Source: Sphagnum magellanicum (lineage: Eukaryota > Streptophyta > Sphagnopsida > Sphagnales > Sphagnaceae). From it: DNA of 64,000 nucleotides. Position 1 is the first letter of the stretch. Each line of letters opens with the position of its first letter. The notes under the pieces were generated by a model that saw only the letters and a list, made by a program, of their open reading frames with translations, made no database searches and was not told the DNA's origin. Location: the NCBI GenBank assembly GCA_021904315.1, contig CM038911.1:18573390-18637389 (forward strand), given 5' to 3'. Shown piece after piece: positions 1-64,000 of the stretch. Both the position numbers and the translations under genes were made by a program.

Positions 1-536
1 TGAAAAATTGAAGCTTATATTGCTCATGACAGATTGTCTATAGAAGGTTATATGTGTCTGAAGAGTCAAAGAAAGAATTGGAAACAACCCAGTCTCCAGA
101 TGTTAGTCTTCTAAGCCAAAAAGAGAGAAGGGAAAGAATTGGAAGAGTGAGTAGCTTGTGCTAGATCATCTTTCATAGCTAGACCCATAGTTCAAAAAAC
201 AGTCGAAGGAAGAATTTGACACATCTCAACCTCAAGATATTACTTCTAGGTCTTCTGAGACAAAGAGAAGAGAAGGAATGGAAACTCAGATAGCCAGTGC
301 ATGATAATTCATGAAAGGTGAATAGTAAAATAGGAAGGATTGCCTGCAGCTGTGTGAGAAAAGGGCATAAGCTGCACAGATGAAGTTGCAAGGTATAAAC
401 GCATAAACTATAAACAGGGAGGTGGAATATAGTATCCATTGTATCTGTGGGATTTTACATGACGCTGAGCTTCAGGACTGAGAATTGATATACAGATGGA
501 TATTGCTTTGACTCGCTTGATCTACAATTTTCTTTG

Positions 537-3500
537 TTATGATTGCAGACCAAGTCCTGGCAGATCATTTAGATCTTTAACAAGCACCCTAAAATATGCT
601 ACTCTTGGTCATACATCCAGAGAGCTTCCTTCCACTCGCAGAACTTTAAGATGGAGAGGGTGACAGTTGAACCTGTGGGCAGGAACATCTTTGAGAACTA
701 AAGATCCTGCTGCCACCATTGCACCTCTGCCCACCACAATATTTCCCAGAATAGTCGCTCCAGCTCCTATTAACACTCCCTCTTGAATTTTTGGGTGCCG
801 ATCACCGGCAGCTTTTCCAGTACCTCCAAGTGTCACACCCTGCACAGGATTCAGGTTTCAGTCTGAGCATACTTTTGGCATTCAATTAGGCCTCAGCCAC
901 AACAGTTGTTTTTCTTGATAATGTTTGTTCCACATTGTCCTAAAACATGCTGTGGTCCTCCTATGCATTTTGTGACTGAGAGGGAAGGGTATGTTGTCAG
1001 AATGGCAACATGAGAAATATCTTCACATGAATTGACAACTTGTCAATATTTTTCATGATTGGAGTCTATGTGAACAGAAATCAAGAGGTGAGACCTGCTA
1101 ATAATAATAAGGAGAGAGACAATTCCTAATCAGATGTCAAGAGATCATTAAAGCAAACTGCAGGAGGAACAACAGATATCCACAACTTAGAAAACAGAAA
1201 GTGGATCTGGAAAGAACCAGAGAAAAACTGAACCAAAGAGCAGGATGATTGAACCATAACAACAGTCTCTTGCAAGTTCAATGACCATCCACAGCAACAT
1301 ACATGTGCAATATTCCCAATAATAATGAAGCATTTGGAAGAATCATTTTGAAAATTCCAAAATGCTGAAACAACAAACATGAATCTTTTTTGTCATCAAG
1401 CAAACTTCTGGTTCATTTTAACTGAATCTTTAAAGCGTAACCTTTGTTTCTTCAGAAAGAATGATTGTACTCACCATTTGAGCAATAGAGAAGAACTCTT
1501 TTTCAACTACAAAAAACCCTAATAAATATACTAAATCACTTTCAACAACTTCAAATTTATTTGTAAATCTAAGCATTAGATTCAACATGAGGCATACAAA
1601 TCATGTTCATCCCTGCAGATACTGGGTACAATTGCTAAGTAAAAACACTACTTTTTTGACCTTTTGAGATTTTGGGTTACTTCCAAATCCCAAGAAGTGG
1701 CAAGAGAAGCCCTTGGAATATATCTTCATAAGGGCTGACAATTTCTCCACACTTATGGTTTAAGTCATCCTGAAAAAATTGACTCCATAAGACGGTTATA
1801 CATTTCAGTTCTTAAAAGATAACAGAAACTGATCAGCAAGTATGAAAAGGGAGGAACCCAATCCTTGAGAAAAAGAGAAAACAAGACCAAAAACAAGGAC
1901 TTTTGATCTGCAAACAAATTTCCTTGCAAAACCAAGAATCTCTTCATGCTTGGAGGAAGACACTCCAATATGCAAGAAAGGTTCAGAGTAGCAGAAACAT
2001 CTATCATATGCAGATGAGAGGAAAAACTTACTGAAATACCCAGACTAGAGATTCTATGCTTTACAAGGAGATTCAAGATCTTTACTAAGCTGCCAAGTGT
2101 GGGCAACTCAAATGCCTATCTTGAGAGGATGAAGATCATTCCAGCAAAAAGGATTTGAACCAGAAATTCAGTTTCCACTTCAGAACAAATTAGCTTCGAG
2201 ACAGAAGATGAGAGAGAAAGACTAGTCTTCTTTTGTGATCTCTATATCCACATAAGCATGGAAAGAAGCACATGGGTGAGTGGATTGTGAATAGAAAACT
2301 GCAGATCTGATTTAGTTGTTCAGAATGATGCAGTGATTCTGGATGTCCAGCTGTGAAGGACCCCCCACCATGCTGAAAAACTTAGTGGCCTGTCTATCAA
2401 TGTGTGTTCATGCAGTGGAATGCTGGAAGAGAGGAAGATTCGAAAAGGTAAATATATCTTAGAGCAACAACCTGTAGCATGGAGACTCGATCACCTACGA
2501 CTGCTGTCTCTCCAATCACAACACCTGTGCCATGATCCAGCAGTATGGCCTTCCCTATTTGTGCAGCTAAAAATCCACAAGCACTCACACTAGTGTTAGA
2601 AAGTTGATACTGCCAAGATACTGCCAAGAATGCCTGCAACACATAATGGGACTGAAAAAAACCAGACCTGAAAAGAAAGGAAAACACACAAATAAGAGTA
2701 GTCTATAGAAGACTATTTGGACAAAGGACAAAAAAAGAAGATGATTGGTTTCAGTGAATATATGATAGAAGCAGTGATTGAGTCTACCTGGATGAATGTC
2801 CACAGCAAACACCTGAAGATCATAACAAGTACCCACATGAAAAGTTAGTCCAAGAAATGATGTCAACTAAGAGTTTCTGAAGCCACCATGCCAACAAACT
2901 CAGGTTCTAAGCTCTGAGTTCCAAAGGGTGTCAGGTTCTCTCTTTTACTGTACTCCAAGAAGTGTCACAGTGATTCTAATGGGAAAGTGAATCCAGGTCC
3001 GTGAATGTTACAAAACTTTCAGCTTCGTGTGATGGCAAAATGATTTGTTGTAGTGGTGGAACAGATAAAAAAACAAGGACAGGAGGAGGATCCTCAACCC
3101 TTTTGGCTTCCCTTAACATCCCTGGAGGGTTGTGAACAGGGTGGACAATGCTTTAGAGAAGAAGCCAGAGAAGATAGACAGAAAGAATACCTCACTAATG
3201 CGGGCTTGCAATGCTAGAGCTAGTACACGTGAATGATTATGCCACAACCAATGTGCTGCCCTGTATGATTGCAACGCATGATAGCCCTGCATCACAAATC
3301 CCTCAGGTTTAGAATCCAAATCAACAGATTAGAGCAACAGATTTACAGCTCCAAACTAAACTGATACCCTTGAAGCAATTTTGAGTGTGCTATATAAAAC
3401 TTGCCTTCAAGTACAAGAGTGCAGAGCTGTAGAAGCGGCATGAAGGATCACGATCTTTGACTGCCTGCAACCAAAGATGTCCCAACATGCAGGCACAATT

Positions 3501-5559
3501 TAGGTAGGTTCCTTTGAGTTGCTCTTATTGTTCCATCTCTGCAATAACCTATCACAACCAACTTCTTCCACTCACTCAGTGTGATTCTTGTGAGCAATTC
3601 TATCAAGATAAGAACACAAATTCCTGAACATATTTATGTGATTTTTGCAGAGCAAACTCCACAGCACTTTGAAGGTACATATTCAGTCGATTCCTGCAAA
3701 AACAAAACTAACATGACAAGAATGTGTGGTCATAACCTAGTGAGGGTCATCACTTACAAAGTATCAGACCCATCAGCTTCATCATGAATAGCAGCAATGA
3801 ACTGCCATGACTGCACACTGACATCACAAATTCCTGTGCCTATATCCTTTATGGTCTCATGGAATTCTGAGGATTGCAAACCTCCTCAAGGGCAGTGTCA
3901 ATCACCTGAACATCCAAGCGAATAGCTTGGCGGATAGAAGAATCATTCATGAAGATCTCATCAAAAATATCCATAAGCTGTGTGGGCAAAAGTGTTGCAC
4001 TGGTGAGGCGATTGGCCAATACAAACCCAAGTGATCGCTCGAAGCATGAGTGCGCCAAAATACTCGCATACAGAAAACTACTCAGCAATGGTTCCCGCTC
4101 TGCCTGCCATAATACCCATGCTTGCAGTAATTCAATCACAAGCTTTTAAGTTGACCAAAAGCCAAATAGCTGCAGTATTTATGTGTTCTGATCAATCTAA
4201 GGTCTTCCAAATGCAATGGAGTGAGCTCTAGAAATGAATTACCTCAAGGCGTGCCTCAGCTCTGACAGCTGCCCAGATGGGATCATTGGATATCAAGTCA
4301 CTGAGGTTACCTCCATGTTCTGTTGGAGGCCAGGGAGCAGCAGCAGCAGCAGAAGAAGAAGAAGAAGAAGATGATGATGATGATGGTGTATCAACTGGAA
4401 TTGATTGTGAATTTCGGTTATTCACATGTGACTGTAAAGCTTTTGCTGATGCTGTTGCGGCTGCAGCTGCCTTTTTAGCTGCAATTCCATTTACTGTCCC
4501 TTTTGGTTCCCCATTTCCATCAACCGTCTTCACAATTTCCTCACTTTCTCTACCTGATTCATTCTCTTTACTTTGAAGATAAGCCGGAAAGACATTCTTC
4601 CATTGAGAGTTGTCTGCATTATTGTTTTGTAAGACCTCCCTGCTGCTGCTGCTGCCACCATCCTGTCCCTCTTTGCATGGAGACTCTTTTGAGTTCTTTG
4701 ATATTGGTTCAGCTGGAACAGGAGGATGGAACCCAGGTGCAGTGGGACTACTTGAGGAGGTGGTAGTAGTACTGGATGATGATATACTATCCAAGCCTTC
4801 ATAACTGATGATGCTCTCCTCAAGGTCTCCATTTGCTACAGACCTGCTCCCCAAGTGTAACACACATCTGATGAGGCACATGATACTGTAGCATGTGAGC
4901 TTCATCTTTCTACAACAGACCAGAAGCACAGCAGCAGCAGAGGAATGGGAAAGCCATCTGTTTGGGCATAAAGCATCTGGTCCAACAAACTATGATTGTT
5001 ATTGTGAGCTTGCTTGCCCTCACGGAGTAGTAGTTATTAATGTTTGTATACCAAGACAAAAAATGTCTGAATTGGAAGAAGTCAGAGAGGATGAAGCTCT
5101 GAAACTATTAGAACAAGATGACTACATTCCTTACTTGTTGTGGAGAAGATCATGCCTAGGAGGCTTCAGTGAATTCCAGGTGTGGAAAAGATGGGTGTCA
5201 GCAGCAGCATCCTCATGGCTAAAAAACCCCTGGTCAGCATTTGCTGCCTCAGGGCCAACTTCTTCATCTTCTTCTTCTGGCTTGTGTGAAGAAGAAGCAG
5301 CTGCAATGTCTTTGTGGATGCTGTTGTTGCCATTTTTGTGTCTGTCTCCTCCCCCTGATGCAATTACTACTGCTCTCATGCACTGAATGCCTTTTGCAAA
5401 TCTACTACTACTACTTCCACACCTTGTTGTTGCATTCACCTTTCTGTTGCTTCTTCTAGACCGTATCGACTGGAGTGAAGACAATTGGGTATTGTGGTGG
5501 TGGTGGTGACTATGATGATGATGATTGGGACAGACACCCAAACAAGCTTGCTCCATCAA
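537..5559 (-). CDS. Serine O-acetyltransferase, multi-exon, C-terminal part unresolved
   Basis: Transfers acetyl from acetyl-CoA to L-serine, giving O-acetylserine for cysteine synthesis. Exons read on the minus strand: 5559-5135, 4909-4243, 4103-3906, 3464-3405, 3286-3191, 2812-2788, 2566-2472, 839-673; all phases join in frame. The helical N-domain starts near DPIWAAVRAEARLE and continues AEREPLLSSFLYASILAH. The hexapeptide beta-helix holds LLDHGTGVVIGET and GGTGKAAGDRHPK, with the catalytic Asp-His and the second conserved His. About 350 residues precede the core: His-rich, then Ser/Ala runs; Met within 4909-4243 is an alternative start. A second in-frame acceptor at 4885 would drop 8 residues. 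The intron after 3405 uses a GC donor. The usual last coil (VAGNPAK type) is absent from 1-672; a weak alternative last exon, 588-537, would give a short unrelated tail. Multi-exon structure recalls SERAT3-type genes. Core identity sure; both ends are not. Confidence 0.9.
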
Positions 5560-6550
5560 TGCCGTTCTCCTCCAACAATAGAAAAAAACTATTCTATTCT
5601 CATAAACTCCAAAACCATCTGCAGGAATTCAACTGCCAGACAAAGAATGTGAGTGAGGGAGAGAAAGAAGAAGAAGAAGAATGTTCATGAAAGAAATGCT
5701 GTGCTGATGATGATGATGATGGACTGGTTCCTCTGAGATGTGTCACACATTCTGCAATTCAGTTCATCAACTGCATCTCATCTTTGGGTTTGCAGCATCA
5801 TCTCCACAGATTCATGACAACCTAAAATAACTGCTTCTTCTTCTTCTTCTTCACCCTAAAAAGCCGTGCCCTTCTGCCTGACTGCTTGCCTGTCTGCCTC
5901 CTCAGGACAATTTCTAAGCTGATTGGCAGCAGCAAGAAGTGGGGATGGTCACCCTGATTGCCCTTCCTTCTTCAACTTCTTCTTCCACCACGCACAGAAG
6001 AGAGATTCATAGATCCCATTCATCAGATACCTAAGTTATCCAATGACCGCACCAGAGCCATGGGTGGTGTCGAGAACCATCTCTAGAAGAGAATTGCAGC
6101 AACCACATGCATGGTGGCCATGCTCTTGTGCGCTCTCTCTGCGGAAAAAGTTAGGCTACGCCTTTTGCTGCTGCATCTTGAGCGAACAAAGTATATGCCG
6201 ATTCGGAATCCGTCAACCGATTCTCGACCCTCCTTGTTGTTTATCACATGTTGCTTTTTCCTCTGTTGGGTGTCGTAGCTGGGTGCGTGATCTGCTTCTT
6301 CCGCTCGCTGACAAGTCTAGTCACGTGAAATTCGCGAGAGCCTGCTGCTTTGTACAGTCATCGGATGCGCTTTATCGTGCAGGACAAGAGGCTGATAGGT
6401 TGTGGGGGAAGTCCGCCACTAGCTAGCTAATAATTGCAGATGCCTCCCTCGCATTGCGTGTAGCACAACAAACGAGCCAGCCCCACAACTGTCACACACA
6501 CACAGAGAGCGACGAGCGACCATGGCGTCACACAAGATTCTTTCCTATTT
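5560..6550 (-). promoter_or_regulatory. Upstream region of the serine acetyltransferase gene
   Basis: This stretch precedes the first acetyltransferase exon. It contains short GAA, ATG and CTT trinucleotide runs (for example 5668-5682, 5707-5721, 5835-5852). From about 6040 to 6530 it is clearly richer in CpG than the AT-rich DNA further on, as expected for a 5' UTR and promoter. No TATA box or start site could be fixed. An open frame at 6043-6426 (+) resembles no protein I know and is probably chance. Confidence 0.45.
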
Positions 6551-6989
6551 ACTTACGACAAACAAACATGCGAAATTGCAAACAAACAAAGATCCGTTTT
6601 GGATCTCCGCAATGTGAAAGAACGAACAACCAAATTAAAGACGGACCCACTTCGGAGTCTGACGAAATTCTGTTGCAAGTTTTCCAGGAGGATGGATTAG
6701 GGTTTGGGGCTCCGAAGTTTGGGAAGCTCTAGAACTCTTTTGGAACCTCTAGAACTCTTGTGGAACCCCTTCTGTCTCTCCCTTGTTTTATTTGCGTTAG
6801 AGAGTAAGGACATAACAAGAACCTTTGAAGATTTATGCTCCTTCTCTCTCTCTTCAAAGATCGATGAACTTTTTCTTCAAATGGATTTACATGCTAATCA
6901 GCCACATCATGAACTTCTTCTTATTCTTCTTCTACCTCTTCAAGTGCTATGTATTGCATGGAATGGTATGATGTGATGAGCTTTTCTTT

Positions 6990-7005
6990 CCCCCCCCCCC
7001 CCCCC
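6990..7005. repeat. Poly-C homopolymer, 16 bases
   Basis: An uninterrupted run of 16 C. Nothing else recognisable lies in 6550-8016, which is AT-rich non-coding sequence. Confidence 0.9.
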
Positions 7006-8016
7006 AAGTCTGATGATGCCTCCTGATGGATGAGTAGGATCTGAATTTTTGTTGGCAATATGTGTGGTTTTGCAGAGTGAAGGTTCTTGAATCCACAAGC
7101 AACAGACGGTGAGTGATTGTTGCATTAGGATCTCATGACAAACACTTATGTAAGTCTGGTGTGCATCTCTCCTTTTGGGACACTTTGTGTCAGGAAGTTG
7201 TGAATGTATATTTGGATACAAGAAGTGGTTCCTAATTTGATTTATTACTTAAGATTTTGTCTATGTGAGATGGTATCCAGATGTTGGGCACAAAGGAATT
7301 TTAGTCATAGTTGAGAACCCTTTTATTGGTAGGGGACTTCAGCTTAGGTCTACTTCCTTTTAGTCATCTAACCAGAGCTTCTTAAGTGTTGAATACTTTG
7401 TTGGTGGCTGCATGATAGAATGCATCTTGCCATAGCTCATTCATAACAGGGGCACGAGGGTTTTGGGTTACTGCTCAGACATTGGACTTCCTTTGCTTAT
7501 TCGCCTATTCTGGTTTCACAATCACTGCACAAATCTTGGCCTGTTTGCAGACTATTCAATGCATTGATGTTTTTGCTGCTGCTGCTGGTGTGACTTGCAG
7601 CTGATGAAGCTGCTTTGTATCCAAAAGAGCTGATTTTTGGGATCATGCAGAAGTCGTAACTTAAGCAAATCAATCGGAGTGCTGAAATTCATCCTCCTCT
7701 CCAATTGATGGCCTCCGCCCAGGAAGAGAGCATCACCAAGTAACTTACTGTTTCAAAGGAATCTGCATGCCCCCCACCTTATGGCATACTCATTATTTCA
7801 CTGCTCACTAGTGTGGCCTGTGCCGTTTTGGCCCAAGTGTGAACTTGTTGTAATGTAGGGTGGACACAGCATATGACATTATTTTGCAAGCAAGGTACAC
7901 TCATCTCCCTTTTTTTTCAGAATCAAATATGGAAGGAAAGCATTTACTTGAATTGAATATTAGACTTGCAAGTGTGAACCCATTACAAAATAACATGAAC
8001 TCAACCTATCAACATT

Positions 8017-8328
8017 GTCCCACATCCTAAGTGCAGATCTCACAACATAAATTCCATTAAATTTGATCGTCAAGATCTTTCCAACAACACCAAAAGGCAC
8101 ATCACATTTCCTTCTACTTGATTTGAATGGCAGGCATTCAAGTGTCACCATGTCCTCAACTGATTTTTGCTTCCAACACCTGGTTTTTTGGAATTTATTT
8201 GAATTTTCATTGGCAGAAATCACTTTAAAATCAATATGTCCCACATTCTGAATCCAAAACTTACCAGATAAATTCCATTAAATCTTGCTCATCAAAATCT
8301 TTCCAACAACACCAAAGGCACATTCCAA
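8017..8328. repeat. Direct repeat, two diverged copies about 220 bp apart
   Basis: 8017-8108 and 8238-8328 share ATAAATTCCATTAAAT, then TCTTTCCAACAACACC and the following GGCACAT segment. The copies are about 80% alike by eye. The minus frame across both repeats the peptide FGVVGKIL, but I find no protein family. Probably a small duplication in non-coding DNA or a mobile-element remnant. Confidence 0.7.
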
Positions 8329-8688
8329 TTCCTCCAAAATTTTCAGCTACAATTTAATTTAATTTTCGATGAAGAAAACATTCAAGAACTTTGGCACCTC
8401 AAGTCCAAACATCATGGAACCAAAGCCCATGTGCCCCTCCTCCTCAAGAACTTTCCAAAGAGACCAAGAACGTGATTTGAAGCATCCTGGTTTGGTGAAT
8501 CTCATAAGTACAAACAAAACAAAACAAACAAACAACCTTCCTTCATAGATATATATGCCATAGTAGATCACGGTATTTTTAAAATTATTTTCAAATTTTA
8601 AAAAACGAATTATTTTGAAAAAAGATAATCATTTTTTTTTTGAGAATGTGGAAAACTAAAAACCTTAAACCCTAAGCTACTTTACTAA

Positions 8689-9063
8689 GTGCATCCCCAC
8701 TGGTGCTCAATATGTGACCCTTCACATTAAAATCAGATGAAGAAAAATCAGCATATGCCAATTTGGCTCAGGAAAGGAAAATGGTTTTTCTCTTGCATAT
8801 TTGCTCAATTTGCTGAGGCAGGGCAAATGCGCATCAAAGTTGTGCACTTGTTAGAGAATAGTGTAATAAATATGATATGACTCCTCCACCCTATTTTTGA
8901 TTGGCCAATCATAATGATTGGTGCAAGTGGTTTGTTATTAGTTGTTCCCACCTATTTGCAACCCCCATTTCAATTTTATGGGTGGGGTTGTAATAAAGTA
9001 AATAATTGAACTTGGAGGTCAAAAATATTTTTGCAAGGTCAGATATGGAGCACTAGTGGAAAT
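8689..9063. mobile_element. MITE (family A, copy 1)
   Basis: The left end reads CCACTGGTGCTCAATATGTG, and the right end in reverse complement reads CCACTAGTGCTCCATATCTG, an imperfect terminal inverted repeat. TAA lies just outside each end (8686-8688, 9064-9066). There is no coding capacity. The same family occurs at 45362-45663: both copies share the TGAAGAAAA segment near the left end and ATATTTTTGCA before the right end. The 3-bp TA-rich flanks fit a PIF/Harbinger-type MITE; the last few bases at the right end have decayed. Confidence 0.65.
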
Positions 9064-10030
9064 TAACCATTTTTTTTATTAGCAAAAAATCGCCAACAAA
9101 CAAAGGGAAAAAATGGCTTGCGAAATCTATCAAAGGAAGGGGAAAAAATGATTTAAAAAATTTGCCATGTATTGATCACCAAACAAAACTCGATCATTGA
9201 ACTATGTCTAAACCCTAAAATTACATCGCTTACTATAATCAACTACAATGTAGATATTGTCACCACCTTGCACCATTCGATCTAGGTTGATCACCCTATT
9301 ACTTCTTGAACATCAGTGACATCGTGAAATTTGACAATTGTTATTTGCCACTACCATGATCATCACCACTTTTAACCATTGCTTAACCATCACCACTTCT
9401 AGTAATGAATGTTGGAAATTGAAGTTGGCTACTGCAACAAAGGATATGTTTATGAAGCGTAGTGGTGGTTTATATTGTTACCTTATAAGTTGTAATGGTG
9501 GGAGCGCATTTGTCACAACTCAAAAATCGTTGTCAAATACATGTATGAATTATTTTGCCTACAGTATGCACCTTTCATTTGTATGTTGTTTGGTTGTAAC
9601 TTGTTTTAGTGTTTTGCTATTTGTTGTGTTACGTGCAAATAGTAACTCAACTACAACAATAATTTGTTCTTTCAAGCTTTTGTTATGCATCGATCTTAAT
9701 TTGTTGTTTGAAGTTTTTGTTGTGCATTGAGTTTGGACTTTGGATTTTGTTGTGTAATGGTGCCAATTAAGAAGTGCAAAATTATGGATGTTGTGTTGCC
9801 TTTTTTTTTCAAATTCAGCCGAAATGCTGATGATATGTCTCCTCTTGTCATCTTGCCTAGACCCATGTTGTCTTTTGAGGTGAGTTTGAGCGGAAGCCAA
9901 GTGGAATCAAACTCTAATTTCCAACATAACAATCTCATAGTGTAGTAGTTGGTGTGCCCGGGTGGATTGTTGACACTCATTCCTCTTGCACCCGAGCTTT
10001 CTAAAATTCACATTATCCCATACGAAATAA
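9064..10030. other. AT-rich intergenic DNA, no gene seen
   Basis: Small open frames here match nothing recognisable. TTTGTTGTG-like motifs recur at about 9580-9760. The degraded 5' part of the following hAT element may begin here, but its terminal repeat could not be located. Confidence 0.5.
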
Positions 10031-12399
10031 ATGAGGCCTAACCGAAGAAGCAAAAAAGATGAGGTCACTACAATTGATAATCAATCTTGGGTTTCAATTC
10101 ATTGTTATGTGGTCAAGGATTGGTGTCACTTGCCAATTCTTATTTCTCTAAAGCAAGTCATCGAAGGTGGCAATTTAGATAATTTCACTAAAGTCATTAT
10201 GGGTGTTTTAATAAGATGGGGTGTTTCTAATGGAGATGTTGCTACAAAACTGATGTCATTTGGGGCTGAGGGTGTAAATGTTTTCCAAGGGGTACACAAT
10301 GGAATGTTACCCACCAAATCCAAGATAAGTTTGCCCCCCACTTGGAAGGCATTCATTGCATGGCACATTGCACTAATTTAGCAGTGCAAATTTTATCTCA
10401 AATCCTTATTGTCAAATGCATATAGGACTTGCTTCAATCCTTTTATTCATTTCTTTCTCACAACTTGAAAAGGCACATTGAATTTTAAAGCTTGCAAATC
10501 TTATGAAAGCAAAGGGGAGAATTTTTTTGCAAAATGTCAAAACACGTTGGATCACCATCTTTAGTCTAACAAAACAAGTTATGTCTATGTATATGCCATT
10601 AATTGCAAAAATGGCAAAAGACAATGCATTTTTTATGGTTGCCAAGGTTAATTTTGAACTTTTTTGTGATGTGAATTTATTCATATCTCTTTCTTGTATG
10701 TTGGAAACAGTCCATGCACTAATCAAATTTGCACAGAAGTGAAACATTTTTGTGTGATTATGTTGTAACCATCAAAATTTGTTAAAAATAACTCTATTCT
10801 TATTATTCAGATCTTGCCACAAAATATGTCTTTGATGTTTTCAAAGAATTCCAAGATTTGGTTGCCTACAATCACAACAAAATGCATTTGACATGCAAGG
10901 TGACATCATTTGGACCTCAATACCTCAGGTGTTGAATATGTATGCTTTGATTCAGTGGGCTTCACTTTCCAAGCTACTTGCTTAAATGCCCATGGTGAAA
11001 AGATTCAAGTGTCCCAATACATTCTTACTACGCTTGTGGATGCTGCAAAAGCAACTTGCTCATGTTTAAAAACTATGTTTAATTTCATATTTGAATGTTT
11101 TTCAATTCTATAATTTTGAATTGAATTTTTTTGCTGCTTAGCTATAGGTTGTTACTATTGTTGATTTGCCATTTGTTGTTAGTGTCCCTAAACCTTAAAC
11201 TTGGGCTATTATCCATATCTTAAACCCTAAACAACTTGCGGCTTAGATTGTTTGGTAAGGTTTGTTGCTACAAGCAACAAGACCACAAATTACATATTTG
11301 CATATCCATATTTTTAACATTAAACAACTTGAGGCTTGGACTGTTTAGTAAGGTTGGTTGTTGTAAGTAGTAAGATCGTAAGTTGCATATCCATATCCTA
11401 AACCCCTTAGACTATTTAGTAAAAATTATAAATATATTACAACTTTGTTGTTAATGTCTAAATTCTACATCTAAATTATTGTTGCATAACAACAAGTTGC
11501 AAGTTGCATGGTAATCCTAAATCTTAAACCCCAAGGACAATCTGGCAAGGCTTTTGGATATGGGTTCTAAAAAAGCTAAGTTCCACAATTTGTTACTATA
11601 AGTTGTAGGTTACATGTTTGTTGTACAATAGGTTGTTGCAATATTGGTGGAAACTTGCAGGTATTGAATATCAATTCACCATCAATAATAACTCAAAGTT
11701 GGTGACTAATCTTATCCATTGCCCATGCCCTCTACCTATGTGTCCAAGCTTATACGGGTGTTGATGGATGTTGTGATTATATGACAACTATAATTGAATC
11801 ATTCATTCTTGAGTTAACTACAAGATTTCCAACATCTCATCTCATGGATGTTATGGGGAGTTGTTATCCATAATATTGGTTACAAGGCGATGTGGAAAAG
11901 AATTTCAACTAACATCTAGAGTTGATTAAATCACATTGTGGTAGCGAGTGACACTTGGAACCTATTCGAATTTTTAGAGGCAAATGCATCCCTGGAAATA
12001 TCAAAAATTTGTTTAACCATTCTATTTGTGAATGCTTTGGATATGTAATCTAACATATTCAAGATTACCATGAAGTCCAATGTTGTTGTAGAAATGGAGG
12101 TTCCATTTCATGTCAATCCTTTGATGTAACTTTGACAAACATTAAAGGCTTCCCACATCTTAAAACATTCATTCCTGGAATTTTTCAAATTGGCAGAAAT
12201 TATAATGGTGCAAGTCATGGGGTCAATGGAAGATGAACGAACATTTTCCACCTTATCTTTCATGAAGTCAAAATTGAGGAACCGCCTCAATGAACACTTG
12301 CACATGATTGTTGGGATGCATTCCCAAACTTTTTTCATTTTGAACACCTTCCTATATGATGCATTCTTTAATGATTGGAAGGAGCAAAATCTTAGGTGA
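10031..12399 (+). pseudogene. hAT-family transposase relic (ZNF862-like)
   Basis: Pieces of one transposase lie in order on the plus strand in different frames. At 10055-10380 DEVTTIDNQSWVSIHCYVV, TKVIMGVLIRWGVSNGDVA and FGAEGVNVFQGVHNG match the RNase H-like region of ZNF862-like hAT proteins. At 10503-10742 NVKTRWITIFS is followed by ETVHALIKFAQK. At about 10820-11080 FKEFQDLV is followed by GVEYVCFDSVGFTFQATC. At 12190-12399 GSMEDERTFSTLSFMKSK is the hAT C-terminal dimerisation segment. Stops and frameshifts separate the pieces, and the 11110-12100 part is barely readable, so it cannot make protein. Related debris lies at 50893-51138. Confidence 0.75.
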
Positions 12400-12589
12400 G
12401 GTTTGAATTATATTATAATGGAAATGGTTTAGGGTTGTCTCAATGATGACAACTTTTGGCCAACGTTGGGTGGTTTTTTGCTCAGTAATTTATAACATTA
12501 GGTTTGAGTCTGAAGTTGAAGAGGTTGCTACCTTATAGTGGTGCCCCATTGAAGGTCCATTTGTTTAAGTCTTATTGAATCTATTTGAT

Positions 12590-13075
12590 TATGTGTTTTT
12601 GAGTTTGTGTCTAAGTTTATTTGAAGAGTTGGTAGGTCTTTCTTTGAGTCTATGTCTAAGTTTGTTTGTCAAAGTTTAAGAAACTTTGAAAGTTTGTGTT
12701 TGAGCAATGAGTCTATGTCTATATGAGATTCTAAATATTCTTGAATTGGTTTGTTTCTCTTTGAATATATCTATATTTAAGTTTGTTTGAAAATTTGGTA
12801 CGTTTTTCTTTGAGTTTGTGTTTGAGTGTATTTGAAAAGTTGGTCTGTCTCTTTTTGAATCTATGTTTGAATTTGTTTGAAGAGTTGGTCTATTTTTCTT
12901 TGAATTTATGTTTGAGTTTGCTTGAAATTTTTTTTTATCTCTCTTTGAGTATGTGTCTAAGTTTGTTTGTCAAAGTTTTAAAAACTTTGAAAGTCTATAT
13001 CTAAGCAGTGGGTTTATGTTTGTTTGAATCTTCCTAAATTGGTTTGTCTCTCTTTGAGTCTATGTGTGTTTGTGT
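12590..13075. repeat. Minisatellite with 45-bp units inside a higher-order duplication
   Basis: From 12740 to 12965 about five units of 45-46 bp start at 12740, 12786, 12831, 12876 and 12921, each with TTTGAA, TTGGT and TCTTTGA landmarks. A further unit starts near 12620. A larger block carrying AAGTTTGTTTGTCAAAGTTT occurs twice, near 12659 and 12959, about 300 bp apart. Because 45 is a multiple of three, one frame stays open as a Leu/Phe-rich 15-residue repeat. I regard that frame as a by-product. Confidence 0.8.
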
Positions 13076-15802
13076 TTGTGTGTCAATACTCATATGTACA
13101 TTGTAATTTGTATGTCCATTGTGTTTGAGCTTATATGTCATATGTATGTCCAATGTCCATTGTGTATGTTTGCATAGTTATTAATCACTAATGTGTCATA
13201 ATTCTTAAGTTTTAACTCTTTGTTGTGAATAATCACCCAATGATGAAAAAGGCATGTTTTATGCACGTCTAAAAGATTTTAGCACATAAATAACTCCATA
13301 CTATATAGTGCATCGCCATAAAGCTATGTAGGATATAGGTTCCATAACCATTCTTTAGATTTTGTTTTGTACATTTCACTAGTTTTTGCTAGTGTAAATT
13401 TCCATTTTTCACCAACTTGTAATGAAATTTTTTTATTGCACATTTCAACATTTTTATTTATTAAAATTTTGTTTAGCCAGAATTTCCACAATACAATGTT
13501 TGCAATATCGCCAATTGTGCACCAATTTGTATTTTTAAAAACCACTTGCTTGAAAAGAAAAGGCTACTAAGGATGTTCTTAAAGGTAGGACATGCTTGTG
13601 AAAGTTCATATTCTTATTTGATTTATTAGTGTAGGGTCTTTCAAGATTACACCAAAGTGGATGTGTTGGATGAAACAAGTTACATGGATTAGTACACAAC
13701 ACACACATTCTTTGGCAAATATGTGGCATTCAAAAAAAAATTCACTATTTTTTTATGTTCACAACAAAAATTTGCAATAATAGGTGCGTGTGCGTCCCTA
13801 TGCTTCTTGGTTGCTCTCTCTCATAGATGAATGTCCTAAAACAATTGGATGTGTACTACCTACTTATATTAAGTTTCCAACCATTTAGAAAGGTCATTGT
13901 TTTGGAGTTACAATACATCCTTACTTGCTTGGATTAGTCTTATAAAAATAATTAGCCAACTATGGTCTATACCTAGAACCACTAGCTCCCCCCCCGCTCA
14001 ATTTGCAATTTTTTGATTATGCAAAATGAGTTAAAATTTTGTTGGAAAAACACATTTTTCATTTTAAATTTTTTTGATAATTAAATAAATCATAATAACA
14101 AAAATTCACCACAAAAACAATCAATGCCCAAAAACCAGATGATATTATCTATTATCTATAATGATATACCATACTTGTCATTAATATTCAGAATTAAATA
14201 TTTATGGAAACGAAAATTGTGAAAATTTTAAAATAAAATATTTGGCATTTTAATCCCAAAAAATAGCAAAATTAATTGAATTTACACTAGAAAAACACAC
14301 TTCTCCAAAATTGTCCCAATTTCTTTTTTCAAAAAAGAAAAAAAAATTGTTTTTAGTAGTAGAGTTTACTTTACATTTTACAACATATCAAATGTTGGAT
14401 AATTGAGCCAGGGCTTTTGACAAGGGCGCCAATAAACAACCTCATGAGGACCAAGGTACCATGGGTTTGTAATGTAATGGAAAGGATCACTTTTTTTAGA
14501 ATGTTGGATCTTCTTAAGTAAATTGTCCCTTTAAGAAAGAGTGGCATGTATGTTAGATGACAAGTGATTCATTGTTTAGCACCTATGGACCTGGGCCTTT
14601 ATGCATCAAAAAAATATTGTGTTTTTAACATTCACATATTAAGATTTTCAAATGTAAAATGAATGTTAAACTTTAGTGGCTTTATCTTCTTTTGATGTAT
14701 ATCGCAAAAGAAAACATTGTCAAATGACATTGTTAATGCAATTATAATGAAATTACATGAATTGAAACAATATTGGTTTCTTGTTATAAATTGGTAATGT
14801 GTTTGATAATCTTAATGCAATATAATTAGTTCATGAAAATTTGGTTGGTATGATTCCTTTACATTCAATTTTAAAATGTTTGCCCATATGGTCAAGTTGA
14901 GATTCAACTTTTGTTGTGCTTTCATGGAATTGGAATTTTAATTTGAATATGTTCATAAAATCTACTAATCATTATTTTTAAACCATTGTTGTCATTTAGG
15001 ATGTTAATATTGAAGTTCCTTAATATAATGATTGGACAATTGTTTGATGAACTTTGAATGAAAGCTTTGAAAGTTGTTGAGGAACATAAATTTTGAACAT
15101 GAATAATCTCTATAAATGCATATGATATGACTTTTTTTGGTGTCTTTATATAAAATGTAGTTGTTATGTATTCATGTTCATTACATTTTTTTGTGTTGTG
15201 AAAACATAAGAGGACGTGTGTAGCATATTACATCATAAAGCCATGATAATCATGAATTGTTATATAGGAATATTTTGATATAGCCATGAATTTGTGTTTT
15301 TTTTAAAATGTGTGTTGCATTTTCAAGTTTCTAAAAGAGAAGAAATGTGCTACATTTGTAGGTTATGATCACAATTGATGTCTTTGTAATGTTGTCGTGA
15401 AAAGTCTGTACTTATATGATTACATGGTAATGGTGTAGGTTTTTAAATTTAGAATAGAAGGTTTTCAAGGTGCAAATGTTTTTAATCTATTCATTTCTTC
15501 ATGTATGTGAAGATCATTATGAAAACTTTCGTGTTGGAGTGCAGCTAATAGATATAATTAAATTTGAAACTCTAGAATTAACAATTGACCATTTGGAGAT
15601 TGAAATTTTGAAGAGAAATTTTGATTTGGAAACCACCATATGATGAAATGATAGATATTAATAATGTTGTGCCTTAGAGATGATCTAACAAATAGATGTT
15701 TCCAATGTTTTACCTTTAAATTCAATAAAAACTTGATTCTAACCATCAAGTTAGAAAAGTTCAAAATTAATAGTTTAGTCTAGAATTAACTAAATACATG
15801 TT
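13076..15802. other. AT-rich intergenic DNA, no gene seen
   Basis: Very AT-rich sequence with many short homopolymers. No open frame here shows a recognisable domain. It may hold the eroded 3' part of the helicase relic that follows, but nothing could be aligned by eye. Confidence 0.5.
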
Positions 15803-16720
15803 CTAATGTTCACTATCCCTAGTGTTGTAATGAATCATTTTTTTTATAGTTATAATTCCAATTCTTGAGTTTTGAAATTTTATCCATATTGTGGTTTTGC
15901 CATTACATGATGTTAATGTTTTAAATATACCATCAGTTCCATTTAAAAGGCCATTAGATGTTGTGTAATTTCTAGCACATTGTTTAATCAATATATCTTG
16001 TTTAATATGAATGATAGAATGCAAACCTACAATTTTACTTGGATCATTTAGAAGTTTAAATGTTGTTGGACATGAATGGTGATGAATGTCTTTAGCTTCA
16101 AAATTGAATGTTGGGCCTAATGTTTTGGTAAACACAATTTTATTATGTCTTTTTACCAATACATTTGTATAAAATAGTGTGGTACATGGTTAAGGTGTTT
16201 GGTGGTTGTCAATAACAATGCCTTATGAAGTTTAAATACATAACTTATTTCATTTCTTTACAAATTGCTTATTAGTTTGTTGCATAATTATTTTTAAATG
16301 GTAATATTGAACATTAATTTTTCAAAGGTTTGGTGCCAATGGATTGATATTATCAATAAGGTTTTGAAAAATCCAACAATCTTTGACATGAGAAGCATGC
16401 TAAGAATTTCATGTTATGATGACATCAAAACCACCAAAATTTTGATTTTGGATATATTTCATTAACTTTAAGTCTAGTTATCTATAACGTTGAACATATC
16501 AGCACCAATAAGAGATATTTCATTTATAACAAGGTGTATTTATTCATATCAACATGGGAGTTTATTTTTAAAATCTGATTATAAGTTTGAAACAATCAAT
16601 GATAATGCTTATTAGATTGGTATGTTCAAAGTTAAATGTCTTGTTCACCCATCAATACTAAATGCAACTTTACAAATAGATGCCATAAGTAAAACTTTCA
16701 TTTGTATTAAATCAAATGAC
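15803..16720 (-). pseudogene. PIF1/Helitron-type DNA helicase relic
   Basis: Minus-strand translations show the second half of a PIF1-like helicase in broken frames. Near 16640-16500 they read like IHSTLHIPI ... LPCYE ... NEISLIGADMFNVID, the Walker B region of PIF1 helicases (usually DEISLVGA). Near 16450-16330 FGGFDVIIT is followed by KDCWIFQNLIDNINPLAPN. The open stretch 16159-15803 holds SIIHIKQDILIKQCARNY, then LLNGTDGIF and TTIWIKFQNSRIGI, matching the domain beyond. Several in-frame stops show decay. In plants such helicases occur as genes and as Helitron RepHel parts; no Rep domain was seen, so the source is open. Confidence 0.6.
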
Positions 16721-17599
16721 ATGTATTTATAATATAGTTGCAATAATCTTTGAATTATAAGCTTTAAAGTGATTTTTTAATCCATAAATTAATGGAACCA
16801 ATTAAAAGAAATGTATAGGAATACACATAACATTTTCAAACATCAATCTTTATTCTTCATTTAATTACCTTATTGAATTTTCATGTTTTAGTTCATCCAT
16901 CATCATGGAATATGATGATGTTGTAAAATTATCATCTTCCAAGCTTTTTATTTTTTGATTTATTGCATTGTTTGATTGAATTACAAAGTCATTCTTTAAA
17001 TCATATATATATAATTTTTTGTAATGGGGATTTTTAAATGCATATTATTTATGGCATAATTAATGTCATCATCCATATTCTATATGGATGTGAGAAAATT
17101 AGATTTAAAATTGACTAAATCAAATTCTTCATTCATGGCATTTTATAATTGAAAATGGATTTTTTTTAACTTGACAATATGCATCATGTCATAAAACATT
17201 TGTTCCAATTTGTGAATATTCTAAATTTCTAAATGGTGAATATAAAAGAAGTCATCTTCTTGATTAATTTTCAATATCTTTGCATTTATTATAATTCACA
17301 AATCTTATAACTTTTGTTTGGCATCATTTTGATCATATATATATATATAATATTTTAATATGAAATTAATTTTGCTATTGACAAATATTCATATTTATAA
17401 TCTCAATTTAAGTATTTGTTTATAATTGTTGGACACATTATTGAAGATGGATTGTGGTTTTAATCTAAAAGCACGATCTTGATATTGATAAGTGTTAATA
17501 TGAAAGGTTTGTAGTAGATGTTGATGATGCCATATCTAGTGAAGTTCAATGCTTGCAAGAAACATGCTAACCATTATACATTAATGCCAATTCATCAAC
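16721..17599. other. AT-rich intergenic DNA, no gene seen
   Basis: Long A/T runs and a short (AT)n tract near 17335-17350. No recognisable coding sequence. Confidence 0.5.
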
Positions 17600-17870
17600 A
17601 TGAAACAACCACACTCATGGTGCATGTTGTTTTGAATAAGTTTGTTGATGAACTACTAGCGTTACTTTGCAAGCATTTATTGCCATTGGATAGTTGTTTG
17701 CCACTAACAACATACGTAGCTAAAATGCAAACTAGGAAGGCATGCTTCAACTACAAAAACAATCATGTGTGTGTCAATGGGTTTGTGTTGTTCCAAAAAC
17801 AAAATAGGATGTTAAAGATCTATCCAAAGTGGGTAAATTCATTATATAAGGAGTCAATGTACAACCAAGG
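17600..17870 (+). pseudogene. CACTA (En/Spm) TNP2-type transposase fragment
   Basis: Within a 130-codon open frame, the segment LLALLCKHLLPLDSCLP, then YVAKMQTRKACFNYKNNHVC, VNGFVLFQKQN and KWVNSLYKES follows the spacing of the TNP2 region that usually reads LLxxLLPxxxxLPxxxYxxKK ... HVCPNxCxLFxxE ... CPxCxxSRYKE. Cysteines expected in the CPNxC and CPxC motifs are missing here (VNGF, YPKW). It is a short, degenerate piece with no visible termini. Confidence 0.45.
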
Positions 17871-20070
17871 CCAAAGTTTTTTTTTTTCAAAGGACTCATG
17901 TGGCTTCTAATACCAAATAATTTTTCCAAATTAAATGAAAAAATCTATTATATAATGTGTTTATCAATGTGAATTTCTTTTATGGCAGTAATTTGGCATG
18001 TTGTGTTCCAATGTTTAAGGACATGATGTTATGGTAACATATGACATGTATTTAGTTATTTTTTAGTTTATATATGATATCAAAATTTGCATTAAAGGTC
18101 ACAATTTGACAATTATCCATGCAACTTTCAGAACCAGATATTAACAAAATATCCAAAAAAACCTAATAACACCTCCAGGGTCCAATTGTCATGAAAATGC
18201 AACAACACCCTTTTTTATACAATTAAAAAACATTATTTGTAGAAGTTTTTAAAATAAATACTTTTATGGTCTAAAAGTACGATAAAAATATATCAATGTT
18301 ACCCAATTTAAATAACATAATTTCATTTTTTTTCAATACCAACTTTCATAATCATCATTTCCATGCCTTTTGAGAATGAATGGTTTAGTTGCACATATAA
18401 TTAAGGTCGTTTTAAGTTCAAAGCACCTAGTCAACACTATGTACTCAAATTTTTATATTGTTTTCAAATGAGCAAATGAAACATTTTAGAATTAGACAAG
18501 AATCATTGAGATGTAAATTTTCTAATAGTTCAACAATTCCATTAAACCAAACAACATTTTAATGCTTAAAATTCATGTAATCTTCTTTCAAAGTTATTGG
18601 GGGTGCCAAATTGAGAAGTGTCAACATGGTCCTTGGTACATTATATCATGAATGTACCCAAGTGTGAATCCTTTCATTTTAAGGCATATGATAACTCTCA
18701 TGTGCTGATTAAAGTAGTGCGACATTTTCCACTTGCACATTAGTTGTTGCACTTGTATTCAGCTTCATAAACTATGAAATTCATAACTTGGCTAGCCAAA
18801 AACATGAACACAAACGTGAAAGTTGGCCATGTTCCTAATAACATAGTTCGGCACCACATTGATATAACTTAGCTAGAATTTGATGTTGGTGGGCCAATAA
18901 ATGTAAAGTTGAAGTTTGTTGTGGATTGAGTCAATCCGTTTCAAGAAAAAAATAATGTATCACCAACTCGGTTCGTGTCATTTTTGAACTACAACCTTTC
19001 CCTATGGTTGGTATTATGAAATGAAGGATTTAATGGAATCAAAAGGACTAAATAAGTAGTTGGCTGGGCAAACATTTATAAAACATTAATGACAACATAT
19101 ATTACTTATGTTTTGAATTTTAATATTAACATCATTTTTTTTCTAGAATGCATTTTGTATCCTAGAATGTAATTTTGATGTTACATATTTATCAATATTT
19201 GTAATATGTGATGTACAATATGTTGTTACATATGGATTTGGGATAGATTAAATGTTTGTATTTGCAAACCATAAATAACATCATGTGTATTTAATGCATT
19301 GGGTTATATATTTGATGGTGTTCATTTTTGAAAAATGTGTGGTTTGTTAAGTAACTCCTCAAACTTATTTATATGTAGGTTCTTTTCAAGATATAAAAAT
19401 TCAATAAATTGGATAAATCATATTGTAGAATTTATTTATTTTATAAGTCTTTTAAACATAGAAATATTTTTAATTGTTTTTTCTAGTAAAATTTTCAATT
19501 GGAAGGTATCTCCTTATATTTGAATCCAAGTGGTTGTAAATACATAGGAGGCAATGGATAATGAAATTTACAAACGACATTTTTTTCTTACATGTACATG
19601 TGTGTTTATGTTGTTTAGGTTTTTTTAATGTAATGGGCAATATTGATACATCACATGAAATATAGTTATCTATAAAAACGTTTTAAAACATTTGCATTTA
19701 TTCCATACACCCCCACCCCAAAGTGCAGAGCTTGTAAGCAATATTTAGCTAATAATCTTTAGCCACAGTTCTTATGCTTATGAAATATCTGATGAGGGCT
19801 TTGGTAACTTCAAGTGGGTAATGGAACTCTTTCTTGAATGGCTGCTGAACAACTTTTCTCTATTGCCATTTTCATGGTCCAGTTTTATGCTCTCCATTTG
19901 TCAGCACTGATGTGTTGTGAAGGATTTCCTGGTCGACAAAATCATCAAATTGACAAAATTTTCAATGACTCTTAGCCTCATTCTCTCTATGGAAAATAAG
20001 AGTCAAGCTATAAGGCATAGTAAAATAATAGGGTTTCATGTTGTGAAATGTTTAGTCATATTTGTACCAA
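17871..20070. other. AT-rich intergenic DNA, no gene seen
   Basis: Only short open frames are present and none shows a domain I recognise. Confidence 0.5.
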
Positions 20071-20217
20071 ATTTGAGTGTCTCCAAAACTATATTGTAAT
20101 GTAGCTTCCAGTGTGCAGTTTCTCTTGTCCTTTGCAACTATTTAGACTGAATTTGAGCATACTCCAAAACTATTGCAGTGCAGCGTTCAGTGGGCAGTTT
20201 CTCTCCCCCTCTGCAAA
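20071..20217. repeat. Tandem-like duplication, two copies with an 80-bp period
   Basis: 20071-20138 and 20151-20217 share ATTTGAG, CTCCAAAACTAT and a TTCAGTG/TCCAGTG segment followed by GCAGTTTCTCT. Nothing indicates a function. Confidence 0.7.
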
Positions 20218-21708
20218 CTTCCTTTCCACATTCAGAAGGTATGAGACTGAACAAATGAACTTAGCATAGTCTGAAGTCAATGGCTCTTCTCAAAGTGTTG
20301 GAACTCATTTACAATGAACAAAACATTCAAGGGCAAGTGAAGATGGACATGGAACAGGAACGCTGTTTTTCATGCTGATTCTAGTCCAGATTTATGTAGT
20401 TTTCTTCAGTCAAATTTCACCATTCTGATTAGCCACAATCTGACACAAAAATGACACCAAATAGACATTGTAAATGCAGCTGCACTCAATGATCTTCCAG
20501 CCAAACCTCAAAAGATCCATCTTGACACGGTCAAAATTGCCATACAGATAATACAGATTGCAAAAGCATGGCTTCCACCATGAGGATTGCACAATGCACC
20601 ATCAACAATCAACATGTCAACTGGCTCAGGGGAATCCAGATGATGCAGAGAATCTGAGGAAAAAATAGAACAAGAAATACAATCCACAGGAAAATCTAGA
20701 ATTCCACATGCAATTAATTAAGCAAAATCCTGAATATCAAACAATTAACCCATGAGAACTGACAATACTCATGATTAAGAAAGCCAGAACAAGGTTAAAA
20801 CCTTTGTTTGGAGTTAAAGAAACAATTGCAGACAAGGACTTTAATTCTCAAACAAAGCCAACTTTGATCCTTAAAATGTAGTTCAGGACATGGAAAATAA
20901 CACAGCTTAGGTGGATTGGGCATGCTTAGGTAGAGCATTGAGGCAATTCCATCATAAGGCTACCTCTGTGGGCAGGGTCTAGCAGAATACTACAAGTCTT
21001 CAGGAAATTGAAGGGAAGGAGCTACTCATCATCCTAAATAGCAAAATCCAGCGTTCAGGTTCGTCTGAGAGCTGTCGAGATCATTTGGCCCTTCAGAATA
21101 ACAGATAGCAAGGTTCCAGATCCAGAGTGATCCTGTTTCAGGGTATACATGTAGTCAAGAGGTTCACAGGGAAATTACACAGTGAATGCAGATGGCTTTG
21201 GAGCTGGAGTTGAAGATAAAGCTTGGAATGATATGGACCAAAAAGATGCATCTCATACAAACTATGAAAGACAGTATAACTTCCATGGACCAAACATAAA
21301 GGGTGCTGTGTTTATACTGTACAATCACAAAATAACACAGTGATAACTGGAAATGGAGCCAAGGCCTCACACATCTACAAGAGCTCCTGTTTCTGTTACC
21401 AATCCCATGATGCTTCAACTTTTATGTTGGTGATAGGCTGCCAACAAGAAAGGCATCAACAACTGAGAGCCTGAGAACCATATGAACAAGCAAATGAGAT
21501 GATTGTTACCAGAAATTAGAAACATATAGGTTGTCCCAAGTAAGGCACTTTGAAATACAGGCTGCCAAATTACAACAGGTTATTCATGCTAAAAGTTTCA
21601 CTACCACCAAACAACAAAGCCAAGCATTTGAATATACAGTGAAGGTGCAAATCAAGCAATCTATGACCTCCTAAGCACCCAGAACATTGTTATCATGTGA
21701 CAATATAC
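20218..21708. other. Downstream flank of the SPIRAL1-like gene
   Basis: Base composition is more balanced than in the AT-rich stretch to the left. The part next to 21709 is presumably the 3' UTR of the SPIRAL1-like gene. No second gene or RNA was recognised; small open frames on both strands have no familiar domain. Confidence 0.4.
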
Positions 21709-22605
21709 TCAGTTCCCACCAAAAAGATACCCCAAAGATGATCCACCTCCTGGAGCTGCATGTACCTTTGTTGTTGGCCTATCCTGCACCAAGAACAGTA
21801 TCATGTTAGATTACCAGAGAGAAGCACATTTTTTTAAACAGATAATAACATGTGTTCTCTGCACAAAGTTGACAAAAGAGAAAAAAGGTCACCAAAGGGA
21901 CAAAGTGCTGATGCATAAGCAGACACATTCTTAAGAATTCAGACCATAACTGAGAAAGAATGATAAAATGCCTTCTCCACACAAAGTACAGAAAGAGAAG
22001 GTTCCCACCAAAGCAACAGTTGCTGATGCATATGCAGACAGTGCTTTTAAGATTTCAGACTGTAACTGAGAAAGAACAAAAGGGCTGCAGCAGCAAGAGC
22101 ACAAGGGGTCTCTGACTGAAGCACATGAAGAGATCCACAGTGGGAATTCAGTTCTGATCACCAGATTTTCTGGATGGAATAAGTAAGCAAAGACGAAGAA
22201 AGTTGACTCCATTCAGAAACTGGCAGCAGACAAAATGGCAATGTTATGATCAACAACATTGCAAGGTCTTTGGAACTCAAGTAGATAGATCAGAAAGCTC
22301 ACAGTGATGAAGTTCCCAGTGTTCTGGCCATCCGCCCTGTGATAATTATTGGAGCTCCTTCCCATTTTGTTCTGTCCTCCCATATCAACCAAGCTTCCGG
22401 AGTCCTCAACAGTTTTAGCAGGAGCCAGAGCAGGTTTCTCTTCAGGGGGAGTTCTTGCTAGCCCTGCCGGACGTTGTTCAGCTACTGTGGGTTGTGGAGG
22501 CTGTGCAGGTGCTCTTGCTGGAGGCTTGGGCTGAGGAGTCTCAGTCGATCCAAAGAGATAGCCTAATGAGCTTTGCCCTCCTCCACTGCTTCCGCCACGC
22601 ACCAT
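21709..22605 (-). CDS. SPIRAL1-like microtubule-associated protein
   Basis: Small plant proteins of this family bind cortical microtubules, often at plus ends, and are needed for straight directional cell growth. Two exons, 22605-22303 and 21783-21709, give 125 residues, close to the family's usual 110-130. The donor is ACT|GTGAGC and the acceptor TGCAG|GATAGG; the junction lies in GNFIT-DRPTTKV. Both diagnostic repeats are present: GGGQSSLGYLFG at residues 9-20, and GGGSSLGYLFGGN at the very C-terminus. Between them are a Pro/Ala-rich linker and the conserved NNYHRADGQNTGNFIT block. The start is fixed by the family N-terminus, here MVRGGSSGGGQ rather than the common MGRG. A start further upstream is unlikely. 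Confidence 0.93.
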
Positions 22606-23350
22606 TTTATTTATTTTTGGTCTTCACACTTTTCAATGAAGGTAGAACGAAACCAAAGGGTCCGGAGTCTGCAAAACCACAAACCGTAACCAAAACCGAG
22701 AGTCAAACAAAGCAGCTCTCGGCACTGAAGCTCGAGATGAAAAATGCAGTGAAACAGACAGAAACAAAAGAATCTGAAGACAGACATTTCTCTAACACAA
22801 ACCAAGTCCCCTAAACTACTTTTTCGGCTGCAAAAACTATGTTAGCCATAAGCTACAGTACACAACGCAGTGTCAACGAGCGGAATCCCATATCCTAGTA
22901 TCGAAGAAAAGAAACCCTAGAAGAAAGCAAGAAACACAACACGGAAATCAACAACAACATGAAACGAAATCCCCTCCGCAAACAAGATCTTCCACTCCGC
23001 ACTGCAATGCCAGCATCACTGTCTCCTTATACTACCAAAACTGGTGGGGAAGAAGAGGGGGGAGAAAGCCCTCGAGCTCGGAAAAAGGATAAGTTATAGT
23101 ACCGGAGAGTTGCCGCACAGATCCGCAGGCGACACAGCAAGGTGCAATGCAGCTCGAAGACAAAGCGCACACAGTCTCACTCACAAAACACACTCTTTCT
23201 TTCTCTCTCTCTCTCGCTCTCTCTCTACAAGACTCATGACCACTTGGGAAAACCCTAGGGGCATTGACATAGCCCTGGGGAAAGCCCTAAGGGCATTGGC
23301 AGGGCCGTGGAAACCATAGGGGCATTGCCAAGTTCCTTCGGGGGAAAAAA
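22606..23350 (-). promoter_or_regulatory. 5' UTR and promoter region of the SPIRAL1-like gene
   Basis: Sequence upstream of the SPIRAL1-like start. It has a pyrimidine run on the plus strand at about 23192-23227 (CT-rich, so GA-rich in the gene's sense). At 23253-23347 there are three imperfect units of about 30 bp, each with GGGCATTG followed by CCTGGGG, CCGTGG or CTTCGG type segments. Plus-strand open frames here (22455-22814, 23044-23319) have no recognisable product. The transcription start could not be placed. Confidence 0.4.
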
Positions 23351-26300
23351 GGGCTTGTACATGCCCACAGACAAGTTCAGCTGCCATAAAGGACGAGGCA
23401 AACCTCTTTGAACTCTTTTGAGAACCATGGTTATGAACCCTATGAATACTCACCTTTATAATTGGAGGGGGTTTGATGCAATTTCTCATACCCACCCAGT
23501 AAATGGAATGTTACATACCTGAATCAATTATGACTGAAGTTTAACCAATTTGATCCTAACCACAACCATAGATTAGGTCTAGGGAAAGGCCTGCCCAGGG
23601 CCTCCCCTAAAGACTGTGCAATACCTTATTGGATTAAAAAAAAAAATGGGCGTCTATTTTTCCTTATTTATCCAATCCAATAATCACAGGATAAACAGGT
23701 AAGGGCAGTTAGTCCTCATATAAGTTATAGCTCCTATTTACCCAAAACCCTAGTTTCCTAGAGTCACAGATGTATCTTTCTCCGGTTATGCATAAGTCCT
23801 ACATGTGCAAAAGGGTTATTAAAAAATGTCCATCATGTTCAAAAGGAAGTATTATGCACTTCTTTGGATATATCAGTTTGGAGAAAACAGATTCTAGGTT
23901 ATATGATATTACGTTGTTGTACGTATCTGATTGGTAAATTGGTGTTAAAAATATAACCACACAACACTGGTTGTAACAAATCAGTGTCCACAATATTCTG
24001 AAGAGTTTTTAGTTTTTTGACTACCCGGATTGAATGCGGGAATGAACATAACTTTTTGGGAAGACCAATCAACTAAAATGCTGCTGCAATAGGTACCCTT
24101 CAAAAGGAGAGCTTTAGCTCTAAAATGTAAAATGACACTAGTTTAGTTTTCTCAAACTTCAAGTCATTCTTAAGTTAGTGCCACACCTGTTTGAGCTAAC
24201 TTGACATCCTGTAAATTCTTCCTTTTTCCTTTTTCTTATTCTTTTGTACATTTTTCAATTCTACGGTGTGTTTATAAATCAAGTTTTGCAGGGTTGCATC
24301 ATTTTTTCAGTTTTTTCCTTAACGTCTAGTTAAAGTGGCGGATGTTACCTTTTTCTAGTTGCAAAAAGTAGCAGCTGCACCTATTGTAATGATGCTACGA
24401 ACCTTGCTATTCTTTTTCATTAACATCAATGAGGCAATAGTTGGGAGCCCTTGCAAAGCAGGAGTGTTAACTTACCTCGGACGTAGTTTGGAGGTCTTTT
24501 TGGGATGTCAGCTACCCCTAGACCTTTAACAAAAAATCTACAAATTTTGTAATTTAGCGTTAGCAACTAAGCTAGCAACCTCTCAAATATTTTAAAATAT
24601 CTTAAATGCAAAAAATGATGAAAGTTATCATGAAATTTTGATTGCCAATCCTATGACAACCAAACATACATAAATCACAAGACCTGATAGTGAAAAGAAT
24701 GTTATGCCTATTCCTTTAAGAGTGAGAAGGATCTTACCCTCTTAAAAAGGGTTTTTGGGTTAGGCATAAGATCCTTAATATCCCTTCTGTTTTATAGGAG
24801 GGATATTCACAGATGACGCACCCTCCACACATACTAGAAATTCTCTTGGAGTGCTTTTACCTGCATATAATCTGTCTTTAATTTCATCTCATCTCATTTA
24901 CAAATTTGCATCTTTTAACAAATCTAGATTGAGGGAATATGCACAATTGGGATATTTCAACTTTCAACCTCCACTTTGAAGCTTGTATATCAGGTTGCAA
25001 AGTAAAGGGTCTTGGAACCAACAAATGAATTGAATGTTATGAAGAATGGAGTGGACATGAAGAATCCAATAATTGGGTAGTCTCTCCAATTTGTTCAAAG
25101 GTTCAGACTGTATATACAATATGCAACCAGTTTATTTCAGTACTTTAAAAAGCTTCCCTCTCCGTGGGATTGGTGGTAGTCTGCTACTATACATGAACAC
25201 TGCTCATGATGAAAAGGAAACATACATGCTGAAAATATCTGATATATTGTAACACAAAAATATTCAAATAATTTTAGGAAACCAGAATTTATTTCTCTTT
25301 TTTTTTTTTCAATTCACGAAATCAGCGCTTTTTTGTTGTTGAAAAACACATTTTACAGCCCTCCTTACGTCTATTTTTCCTCCAAGAATTCTTGAAAACA
25401 CATTCTTGCAAAGTTGGGCAGGTTTTTACTGTCAACAGACCACAAGAACAAGAGTTCATCTTTGTGCATTTTTAGGTTTCGTGAATCTGGTGTCAAATTC
25501 CTTGAGGAGTTTGAGGTTGGGATGCTAACATGAAACAGGTGATTGAAGGATGATTTGAGTAATGGCAACAGGGTTGAATCTTAACATTTATCCCTTGCTT
25601 GTTGTTGTTGTTAGACTTACTCTGTTGTCTGCAAGATGTAGATGACATCTGTATTGGAAACTTATAGGCTTATAGGCTGCCCATTCATGTGCCTGCCATT
25701 CTCTTCTGTCCTGCATGTAAACAAGTTGGAGAACACAGGTCCAGGGATGGAATCCACAAATTTTGTGAATCGGTAAGATTCTTCCATTTCACCATTCATG
25801 AGACTTATACCCTCCCCCCCTTTCTCTCTGCCTGCAGAACTCCAGTCTGTCCCCATCTGGCTCCAATTTTGTATTCCCCTTCTCCTTGGCAGGATCAAAA
25901 TGCAGATGGTTACAGATTCTCTGTTTCTAATTTTCCACTTGGGAGATTGAAATGATAGGTTAGGTTTGTGTTTGCTCCAAGCATTCCAAATGAGAAGACA
26001 TTAAAACTGAATAATGTATGATACACCATGCTTGTGAACATAATTGGGACTCAAATAAAAACCTGTACTCATCACATGTAAAAGAGTGTAAACATGATAA
26101 TTGGTGAATGTAGTCAGGGCTCACACCAGTGGTGACACAGTAAATTGTGTACATGTAATTTCAAAGTTGGAAATGGAGAAAAAAGCTTGTTTAGTTGTAA
26201 TAAAAACAGAAGAAGTAATGTGCCAGAACCCTATCTGTTAATTTAAGTCTTAAAATCTTTGAATAAAATCAGAGGGTGAAACAACACTTGTTCACTCTAC

Positions 26301-27156
26301 CATGCAGAGTTTTACAAATATACAAATCTTCATTTACAACATTTGTAAGCTCTTCATTTTTCCAGAAAGCAAGCAACATCACCTCTGCCATTCACATTCC
26401 CTTGCACACACCCAGCTTCTGTCTGTGTAGATTCCAGCCCAGTTTTGTACTTTGTTGTACTCCTAAACCCTCTAAACTTACCACGCATCCCCAATTGAAC
26501 AAGGCAACCTATCATAGTTGACCTCTTTTCGTGCTTCCTAATGAAACTAGCAAGCCATAACACATGGAATCAACACACCAAACAAGCTTAAAACTGAACC
26601 TTGCCTCGCATCATTACAATGTTTACATTTAGCTAAAGATTATGTAACAAAATGCAGGTGCATGGATTACAACCCAACTCAGAGGAGAAGTTCTACTTTC
26701 TATGTCACTGATTCTTGCCAGGTGATCCAAAAACAAATAAGAATAAGAGTGTCTTTGTTCTAGCCTCCTTACTTTCTATTTCTATAGATATCTCATTACA
26801 ATTTTTCCTGAGGGGCCACCTCCAAGCTCCACCACATGGAGTCGCTCACTTGACAAAGTACAGAATCAGTTTGTTATCACAAATTTTGTCCCACTCAAAT
26901 TGGCATACATGTAGCACACTATGGAAGAGACCTACCAGAACCTCACCAGACATGCACCCTAAACACATAAACAGAACTGGTAAGAATCGCATGGTGATCC
27001 CAAGATCTGTAACCATCTTCATATGGATGGGAATTTTGTTTTGAAAATATCCACAGCATCAGCCTGCTAGAACAAGGAATAGAAGGAAGCCTACCATATT
27101 TTTGACCTTGCTTCTTGGCTCATTTGTTCTATAGAAATTGAACAATCAAGTAGGTA
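23351..27156. other. Intergenic DNA with a hairpin; no gene recognised
   Basis: Mixed-composition sequence without a recognisable gene. At 24702-24776 a nested inverted repeat is visible: AAGGATCTTA (24727-24736) pairs with TAAGATCCTT (24767-24776), TTATGCC (24702-24708) can pair with GGCATAA (24763-24769), and ACCCT/AGGGT lies inside. Open frames near 25662-25955 and 26276-27044 show no familiar domain. Confidence 0.45.
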
Positions 27157-27410
27157 TCATATACTCAGATGCCCAATTTTGCAGCAAAGCTCTTGGAAAC
27201 CAAGAATGCCATCCTCTTGCAACTGACGAAACTTGTCTTCTTTGGGAATAGGGTCCAAATACACATAATGAATGAGCTCTTTTCCATACTTCAGCTGCCA
27301 GGCAGTATTCTCTCTTTGCCTGTTGAAATAAATAGCTGTATTCTCTCTATTTTGGTTGAAGTCACATGGTGAGAATTTCTGGTCCACCTTGTTGAATTCG
27401 AGTACAATAT
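27157..27410 (-). CDS. Candidate terminal exon of an unidentified gene
   Basis: After a good acceptor (GGTGCCTGCAG|AT) the minus strand stays open for 84 codons to TGA at 27159-27157. The peptide is hydrophilic and looks protein-like: VLEFNKVDQKFSPCDFNQN, later RENTAWQLKYGKELIHYVYL and DPIPKEDKFRQLQEDG. A partial internal echo, NRENTAIYF and QRENTAWQL, may be a short duplication. I recognise no family. It may belong with the exon at 27719-27873. Chance openness cannot be excluded without transcripts or homologues. Confidence 0.35.
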
Positions 27411-27718
27411 CTGCAGGCACCAAGGCTCTTCTTCATTTTTTGGCACATGTCTTGTTGCTCACCCTGGATATCATTCTGCAGAATCATTCGCAAAATTATG
27501 TCTTAAATGCGCCTAGGACTGCATGTGCTAAAATTGAAAACAAAAGAATTGAGGTGCTCATGTGCTTATATATTTGCCAAATGTAGTTTGGCCCAGGTAA
27601 AGAAGAGATATTGTATCCCTCTTGTCGATGAACTGATGAAATACATTCAAGATGTGAGCATACCTGGAAATCAAGAAGAAGCACACAGGAACTTGGAAGC
27701 ACTGTAAACTGCTCTCAC

Positions 27719-27873
27719 TTGTGTCTGTAGCCACCCAAGCCATTACCATCCAGCAAATTCCCTAGCCATGTTGAGTTGTTCAGTTTGTACAGAGTTACTT
27801 CCCAAGTGTGGCAATCTGGCTTGACACCACATTTGGGCAAGTTCACTGTATGTCCAGATTTTTCAAGAGCTTT
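27719..27873 (-). CDS. Candidate internal exon of an unidentified gene
   Basis: A 155-bp segment lies between a strong acceptor (TTGATTTTCACAG|AAAG) and a fair donor (CACAA|GTGAGA). It encodes KALEKSGHTVNLPKCGVKPD followed by CHTWEVTLYKLNNSTW and LLDGNGLGGYRHK. If spliced to the AG|GTATGC acceptor near 27660, the frame continues as YAHILNVFHQFIDKRDTISL and stops near 27560. I do not recognise the product. The supporting evidence is splice-site quality and peptide composition only. Confidence 0.35.
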
Positions 27874-29035
27874 CTGTGAAAATCAAGAATGGAAATAGTG
27901 TTCAAGAAAATAGTCAAAAAGTCATTACTTTAAATTGAAATATGGTCAAGATCCAAACTAACTTCGATTGCTTAACCTCAAAATGAACCTCAACAGATCA
28001 TGAGAAAAATTACTACAAGAGATTAATTTAAAGAAGAAGACACAAACTGGTCCAGATGGAGTGTTGGAAATTTGTTTACATGTATTTCTTGCCAGATCAA
28101 AAATTTAAAATTCCAAGCTAATTGGATAACATTGTGGACACCATAGTTATCTATAACAAATGAGGTAAGTTGGCAAACCAAGACAGCCCTGAGTTGTCTT
28201 TAAATCTTTTCTGCAAGGAATTCAAAAGAATAAACTTGGGTTGTAGAATATCTTAATAGAGTTGACACATGTGCTAGGCCTGCATGGTAGGGTCATAACC
28301 TCCTTGGCCGGCCTTCAAAATTCCCCAAAATTGTGTTTCCATCAACACTTCCTTGAACAGGGCTCTTGTGTCCACCACAATCTTCAAAAAGTTCATTCAG
28401 GTCAGAGGATTTGCCAGTTTCAGAAGTTCACTCTTGAGCTTTGGACAATCCATGGTGGGTTTCAAGTAATTGACAGTTTTGGTGATATCCAAAAGAATTC
28501 CTCACTGCTTTGAACTGAAATACAGATGCCAATAAGTCAAACCCGAATTTAAGCTCTTGCACATGGAGAGAACAAAGTTGCAACAACAAGTTTACTTAAG
28601 TTTTTAGACTTTTCCCTACGTGTGTTTTCTACCAATTGCAAGGCTCTTCTCAACATGTAGGGTCATTAATGTTCTTATGCATGGTTCCAAGGCTAGCAAA
28701 CCATATCATTGTGTATGGCAGCATAAATTATTAATTCAAGGTACTTTGAAGACATTAGTAAATTGGAACTTGTGAAAACTGGATCCAAACATGAGTTGAC
28801 TAAGTATGTTGCTTGTGGAGTTCTTGCTCCAACAATGCAACATCCAAGCATGCCTCCAGATTAAAAGACGGAGTCAGGCATTGACCATGCAGATGCCTCC
28901 TTACATGTAGCCCTTTACACGTCTGAGTACTTGGGCATTATACCCTCTGATTGTGTGTATACTGCTTTAAAAAAACATAGCCAAGAAATCATACCAATAG
29001 TACTTACAGTTGTGATTCATGTAGAGCAGTAATTA

Positions 29036-29253
29036 ATCTTGCGCTTGAGTTGCAATAAAACCTGTTGATCCACTACCAAGTTCAGTGACCATACGTGCTA
29101 CACCTAGTACACCATATGTTCCAAAAGCAGCTACGAAAACCAATCTCATCACTGCTGTTGCCGCTGCTGTGACCATTGTAATCTGAGTTCTGTGCTTGCC
29201 AGTTGCAGGTACAGAGGGAATGGTGATATCCTTGTATGAAAGTAGATATGCTG
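29036..29253 (-). CDS. Candidate exon with one membrane segment, unidentified
   Basis: After the acceptor TTTTGCAG|CATAT the minus strand reads YLLSYKDITIPSVPATGKHR and then VMRLVFVAAFGTYGVLGVAR, a plausible transmembrane helix, before MVTELGSGSTGFIATQAQD and a stop. A possible donor (CTTG|GTAGTG) just before GSGS would instead link it to exons further left. It abuts the 5' LTR of the Copia element, so any upstream exons could have been separated by that insertion. Family unknown. Confidence 0.3.
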
Positions 29254-29369
29254 CAAAATAGATAATGCAACAATCTTAGATGTCCAGAGTTCTTCTTCTT
29301 TAAAAATTAAAAGGCCAACAACACTTAAAAGAGATGCCTTGACCCTTAGCAACAACTCCTACAAGTTTG

Positions 29370-29564
29370 AACAATTCTAGTCATGTACAATTTTTAGAAG
29401 AGATCAGAAGAGGATAGGGTTTGAATAGCTGTGATCTTTAGAGGTTTATGTCAAGTATGTGAACTTTGAGCTTGGGGGAGAAGCAAATTCTTCTCTGTAA
29501 GAGATGCTTCTATGGTTGGCAGGAGAGCTCCATTGTAATAAAACATTCTTTGTTGTTTCCAACA
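29370..29564 (+). repeat. 5' LTR of Copia element 1 (left end approximate)
   Basis: Matches the 3' LTR from AGGGTTTGAA onward, sharing TCCATTGTAATAAAAC, TTCTTTGTT and TTTCCAACA. The right end is exact because the primer binding site starts at 29565. Confidence 0.75.
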
Positions 29565-29880
29565 TGGTATCAAAACAAGATTAGATCTACAAGGTAATAA
29601 TAGCAATTAAAAATAGTCATAGATCCAATTTAGTGAAAAGTAAAGAATTCATTGAAATGAATCATTGAGAGTAGTTCCCCATGACATCATCACTTTCCTT
29701 TGGAAGTAATTAGGGGTCTAACTATAACACATTAGAAATTTGAGTGGAAGGTAGGTTTGATGGATCAAACTATCACACTTAAAAATTTTGATAAACAAAG
29801 ATTTGTGATTAGTAGTTGATGGGACAAGTGTAAAACCTAGTACAACCAATGGTTAAATTACATGGGATAAAAGAGATCAA

Positions 29881-30223
29881 ATGGCTAGAACAAGTCTTAT
29901 AACCCCTCTTAGAAACAACCAAATGCACTTGGAGACTAATGCTAAAATGTCAAAGGAGGTGTTGGATAAATTGGCTGCAATATTTGAAACCAAAGACATC
30001 ATATCAAATGCCTTTGCTACCACTCATTTTCATAGTCAAAAGATGAGTGAAATTGAAAGTGTAGAAAAACACTTGAGTTCCTTTAATGTTTTGAAGACAC
30101 AACTAAAGGTTGTAAAGACCAAAATGGTAGATGAATAAGCAACATAATGTTGTTTGGTTCATTATGATGAGTTTGTAGTGTCATTAACAAGACAAAACAA
30201 ACTACTTGGTTCATTACTAGAAG
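29881..30223 (+). pseudogene. Copia 1 gag, 5' part
   Basis: The open frame 29881-30138 has the helical gag pattern of plant Copia elements: LETNAKMSKEVLDKLAAIFE, then IESVEKHLSSFNVLKTQL. After a stop, YDEFVVSLTRQNK corresponds to the following gag segment. The remainder of gag resumes after the inserted transposon at 32346. Confidence 0.7.
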
Positions 30224-30257
30224 CATATGAACCTTATGGCGGGACCCCGGGGTCCCA
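30224..30257 (+). repeat. Left terminal inverted repeat of the nested transposon
   Basis: Begins CATATGAACCTTATGGC and ends with the palindrome GGGACCCCGGGGTCCC plus A. Confidence 0.8.
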
Positions 30258-30296
30258 AATAATAAAGCTAAAATGTCGAAGGCAATTAATTAATTT

Positions 30297-32151
30297 TTGT
30301 GTCGGCGATGGTCGCCCCGTCGCCCAGACGATCCAAACATGATTGCAATCATGTCCAAGCGCTACGTTGAGGACTGCTATGAAGAGCTGAATGCGCGTTT
30401 GCGTACTTTAATTAGATACTATGATGATATTGACATGTGGAGAACAACACCAATAAGCAAAATGCAAATGGCCCTTCAACACATTGAAGCATTCTTGGTC
30501 ACCTTCCCTAAATCTTTCCTTGCGCAAAAATGGGAGCAGAATATCATTTGCTACCTTACCGCTGATAAATCAGCACCCGCATCAGACCAGCTGCTGGAGA
30601 CGTAAAACACCTCTTCATCAATGGCCACCATGACATCCCCATCATCAACTGCCACAATTTCATTATCAGCGTCCACCAACTCCATTGCATCGGAGTTGTC
30701 AACATTGCGAGCTGAGCAGGTATCATATCGATCGGGCGGAGTCGGTGGTTCCCATCCGATCGTGATTCAGCAGCAACGTCGACCACTAGCGAATAGGAAG
30801 GAAACACATTGGAACGTTTCATTACCAAAATCGGCCAAGATGCGACCAACAAAATCCGTGCCGATTGGGCGTCTATGGAAATGGATCGGGTTGGTGTTGA
30901 ATGGTAGCAGTCAGAAGGGATCATCATGAATCTGATCTAGAGTGGATTCTCGGAACGTGAGATTCAGGCCTTCTTATCCATCGGTGGTTCAAAGATCAGT
31001 CGATTGCGCAACATAATAAGTGCCCATGATTCAAATTCAGATTGAGGATTTCGGTGGCAGCTTCGCCATGCCTCATTATGGGCATTCACGGCCATCGGCC
31101 GATTATTTTAACTCCAACCTGATGGTTTTGAACTTTGTTGTTGCTGACCTTACCAGCGACAGCGCCGACGTGCTCTTTTATGACGAACGAACGCAAGGCA
31201 AGGATGCGGATGCGCCATGCAACTTGCGTTGCATGCGGTTTACATACCACTCCAATAAGTTCAAGACAATGCTTGAGCGCAAGCAGGCGACACCCAAGAT
31301 CCTGGTGGTCATCCTCGACAACTGCGTCAAGTAGAACAAATCGCAACTTGTCATGCAGTTCTTTGCCCTGCTCTCCATCACATTCTACACTAAGGTCGTG
31401 TTGATTTACTTGATCCGTGGACATTCCCAGAACACTGCCGATAGGATTGTCGCGTGGTGCCGTAATGCGATGAAGGGAAAAAACTTCTACACTCCAATGG
31501 CTATCGTCGAGGCCATCACCCAAGTCAAAGGAGTCAACGCAAAGTTTATTGACCATCATGACTCTCAGCGCCCTTGTTACGTCGGTTGGGATCGAGTCCT
31601 GAAGAAGCATTTCAATCAGCTTCCCACTTGATACACGTTCAATTACTTTTTCGAGTTCGATCAAGGCCTCATGAACATGAAATTGTTGAGCTCAGCCCCA
31701 GACAGTTTGGCTATGTACTCCCACTAATCAAGGCATCAAGTCGGACTTGATTAAGAGATCGATTTTGTCTGATTTGTTCGGTGCCGGTATCATTACAGTT
31801 GAACAGGCAGCATGAATTCCCATACAACTACAAATTGCACCACTGTTAACCCTATCTAACAAAAAGTTGATTTCACTGAGGAAGAAGTACTTTTCGATTC
31901 CGCCCCAGGACCTATCGTACTATCTTAAAATTCCACTAACTCTGCATGCGCAACTTGATCAAACGGAACAGAACCAAGAGCAAGCCCCGATGACACGCCA
32001 AAACAAGCGCCAACATTTAGCAGTCGATGAGATGTGTAAATCGACACCAACGGTGGTGAAGGCAAGGCCGGGTCGCCCGAAGAAGGTCGAGATGATGGAG
32101 GTCGGGCCATCTCAGAAGTCCATCATGCGCTACTTCTCCCCCAAACCATAA
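30297..32151 (+). pseudogene. Transposase of the nested element (DUF7869-like RNase H fold)
   Basis: Coding pieces run in order on the plus strand, broken by stops and frameshifts. The N-terminal part starts MIAIMSKRYVEDCYEELNAR. A helix-turn-helix-like stretch, FSEREIQAFLSIGGSKISRL, lies near 30950-31010. The central part, 31020-31631, is open except for one TAG at 31332 where related proteins have Gln. It holds YGHSRPSADYFNSNLMV, LFYDERTQGKDAD, ILVVILDNCVK-stop-NKSQ and YLIRGHSQNTADRIVAW. The spaced DNCxxQNK and GHSxNxADR motifs are like those of DUF7869 proteins, with acidic residues suited to a DDE-type site. The C-terminal frame, 31867-32151, ends with an AT-hook-like KARPGRPKK (32059-32085) and QKSIMRYFSPKP (32113-32148), a PCNA-interacting-peptide consensus. 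The domain match is from memory, not a search. Confidence 0.65.
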
Positions 32152-32311
32152 TTAACTCGCAAGGCTGACCCATAATATAAAGTACCTTACAATTTCAAAA
32201 TGATTAGCTGGTCGTGTAGATCTCGGTGAATGCAGTAGATTGCCGCCTTCCTCAACTGAATCAAACTTGTATTGATGTTGCTACAGACTTTATGCAACAG
32301 CAGGATCCAGA

Positions 32312-32345
32312 TGGGACCTTGGGGTCCTGCCATAAGGTTCATATG
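32312..32345 (-). repeat. Right terminal inverted repeat of the nested transposon
   Basis: In reverse complement it begins CATATGAACCTTATGGC, then AGGACCCCAAGGTCCCA, so it differs from the left repeat at three positions. The inner palindrome is imperfect here. Confidence 0.8.
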
Positions 32346-33630
32346 ATGGGTTTGTAGTGTCATTAGTTCATGACAAAACAAACTATCAATGGATGAAGTC
32401 ATAGGATTATTGCTTAAAGATTTTTTTTAAAAAAACTCATGTCTTTATAAGAGTAGGTAAGGCCTTATTCTTAGAAATGTCGGATATCAAAAAAAATTGG
32501 AAGTTTTTCACACAAGGATAAAATAATAGAATTTGAGAAAAGGAGAAAGTTTAAAATAAGATGTTTCTATTGTGAAAAGTCAAGTAACATGATAAAACAT
32601 TGTAAGAAAATAATAACAAAGGAATAAAAGAGGAAAGTAAAAAATCACAATAAAAAATACAAGTGTTGTGTTATTTGTAATTTCTCTTTTAGTTGAATCT
32701 TCATTTAGATAATATGATATACGATGTGTAGACTTAGGGGCATTTCAACACATGACCCCAAACTTAGATAATTTTCTTGTCTATAATGCAATCTTTCCTA
32801 TTCAATGTGTATTCCAAGGAGATGACAATAAACATCCCATTATTGGAAAAGGCACTATCTCTATTATTGACTTCTAAAGGAAAGTTGAAAGAAATAAAAG
32901 ATGTTTTACATGTTCCTTCCTTAACAAAAAAAACCTTATTTTTGTAAGAAAAATAGTAGAAGTTGGATATAAAGTGTTAGTCCAAAATTATAATTGTATA
33001 GATTATGATGAAAGGGGAAAGTAATAACTAAAGCCATTTTGGAGAATGATTTGTATAGATTAGAAAATCATATTATTGCAAAAAACACACTTGTTATAGA
33101 AACTTTGGCATAAAAACTAAGATATATTACCAATGAAAAATAAAAACAATTGAAAGACTTAAACCTTGTAAAAGGGTTTTCCTTAAAAGAAGTAACATAC
33201 AATCATTTATGTAAGGGTTGTGTAGAAGTGAAACAACATAGACAAAAATTCTTAAAGGATGGAGGACATTGAACATCTAGGTAGATAAAAAATTACTTTT
33301 AAGGGTCCAATCACCCTAATAGGAGCCATATGTGGCCCCTTAGACCATTGCTTTATTCTTAAAATATTCTTTAAAAATTTTAATACGTCTTTCAAAAAAA
33401 GTTTCAATTTTTAAAATTTTAAAATATTATTATGTTAAGCTATATATATTTTTAAATCCCAAAATATGTCATTAAAAAATATTTTCAAATTGTGCTTTTA
33501 ATGTCAAAACTATTTTTAAATTGTTTTTATGTAGATTTTAAGCAGTGATTATAAGAGGTTAAAAATCCTTATATGTTTTTTTCATTCATTAGATTGATTT
33601 CAATTTTTTATGGTATGTGCATAATGTATT

Positions 33631-33689
<59 letters not shown>

Positions 33690-35948
33690 TTTACTTTTTT
33701 TATAATCCAAAATTCAAAAAATTAAGTAGTGGTTACGATTGTTTTTGGTACATGTTTTTATGACTGCACCCTTAGATGTTTGTAGCCCTATGCAAACAAA
33801 GCTTCTTGGTGGAGCTAGTTACATAATCACCTTCATTGATGATTTTTCAAAGAGAATTGTGGTCAATTTTAAGAATTAGAAAAACCAAGTATTAAGTATC
33901 TTCCAAGAAAATGGTGGTGAGTACATTTCAAATGCCTTCAATCAATTTTGTATAAATAATGGCATAACAAGACAATTCATAGTGCTTTACACACTTGAAC
34001 AAAATGGTGTAGCACAATGAAAGAAAATGTCTTTACAATGATGTGCTAAAAACATGTTCAAGCAAATTAAACTTCCCGATTTTTTTGGGCGGAAGTAGTA
34101 TGAATGACAATATATCTACAAAATAAAACTCCTATGAAAGTTATTGTAGGAAAAACATTGGAGGAAATGTGGACAAGTGAGAAACCACATGTGGCACATC
34201 TCAAAGTGTTTAGTTGTCAAACCTATGCTTATGTCCCAACACAAAAAAGACAAAAATTGGATTCAAAGTTTGAGAATTAATGTATCTTCATAGGATATAT
34301 TGAACGAGTGACATGATATAAATTATTCAAGGAAAAAAATTGTATTCTATAACAAGGATGTCAATTTTGATGAAACATTTACAAGTTTTGAAAAATTGGG
34401 AGAACTTGTACACAACCAAGAAAGAAGTTATCAATCTAGTGATGATACATATAAAGTGGAAGTTAATGAGTTCATAATGTAATCTCAAAAAGAGGGTGAG
34501 AACTCTACTATTGAAGATGGGTTAGATAACATTTTTGAGGACATAAAAGAAGAAATTATGATTGTGAATAACCAATCATCCATTCTACGAAGGTCGAAAA
34601 GGGGGAAAAAAAACTTTTGATAAATTCATCACTTCCATGATAAAGCTATGGAAGTTACAAAAGATGAAAACCTATTACTAGAACTTATTACTTTTGAACA
34701 CCTAACGAGATTAATTGGGAGGAAACAATTAATTCCAAATTCAATTCAATGATGCAAAATGAAACATGGACATTAATTGACCTACTTCCATGATATAAAA
34801 CTACTAGTTGTAAATGGATCTTTAAGATCAAATTGAAGTTTAATGGGAGTATTGACATTTACAAAGCACAGTTGATCGTTAAAAGATTTCACAAGTACAT
34901 GGTTCTGATTATCATGGCACTTTTTCCCGTGTTGTAAAATTCACCTTTATACCAAATGGATGCCAAAATTACATTCCTTAATGGATACCTACAAGAAACA
35001 ATTTATATGGAACAACACCAAGGGTTTATTCAAACCAAAGACTCATCACAAAGCTTGTAAGTTAAACATAAGACACTTTATGAATTTAAACAATCACCAA
35101 GAATGTGGTATGATATAATTGATACTTTTCTTTTGACATTTGGTTTTAAAAATAGTGTAGCAAACACCAATTTGTACATTCTTAGACAAGATAATCAATT
35201 GGTGATGTTGGCCTTATATGTTGATGATGCAATATTAGTAAACAATGATGTTGATGGATTGATCGAAAGTAAGTTAGCAAAAGAGTTTGCCATGACAAAT
35301 TTGGGGCACATTCAACATTGTCTTGGGATTCAAATAAAAAAAGATAGATTGAATTGCACCATTTACATGCACCAAGCAAAGTACATTGAAACTAAATTAC
35401 AAATGTTTAAGTTGGAAATGAACAAAGTTGTTGCGACTGCACTTGAAATAGGTTTAAAGCTCACAAAGGAAATGTTTCCTTAAATTGAAAATGAAAAGGA
35501 AAACATGAAAAAGGTACCATACCAAAGTGTTGTAGGTAGCTTAATGTATTGTGTGACTTGTAGTACAAGACTTGACATTGCATATTTGGTGGGAATAATA
35601 TTATAGTTTCTTACAAATCCAATTGAGACTCATTAGTAAATTGTCAAAGGGATTTTTGAATACCTTAGAAACACAACAATGTTTGGATTACTATATGATG
35701 GAAATAGGAATATAAATCTAATGGGATTTACATATGTTCATTAAGTAGAAGATTTTGATAGTAGAATATCAACATCAAGTCATCGTTTCACTTTTGTGGA
35801 TGGTCTAATTGTTGAACTACTTCAATTATTGATGATGTGAATTCCATTTGTAGAACTATTACACCTTGGTCTCCACAATGAAACCCTATTGCCAAGAACT
35901 CAAACAACAAGGCATTGTAGATTGATTAAAGACCTATCTAAGTGGGAG
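32346..35948 (+). pseudogene. Copia 1 gag 3' part and pol (integrase, RT, RNase H)
   Basis: Gag resumes with YDGFVVSLVHDKTN. A zinc knuckle reading CFYCEKSSNMIKHC (near 32562-32605) has Asn in place of the usual His. Integrase is readable near 33775-34020: GGASYIITFIDDFSKRIVV, then ENGGEYISNAFNQFC and EQNGVAQ. Reverse transcriptase runs from about 34740 to 35483, with KITFLNGYLQETIYM, SPRMWY and LALYVDDAILVNN, the last being the catalytic YVDD motif. RNase H is only traceable (VGSLMYCVTCSTRLDIAY, EDFDSRISTSSHRF). Frameshifts and stops are frequent. An (AT)n tract interrupts the pol region at about 33634-33686. Confidence 0.75.
33634..33686. repeat. (AT)n microsatellite, about 53 bp
   Basis: Uninterrupted alternating T and A inside the decayed Copia 1 element, in an AT-rich stretch just before the integrase relic. 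Confidence 0.9.
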
Positions 35949-36180
35949 TGTTAAAAAAATAGTTAGTTTATAATCATTTTATAAGTTACTAGTTTTTAAA
36001 AATATGAACATCAATGATTCTTTAAAAGAGATGTGAAGAGGTTAGGGTTTGAACAATTGTGATCTTCAAAGGTCTATGTCAAGTATTGAGCTTGAAGGAA
36101 AAATAAATTCTTAGGCGTAAAAAATACTTCATGGTGAAGAAAGTTCCATTGTAATAAAACTTTCTTTGTTATTTCCAACA
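35949..36180 (+). repeat. 3' LTR of Copia element 1
   Basis: Starts TGTTAAAAAAATAG after the purine tract and ends TTTCCAACA, with the canonical TG...CA ends. Length is 232 bp. Confidence 0.8.
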
Positions 36181-38547
36181 TTACAATTGTTATTTTGCAT
36201 TTTTATGTAAAATATTCCAAACATAATAATAGCAAACCACTTATGCATTTGTCAAGAAGCTTGTAACAATCTTGACCATATTGTCAAGTTCCTTTATGTT
36301 ATCATTATAGTGATCACTATCTAACAATATTTGTTTCATTATCTTAAATAACATATTAAACTACAAGCTTGGTACACCTACAATGTTCCAACTTCACTAT
36401 GAGTTACAGGTATAAAATCTTAGATATTACTTAATCTTTGCACTTTACAAATTAAGTTTGTACCCCTTAATGTGGCTTACATTAAAATCATGTTATTAAT
36501 CAATTTAATGAACATGAATTCTTCTAAAGATTTGAGATAATTTCACAATCTTTTAAATAACTTCCACTCATCTTGAAAGCCACAATTAATCACTCACATG
36601 AATAATTTTGTACAAATGTTGCAAATTATCATCGAATGAAGGGACTCCAAATTTTCCCTTCAATATAATGCATTGCACAGCTTTTGATTGGTTCATTGCA
36701 AATAACACAATTTTAAAATATAAAAATGAAATGCAAAACATTTTCCTTATATAATTTACAAGATTGAAATTGAAGACAAAACATATGGAATAAATTTTCT
36801 ACTTGTAACTTAGTTTATGACTAAACAACTTAGTTGTAAATTAAACTAGGTTGCAACTAGAAAATTTAACACATATCCTTGTTTTCCTTTTTAGTTTTGT
36901 AAATTATATAACTAAATAGGTAAGTAAATAACTAGTGAATTAGTGAAATAACTAATTAATTAATAATAATAAATTTCAAAAATGATAATTATTAACTAAT
37001 TTATTAAAATATAATTATTAGTAGTTAGTACATATTGAATATAATACCTAATTAGTAAGTAGCCCTACCTACCTATTCACCTATGTATTTAACTACCTAC
37101 ATATTTATTTACCTACTTATCTAGCCTCCTTAACCAAACCACAATGTATATACAATATATTTAACATGCTTTAAATATAACAAAAATACATGAATCTATA
37201 AATATATCCCTAATATATTTGAAAACACCCTAAAATATTCCAAAACTATAAGTACATCACATAAAGGTAATCAAGTTGTAATTAATTTGACACAAAAGCC
37301 TCTTCTTGGATGAAAAGTTCAAAAAATTAGTCAACATGGAAGGATGAAAAACCTAGTCACAAATTATTCACACTATAGTCATAAGAAAAATAATAGATCG
37401 AAAAGTATGGTGATTAGTTGTAAAATTTACAAAATACATTGCAAATGACAATTAATTGCATACAACTTCACAATTAGACAATTGCATAATACAAAATTTC
37501 TTCTAATGGACACAAATATCACTTAAATCCATAATTATTATTTATATTCCCCCTACTTATGTTAGTTAAACAATAACCAACTTTGACTTATTACTATCTT
37601 GATTGTTAATTAATGATTATAAGCAAGGGGTATACATATCATTAATTATCATGCATGGTTTGATGTAGGAATATGCTCGAAGTTCAATACCAAACTTTTG
37701 GAAATAAATATTAATTTTTAGTCCACCTTAAAGAACTAACACCATGTCTTCCTCCTATGTTATGATTTATACCCTAATAAGATGTTTTGCAATTTGAGCT
37801 AGTTGAATCTGAAGATGGTGTGATAGTCATGCTAAAAAAATAGCCAAGGAAAGGAAAACAGAATATTCGGGTTTGAAATTAGGCTTAATTCATTTGAAGC
37901 AAATCTCACTTTGTTTAACACTTTATAATATAAACTACAAGCCCTCCAGATGTATTGAAAAAAATGTGAGTTTGTAATCGTATTTATCTTGTATCTTTCA
38001 ATCACAATATTATTTTGTTACTAGTCACCCATGAATATAGAATTCACAAACATAGTCCCCATATTTGTGTTAGTTAAGATAGTGCCTACCTACATCTTTA
38101 GATTACTAATGGAATGGCATTTGTTTGTCACTCTTGCAAACTTTGAAGATTGTGAACCAAAAAAGATTTGTGCCTTTTTTGGTGGTCACTATACTTCATT
38201 ATAAATTCCCAAGAACTCTTGTTGGGATGGAGCTTGAATGTGCTTTAGATTTGTTCTTCATGCACATGTCTTGTGGTACTATACTATATGTTTAACTAAC
38301 AAGTTGTGCTTGTCTTTTTGTAGGTTTCAAATTTTTTCCTTCAAAATGGTAAATGTATCAAATTTACTATTTAAGGTGATACATGTATTTGTGGTAGCAA
38401 GTGGCATGAATAACATTGCCCATATTACAAAACTTGTTATCAAACTTGGGCTCCACATTGCTTTGCGCTATTAATGATAATCCATTTATAGAAAATAAAG
38501 TACAATAAGTTTACAAGTATGATGTTAAAGGCTGAAATTGAAATATA
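36181..38547. other. AT-rich intergenic DNA, no gene seen
   Basis: At 37055-37130 there is a quasi-repeat of ACCTACCTATT-like motifs. At 36900-37030 the sequence is almost pure A/T with short TAATTA palindromes. No coding sequence is recognisable. Confidence 0.5.
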
Positions 38548-38746
38548 TGTTGGATGATATGCTCAAGCCCTCATTATTTTGTGGCAACCTATAGATTAAA
38601 CTTATCAAGTATTAGCTAATATTTCTATTTTTAGTGCAATAGTTCAAGTATATAAACAACACGGGTTATCTTTCCCATGAACGATTATGTTCCCTGCAAT
38701 GTGTTTCTATGTGTAAAACTTTTTACTTTAAATAAAAAAATTTACA
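38548..38746 (+). repeat. 5' LTR of Copia element 2
   Basis: TG...CA ended, followed directly by the primer binding site. Confidence 0.88.
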
Positions 38747-39363
38747 TGGTATTAGAGTTGTTCAGCTTAGGATTGTGAACTTTTATTTTCCTCAAACTAG
38801 TGTGACTAGCCAAGGAATGTAGCTCACGAGTGGGTGACTTCCCCCAATGTTTATATTGAAATACAACAATATTTGATCAAAAGACTAATTAAGATGTATA
38901 GAAAGCAGACTACACATGTACAAGAGATTTGGCAAGATCTAATAGTAAGCAAAAACCATTACAACACACAATAGTCATGATAGGTGGTGACCCAAAATTC
39001 CAGAGGCTCATCATTTGGAAGGGACATCTAATTATGGTGTTTGGGCATACATAATGAAACATGCTCTTCAACATGACAAATTGTTCTCCTACTGTGTGAT
39101 TTGACCTTCTAGCCCAATGAGTGACCAGGAGATCATTGGATGGTCAAAAACAATGAGTGCAGTTAATAATAATGTGAAATTTTTTTGTTTTTGCTCAAAT
39201 GATATTATGATTTACATTTGTTTGTTGGAAGGCTCTTAGGGATCATTATGAATTTGATGTGTGCCTACAAAAATCATGTTAATTGAAAAAAAAATCAGTT
39301 TAAGAAATAATAACAATATTACTATGCATGTTCATCTAACATAGATAAAAAAATGTAGTAGAT

Positions 39364-39870
39364 CAACTTGAGGAAATTGGATAGTCACTGCTTGAGGACA
39401 TTATTGTCCACTATATGCTCCAAAAGCTACCTATGGAATATGACACATTCAAAGAAATGCATACTAGAAATGATCAACTTCCAACTTACAAGGCTTTCAA
39501 AGCCAAGTTACTAAGCAAGGAGATTGTTTTAAGGTTTATTGCAAAAGATTATGGAGAAGTGCTTGCGGTGGAAGGTCGCAAGAATACATTTGGAAATTCA
39601 AAGAATCATTGACTTCAAGTTTGGCAAAACCCAAATGTTTTTTTCGGAGGATTGAATAACAATCATCATCGTCCAATGGCATAAAGAAAGAACTTCAACA
39701 ATTTTTGAAGCACTAATTTTTCTTCAACCACAAGCCAACTTGGTCACAACTCAACACACAACTATCAACCACATTATAGAGCATGAAAGGCTAACCAACC
39801 AAGGTTAGTGGTTTACAACTATTGCAAAAAAAATGGTCATTTGAAATGTGAATGCAAAATTCGAGCGATG
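39364..39870 (+). pseudogene. Copia 2 gag relic
   Basis: The 39364-39612 frame reads DIIVHYMLQKLPMEYDTFKE and KAFKAKLLSKEIVLRF, as in plant Copia gag. A degraded zinc knuckle, YCKKNGHLKCEC, lies near 39815-39855; its first Cys has been lost. Confidence 0.7.
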
Positions 39871-39946
39871 ATTGATCACATGAAGGACTTGGAATTTAAA
39901 CTTCAAGAAAAAAGGAATCTACTACATGGCCATTAAGATTTTGTAG

Positions 39947-42900
39947 TTGTTCCATTTGGACATGTGTGGGCCATTTCAAGTGCCATCTTCAAGAAGGGCA
40001 TGTTACTTTGTGAGCTTCATTGACAACTATTATGGGAGAACTTGGGTGCATTTCATGGTTCACAAAGATGAAGTCTTCAACAAGTTTCATCTTTTTGGTA
40101 AGAGGTTGAAACCAATGTTGCCTTATTCTTCCTTTTTGAGGGAACCTCTGGTTTGATTTTGACACTTTAACATTTATGTGACAATTTTCCAAGTATGGGT
40201 TTGAGCTAGGTTTTTCCAAAATTTGAAACCTTCAGTTTTGGTTCTATCACATTTTTTCAAATTCAAGAACCTCTAGACCTGGTTTTTGAATTAGGTCTGG
40301 TTCCATGTACACACTACACATTCTCCAATGCTAAAGATTATGTGAGTATAAAGTTTTATGGAAAATTAAAATAGGGGTCTATGTAAATATAAAGTTGAAA
40401 AATTAATTATAATTAATAATTAATTATAAAGTTCAGTCTACTTATTAACTTTTGAAAAAAATCAACTTTTGTACATATATATCCTTACCCTATTTTCAAA
40501 AATATTTTTTCATGGTTTCAGTTTTAGATTTAACAAGACATTTTTTCCATGGTTTGGTTTTTGTGTCAATTCCAACAAGTTGATGTTAATTCGGATCCAA
40601 ATTACAAAAACCTAACCTAAACCACTAGTTTTTACCTTTCAAACCGGATACCTTCACAACATTAATTGAAAAAGATGTTCCCCAATGAATATTTGCACTT
40701 TGGACAAATAAAAGTGGTGAATATACTTCACATTGTTTTTTGACTTATTGTGTTAATGTTGGCATCAAAAGACAATTTCCTACACCATACACCCATTACC
40801 ATAATGGTGTGGCTAAAAGACATAATTGCTCTCTACTTGATATCATTGGATGTTTTCTCTTGGATAAGAGATTACCCCAATTCTTATGGGGAAAAGTTGT
40901 TTGGGTGTTGAATTTGAGATCAACAAAACTTCACCTTGACAACATTTGAAGAGCTGTTTTTTGGTAAAAAGCCATCAGTTACACATTTACATGCGTATGG
41001 ATCCACTATTTATGTGCATAACAACAAACCAAATTAAGGGAAATTGGTTGTTCACAATGAAGAGTGAATTATTCTTAATCATGATGACAAAGTCAAATAT
41101 TATCATTATTATTAGCCATCCACCTGCAAGGTCATTATTTTTCATGATGTCGAAATTGTGGAGACTTCTAATCCAATCATCTTGGACAATGATGCCTTTG
41201 TTGCTAATAACATTAGCGGCCCACCTTTGTTGTGGTGTTTGCACCGATTTCAACACCAAATTTCAATTCTTTGCTGATTATTATAGTTTGAAGTGTTGAT
41301 CTAGTGTCACCGTCATGAAATTCATCACCACCAATTATTTTGACTTCGTGGGCTCATCAATTTTCATTGACATTTGCAACTATTTTTTCAACTAAATTAA
41401 CAATGCTCACTAAATCAACAACAACAACGGTGTTAACACTACGAATGTCCATGGTGCACATGCCACCATTGGTGTCAGCTAAATCAATGGCACCGACTTT
41501 AACAGTTTCATATTTTATGCCACTTAACACAATGTCATTATGACGATCTTCATGTGAGCATTGTCTTCATTAGTGACTTGAAGATTTCATTATTTCTTGC
41601 AAATTCGAAATGGTGGCCGAAATGTTCAACACTATTGAGATGACAAAGAAGATCTTCAATATTAAGATGTTTGTTTTGATCCTAATTGGCAAGTTGCGAT
41701 GTAGGAGGAATACTATTCCATTTTAGCAAATCACACATGGACATTGGAGGACTTTCCTCCTAGCAAACGTGCCATCACATTTCATTAGGTGTATAAGAAA
41801 AAACAAAATGTCATTGGTGATGGGGTTCAATATAAGGTTTGACTAATTGTGCACAGCTTTGAACAATGTTTTGGTTTGGACTACATGGAAACTTTTGCTT
41901 TAGTTTTGAAGTGGGAGACCACCTGTACATTAACCACCATTGCCGCACACAATGGATGGCGCATTGAACATCTTGATGTCCAAACAACTTTTCTTAATGG
42001 CTTTTTCAATGAGGAAGTTTTCATGTTCCAATTGGAAGGCCTTGTCGTGCTTAGACAAGAACAAAAGGTATGTTACCTTTGACACACTCTTTATGGCCTA
42101 CGTCAAAGCCTTCAACCTTGGTATATTCACATCAACCAATATCTTCACCATGGTGGCCTTTGCAAAAGTGATGCTGATGGCAACCTTTACATTCTTGCTA
42201 TTGCCTCCTCTATAATCTTGTTGATTCTCTATGTTGATGATTTACTCATCATTGGCAACAATCATGCCTTGCTCCAAACCATTGTCTTTGTTATGAAGAT
42301 TGAATTTGTTGTGATGGAATTCGGTCCCATTCAACATTATCTTGGTGTCCAATTTCAATGAACACATCACAATTTTCTTTTGCATTAAACAAATGTTTGT
42401 TTCAAAAAAATTCACGAAACCTAGATGTTGGATTCTTGCCCAACTTACGTGCCTATCCATGAAGGAATTATTTTCAACATGGACACTGCTCCTGATGATC
42501 CCACTCCATATCCTCATCTTGTGGGTAAGCTTTTATATCTCCTTTGCATGCATCTCGACATTGCCTATGTTGTCAATGTTGTTAATCGAGACATGCAAGC
42601 ACTTGAAGTTGCCCATCTTCAAATTGTGCTTTCTATGTTTCACTATCTTCGTCATTACCCTTCATGTGGAATCTATTACATAGAAAGGGAGGTGAATACA
42701 TTGTGGGGTTACATCAATGTTAATTTTGCTCAAGATGCAGATGATCAATGTTCCACATGTGCCTACATCTTAATGCTTGGATCCTCTCCCATTTCATAGA
42801 AGACGCAAAAGTAGATTATGACTATTAGATCTAGCTATGAAGCTGGGTGTCGAACCTTGTCTAATTGTGCTTGTGAAAGACTTTAGTTTCGTGGGCTACT

Positions 42901-43140
42901 TGGATGATATTGGTTTTGGACATGTTGGCCCAACCATTCTCAAGTGTGATAATCAAAGTGCAATAAAGCTTATTAAAAGTCCTATCTTCCACGACAAATC
43001 TAAACACTTTGAGAAAGATTGGCGTTTTGCACACCAACAAGTGGAATAGAGAGTCATCATTGTTGACTACATTTCTACTACCAACCAAGATATGCTCACA
43101 GAGGCCAAATTTAAGATCAAACTACATATGTTGAGTTTAG
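39947..43140 (+). pseudogene. Copia 2 pol relic (integrase, RT, RNase H)
   Basis: Integrase is split. 39947-40135 reads FHLDMCGPFQVPSSRRACYF and VSFIDNYYGRTWVHF. After the insertion it resumes near 40700 with NKSGEYTSHCF, GIKRQFPTPYTHYHNGVAKR and FLLDKRLPQFLWG. Reverse transcriptase starts near 41850 with GLDYMETFALVLKWETT and LDVQTTFLNGFFNEEVFM. The catalytic ILYVDDLLIIGNN lies near 42220-42260, and GPIQHYLGVQFQ follows. RNase H and tail are seen in 42425-43050 (PHLVGKLLYLLCMHLDIAYV, later CDNQSAIKLIKSPIFHDKSK). Multiple stops and frame changes show it is not functional. Confidence 0.78.
40140..40654. mobile_element. Non-coding insertion inside the Copia 2 integrase (possible MITE)
   Basis: About 0.5 kb of non-coding sequence separates two integrase pieces that should be adjacent. 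Its ends are weakly inverted: GAACCTCTGGTTTGA on the left, and GGTATCCGGTTTGA in reverse complement on the right. No clear target duplication was found, so the exact borders and class are uncertain. Confidence 0.45.
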
Positions 43141-43351
43141 AGGAGCCACAACACCTCATGGCTTGATGGCTTCGAAGTATAATTAGTTGTTAATCAGTCG
43201 TGGCATGATCATGAAGATTATGCAGTCTTATTTTGGATTGAAAGGGGGTGAGGTGAATTTTAATTTCTTTTTAAAAATACTATGCTTTTCTAGTCCAGCA
43301 CATATTTGTCATTATAGAATAGAGTTTAATGATGCCATGAGCAAGACAGGG

Positions 43352-43549
43352 TGTTGGATGATATGCTCAAGCCCTCATTATTTGTGGCAACTTCTAGATT
43401 AAACTTATCAAGTATTAGTTAGTATTTTTATTCTTAGTGCATAAGTTCAGGTATATAAACAGCATGGGCTATCTTGCCCATGAGCAGTTATGTTCCCTGC
43501 AGTGAGTTTCTGTGTGTAAAACTCTTTACTTTGAATAAAGCATTTTACA
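43352..43549 (+). repeat. 3' LTR of Copia element 2
   Basis: Same ends as the 5' LTR. The purine stretch AGCAAGACAGGG lies directly before it. Confidence 0.88.
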
Positions 43550-44105
43550 ATATGGTGATCGTATGGTGATCGTATTTTCTGCAAAAACATCTAACTCTGT
43601 ACATGGATGAGTGGAGTGACAATGAGCTTGCAGGCTTTGTTTGGTTGCAAATGAAGAAGCCTCGACTGGTCTTTCCTTACCAGACTCCAGCTAGTGCCTT
43701 CTGTGTGATCCTCCTGCAGCTACCAGTAACAGCTTGTGGTCATGTGTTCAGCGTCCTGGAAAGCATTTGTTTTCAGAATTGCTAATCTTAGTTCAAGGTT
43801 TCCTCACTTACCCGGCATTGTAGTTTGCAAAGGCTAGGAATCGGATGCATTTTTTGGGATGCAGGACCACCAAAATGTATGGGATGATGGCAACAACATT
43901 GATCCCACTTTGTCTATTACATCATCATGAGGCGTACGATGCTGAGGCAAGACTTTTAAGTGGATGGGAATTACGAGCAATCAATCACAACTCTGAGTCA
44001 GCCTGTTGCTCAGATCTCAGAGGTTTCAAACAGGAAGTAATTACAATCTCCTCTCAGCACTACAGAAATTGAAGTAAGGTTGCAAATCTTTTATGGTCTT
44101 ACTTA
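43550..44105. other. Intergenic DNA, no gene recognised
   Basis: Two short plus-strand open frames (43603-43785, 43845-44072) show no known domain. Composition is more balanced than inside the Copia element. Confidence 0.4.
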
Positions 44106-44437
44106 GGGCGACTTTAGATGAGGGTCCAAGGTCCAGGGACTAATGAACTCAAGCAATTTTATTGGTCGAAAGCTTTAAATTGGTCCCAATCCCTTTAGAC
44201 AAGGGTCCAAGACCAAAAAGTGGCAAATTGAGGCTAAACCTACATGGCACCTGTTTTGGAGGGAAAATCAATTGGTTCGGACCAAAAAACAGTGCTAAAA
44301 TGACAGCTCCTGATTTGGAGAACCAAGAATCAGGCTAGGGATCAAGGTATAGTCCAACTCAAGGACTCAATTTGCTTCAAATCAGTCCAAATTGGTTATT
44401 TGGAAATTGGAGCCTGCACCCTCGTCTAAAGTGGGGC
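44106..44437. mobile_element. MITE, PIF/Harbinger-like, 332 bp
   Basis: The two termini form a 29-bp imperfect inverted repeat (22 matches): the left starts GGGCGACTTTAGATGAGGGT, the right in reverse complement starts GCCCCACTTTAGACGAGGGT. TTA lies directly outside each end (44103-44105, 44438-44440), the target duplication typical of PIF/Harbinger. An internal copy of the terminal motif (TTTAGACAAGGGTCCAAGA) is near 44195. There is no coding capacity. Confidence 0.78.
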
Positions 44438-45115
44438 TTAGGCTTAATTCAGGTCTGATTAGGTTCTATTAGTAAAACGACTCCTTTGATTGTGCAAAGG
44501 AGAAAGGGTGTTCTGGGTGTAACTAAGGAACCTTGATGATATTATGATTTAAGTCCTGTGATAATGTGACAGTAGGTGCCTCACTATTCACATCCGGGAA
44601 ATCATGACCTAACTTTTCCCTTTGTATTTCCAGGTACTTCACAATGTGTACCTGGCCACTTTAGCCCTCTTGGGCTTGCCCTCCTCTTCTAGTGAACTTT
44701 GATAAGTGTAGGCAAAATTTCAGGGCAATTCATATTTTGCACACTTTTACAGTGGCACAATTGGAGTAGTAGCTGTGGAGGATGTTGTTGTTTATGTGCA
44801 GTTATGTGCTGGATTTCGCATGTAGTTGAACACTAACAAGAAAGCATGGCACATAGGAGGTGTGACCGAATTTGTCAGAAGTCCCATATAAGATTCTTGA
44901 CACACTATGGTGCAGCTACTTGCCATTCATGTATGTACATGCATTCTGCACTTTATAAACTGAATGGGAAACACAAAAAAGCTTATCATACAAGTGCAGT
45001 TGTTCAAAGGAACATGTATTTTTTGCGAAAAAGTATACGGTACAGTTGTTAAGGAACATGTAGTTTCTGTTGTCTAAACAGAATAGAGAAAAGTGTGCCT
45101 GAAGTGCAGTGGTTA

Positions 45116-45748
45116 GAGCATCTCCACCCACACCCCCCCCCAAAGTGAGCCTCATATAATGTGTACCACATCCAATGTAAAAAATGCTAATGATTTTGGC
45201 ATCCCCACCCATAGCCTAAGCATGAAAGATTGGACTCAACAAAATAAAGTGAAAGATTATTTCAATGCCACCACCTGTACCAATCAGTATTGCCGGTCAA
45301 TCAAAATATATATGTTTTATTGTGCATATCTAGAGATCCAAACTCAGTTTCACACTATTTGGAGCAACTACACCAGTGCTTAGTATGTGGCCTAGCAAAA
45401 TAAAAATGGATGAAGAAAAGTCAAAACATGTCATTTTGACCCAGCATTGTTCCAGAGGATGCTGATTAGGCTGGTAAAAGGCACAGCACAGCCTAAGAAC
45501 ACCTAGCCAGTTAATCCAGGTGGGTTGCTATCAGTAGTTGCACACCTGATTGCAGTTCCAGTTCTAGTTTCATCGGTAAGGTTGGGAAAAAAAAGTAAAT
45601 AACTAAACTTGAATACAAGAAATATTTTTGCAGGGTCAGAGACTGGGCACCAGTGAGCTGCTCTTGGAAACTATACTTAGTTATATGCTATATACTTCTT
45701 GCAAAGTATTTTGTACAAGCCATTTTACTGCTGCCTGTGGAGATGCTA
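45116..45748. mobile_element. MITE (outer element, family B), 633 bp including a nested MITE
   Basis: The left end is GAGCATCTCCAC, the right end in reverse complement TAGCATCTCCAC, flanked by TTA at 45113-45115 and 45749-45751. The AGCATCTCC terminus and TTA duplication fit plant Harbinger/Tourist-like elements. Without the inner element it would be about 330 bp. A C-run lies at 45132-45140. Confidence 0.65.
45362..45663. mobile_element. MITE (family A, copy 2), nested in family B MITE
   Basis: The left end is GAGCAACTACACCAGTGCTT, the right end in reverse complement GAGCAGCTCACTGGTGCC, an imperfect inverted repeat of about 31 bp with one gap. TTG flanks both ends (45359-45361, 45664-45666). 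The interior matches the element at 8689-9063 in several blocks, so both belong to one family. Confidence 0.7.
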
Positions 45749-48545
45749 TTAGCTAGGACAACTTTGTCTGTTGGCTCTACCACCCAGGGAAGAGACTTGG
45801 TATCCATGTCGGATTCGGTATGAAATTTTGGCTTGAACTGGGAACCAATTTTTGGGTGATGGTTGAAGAGCTATCTATACTCTCTAGCTGCTTTTCTTAT
45901 CAAATACCATTTTGTACTTCAAATACCTAACCATGTGCTGCACAATTCCACCATCCTGGTGAATTTGTTAGAACCGAACATACAAAGGTCAGAGCCAATA
46001 CATTACTGTTTTTTGTGACTTATATTGCTGGCTTTCAACAGACCCAGAGGAAGAAGGGGATACCCTGAGTCCGTGCCAATAATTTGGATATTGTAAGGTA
46101 TTCCTCCGTATCAAGCCCATTGTATCCTTTGTTGTACCAGCTTGATACCAGTTGATAATCATGGCTGTTCTTCGATATGCTGTGCTGTTCAGAGAGAATG
46201 TGGATTTGGAGCAACTTTCTTTCTGTGTTCACTGTTTGCTGTTAGGAGAGAAATGTAGATTTGGAGTGACTTTCTCTCTTCATTGTATGCTACTATCCTG
46301 TTTGCCTGTTCAACCTTGCTGACTTCCTACTAAAGGGGATAAGTTATATATATTAGAGTTATCCATAAAGTCACCCTCTCTTCACCCTGTCTGTGGGAGT
46401 GCTTTCACCCCTAAACCCCTCTTTCAGTGGTATCCGCAAACTCAGCATTTAATGCACAAGGTTCGAGAGTATATGTAGATGGGTAGTATAGTTTCTTTTT
46501 GAAAAAGGAAAAGCTACATATATTAATTACTTGAAAAAGGAAAGACAGGATGAAACTCAATTTATTACCAAAATTTATGGAAAAACTAGTTTGTGTCCCA
46601 GTTATTTCTTTTAGTAAAATTTTCATCCCCAGTTACACGTTTGATGCCCTATTATGCCGAAACTGGCTGTTCTCGCCCCCTGATCGCCTGACTTTACGAA
46701 TAACTCTATTCTCACTAAAACCATGTGCCATGTTCCCAAACGGGGGGCCAACAGACTGTACCAACAGCCACAAACACACCATCCATTGGAATCCTGTTAA
46801 GATTTGGTTTGTGGATGAACACCAACTGAGAACACCAACCGAGTTGATGTTAGGTTTCACCTTGATAACCGATCCTGTAAAGGATAGTTCCTGCAGGTAG
46901 GTGGGTGGGTAGATAGGACGGTTAATAGGTGACTACTAGGTAAGTATGTAGATGGTTAGTTTAGTTTCTTTTTGAAACTACTGAACACAAACCATACAGT
47001 ATGAGAGTTAGGTGAAGTCTTCATGCAATGCAATGGGTCTTCTTAGTGCGGTCCTTGACAAGAACAAGGGCAAAAAGATGACCCAAAATCTAAATAGTGT
47101 ACAAAAACAAAGAATTCTTTGCAAGGAGAACATCTGACATTGCCTTTTCCCATGCATTGTTGCTTGACAATCCCTCAATTCAAAACACTGTCAGATTTCA
47201 GTGTAGATTTCAGTCATGCGGCTATATCTTCCTTACAACTTCCATCTGCTCAGGCAAAACCAGACCTAATTTCTTTCCATGTTTTTAAAAAAATGACATT
47301 GCCTTGGGTTTCAAAGTAGTGTCAGGTTATGGATTTCAGTTATATGGCTATGTTTTCCCCATTTCATTGGCCAAAAATCAAACTCTAACACGGTTTCAAG
47401 TTGTCACCATGTATACCTCCTCATTCTCTTCACAATATGCACACTTGACTCTAGCCTGTCAACACATGCACACTCGTATTACAACCCAGGTCCCATACAG
47501 CGCATTCACCTTAGAACTCACTCAAAGCATGAGACCACCAGTGATTGGTTCCTTTGTATAAAGGTCGCTAAGCTTTGACTTGCCATTTGTTTGCCATATT
47601 AAGTCTCACCAATCATCTGAGCTAACTTGTTGGCTGTGCCTTGACTTAGGCAGGTGACTGTAAGTTTTCTAAGCTACAGGTGTAAGATGGGTTCATAGCT
47701 GAGCAAGCATCTTTCACTATTCAGTTCAATTTAAACAAGTTTACTTTCAACTTCAAGGAGGAGAATGGGTTTGGATAGGCTACCAGTGTTTTCTTAAAGA
47801 ATTTCTTTTCTGAGTACCAATCTTTAATCAACTTTTTATATTCATGACTACACACTGAAAACCAAAAATAGAAATATGGGAATTCTTAGTATATACTAGA
47901 CACACAGGATCTCTTTTCAGTTCTTAACGAATTTCAGACCCTTTGATTTGGTTATGAATAAACCTTGGACACTTGTGAACAATGGGCTAAACAATTAGCA
48001 CACTCTAAACACTCTAACTGTGCTAATTCCTTTGAGCCTGCCTTGAGCTCTGTCAGCCTGGGGTTGAAGGCCCAGACTAGCATATGGGCACAGATTCATG
48101 AAGTATGTTGCTCCTTCAAGAACCTTTTTTCTTTAATGAAAGGTAAGGAACCCATTGGTGGAGGGCCTCGCAGGTTCTTGCCCTCGTTCAAAGGGCTTCA
48201 AACCTGTGAAGCCCCTTTGTGCAGTGGGTGCCTTACCCATACTAATTAAGTTTGCTAAACCCTTGTCACAGATATCTTGATTCATTGGATATTGTGTACT
48301 ACAATTTCCAAAATGATAATTTTGCAATGCATGCACAACAAATTTTATTTTTATTAACTTACATTTATGCTCACAACTCACAAAACCCATAATTGCTAAG
48401 TCATAATCTTTTAACTAAAATAGTAGAATAGAAAATACCTTTTTTCTTCAAAGGCTCAAAATCCAAATTCTCTATCCACTCTCACCTCATGGTCTAATTT
48501 ATTTTGAAAAATTTGCATGTTTAGTTTCATAATAACATTCACCTC
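45749..48545. other. Intergenic DNA with small direct repeats, no gene recognised
   Basis: A segment with TATGTAGATGG and TTTAGTTTCTTTTTGAAA-like sequence occurs at 46468-46504 and 46942-46977. It may mark the ends of a small lost element. A second duplication covers 47137-47233 and 47293-47357, with GACATTGCCTT, GTCAG, GATTTCAGT and GGCTAT landmarks. Open frames up to 116 codons (46550-46900) show no known domain. Confidence 0.45.
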
Positions 48546-48549
48546 ATGC

Positions 48550-48852
48550 ATATGATAGGTAAGAGCCCACAAGTGCGGGAAGCGCATTCCCAAAATGAGG
48601 GCCGCGACTTGGCTATAACTCACTCACTCGTCCCTAGGCCCCTAATTTTGAGAATATGCCAACCCCAGGGGGCTTTATCCTGCACATCTGGGGATGGTTT
48701 CACCATGTCTGCCCTCAATCTCTCCTTCCCCTGCCCTCCCTCACAACCAAGCACCCAAAAATTCTGCTCTTTCTTTGAGATTTGAACCCCAGATCTGGTG
48801 CTGCAGGCAGCGCATGTGACAAGTACTAGGTGAGCAACAACCCAAAGGGCTG
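48550..48852 (-). mobile_element. tRNA-related SINE-like repeat
   Basis: On the minus strand the 5' part reads like a pol III promoter: TTGCTCACCTAG near 48840 is a poor box A, and GGGTTCAAATCTC near 48780 fits box B (GGTTCRANNCC), spaced as in a tRNA. The 3' body is GC-richer than its surroundings and ends near 48550. No cloverleaf with a usable anticodon arm is convincing, so this is not called a tRNA gene. Length and structure suit a plant SINE; a second copy was not found in the window. Confidence 0.45.
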
Positions 48853-50052
48853 ATGCTCCTTGCTTTCAGTAAGGCACCTACTAAGCTTCTGAATGCACAA
48901 CACATGCACATGTCCCTCTTGTTGTTGTTGTTGTTACATAATATGCCATTTTTGAATTGTCAGAACATTCTAATTGTGAAGAAGAACTCCACTTGTAGTG
49001 ATGGCAGAGTTTGTAGTTTGTACAGCTTGCAATTGTCTGCCATGATCAATTTGTCATTGATCCTTGGGTAGCAAGGTTTTTATTCATCAACTTTCAGAAA
49101 TAGCTTTCATGGCTAGAAGGAAAGCATCCACCATGGCCTCAATGGGCCTAGTTTGGTTAAATGAGCTCAATGGCTAGTTTGGTTAAATGTTTATAGGAGG
49201 GTTAAGTGGTTTTTTAATTTTTTTGAAGATACTTGGTTATTTTATTTTTTATTTTTGTGTCAATTGAATGTTTGGTGAGCTTGGAATTTGTAATGGAGTT
49301 TAATTTGACTATGCTTGTTTGGCACACCTAAAGAAATGAAGTGATTTAAAAAATACTTTAGACATCTATTGGCAATCAACAATTTTCTCAAGGTGGAGAT
49401 AAATTTGTGATCTTGCTTATGAGGAAATTGAACCCCCTAAACCTCCCATTGCAACACAAGCCTTCTTCAAAATACACCCCCACAAAAGCGCATAAATTAT
49501 TTTTAAAAAAACTAAACACACAAACTATGCACAATTATAATAACATACGATTGCTGAAAATTGACTATTGGGGGAGTTCAAACCTTTAATTACCCATTAC
49601 AACACAAGGCTTGCACAAACACACAAAGCAAACAAATTGCATACACAAACGAAACTTGTTAGGCCTAGTACTAAGACAAAATTTCAATGTGAAACACATC
49701 AAACTTGATGAGATCATGGAACCAATGATTTACTCCATGGCAATTTCTTCCAACTTCAAGTACTTTAACAACTTGTACACAGTCACTTCTGAAGAGAATA
49801 GAAATCTTCAAAGCTAAGTTTAAAAATTCATGTGACTTAAGAAAGGCCTCATGGCTAACATAACCATTGTTTTTCATTTTTAATTTGAAAAAGAACATTT
49901 GCAAATCCAAAGATATTGAAGATAAGACCTCTCACACCCATAACTAACCAAGCCCAATTTTAAGAGGGTGATGATATTGAGCCTTAATCACACTAATTTG
50001 TTTATTTAATGAATTCCCATTGTCTAAGATCAACTAGTAAACCCTAAACCCT
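48853..50052. other. Intergenic DNA, a direct repeat, no gene seen
   Basis: 49431-49480 and 49581-49627 form a loose direct repeat, sharing CCCATT(G/A)CAACACAAG and the following CTTC/CTTG part. Nothing else is recognisable. Confidence 0.45.
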
Positions 50053-50570
50053 AAAAAATGGCCCTAATTTGCCAGATTTTGAAATTATTTCTAGTTTGGC
50101 AATATCACAACAAACTAAAAAAATAAATCCTAATTTGCACTCCTGATTACTTTATCAACAATATTTTATGTTGTTTCATGTAAGATTGATTACACAATTA
50201 AACCAAAATTGTATAGGGCTGAAATAAGCTATGATACATAACTAATGAAGTAATTTTTTTAAATAAGTGAAATCTCAAATTCACTTACCTCCCTTTACTT
50301 ACTTCTAAAAGCTTTAGGTTAAATGTTTTTAATAGTCCTAAGTTTCAATATATTTTACATTGCCATGCTTGAAGATTATGTATTTTCCACCTCACCCATT
50401 TTAGTTTCAAGCTCTATATCATGTTATGGTGTTGTAAACCCAAGCGAATGTGTAGTCCTTGCCTAAAGGCATGACCCAATAACGTAACTACGATAATAAG
50501 ATCCACCAATGCAGGATGGATGATCCTTGTACTCCAATGAACAAGATGTGGATACCGATAGGTAGTCAAT
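50053..50570 (+). repeat. Left arm of a large inverted repeat
   Basis: Reverse-complementary to 51742-52393. Shared blocks include GGCCCTAATTTGCCAGATTT at the outer end, CTAATTTGCACTYCTGATT, AAGCTTTAGGTTAAATG, AGCTCTATATCATGTTA and CCTTGCCTAAAGGCATGACC. By eye the arms are about 85-90% alike. Confidence 0.85.
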
Positions 50571-50892
50571 ATCATAAATTGATTAGGATCGGTTGATGCA
50601 CTATGGAACATATTAATGGGAGTCTCCTTCACAAATAATCAAACTCACACACTATTTTCCCCTTTTTTCTTTTTGCATGGGCTTGAGCTATGAAGCCTGC
50701 CTTAACTTGTCCTTCAAGTGTGATTGCCATTTGTGGTGAAGGGCTGCCATCAACCTTGTCCTTCAAAGTGAAAGATTTGAATGAGACTACTTGCCTACTA
50801 CCAGAACCAGCAGCTCATCATGTAATAGCTCAACCCTTTTAAATGACAATCCATAAGAATGACAAATATTTCACATATTAAATTGGAAACAC

Positions 50893-51138
50893 ATGGTGTT
50901 TATAGTAGTGGTGAAGCAGGCTCTTGATTCCCACAGCAACAATTCTACCAAGTTTAACTTTGAGTTGTTGTATGACATTAAGGTCTTCTATGGGCTGGCA
51001 ATGTTGCTGCCTATGTTGAAACGAGTGAATAGTCTAACTAAGCTGGCCCAAGCTCAAAATGTTTTTTTTTTGTTGTTGGCCTTGCCTACCCAGGCAAGGA
51101 TATTGTGTTTAGATTCATTATATAATATAGCAGGTTAA
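50893..51138 (+). pseudogene. hAT transposase fragment (ZNF862-like)
   Basis: The frame reads SNNSTKFNFELLYDIKVFYG followed by LPMLKRVNSLTKLAQAQNVF. This is the segment before the C-terminal domain of ZNF862-like hAT proteins and parallels NFELFCDVNLFISLSCMLE plus VHALIKFAQK of the relic at 10503-10742. The coding match ends near 51060, where a dispersed repeat begins. It lies in the loop of the inverted repeat. Confidence 0.6.
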
Positions 51139-51383
51139 GGGATTTTGGCTCCTAGGTAATAAATAGGTCTATTTTTATATGAGGATTTTTGAAAGATGAT
51201 ATTTTGGCTTGTGTTGAAACTTGAGATTAGTGACAGAGTTATAATATCTTGAAAGATTTTGGTTTCTTTTAGAGGATTTTCTGAAGATTATATTTTTACA
51301 TGATGAAATATAATTGAGTTTTCATAATTCTTCTTTTGCCTTAAGATACTTTTTAATGTAAATGACTAGGCCACAATGTGACA
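51074..51383. repeat. Dispersed repeat family C, copy 1
   Basis: Begins TGTTGGCCTTGCCTACC and ends ACAATGTGACA. It shares ordered blocks with copies at 52731 and 56359 (AGGCAAGGATATTGTGTTTA, TTGGTTTCTTTTAGAGGATT, AGATACTTTTTAATGTAAAT). The TG...CA ends would suit a solo LTR, but there is no target duplication and no internal domain nearby. Confidence 0.75.
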
Positions 51384-51741
51384 CACCCCTTATTTTGACT
51401 ATGTGATAGCAATCAAATTTTGTCAACCAAATTTGTTTTAACATTATATGGACCCTCACATTGACTTTTGAGTTAGATGTGTTTTACTTTTACAAGTGTT
51501 AGATGGACTCCTATTGTGATCTCATCATCATGTGATGGATATATAGAAATTGAATACATGTAAAGAGCACTTAATCATTGATTACAACGAACAGCACATT
51601 TGAATGTTTTATTTCAGAATTGTTGTCTCACTTTCCTTCACATAATGTAATGAAAGCTTTGGGTTTAGTTGATATCGACTTTGAAGAGTGAGAAAAACAT
51701 TTAATCGGGGATATTATTAATGGATTATTATGCATATTAAT

Positions 51742-52393
51742 ATCCATATTAACATCTTGTTCATTGGAGTACAAGGATCAACCATCCTGGATTGCTGTAT
51801 CTCATTATTGTTGTTATGTTATTGGGTCATGCCTTTAGGCAAGGACTACACATTCGCTCGGGTCTACAACACCTTAACATGATATAGAGCTTGAACCTAA
51901 AACAAGGAGGGTGAAAAATAGGTAATCTTCAAGCACGGCAATCTAAAATATATAGAAACTCAGGATTATTAAAAACATTTAACCTAAAGCTTTATTACTT
52001 AAGTCAGGGGAGGTTAACAAATTTGATATTTCACTTATATATAAAAAAAACTACTTCAATGTTATGTATCATGGCTTATTTCAGCCCTATGAAATTTTGG
52101 TTTAATTGGGTATTTAATCTTACATGAAACAATGAAAAATATTATTGATAAAGCAATCAGAAGTGCAAATTAGGGGTTTTTTTTTTTTGGTTGTTGTTAT
52201 GATGTTGCCAAACTGGCAATAATCCACAAACAGAGTATGTCAAATTTGGCTATAGACCCAACATGAAAGTCAAACATTTTAAGAATCCTTTAATATTTTG
52301 GTTACTTACTTACTGGAACGTGTTTTAGAAATCTGATGATTTTTCAAAAGAAATAATTTCAAAATCTGGCAAATTAGGGCCCATTTTTTTCAC
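51742..52393 (-). repeat. Right arm of a large inverted repeat
   Basis: Pairs with 50053-50570. It has about 130 bp extra near 52220-52350 that the left arm lacks. The loop between the arms is about 1.2 kb. Confidence 0.85.
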
Positions 52394-52730
52394 AGAAACC
52401 TTTGTATGTATCATATATTTCTCGCAGGTTGAAAAACAAATTGCAACCAAAATTCACCAAAATTTTGAAAAATGGTGCAAAATATGTTTAATATCCCAGT
52501 AAAAATTAATGCAAACATCATGGCATGAATGAATGAATGATGGACTTCGTGTATTTTACACCTTTCTTTTGTTATTAATTCATTGTATGCCCAAATGGGT
52601 CTAACAATTAAAGTCGTCTTCCTTCTTCTTCTTCTTCTTCTTACAGCTCATTTGGTTATTGTGCACATCTTACGTCTTGTTCTGTTGTCATCCTAATCAT
52701 TAACAATGGCGAGAGCTTCGGAACATGATT

Positions 52731-53045
52731 TGTTGGCCTTGCCTACCAAGGCAAGGATATTATGTTTAGATTCATTGTAGAGTATATATAGTAGCTTAAG
52801 GTATTTTGGCACCTAGGTAATAATAATAGGTCTATTTTTTATATGAGGATTTTTGAAAGATGATATTTTGGCTTGTGTTGAATCTTGAGATTAGTTATAT
52901 AGAGTTGTAATATCTTTGAAAGGTTTTGGTTTCTTTTAGAGGATTTTTTTTTGAAGATTACTTTTTTGCATGGTGAAATATTTTGAGCTTCCATAGTTTT
53001 GCTTTTTGCCTTAAGATACTTTTTGATGTAAATGGCAAGGCCTAA
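52731..53045. repeat. Dispersed repeat family C, copy 2
   Basis: Same start as copy 1. The right part ends GATGTAAATGGCAAGGCC and lacks the TGTGACA end. It lies just outside the right arm of the inverted repeat. Confidence 0.75.
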
Positions 53046-53824
53046 AACCTTAAAAATTGTCATATTTTTCTTTTTAAAAATAGTCCTATGGGTTGTGCAA
53101 AATTTTACCTCAAATGTTCTTTTTTAAAATAAAGGTTGTTTGAATAATAGATTAAAAAAATGAAAAAAAATTTGCCACCCTAAAAATAAATAAAATAAAA
53201 TAATTATTTTACTAGATTATTAAATAAATAATTTAAATTTAAATTTAGAAAAAAATAATTAAAAAAACCCATGTGTAGATCCTTTTCTTTTTGTCCTTTC
53301 CACTACTTCAATAATATGTTTGCTATCTGATTATGCACTTTTGTTGTCTGTTTTACTTCACTGTTGGTTGGTACCAGGGTGAGCTATGATTTCAGTTACC
53401 TATTTGGCCTTTGGTATTCAAACACAAGAAGAAGACAATCAGCTGTTACTTTTTGACAATTGAATAGGGGAAGACTCTTATTACAACATCCCTTTTCCTC
53501 TTCCTCTTCTTCTTTTCTTTCTTTCTTGGAGTGAAATTTTCTTGCAATGAAAGTCTTTGCAGATTTCACATGATCTGCATTGTGGACAACCAATTCTGAG
53601 GGTTACCCAATTTCTTATTCTTCTTCTTCTTCTTCTTCTTCTTCTTGTTTTCTTCTTGTTAGTGTTTTGTTGCAGTGGAATTTTTGGCAGGTTTTTCACA
53701 ATCATCAAACCAGTATTGTGGGTGTGAGAGAGTTTGCAGCAATCAACCACAGTTTGCATCTCCACCCATCTCTGGTTTTTTGTTTTTTGGGCCTCTACTG
53801 TGGTTGGGGAAATTGGCACCAGCA

Positions 53825-53857
<33 letters not shown>

Positions 53858-54344
53858 GCTCTGATGAGTTACAATTTTGCTGTGATATACATACAGCCCA
53901 CTGGCTGATTGTTGTACATATGTAGTCTGGATCTCCAATCTGTTGTTTTATTAGTTTCAGATTTGTAAGGCCTTTTTCCCCCCAAACTGCAATTCTCGCA
54001 ACAAGGATTTCATTTCTGGGTTGAGTTTTGGTGTGATGCAAATGCAAGCTTTCTGTTGCTGTTACAAGTAGGTGACCTTCATTTTCAGTTTTGCAAGAAT
54101 TTCTTTGAAACTGGGCCACAGAGAGATAGACAGACAGACAGAGTTTCTCTCGTGTTTTTTGGTGTGATAGAGAACAAAACTTCCAGATTCTTTCATTTCT
54201 AGTTTTGTTGTTGTTGTTTGTAGGTGGGTGAGTTTTAAGTTTTCATTTTTGCAAGAATTTGAACCCTGCAATCTGCAAAGAGATGAGCAAAATTCAGGAG
54301 CACTAATTTGGTGGGCACTCTGGAATCATGTATGGAGAGCAAGT
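53046..54344. other. Upstream flank of the pectinesterase gene, with microsatellites
   Basis: Contains a TTC run at about 53616-53646, an 8-unit (CTGG) run at 53826-53857 and (ACAG) repeats near 54131-54143. From 53490 on the sequence is less AT-rich and may be promoter or 5' UTR. Long open frames on both strands here come from the simple repeats. Confidence 0.4.
53826..53857. repeat. (CTGG)8 tetranucleotide repeat
   Basis: Eight perfect units, about 0.8 kb upstream of the pectinesterase start. Confidence 0.92.
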
Positions 54345-54645
54345 AGCAGAGAGATCGTGAAGCTTTGATGATGAAGCTGCAAGTAGCTGAGAGATTGTGA
54401 AACTTTGATGAAGCAAGTGAAGAGATTGTGAAAAGCTTTGACGGAGCTGCAAGTAGCGGAGAAATTGTGAAACTTTGATGAAGCAAGTAAAGAGATTGTG
54501 CGGTTTTGATGGAGCAAGCAGCTGAGAGATTGTGAAGCTCCTTTGATGAGATGGTGAAGCTTTGATGGAGCAGCAAGTAGAGAGATTGTGAAGCTTTCAT
54601 GTAGTTGCAAGTATCTAGAGAGATTGTGAAACTTTGATGAGATGG
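54345..54645. repeat. Imperfect minisatellite up to the pectinesterase start codon
   Basis: Eight or nine copies of a motif based on AGAGATTGTGAARCTTTGAT, often followed by GGAGCAAGT or GAAGCAAGT, recur every 28-40 bp (near 54351, 54391, 54419, 54459, 54489, 54522, 54581, 54616). The last unit runs into the ATG at 54642. A minus-strand frame of 162 codons here is produced by the repeat. Confidence 0.85.
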
Positions 54646-57600
54646 CGATAATAGATCAAGGAGAAGATCATACAAGTCGTCGATGCAAGAAGAACTATAT
54701 TGCACTGAAAGGATTGGTTTCAAGGAATAGAAGAATCCCCGCCGCCATCGCTGCTTCTTCTCTTGCCATCGTCTTTCTCTGCACCGCAGCAGCTTTTCTC
54801 GTGCTTATACAAGGAGCTGCAGAGGCGCAAACCATAGCAGTCTCTCCTCATCAACAAGCGCCGGTTCTTCTGACGCAACAACGTCGTCGTCTCCTGCAGC
54901 AGCCGCCTCCTCAACCAGACCTGATCGAGCTCGCGTGCGGTGCGACACTGTACCCAGACGCAGCTTGTAGCGACGCGTTGTATTCCGACTCGCGTACCTT
55001 TGGTGCAGCTACTGCACAAGATCTAGCAGCGATTCTCACGAGTATTGCACTCGAGAGAGCTTACGACGCACTGGCGGATGGACAAACGCTCGCTTCCCAG
55101 GTGGGGGCTGCAGGGAATGCAAGCTTGATTTCCGTCTCAACGCAGTGTTCCGAGGTCTTGGATCTCGTTGTCTTCCATCTCCAGAACGCGGAAAGCGCGT
55201 ACACTGTACAGCAGCAGCAGCAGCTTCTGCTTCTTGCGGACATTCAAGCATGGCTCAGTGCAGCTTTGAGCTATGGCACAGATTGCTACTCACCACTGAG
55301 CGCGTATAACCAATTCTTCTCGACTCTTCCTTTGATTCCCGAGCTGCTGGCAAGCTTGAACGTGAGCTTGGAGATCATGAGCAACGCACTGGCGATGGCG
55401 GATGCACTCATCAACTACGGCCCTGATGCTTCGCTCTGGAAGCCGCCGCCGGAAACCAGACAGGAGCAGCTTGCGGAGCTTGCCACCACTTCCTACACCG
55501 ATCTCTTCCCCGACTGGATTGCGAAAGAGACCTCCAGCTGGTTGCACGGCGAGCTCAAATTCGAGCCTTCTGTTACGGTTGCTCTTGCTGCTGCTTCTTC
55601 TGCTGCTAATGGTTATTCCAGCATTCAGACAGCAGTTGATGAAGCTCCTTCCTGGAGCACATCAAGGTCAGAATTCTGCGAAGATCATAGACAGACAGAT
55701 GTTCTGAATTTTGCGAGCTGCATCAGAGAGATATTTTCCAGCTTCATTTCTTCTTCTCTGCATTCCTGAATTCTCTGAACTGCAATTCGACAATCTTGTC
55801 TTGCAATGCGAGACAAATCTTGTAGCAATTTTTTTTCTTGTTTGCGAGAACCGAGCAACTCATCGTCATGCAACAAAAACTTTTCTCGGGTCGGGAGAAA
55901 AGCTCTTGTGGGAAGAGAACTTTGTTTGTTTGTTTGTGTTGGTTTTGGTTTTTTGGAGTGACTGAGTCCTGACTCCTCACTGATGCAAAAGAGAGAGTGC
56001 GTGGGTGGGTCGTGGTGGGAGCAATGCGGCAGGTACGTGATCTACATAACAGCAGGAGTGTACAATGAAGTGGTGAGGATTCCCAAAGACAAAACCAACC
56101 TGATGTTCATAGGCGATGGCGTCGGCAACACCATCATCACTGGCAACATGAGCGTTGCACTCATTCCAGGGATGATCACTTGGCTCACACCCACTGTGGG
56201 TAAGTTAGGTCATCAAAACATGTCCATCCTTTTGCCCTAATTCTCTCTCTCACACACACATTTCCTCTCTTTGATATGTGTGATAAAATAAGTTTCTCTC
56301 TTCTTTTCTCTCTCTCAAATCTTTCTCTTTGCATATCTATCTCTGAAGCAAGGTAGTTTGTTGGCCTTGCCTACCAAGGCAAGGATATTGTGTTTCGATT
56401 CATTATCTTGAAGGATTTTGGTTTCTTTTAGAGGATTTTTTGAAGATTATATTATTGCATGGTGAGATATTTGAGTCTCCATAGTTCTCCTTTTACCTTT
56501 AGATACTTTTTGATGTAAATGGCAAGGTCACAGTGTGACACGCCCGTTGTTTTGTTTTATTTTGTCATGTCGGGCTGAGATCTCCCAAACCACAGCATTT
56601 CATGTTGTGCTCTTGGTATCTTCAGAAAGCTCTCAGTCTCTGACCCTCTACACAAGACCAACACTGGTTTGAACCAGTGTTGGGTGGGTGGGTATCAACT
56701 AGAACATACCAGCTGGTAACTACCTATGAGTAGTGATTGTTTTTTAAGAAACTTCATTACCAGCCTGGTACTGGTATTGGACTTTGTTTTTTGACTTTCA
56801 AAATTCACAAGCAGCCTGGTATTGGTATTGGATCTCTTTTTAACTTTCATACCAGCCTGGTCTTGATATTAGGGTTCATGGCTGATTTTTGGATGGTATG
56901 TTTTCAAGGATATACCTGATCCTGAGATCATTATAGTATTAAGTTGGTATTTCCTCAAGTGCCTACCAGGCAGGTACTGGTGTAAGGTTGGTATTGCCTC
57001 AAGTAACATACATCATCACTCTCCATTTGAAATCATTGCTCAAAGAATCGTTCCTAATATTGCCTTGTGTGTAATATGATGGGAATATGGACAGCTGTGG
57101 ATGGAGCTGGTTTCATGGCCCAGGGCATCACATTTGAGAATACCGCAGGTCCTGATGGGCATCAAGCTGTGGCACTAAGAGTAGACAGCGATCATTCTGT
57201 GTTCCAGAGTTGCTCTATAGTTGGTTTCCAAGACTCACTGTACACACATGCATTGCGCCAACTCTATTACAACTGTTCAATTGAAGGGACTGTTGATTTC
57301 ATCTTTGGAAATGCTGCTGCTTTTTTCCAGAACTGCAATATAATTGTCCGGGTTGGAAGACCCACAGCCATCACTAGCACCTTGACTGCACAGGTACAAA
57401 ACAAAACAAAATGCACATGTCACTTGTATACATATAATGTACACAGATGATGAACACCCCTAGTTTGCACATGTAAAGCACTTGGAGAAATTTCATTGCC
57501 CATTTGGAAGGCAACTTATATCAATGAACATCACTTTGGTAAAGAGTGGTCTTATAAAGCCTAAGCAAGAACCACAGGAGGTTTTTCTAAAAGTAATTAG

Positions 57601-58116
57601 AAGATGAGTTTTAGGGTTTAGAGTTTTACCACTTTAGGGCATAGAGTATCAGGGACTCACAAGGAGTGGGTTGAATCTTGAATAGATGTGATGCATTGAT
57701 ACTAATTCAAACTCCACTTGTGTGTGGTCCAGGGTAGAATAGATCCAGGACAAAAGACAGCTCTCATCTTTCAGAATTGCTCCGTGTTTGGAACTCCTGA
57801 ATATGAGCAGGCTTTTCAACAAAGCCCATCCACAAATTTAGCCTACTTAGGCAGGCCATGGAAGCTTTACTCTCGCACCATCTTTCTGTACACATATTTG
57901 TCTCCCATAATCCAGCCTATAGGATGGCTTCCATGGAGTGGACTATTTGCACTTGACACACTACTGGATGCAGAACTTGGCAGTTATGGGCCTGGTGCTG
58001 TCAACCCATCTCAACGCATATATTGGTCATCTCAACTTTCACCTCAACAGGCAGAGTACTTCTCTGCCCAAAACTTCCTGCAAGCAGATTCCTGGCTCCC
58101 CCAGACAGTTCCTTAA
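54642..58116 (+). CDS. Pectinesterase with N-terminal PMEI domain (group/type I PME)
   Basis: Removes methyl esters from cell-wall homogalacturonan. Exons 54642-55666, 56033-56199, 57095-57393 and 57733-58116 join in phase to 624 residues. Residues 33-59 are a hydrophobic signal anchor. The PMEI-like domain follows, with Cys99, Cys109, Cys169 and Cys215. The catalytic domain has the family motifs: GVYNE (350-354), QAVALR with Gln421, GFQDSLY with Gln443 and Asp444, VDFIFGN with Asp465, and YLGRPWK with Arg538 and Trp540. All catalytic residues are present. RRRLL is at 81-85, before the inhibitor domain; the linker after it ([15 protein letters not shown]) lacks the usual RKLL or RRLL cleavage site, and the DGSG block is altered. 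Intron 2 carries a dispersed repeat and a minisatellite. Possible poly(A) signals: 58256, 58352. The start is the first Met after the minisatellite. Confidence 0.92.
56359..56540. repeat. Dispersed repeat family C, copy 3, in pectinesterase intron 2
   Basis: Same start (TGTTGGCCTTGCCTACC) and same TGTGACA end as copy 1, with about 120 bp of the middle missing. Confidence 0.75.
56750..56870. repeat. Short minisatellite in pectinesterase intron 2
   Basis: Three units of 50-70 bp, each containing CAGCCTGGT followed by a TTGG/TTGATATT segment and a TTT-rich part (near 56760, 56812, 56852). Related CCTGG/GGTACTGGT motifs continue to 57000. Confidence 0.65.
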
Positions 58117-58586
58117 ATGTCATCTAGAGAAGATAGAAACCACAGTACCCTAATCCCTAAACTACCAATTCTTGACACCACAACTGTCAATAACAAGTTA
58201 GCTGATAGCAGAAGAAGGGCTAACAACACATACTCAGGAACACAAATTCCCTAAAAATAAAAACCAGTAGGAACTTCTAGCACAGCTATGGAGCCTCCTT
58301 CCTGCAGCCAGGGTTTAAGGTTAAGCTATGTAGTTGTGTAGCACAATGCACAATAAAAACCACAGAATTCTCATGGAAGTGTAGAAGACAACAATTCAAC
58401 CACAAAACAACAATGTGAGCAATTATAGACAGACGAAGGATCCATTGAAGCACACAGCAGTAATTTCAAGAACAGCACACCATTTTGAACCATGAAACGC
58501 CAGCACAAGGAGCTAACAAGTCACGTATCAAGAGGTGGTGTAAAAATACACCATGGAAATGCGGTACACCAGCGAAGGGAGGAGCC

Positions 58587-59410
<824 letters not shown>

Positions 59411-60051
59411 GAATCATTTCTGACCGTTGGATATTCCTCGAATGGTCGGGATTTGGCGGGGTGGTGGTGGTCCTGGACTTGTTGTTGGGACTCCGTTGGG
59501 TGGTAGTTTTGACCCCTCGATTTGAGTCTGCAACTTTTGTTGACATGTCAAGTCAATTATGGCCTTTCATTCAGGACCTCGCGAAGAAGCTCTTCTTCTT
59601 CTTCTTCTTCCTCCTCTTCGCAGATGTCGTGCATTGACGTCGCGGAGACGTGCTTTATTGCAGAATTGAGATTTTGGTTGCAATTTTTTCTTCCACATGT
59701 GCTTCCGATCTTAAACGCCTTGACATGAATTATTTCTTTTATGAGCATGATCACAAAATCGTTGAGTTTAAAATTTAAATAAGCTCGTTAAGCTAATAGT
59801 CAGTCAGCAATTTAAGTGCATCGTTTTCAATCTTGGTATTACGCTACTGCTGAAGTCTTTGATGCCTTCGCTGCTGCCAGTGCTGCCTGTTGAATCCACC
59901 TCGAAAATTATGATAATCCTTGTTTGCAACAGATGATTTCTTCCAACGAACAGGCGCAGATGTCGGAATCGGTGATGGTTAATTTGTGATCGATCCATGA
60001 CAGGTAAGTGGTTTCAAGACTCCCACTCTGTTCATGTTGCATGTTTTGAAG

Positions 60052-60098
<47 letters not shown>

Positions 60099-61181
60099 TG
60101 ACAATTTATTTGTAGTAGATTGATCACCGATATACCACTAGGTATCCAGTTTTGTTGTATCAAATTTCTCCAATACATGCAGGAACTAATTAATATGGTT
60201 TCAACACGTTTTGAGTTTTGAAACAGGTCAGACTTGGAAATTTTGCTTAGATGCTATGAATCAGCATTAATCTAAACATTTACAAACTTCATTTACTTTA
60301 GCTCTAGATGAATTGTATAACTTTGAAATCTATGGCTCATACCAAGTGCATGATGAAGAGACTAGAATTGCAAATTACCTGCAAAAGTTAATAACTAAAT
60401 ACACACATGTGGATATATATATTATATATGTAGTTAAATTTCATCGACGAACAACTAACTTCACCACCATTTGGTATTTTATGTTTGAAGGTTTGAGCAA
60501 AACCTACAGCTAAAGTTAGTTTTTTCTCATCCTACCTATCTTGTATGTAAGCGAGAGGGACTATATCTCTCCCTTCTTCCTGTGGCCTCCCCATTTTTTG
60601 GCCTTTCTTTGGCCTTCCCTTTTGTTTTTCGTGTGATGGTTTCAACCATGGGTTTTTTATTGGATTTTTTTGGATCTCTTCTATATATACCAAGGTTCAA
60701 ATTTAGTTATCACTTCAAGTCTTATCATTATGATAGCGGTGACATCATTGGATGCCAAATTCATGTTATCTTTTTATAGGTAAAGCCCATTATGTTTCAA
60801 TTGATTTGTTGCTTTCTTTTCAATTTATGCACTTCTATCATACTACTAATCTACTCTTTGTAGTTGTCCTATTCTTATTGAGATTCATGGATCACAAATA
60901 ACAATCTTTTTTGGATCAAACTTTTTTCCAAAATCAAACTAAACAATAGATAGGGAAATTGAGGTCCAAAATTTTATGAATGTCATAAATGAAAATTTAG
61001 ATGTTGATGAAGATATTATTGAAGCCATGTATGATTATTTAATGAAAATATTGAATATAATTATGACATGCCCCCTGGCTCTTGGATAGACTCCAAATGT
61101 GAGTCTGAAATAAAAATAGCAGAAGAGCAAGGAGTCGAGGCACATTCCCTAGCTCATAACACTTTTAAAGGTAGAGGGGCG
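59411..61181. other. Intergenic DNA with a long CT microsatellite; no gene recognised
   Basis: (CT)n runs from about 60054 to 60098, and a TTC run is at 59588-59612. No coding sequence is recognised. The last 200 bp before 61182 may be the eroded 3' end of a Gypsy-type element. Confidence 0.5.
60054..60098. repeat. (CT)n microsatellite, about 45 bp
   Basis: Perfect alternating C and T. Confidence 0.92.
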
Positions 61182-61981
61182 TGTTAGAGCTCCGAAATGG
61201 GACTATGAAGAATGACAAGCACTTAATCACTCACTCAAACCTGCACAAACCAAACAACAAGTTGATAAGTGCATAATTGAAACATTTTTGGTGCTAGGAT
61301 GAACCAAGGGCAAATTCGAATTCACAAGACTCACCATGGCCCGGACTTGGGGGAAGCCACCACCTTCCCCCTTATAGTATACTTTGTGCCTCTCCACAAG
61401 ACCCACATCCAAATGGCATTTTGTCCTGGGACTCCCAAGTGGGAGTTCCGAAATTGCCAAAGTTAGGACTCCCGCGACTTTGGGGCCCCATAACTTTGTG
61501 TGAAAACCTCTAATTGAGATAAAGTTTAAAATAAAGTTGTAAACCTTGTCAAGAGCTTTCCAACGATATGTTGCACGCCACTTGAACGCAAGGAAATCCG
61601 GTTGATTCCTGACTTTTAGTGGTCGGGAGTCAAACTGTCAATTTGACTCCCGGCCCGTCTTCTGGCCATAACTTCTGTTTCAAATGTCCAAATGGGTGAT
61701 GCGAGCCCATTTTAGACATCAAAGTTTCAACATCTTTTCAATGGTATAAAGAACTCCTTGAACCATTAGGTTTTGACCCTTGCAATCACTTTCTAAACAT
61801 TCAAAAGTCCACCGCGACTCTAACTCCCAACATGGGAGTTTACTTGGGAGTGTAAGGGTTTTTTCCCTCACACTCTTTTGCACTCCTGGGGGCATGAAAA
61901 TGCGACTCTCGGGCTTAATCTTGGCCTGCACCCTTACAAGCCTTTTGCCTTGGTCGCGAACCCAAGGCTAGGGTTGTGACA
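61182..61981 (+). repeat. Probable LTR (Gypsy-like), 800 bp
   Basis: Starts TGTTAGAGCTCC and ends GGGTTGTGACA (TG...CA). It is preceded by the purine tract AAAGGTAGAGGGGCG, as expected before a 3' LTR. The block is more GC-rich than its flanks and ends sharply into AT-rich DNA. Internally it repeats GGGAGT/ACTCCC motifs. No second copy is present, and upstream sequence contains no readable pol, so the class is a guess from the ends. Confidence 0.5.
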
Positions 61982-63289
61982 AATTAAGTTTAATCCATCT
62001 ATGAACATGGTTACAATTCAAAATTTAACAAGAAACAAGTAAATGTTCTAGATCTAAATCTAAAGTTATACATCTTTGATGTCCTATGCAAAGTAAGCCA
62101 AAAATTATTATGTTAATGTTCAATATCAATATTTTAACACATGAAAATTTATAGAAAAACTAAATTGTTCATGTGAATGCTTTAATTTGGGGAATGGATG
62201 TTTATCACTCTATGTTTTTAAGTGTTATTTGATTTATTTTTATCACATTATCTCATGTTCCTCAATTAGAAAACTCAACATCCTTCTAAAGAAAACAAGT
62301 TTCAAGGACACAGTCAAATGTTTAATTTATTTTTAAAAGCATATAATTACAAACATGATGAATTTGACTTACAAAATCTAGGGTGAAATTCTTTGCAACT
62401 TTTGTACTTACATTGTTTGATCTTATAGGTGCACAAACCATTACAAACATAACAACAAAGATTAAATAGAATAGTGGTCATCATAAGACACACAAAATAC
62501 CATTAGGTATTAACTATTAGGTATTCTTCAAAGAGGCAAAAGGATTCAAAATTGCAATAATTCCCATCCCTACCGAAGTACTTTAGTTTGTTTGGTAGTT
62601 CAATGTTGAATATTTATTTATTTTGAAATTTTCATTTTGGCACTATTCTTTAATTTTTTAAAAATCAATTTAAAAATAATTCAATGTAATAAAATTCATC
62701 AGTTATTATTTTATAGTACATGGATGTAAAGCACTATTCATCCATTTTAATCTTCAGTTCTTGAAAACAAAAAGAACTTGTGCCAGATTCTTTTTTGAAC
62801 TACCATCAACTTTCCAAGCCTCTTATTTTTTTAAATTATGTTAAATTATGTTTTGCTCTAAATTATGTTTTGATAAAAGCAAGATGGAATGATGTAAACA
62901 ATTGTTGCATAAATATTTTGTTAGTTTAAAGCAAGGATTTTGTTGAGTGTTTAATGAGAGATGGAAAACTAAAAGTTGCATAAAAATACATTTACTTATA
63001 TTTTCAAAAAAGTCACAAGTGAGGAAAGAGATATTACATTACAACATGAAATAAGCTTATTCAATGCACATATTGTTTTAAACAAAACCATTTTGAAACT
63101 AGTGGAAAAGTGATTAGTATGTAGGCCATGGAAATATGTTGCAAAGTTGTTATCAAACGAAGAAATCAAATAAGAAGTTAGTGGAGAGGCAAGTGAAGAG
63201 GCCAATGGAGAAGTAGGTGAAGGACAACACACAAGAATTATAAACCAACAAAAGAGAAGGGGGGGTACACCAACTAGTTTGTCTTAGAT
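61982..63289. other. AT-rich intergenic DNA, no gene seen
   Basis: No open frame with a recognisable domain. Confidence 0.5.
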
Positions 63290-64000
63290 CTTTGGCCACC
63301 CATCATGGCTGTTGTAAAGAAACATGGTAACAATTTTCGAGCCCTACACTTCCTAAAAATAGCCTATAGGAATCTTGGAGTCCCAAGTCCATGTGAAAAA
63401 TTACGGAATGCAAGTTTATGGGGTTGGTTTACACCCCATGGTGATCTAAAACCAAACTACGTTCATGCACAACAACTTGGGACTGGCATAAAGAAGACCA
63501 AATACAACATGCTAGTACTTGAAAAATATCCAAAGTTTCGAAATACCTTGGTTACCATGCTCCATAAAATGAAATAGGTAGGTCAACCACTTGTTACCTC
63601 CATGATACAACCCATAGTGCAAGGCATGATAGAATCTCTCGCTCTTAAAGTCATACATGACACACCTAGAGGTTTCAAGGTCACAAGAAAATGGATTCAT
63701 TAGTTTTTTAAGTAATACATGAATTGGACTTTCAAAAGTGGGAACAACAATAGCAAATAAACTTCCAAATGATTGGGATCAACAAGGGTGAAAGATGGGT
63801 TATAGGATTGTTTACCTTTTAAAAACTTATAACATTCTTGCAACCCTAGTGGTCAACAATGACCAAACTAGATCACGCATTGTGCCAACAACAAGAAAAC
63901 AAACATGGGTGAATATGGGGTGAAAAACACATCAAGGTATTAGGGATTAAGGACAAAAGACACGTGACACTCATTGTTTCATCATTTGTGGATGGATTAT
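63290..64000 (+). pseudogene. pogo/Tigger-type DDE transposase relic, cut by the window edge
   Basis: The 63305-63577 frame encodes a DNA-binding-like region (ALHFLKIAYRNLGVPSPCEK and later KYPKFRNTLVTMLHKMK). Past a stop it continues with QPLVTSMIQPIVQGMIESLA and DTPRGFKVTRKWIH. A shifted frame then reads RIVYLLKTYNILATLVVNND with QTRSRIVPTTRKQTWVNMG; NNDQT here matches the NxDQT acidic motif of pogo-like DDE transposases. Then DKRHVTLIVSSFVDG follows, the usual next block. At least one stop and two frameshifts show decay. The rest lies beyond 64000. Confidence 0.6.

Follow-up and report, generated by a model that had tools for sequence, protein, structure and literature searches.

A decayed transposon with a DUF7869 gene in Sphagnum magellanicum, probably of the Sola2 type

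In the window, the whole stretch of 64,000 nucleotides of Sphagnum magellanicum DNA analysed here, a 2.1-kb element with inverted ends and a broken DUF7869 gene interrupts the gag region of an older copia retroelement. We consider it likely that this element represents a Sola2-type cut-and-paste transposon in a copy that is dead and has lost internal sequence; its membership is taken from layout and target site, and the name is inferred. The element has defined ends and multiple copies in the host genome, most of the tabulated copies lie between exact AWWT duplications, one of these copies is MITE-like, and homologous genes occur in bacterial elements of similar layout, one of whose products has a predicted integrase/transposase fold. 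That this branch of DUF7869 is a DNA transposase is well supported.

Borders, ends and insertion site

Two inverted arms of 34 nt, 30224-30257 and 32312-32345, are complementary at 31 of 34 positions. The inner 26 nt of the end, allowing up to three mismatches, occur at two places in the window, namely both arms, and in none of 100 shuffled sequences. The 34-bp inverted ends described in the first-pass annotation are therefore real, but they include the target duplication. Their outer CATAT/ATATG comprises the target duplication, the 4-bp palindrome ATAT, and one more base pair, and since CATATG is itself a palindrome, duplications of 2, 4 or 6 bp look the same from the window alone. Sister copies elsewhere in the genome set the borders: their ATTT duplications are not palindromic and are thus separate from the terminal inverted repeat (TIR), so that the true element spans 30229-32340 with TIRs of 29 nt. 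The features are as follows.

29393..36181, + strand: copia-type LTR retroelement, the insertion host (LTR pieces, gag and RVT_2 matches)
30225..30228, no strand: left target site duplication ATAT (ATAT on both sides; exact 4-bp duplications also in 7 of 8 tabulated sister copies)
30229..30257, + strand: left TIR, 29 nt, beginning GAACC (inverted arms and sister copies)
30338..30929, + strand: N-terminal gene remnant, frame +2, with a stop at 30603 (translation; no significant Pfam match)
30791..31030, + strand: gene remnant, frame +1, with a helix-turn-helix-like stretch that is suggestive only (Trp_repressor E 0.11, below the cut-off)
31011..31021, no strand: approximate site of an internal deletion of about 0.58 kb in the window copy (break in the sister-copy match)
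31020..31727, + strand: transposase catalytic part, DUF7869 (PF25273), frame +2 (Pfam match and alignment with bacterial proteins)
31867..32151, + strand: C-terminal gene tail, frame +3 (translation; no Pfam match)
32312..32340, - strand: right TIR, 29 nt (inverted arms and sister copies)
32341..32344, no strand: right target site duplication ATAT (sister-copy comparison)

A perfect palindrome of 16 nt lies within the left TIR at 30241-30256. The GC content of the element, 46.7%, had been noted as unlike its surroundings, and it does stand apart from the two sides of the flanking retroelement (33.5% and 28.5%). However, 14 of 619 window stretches of the element's size are equally GC-rich, which makes composition alone weak evidence.

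The host retroelement is delimited by LTR pieces at 29393-29565 and 36021-36181 that are 77% identical. Its gag match (PF14223, 29881-30138) lies upstream of the element, and its reverse transcriptase match (RVT_2, PF07727, 35061-35480) lies downstream. The element is also flanked by a direct repeat of 49-51 bp (30156-30204 and 32336-32385), which we read as a tandem duplication within gag, because the duplications of the sister copies measure 4 bp and the joined flanks of the window element give the gag reading LLGSLLEAYDGFVVSL. An origin as a long target duplication is unlikely, given the 4-bp duplications of the sister copies. Joining the flanks is a weak test: it lifts the gag score only from 38.7 to 43.5 bits, with a match that stops short of the junction, and alignment to the other repeat unit brings no gain (66 for the joined flanks, against 70 with just the right flank).

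Sister copies in the host genome

Searching the host genome (439 Mb, 31 contigs) with the element returned 34 matching pieces, the window's own included. Sixteen further places were fetched, and eight of these have both ends; the remaining eight, in which one end is missing or too diverged, were excluded from the duplication count. Exact 4-bp duplications flank seven of the eight sister copies. With the window copy, the 4-bp AWWT target duplication known from Sola2 is thus present in 8 of 9 tabulated host copies, as ATTT in six and ATAT in two. The exception is L048, with flanks ATCT and ATCC.

Matches to four sister places (C5:6.34M, C6:2.4M, C7:13.3M and C2:6.68M) stop at position 788 of the query and pick up again at 798-800, 579-585 bp farther along, with element positions counted from the 34-bp arms; the window copy is therefore internally deleted. 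The longest uninterrupted copies measure 2638-2694 bp (L048, L049, L050, L054 and L057) and L056 measures 2390 bp, while L051 spans 8282 bp and is broken up by other DNA. At the other end of the range, a MITE-like copy of 459 bp (L053, C11:3735896-3736364) has both ends and an exact ATTT duplication and is geneless.

The first-pass annotation had proposed aligning host copies to recover an intact gene. Copies with both ends were indeed found at half of the places fetched, but none of the seven sister copies inspected (L051 excluded) has an intact frame, the longest stop-to-stop frame being 211 aa. A profile built from the bacterial proteins described below detects both the catalytic region and the part upstream of it in sister copies; L049 gives the best match (41.7 bits, profile positions 229-586).

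The broken gene and its protein

As the first-pass annotation had it, the element holds one broken gene: its course runs through three reading frames, and two in-frame stops, at 31332 and 31629, interrupt the catalytic part, which a third stop at 31725 terminates. The claimed likeness to DUF7869 is borne out by the read-through translation, which scores 46.2 bits (E 5e-12) against the Pfam model with its cut-off of 26, and 44.6 bits (E 1.6e-11) when X is placed at the stops. The candidate triad of the window protein consists of the aspartates in IEDFGG, DNC and GHSQNTAD. The predicted structure of the window catalytic part is poor (pLDDT 38).

Outside the catalytic region, a Pfam search of the gene parts gave no significant family; matches other than DUF7869 at E 0.01-0.2 were taken as chance. 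The C-terminal tail ends in RPGRPKK, which we take to be AT-hook-like, and QKSIMRYF, which we take to resemble a PIP box, the PCNA-binding motif. The latter could tie transposition to replication.

Bacterial elements with DUF7869 genes

Protein scans with the window protein and its pieces found no relatives in viral contigs, phages or prokaryote genome contigs, and searches of PHROGs and NCBIfam yielded no significant match. A degenerate DNA pattern for DNC.GQNK matched 38 loci in prokaryote genomes and one in viral contigs. In 11 of these 39 loci a second motif, GHTKF[SAG]PD, follows 35 residues after the first in one frame; the 28 loci that lack it were set aside. Open frames of 628-659 aa are present in seven loci (L004, L010, L015, L028, L031, L033 and L039; the start codon of L028 is uncertain), and the frame of L021 has 308 aa only. 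L015 comes from Desulfocicer vacuolatum DSM 3385. Several of the bacterial loci are short contigs of metagenome bins with an uncertain host.

TIRs bracket the gene in seven of the eleven loci (L004, L015, L021, L028, L031, L033 and L039); these elements measure 2044-2715 bp and have AWWT-rich flanks, and their TIRs start with GGG(G) and are about 40 nt long. No TIR pair was seen around the gene in L005, L010, L032 and L038. With the borders set by hand at the GGG start, AWWT occupies 13 of 14 flanking tetramers (background 4.3%), exact pairs occur in 3 of 7 elements, and 23 of 28 positions agree. The flanks of L015, AAAT and ATTT, match as an inverted rather than a direct pair, and those of L028, L033 and L039 agree at three of four positions. 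The AWWT pattern is thus clear in the plant and less clean in the bacterial elements. Joining the flanks of L021 gives an open frame with a PqqD domain, the domain lying on one side. The joined flanks of L015 give an open frame of 241 aa; the matches obtained for L004 and L039 have 7 residues on one side and reach 2 residues past the junction, respectively, and those of L028 and L033 gave no match at the cut-offs used.

The bacterial elements, L015 for example, have the catalytic domain with its triad, the AWWT-rich flanks and an initial G in common with the window element, and differ from it in their longer TIRs with the GGG(G) start and in their open frames. The L015 protein has no significant match in NCBIfam, and no relatives of it were found in plasmids, phages or viral contigs.

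Protein comparison and predicted fold

All 12 aligned proteins, the window protein and the bacterial ones, match DUF7869. Invariant in the alignment are K61, the D, N and C of DNC, the Q, N and K that follow (in the window protein, this Q was placed at a stop by the read-through translation), and the G, H and D of GH....D; the first aspartate of the triad is nearly invariant. Pairwise identity between the bacterial proteins and the window protein is 16-22%, and a profile of ten bacterial proteins matches the window protein with 37 bits (hhalign probability 94.4, E 8e-8).

The predicted structure of L015 has the RNase H fold of integrases and transposases with an Asp-Asp-Asp arrangement, for which D355, D434 and D476 are the candidate residues. 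The DDD triad of Sola2 is accordingly found in the window and bacterial proteins by alignment and is placed within an RNase H fold by the L015 model. Foldseek returned no hit at E ≤0.001 with the predicted structure; the best was a chain of a type V-K CAST complex (E 2.2e-3), followed by TnsB (8.1e-3) and, lower down, Argonautes and others. The structures nearest to the model are integrases and Mos1. The cores of Tc1/mariner transposases (Mos1) and retroviral integrases resemble the predicted fold and the order of acidic residues along it, with no PDB sequence match below E 0.5.

The first-pass annotation had suggested that part of the DUF7869 family is a transposase. This suggestion has held up well, backed by sister copies with ends, bacterial elements with TIRs and the predicted fold. 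By the mechanism we propose, an intact protein, which has about 630-660 aa in bacteria, would recognise the 29-bp inverted ends, its Asp-Asp-Asp RNase-H-fold catalytic domain (the DUF7869 domain) would cut the DNA, and the element would be joined into AT-rich 4-bp targets (AWWT), which would become duplicated. We infer that the cutting and joining of DNA are both done by this protein, and that movement is by cut-and-paste rather than copy-and-paste.

Classification and alternative readings

The Sola superfamily was reportedly founded in a description by Bao et al. in 2009. The excerpts of the published descriptions used here give Sola elements a DDD transposase, 4-bp target duplications, TIRs of 11-1124 bp and a distribution over bacteria, animals and the moss Physcomitrella (PMC10741241), and give Sola2 elements 4-bp AWWT duplications, e.g. 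ATAT, AAAT and ATTT (PMC3627910, Bao and Jurka 2013). Judged by these excerpts, Sola2 and the window family have the DDD triad, the 4-bp AWWT duplication and TIRs (29 nt in the window element) in common. The longest host copies, at 2.6-2.7 kb, fit the Sola size range of 2-9 kb, and the distributions are alike, with Sola in bacteria and moss and the DUF7869 elements in bacteria and a non-flowering plant. The amoebal Sola2-Fanzor elements, as excerpted, differ from the window element in their TIRs of 12, 13 or 21 bp and their transposase of 888 aa (PMC3627910). Because the DDD triad and 4-bp AWWT duplications are published marks of Sola2, we think it likely that the element belongs there. The first-pass annotation was right in seeing a DNA transposon with TIRs; its label "unclassified" is probably wrong.

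The family libraries searched yielded no Sola2 model, and the proposed kinship is drawn from the published layout and target. DUF7869 could accordingly form a superfamily apart from Sola, with only the AWWT preference and the general DDD fold in common, a reading that we regard as unlikely. It draws on the missing NCBIfam name of L015, on a literature search with the name DUF7869 alone, which found no paper, and on the grouping of Sola, in the excerpt used, with RNase H1 and the copia RNases H, as part of an RNase H-like clade away from the mariner/integrase clade (PMC3985635). This published placing, set beside an L015 model whose nearest structures are integrases and Mos1, pulls against Sola2. 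Against a separate superfamily, by the excerpts cited above, stand an AWWT rule with ATAT and ATTT that is the same as in published Sola2, a DDD triad and 4-bp duplication that fit Sola, and the occurrence of Sola in bacteria and moss, alongside that of the DUF7869 elements in bacteria and a plant.

Rather doubtful is a broader proposal in which DUF7869 would be the catalytic domain of a transposase lineage apart from Sola, with bacterial IS-like members and a spread from bacteria to plants, and in which the many end-less loci among the at least 150 DUF7869 matches of the genome would descend from that lineage or undergo domestication.

It is very improbable that an unrelated transposon picked up a fragment of a non-transposase host gene, in Pack-MULE style, and now holds it between its ends. 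The protein has no named function and many other DUF7869 loci of the genome have no visible ends; yet TIRs with AWWT-rich flanks enclose the bacterial homologues at 7 of the 11 loci, the predicted fold is that of an integrase or transposase, the same gene region occupies the same place in the sister copies, and the 7-12-bp duplication given for Mutator-like elements in the excerpt of PMC10741241 contrasts with the 4 bp observed. A mariner-type element with its TA duplication (PMC10741241, as excerpted) hidden in CATATG, where the window alone does not separate TA, ATAT and CATATG, is refuted by the six host copies with ATTT rather than TA on both sides and has almost no probability left.

Other DUF7869 loci and the neighbourhood of the element

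At least 150 DUF7869 matches were obtained in the host genome, and 14 control genomes gave none. Since the window copy and its close sister copies are absent among the matches listed, this figure is a lower bound and is made up of other lineages. TIRs with an AWWT duplication were found in 0 of 20 of these loci (L064-L083, about 3.4 kb searched) and in 0 of 14 (L084-L097, 9.9 kb), the two sets having 10 loci in common and 24 in total. Weak inverted arms (BLAST E 0.0009-0.008) were present in 6 of the 20 and 5 of the 14 loci, none with an AWWT duplication. Applied to 15 known elements as a control, the scan recovered the arms of 14, those of L048 and L057 with ends displaced by about 6-16 nt. 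For 9 of the 15 (the window copy, L049, L050, L054, L056, L057, L004, L021 and L031) it also gave the AWWT duplication that belongs to the element; L053 was missed, with one false pair reported there. The scan is thus fair but incomplete, and a good part of such elements escapes it, chiefly old copies, short ends and elements longer than 9.9 kb. The many loci of the L064-L083 and L084-L097 sets score higher for DUF7869, have no visible TIRs and may be another type of element, longer elements or host genes. Our result holds for the window lineage and the bacterial elements and should not be extended to every DUF7869 protein.

For a Pfam family listed as of unknown function, these findings offer a likely mechanism, in that at least one DUF7869 branch seems to act as a DDD transposase whose ends and target are defined. 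Where annotations list DUF7869 genes among the host genes, some of the entries may be remnants of transposons. Since bacterial copies retain open frames, the transposase claim is open to a direct test.

The window, whose PMEI/pectinesterase and histone H3 genes point to a land plant, contains other repeats as well. At 50053-52389, a stretch of about 2.3 kb has imperfect inverted arms (40 nt at 95-98% identity plus about 480 nt at 85%) and adjoins telomere-like AAACCCT repeats, with no obvious target duplication seen. Direct repeats at 38548-38746 and 43352-43549, 87% identical and 4.8 kb apart, are perhaps the LTRs of another old retroelement. A dispersed direct repeat is present three times (51073-51397, 52729-53042 and 56357-56554), in pieces that are 86-96% identical.
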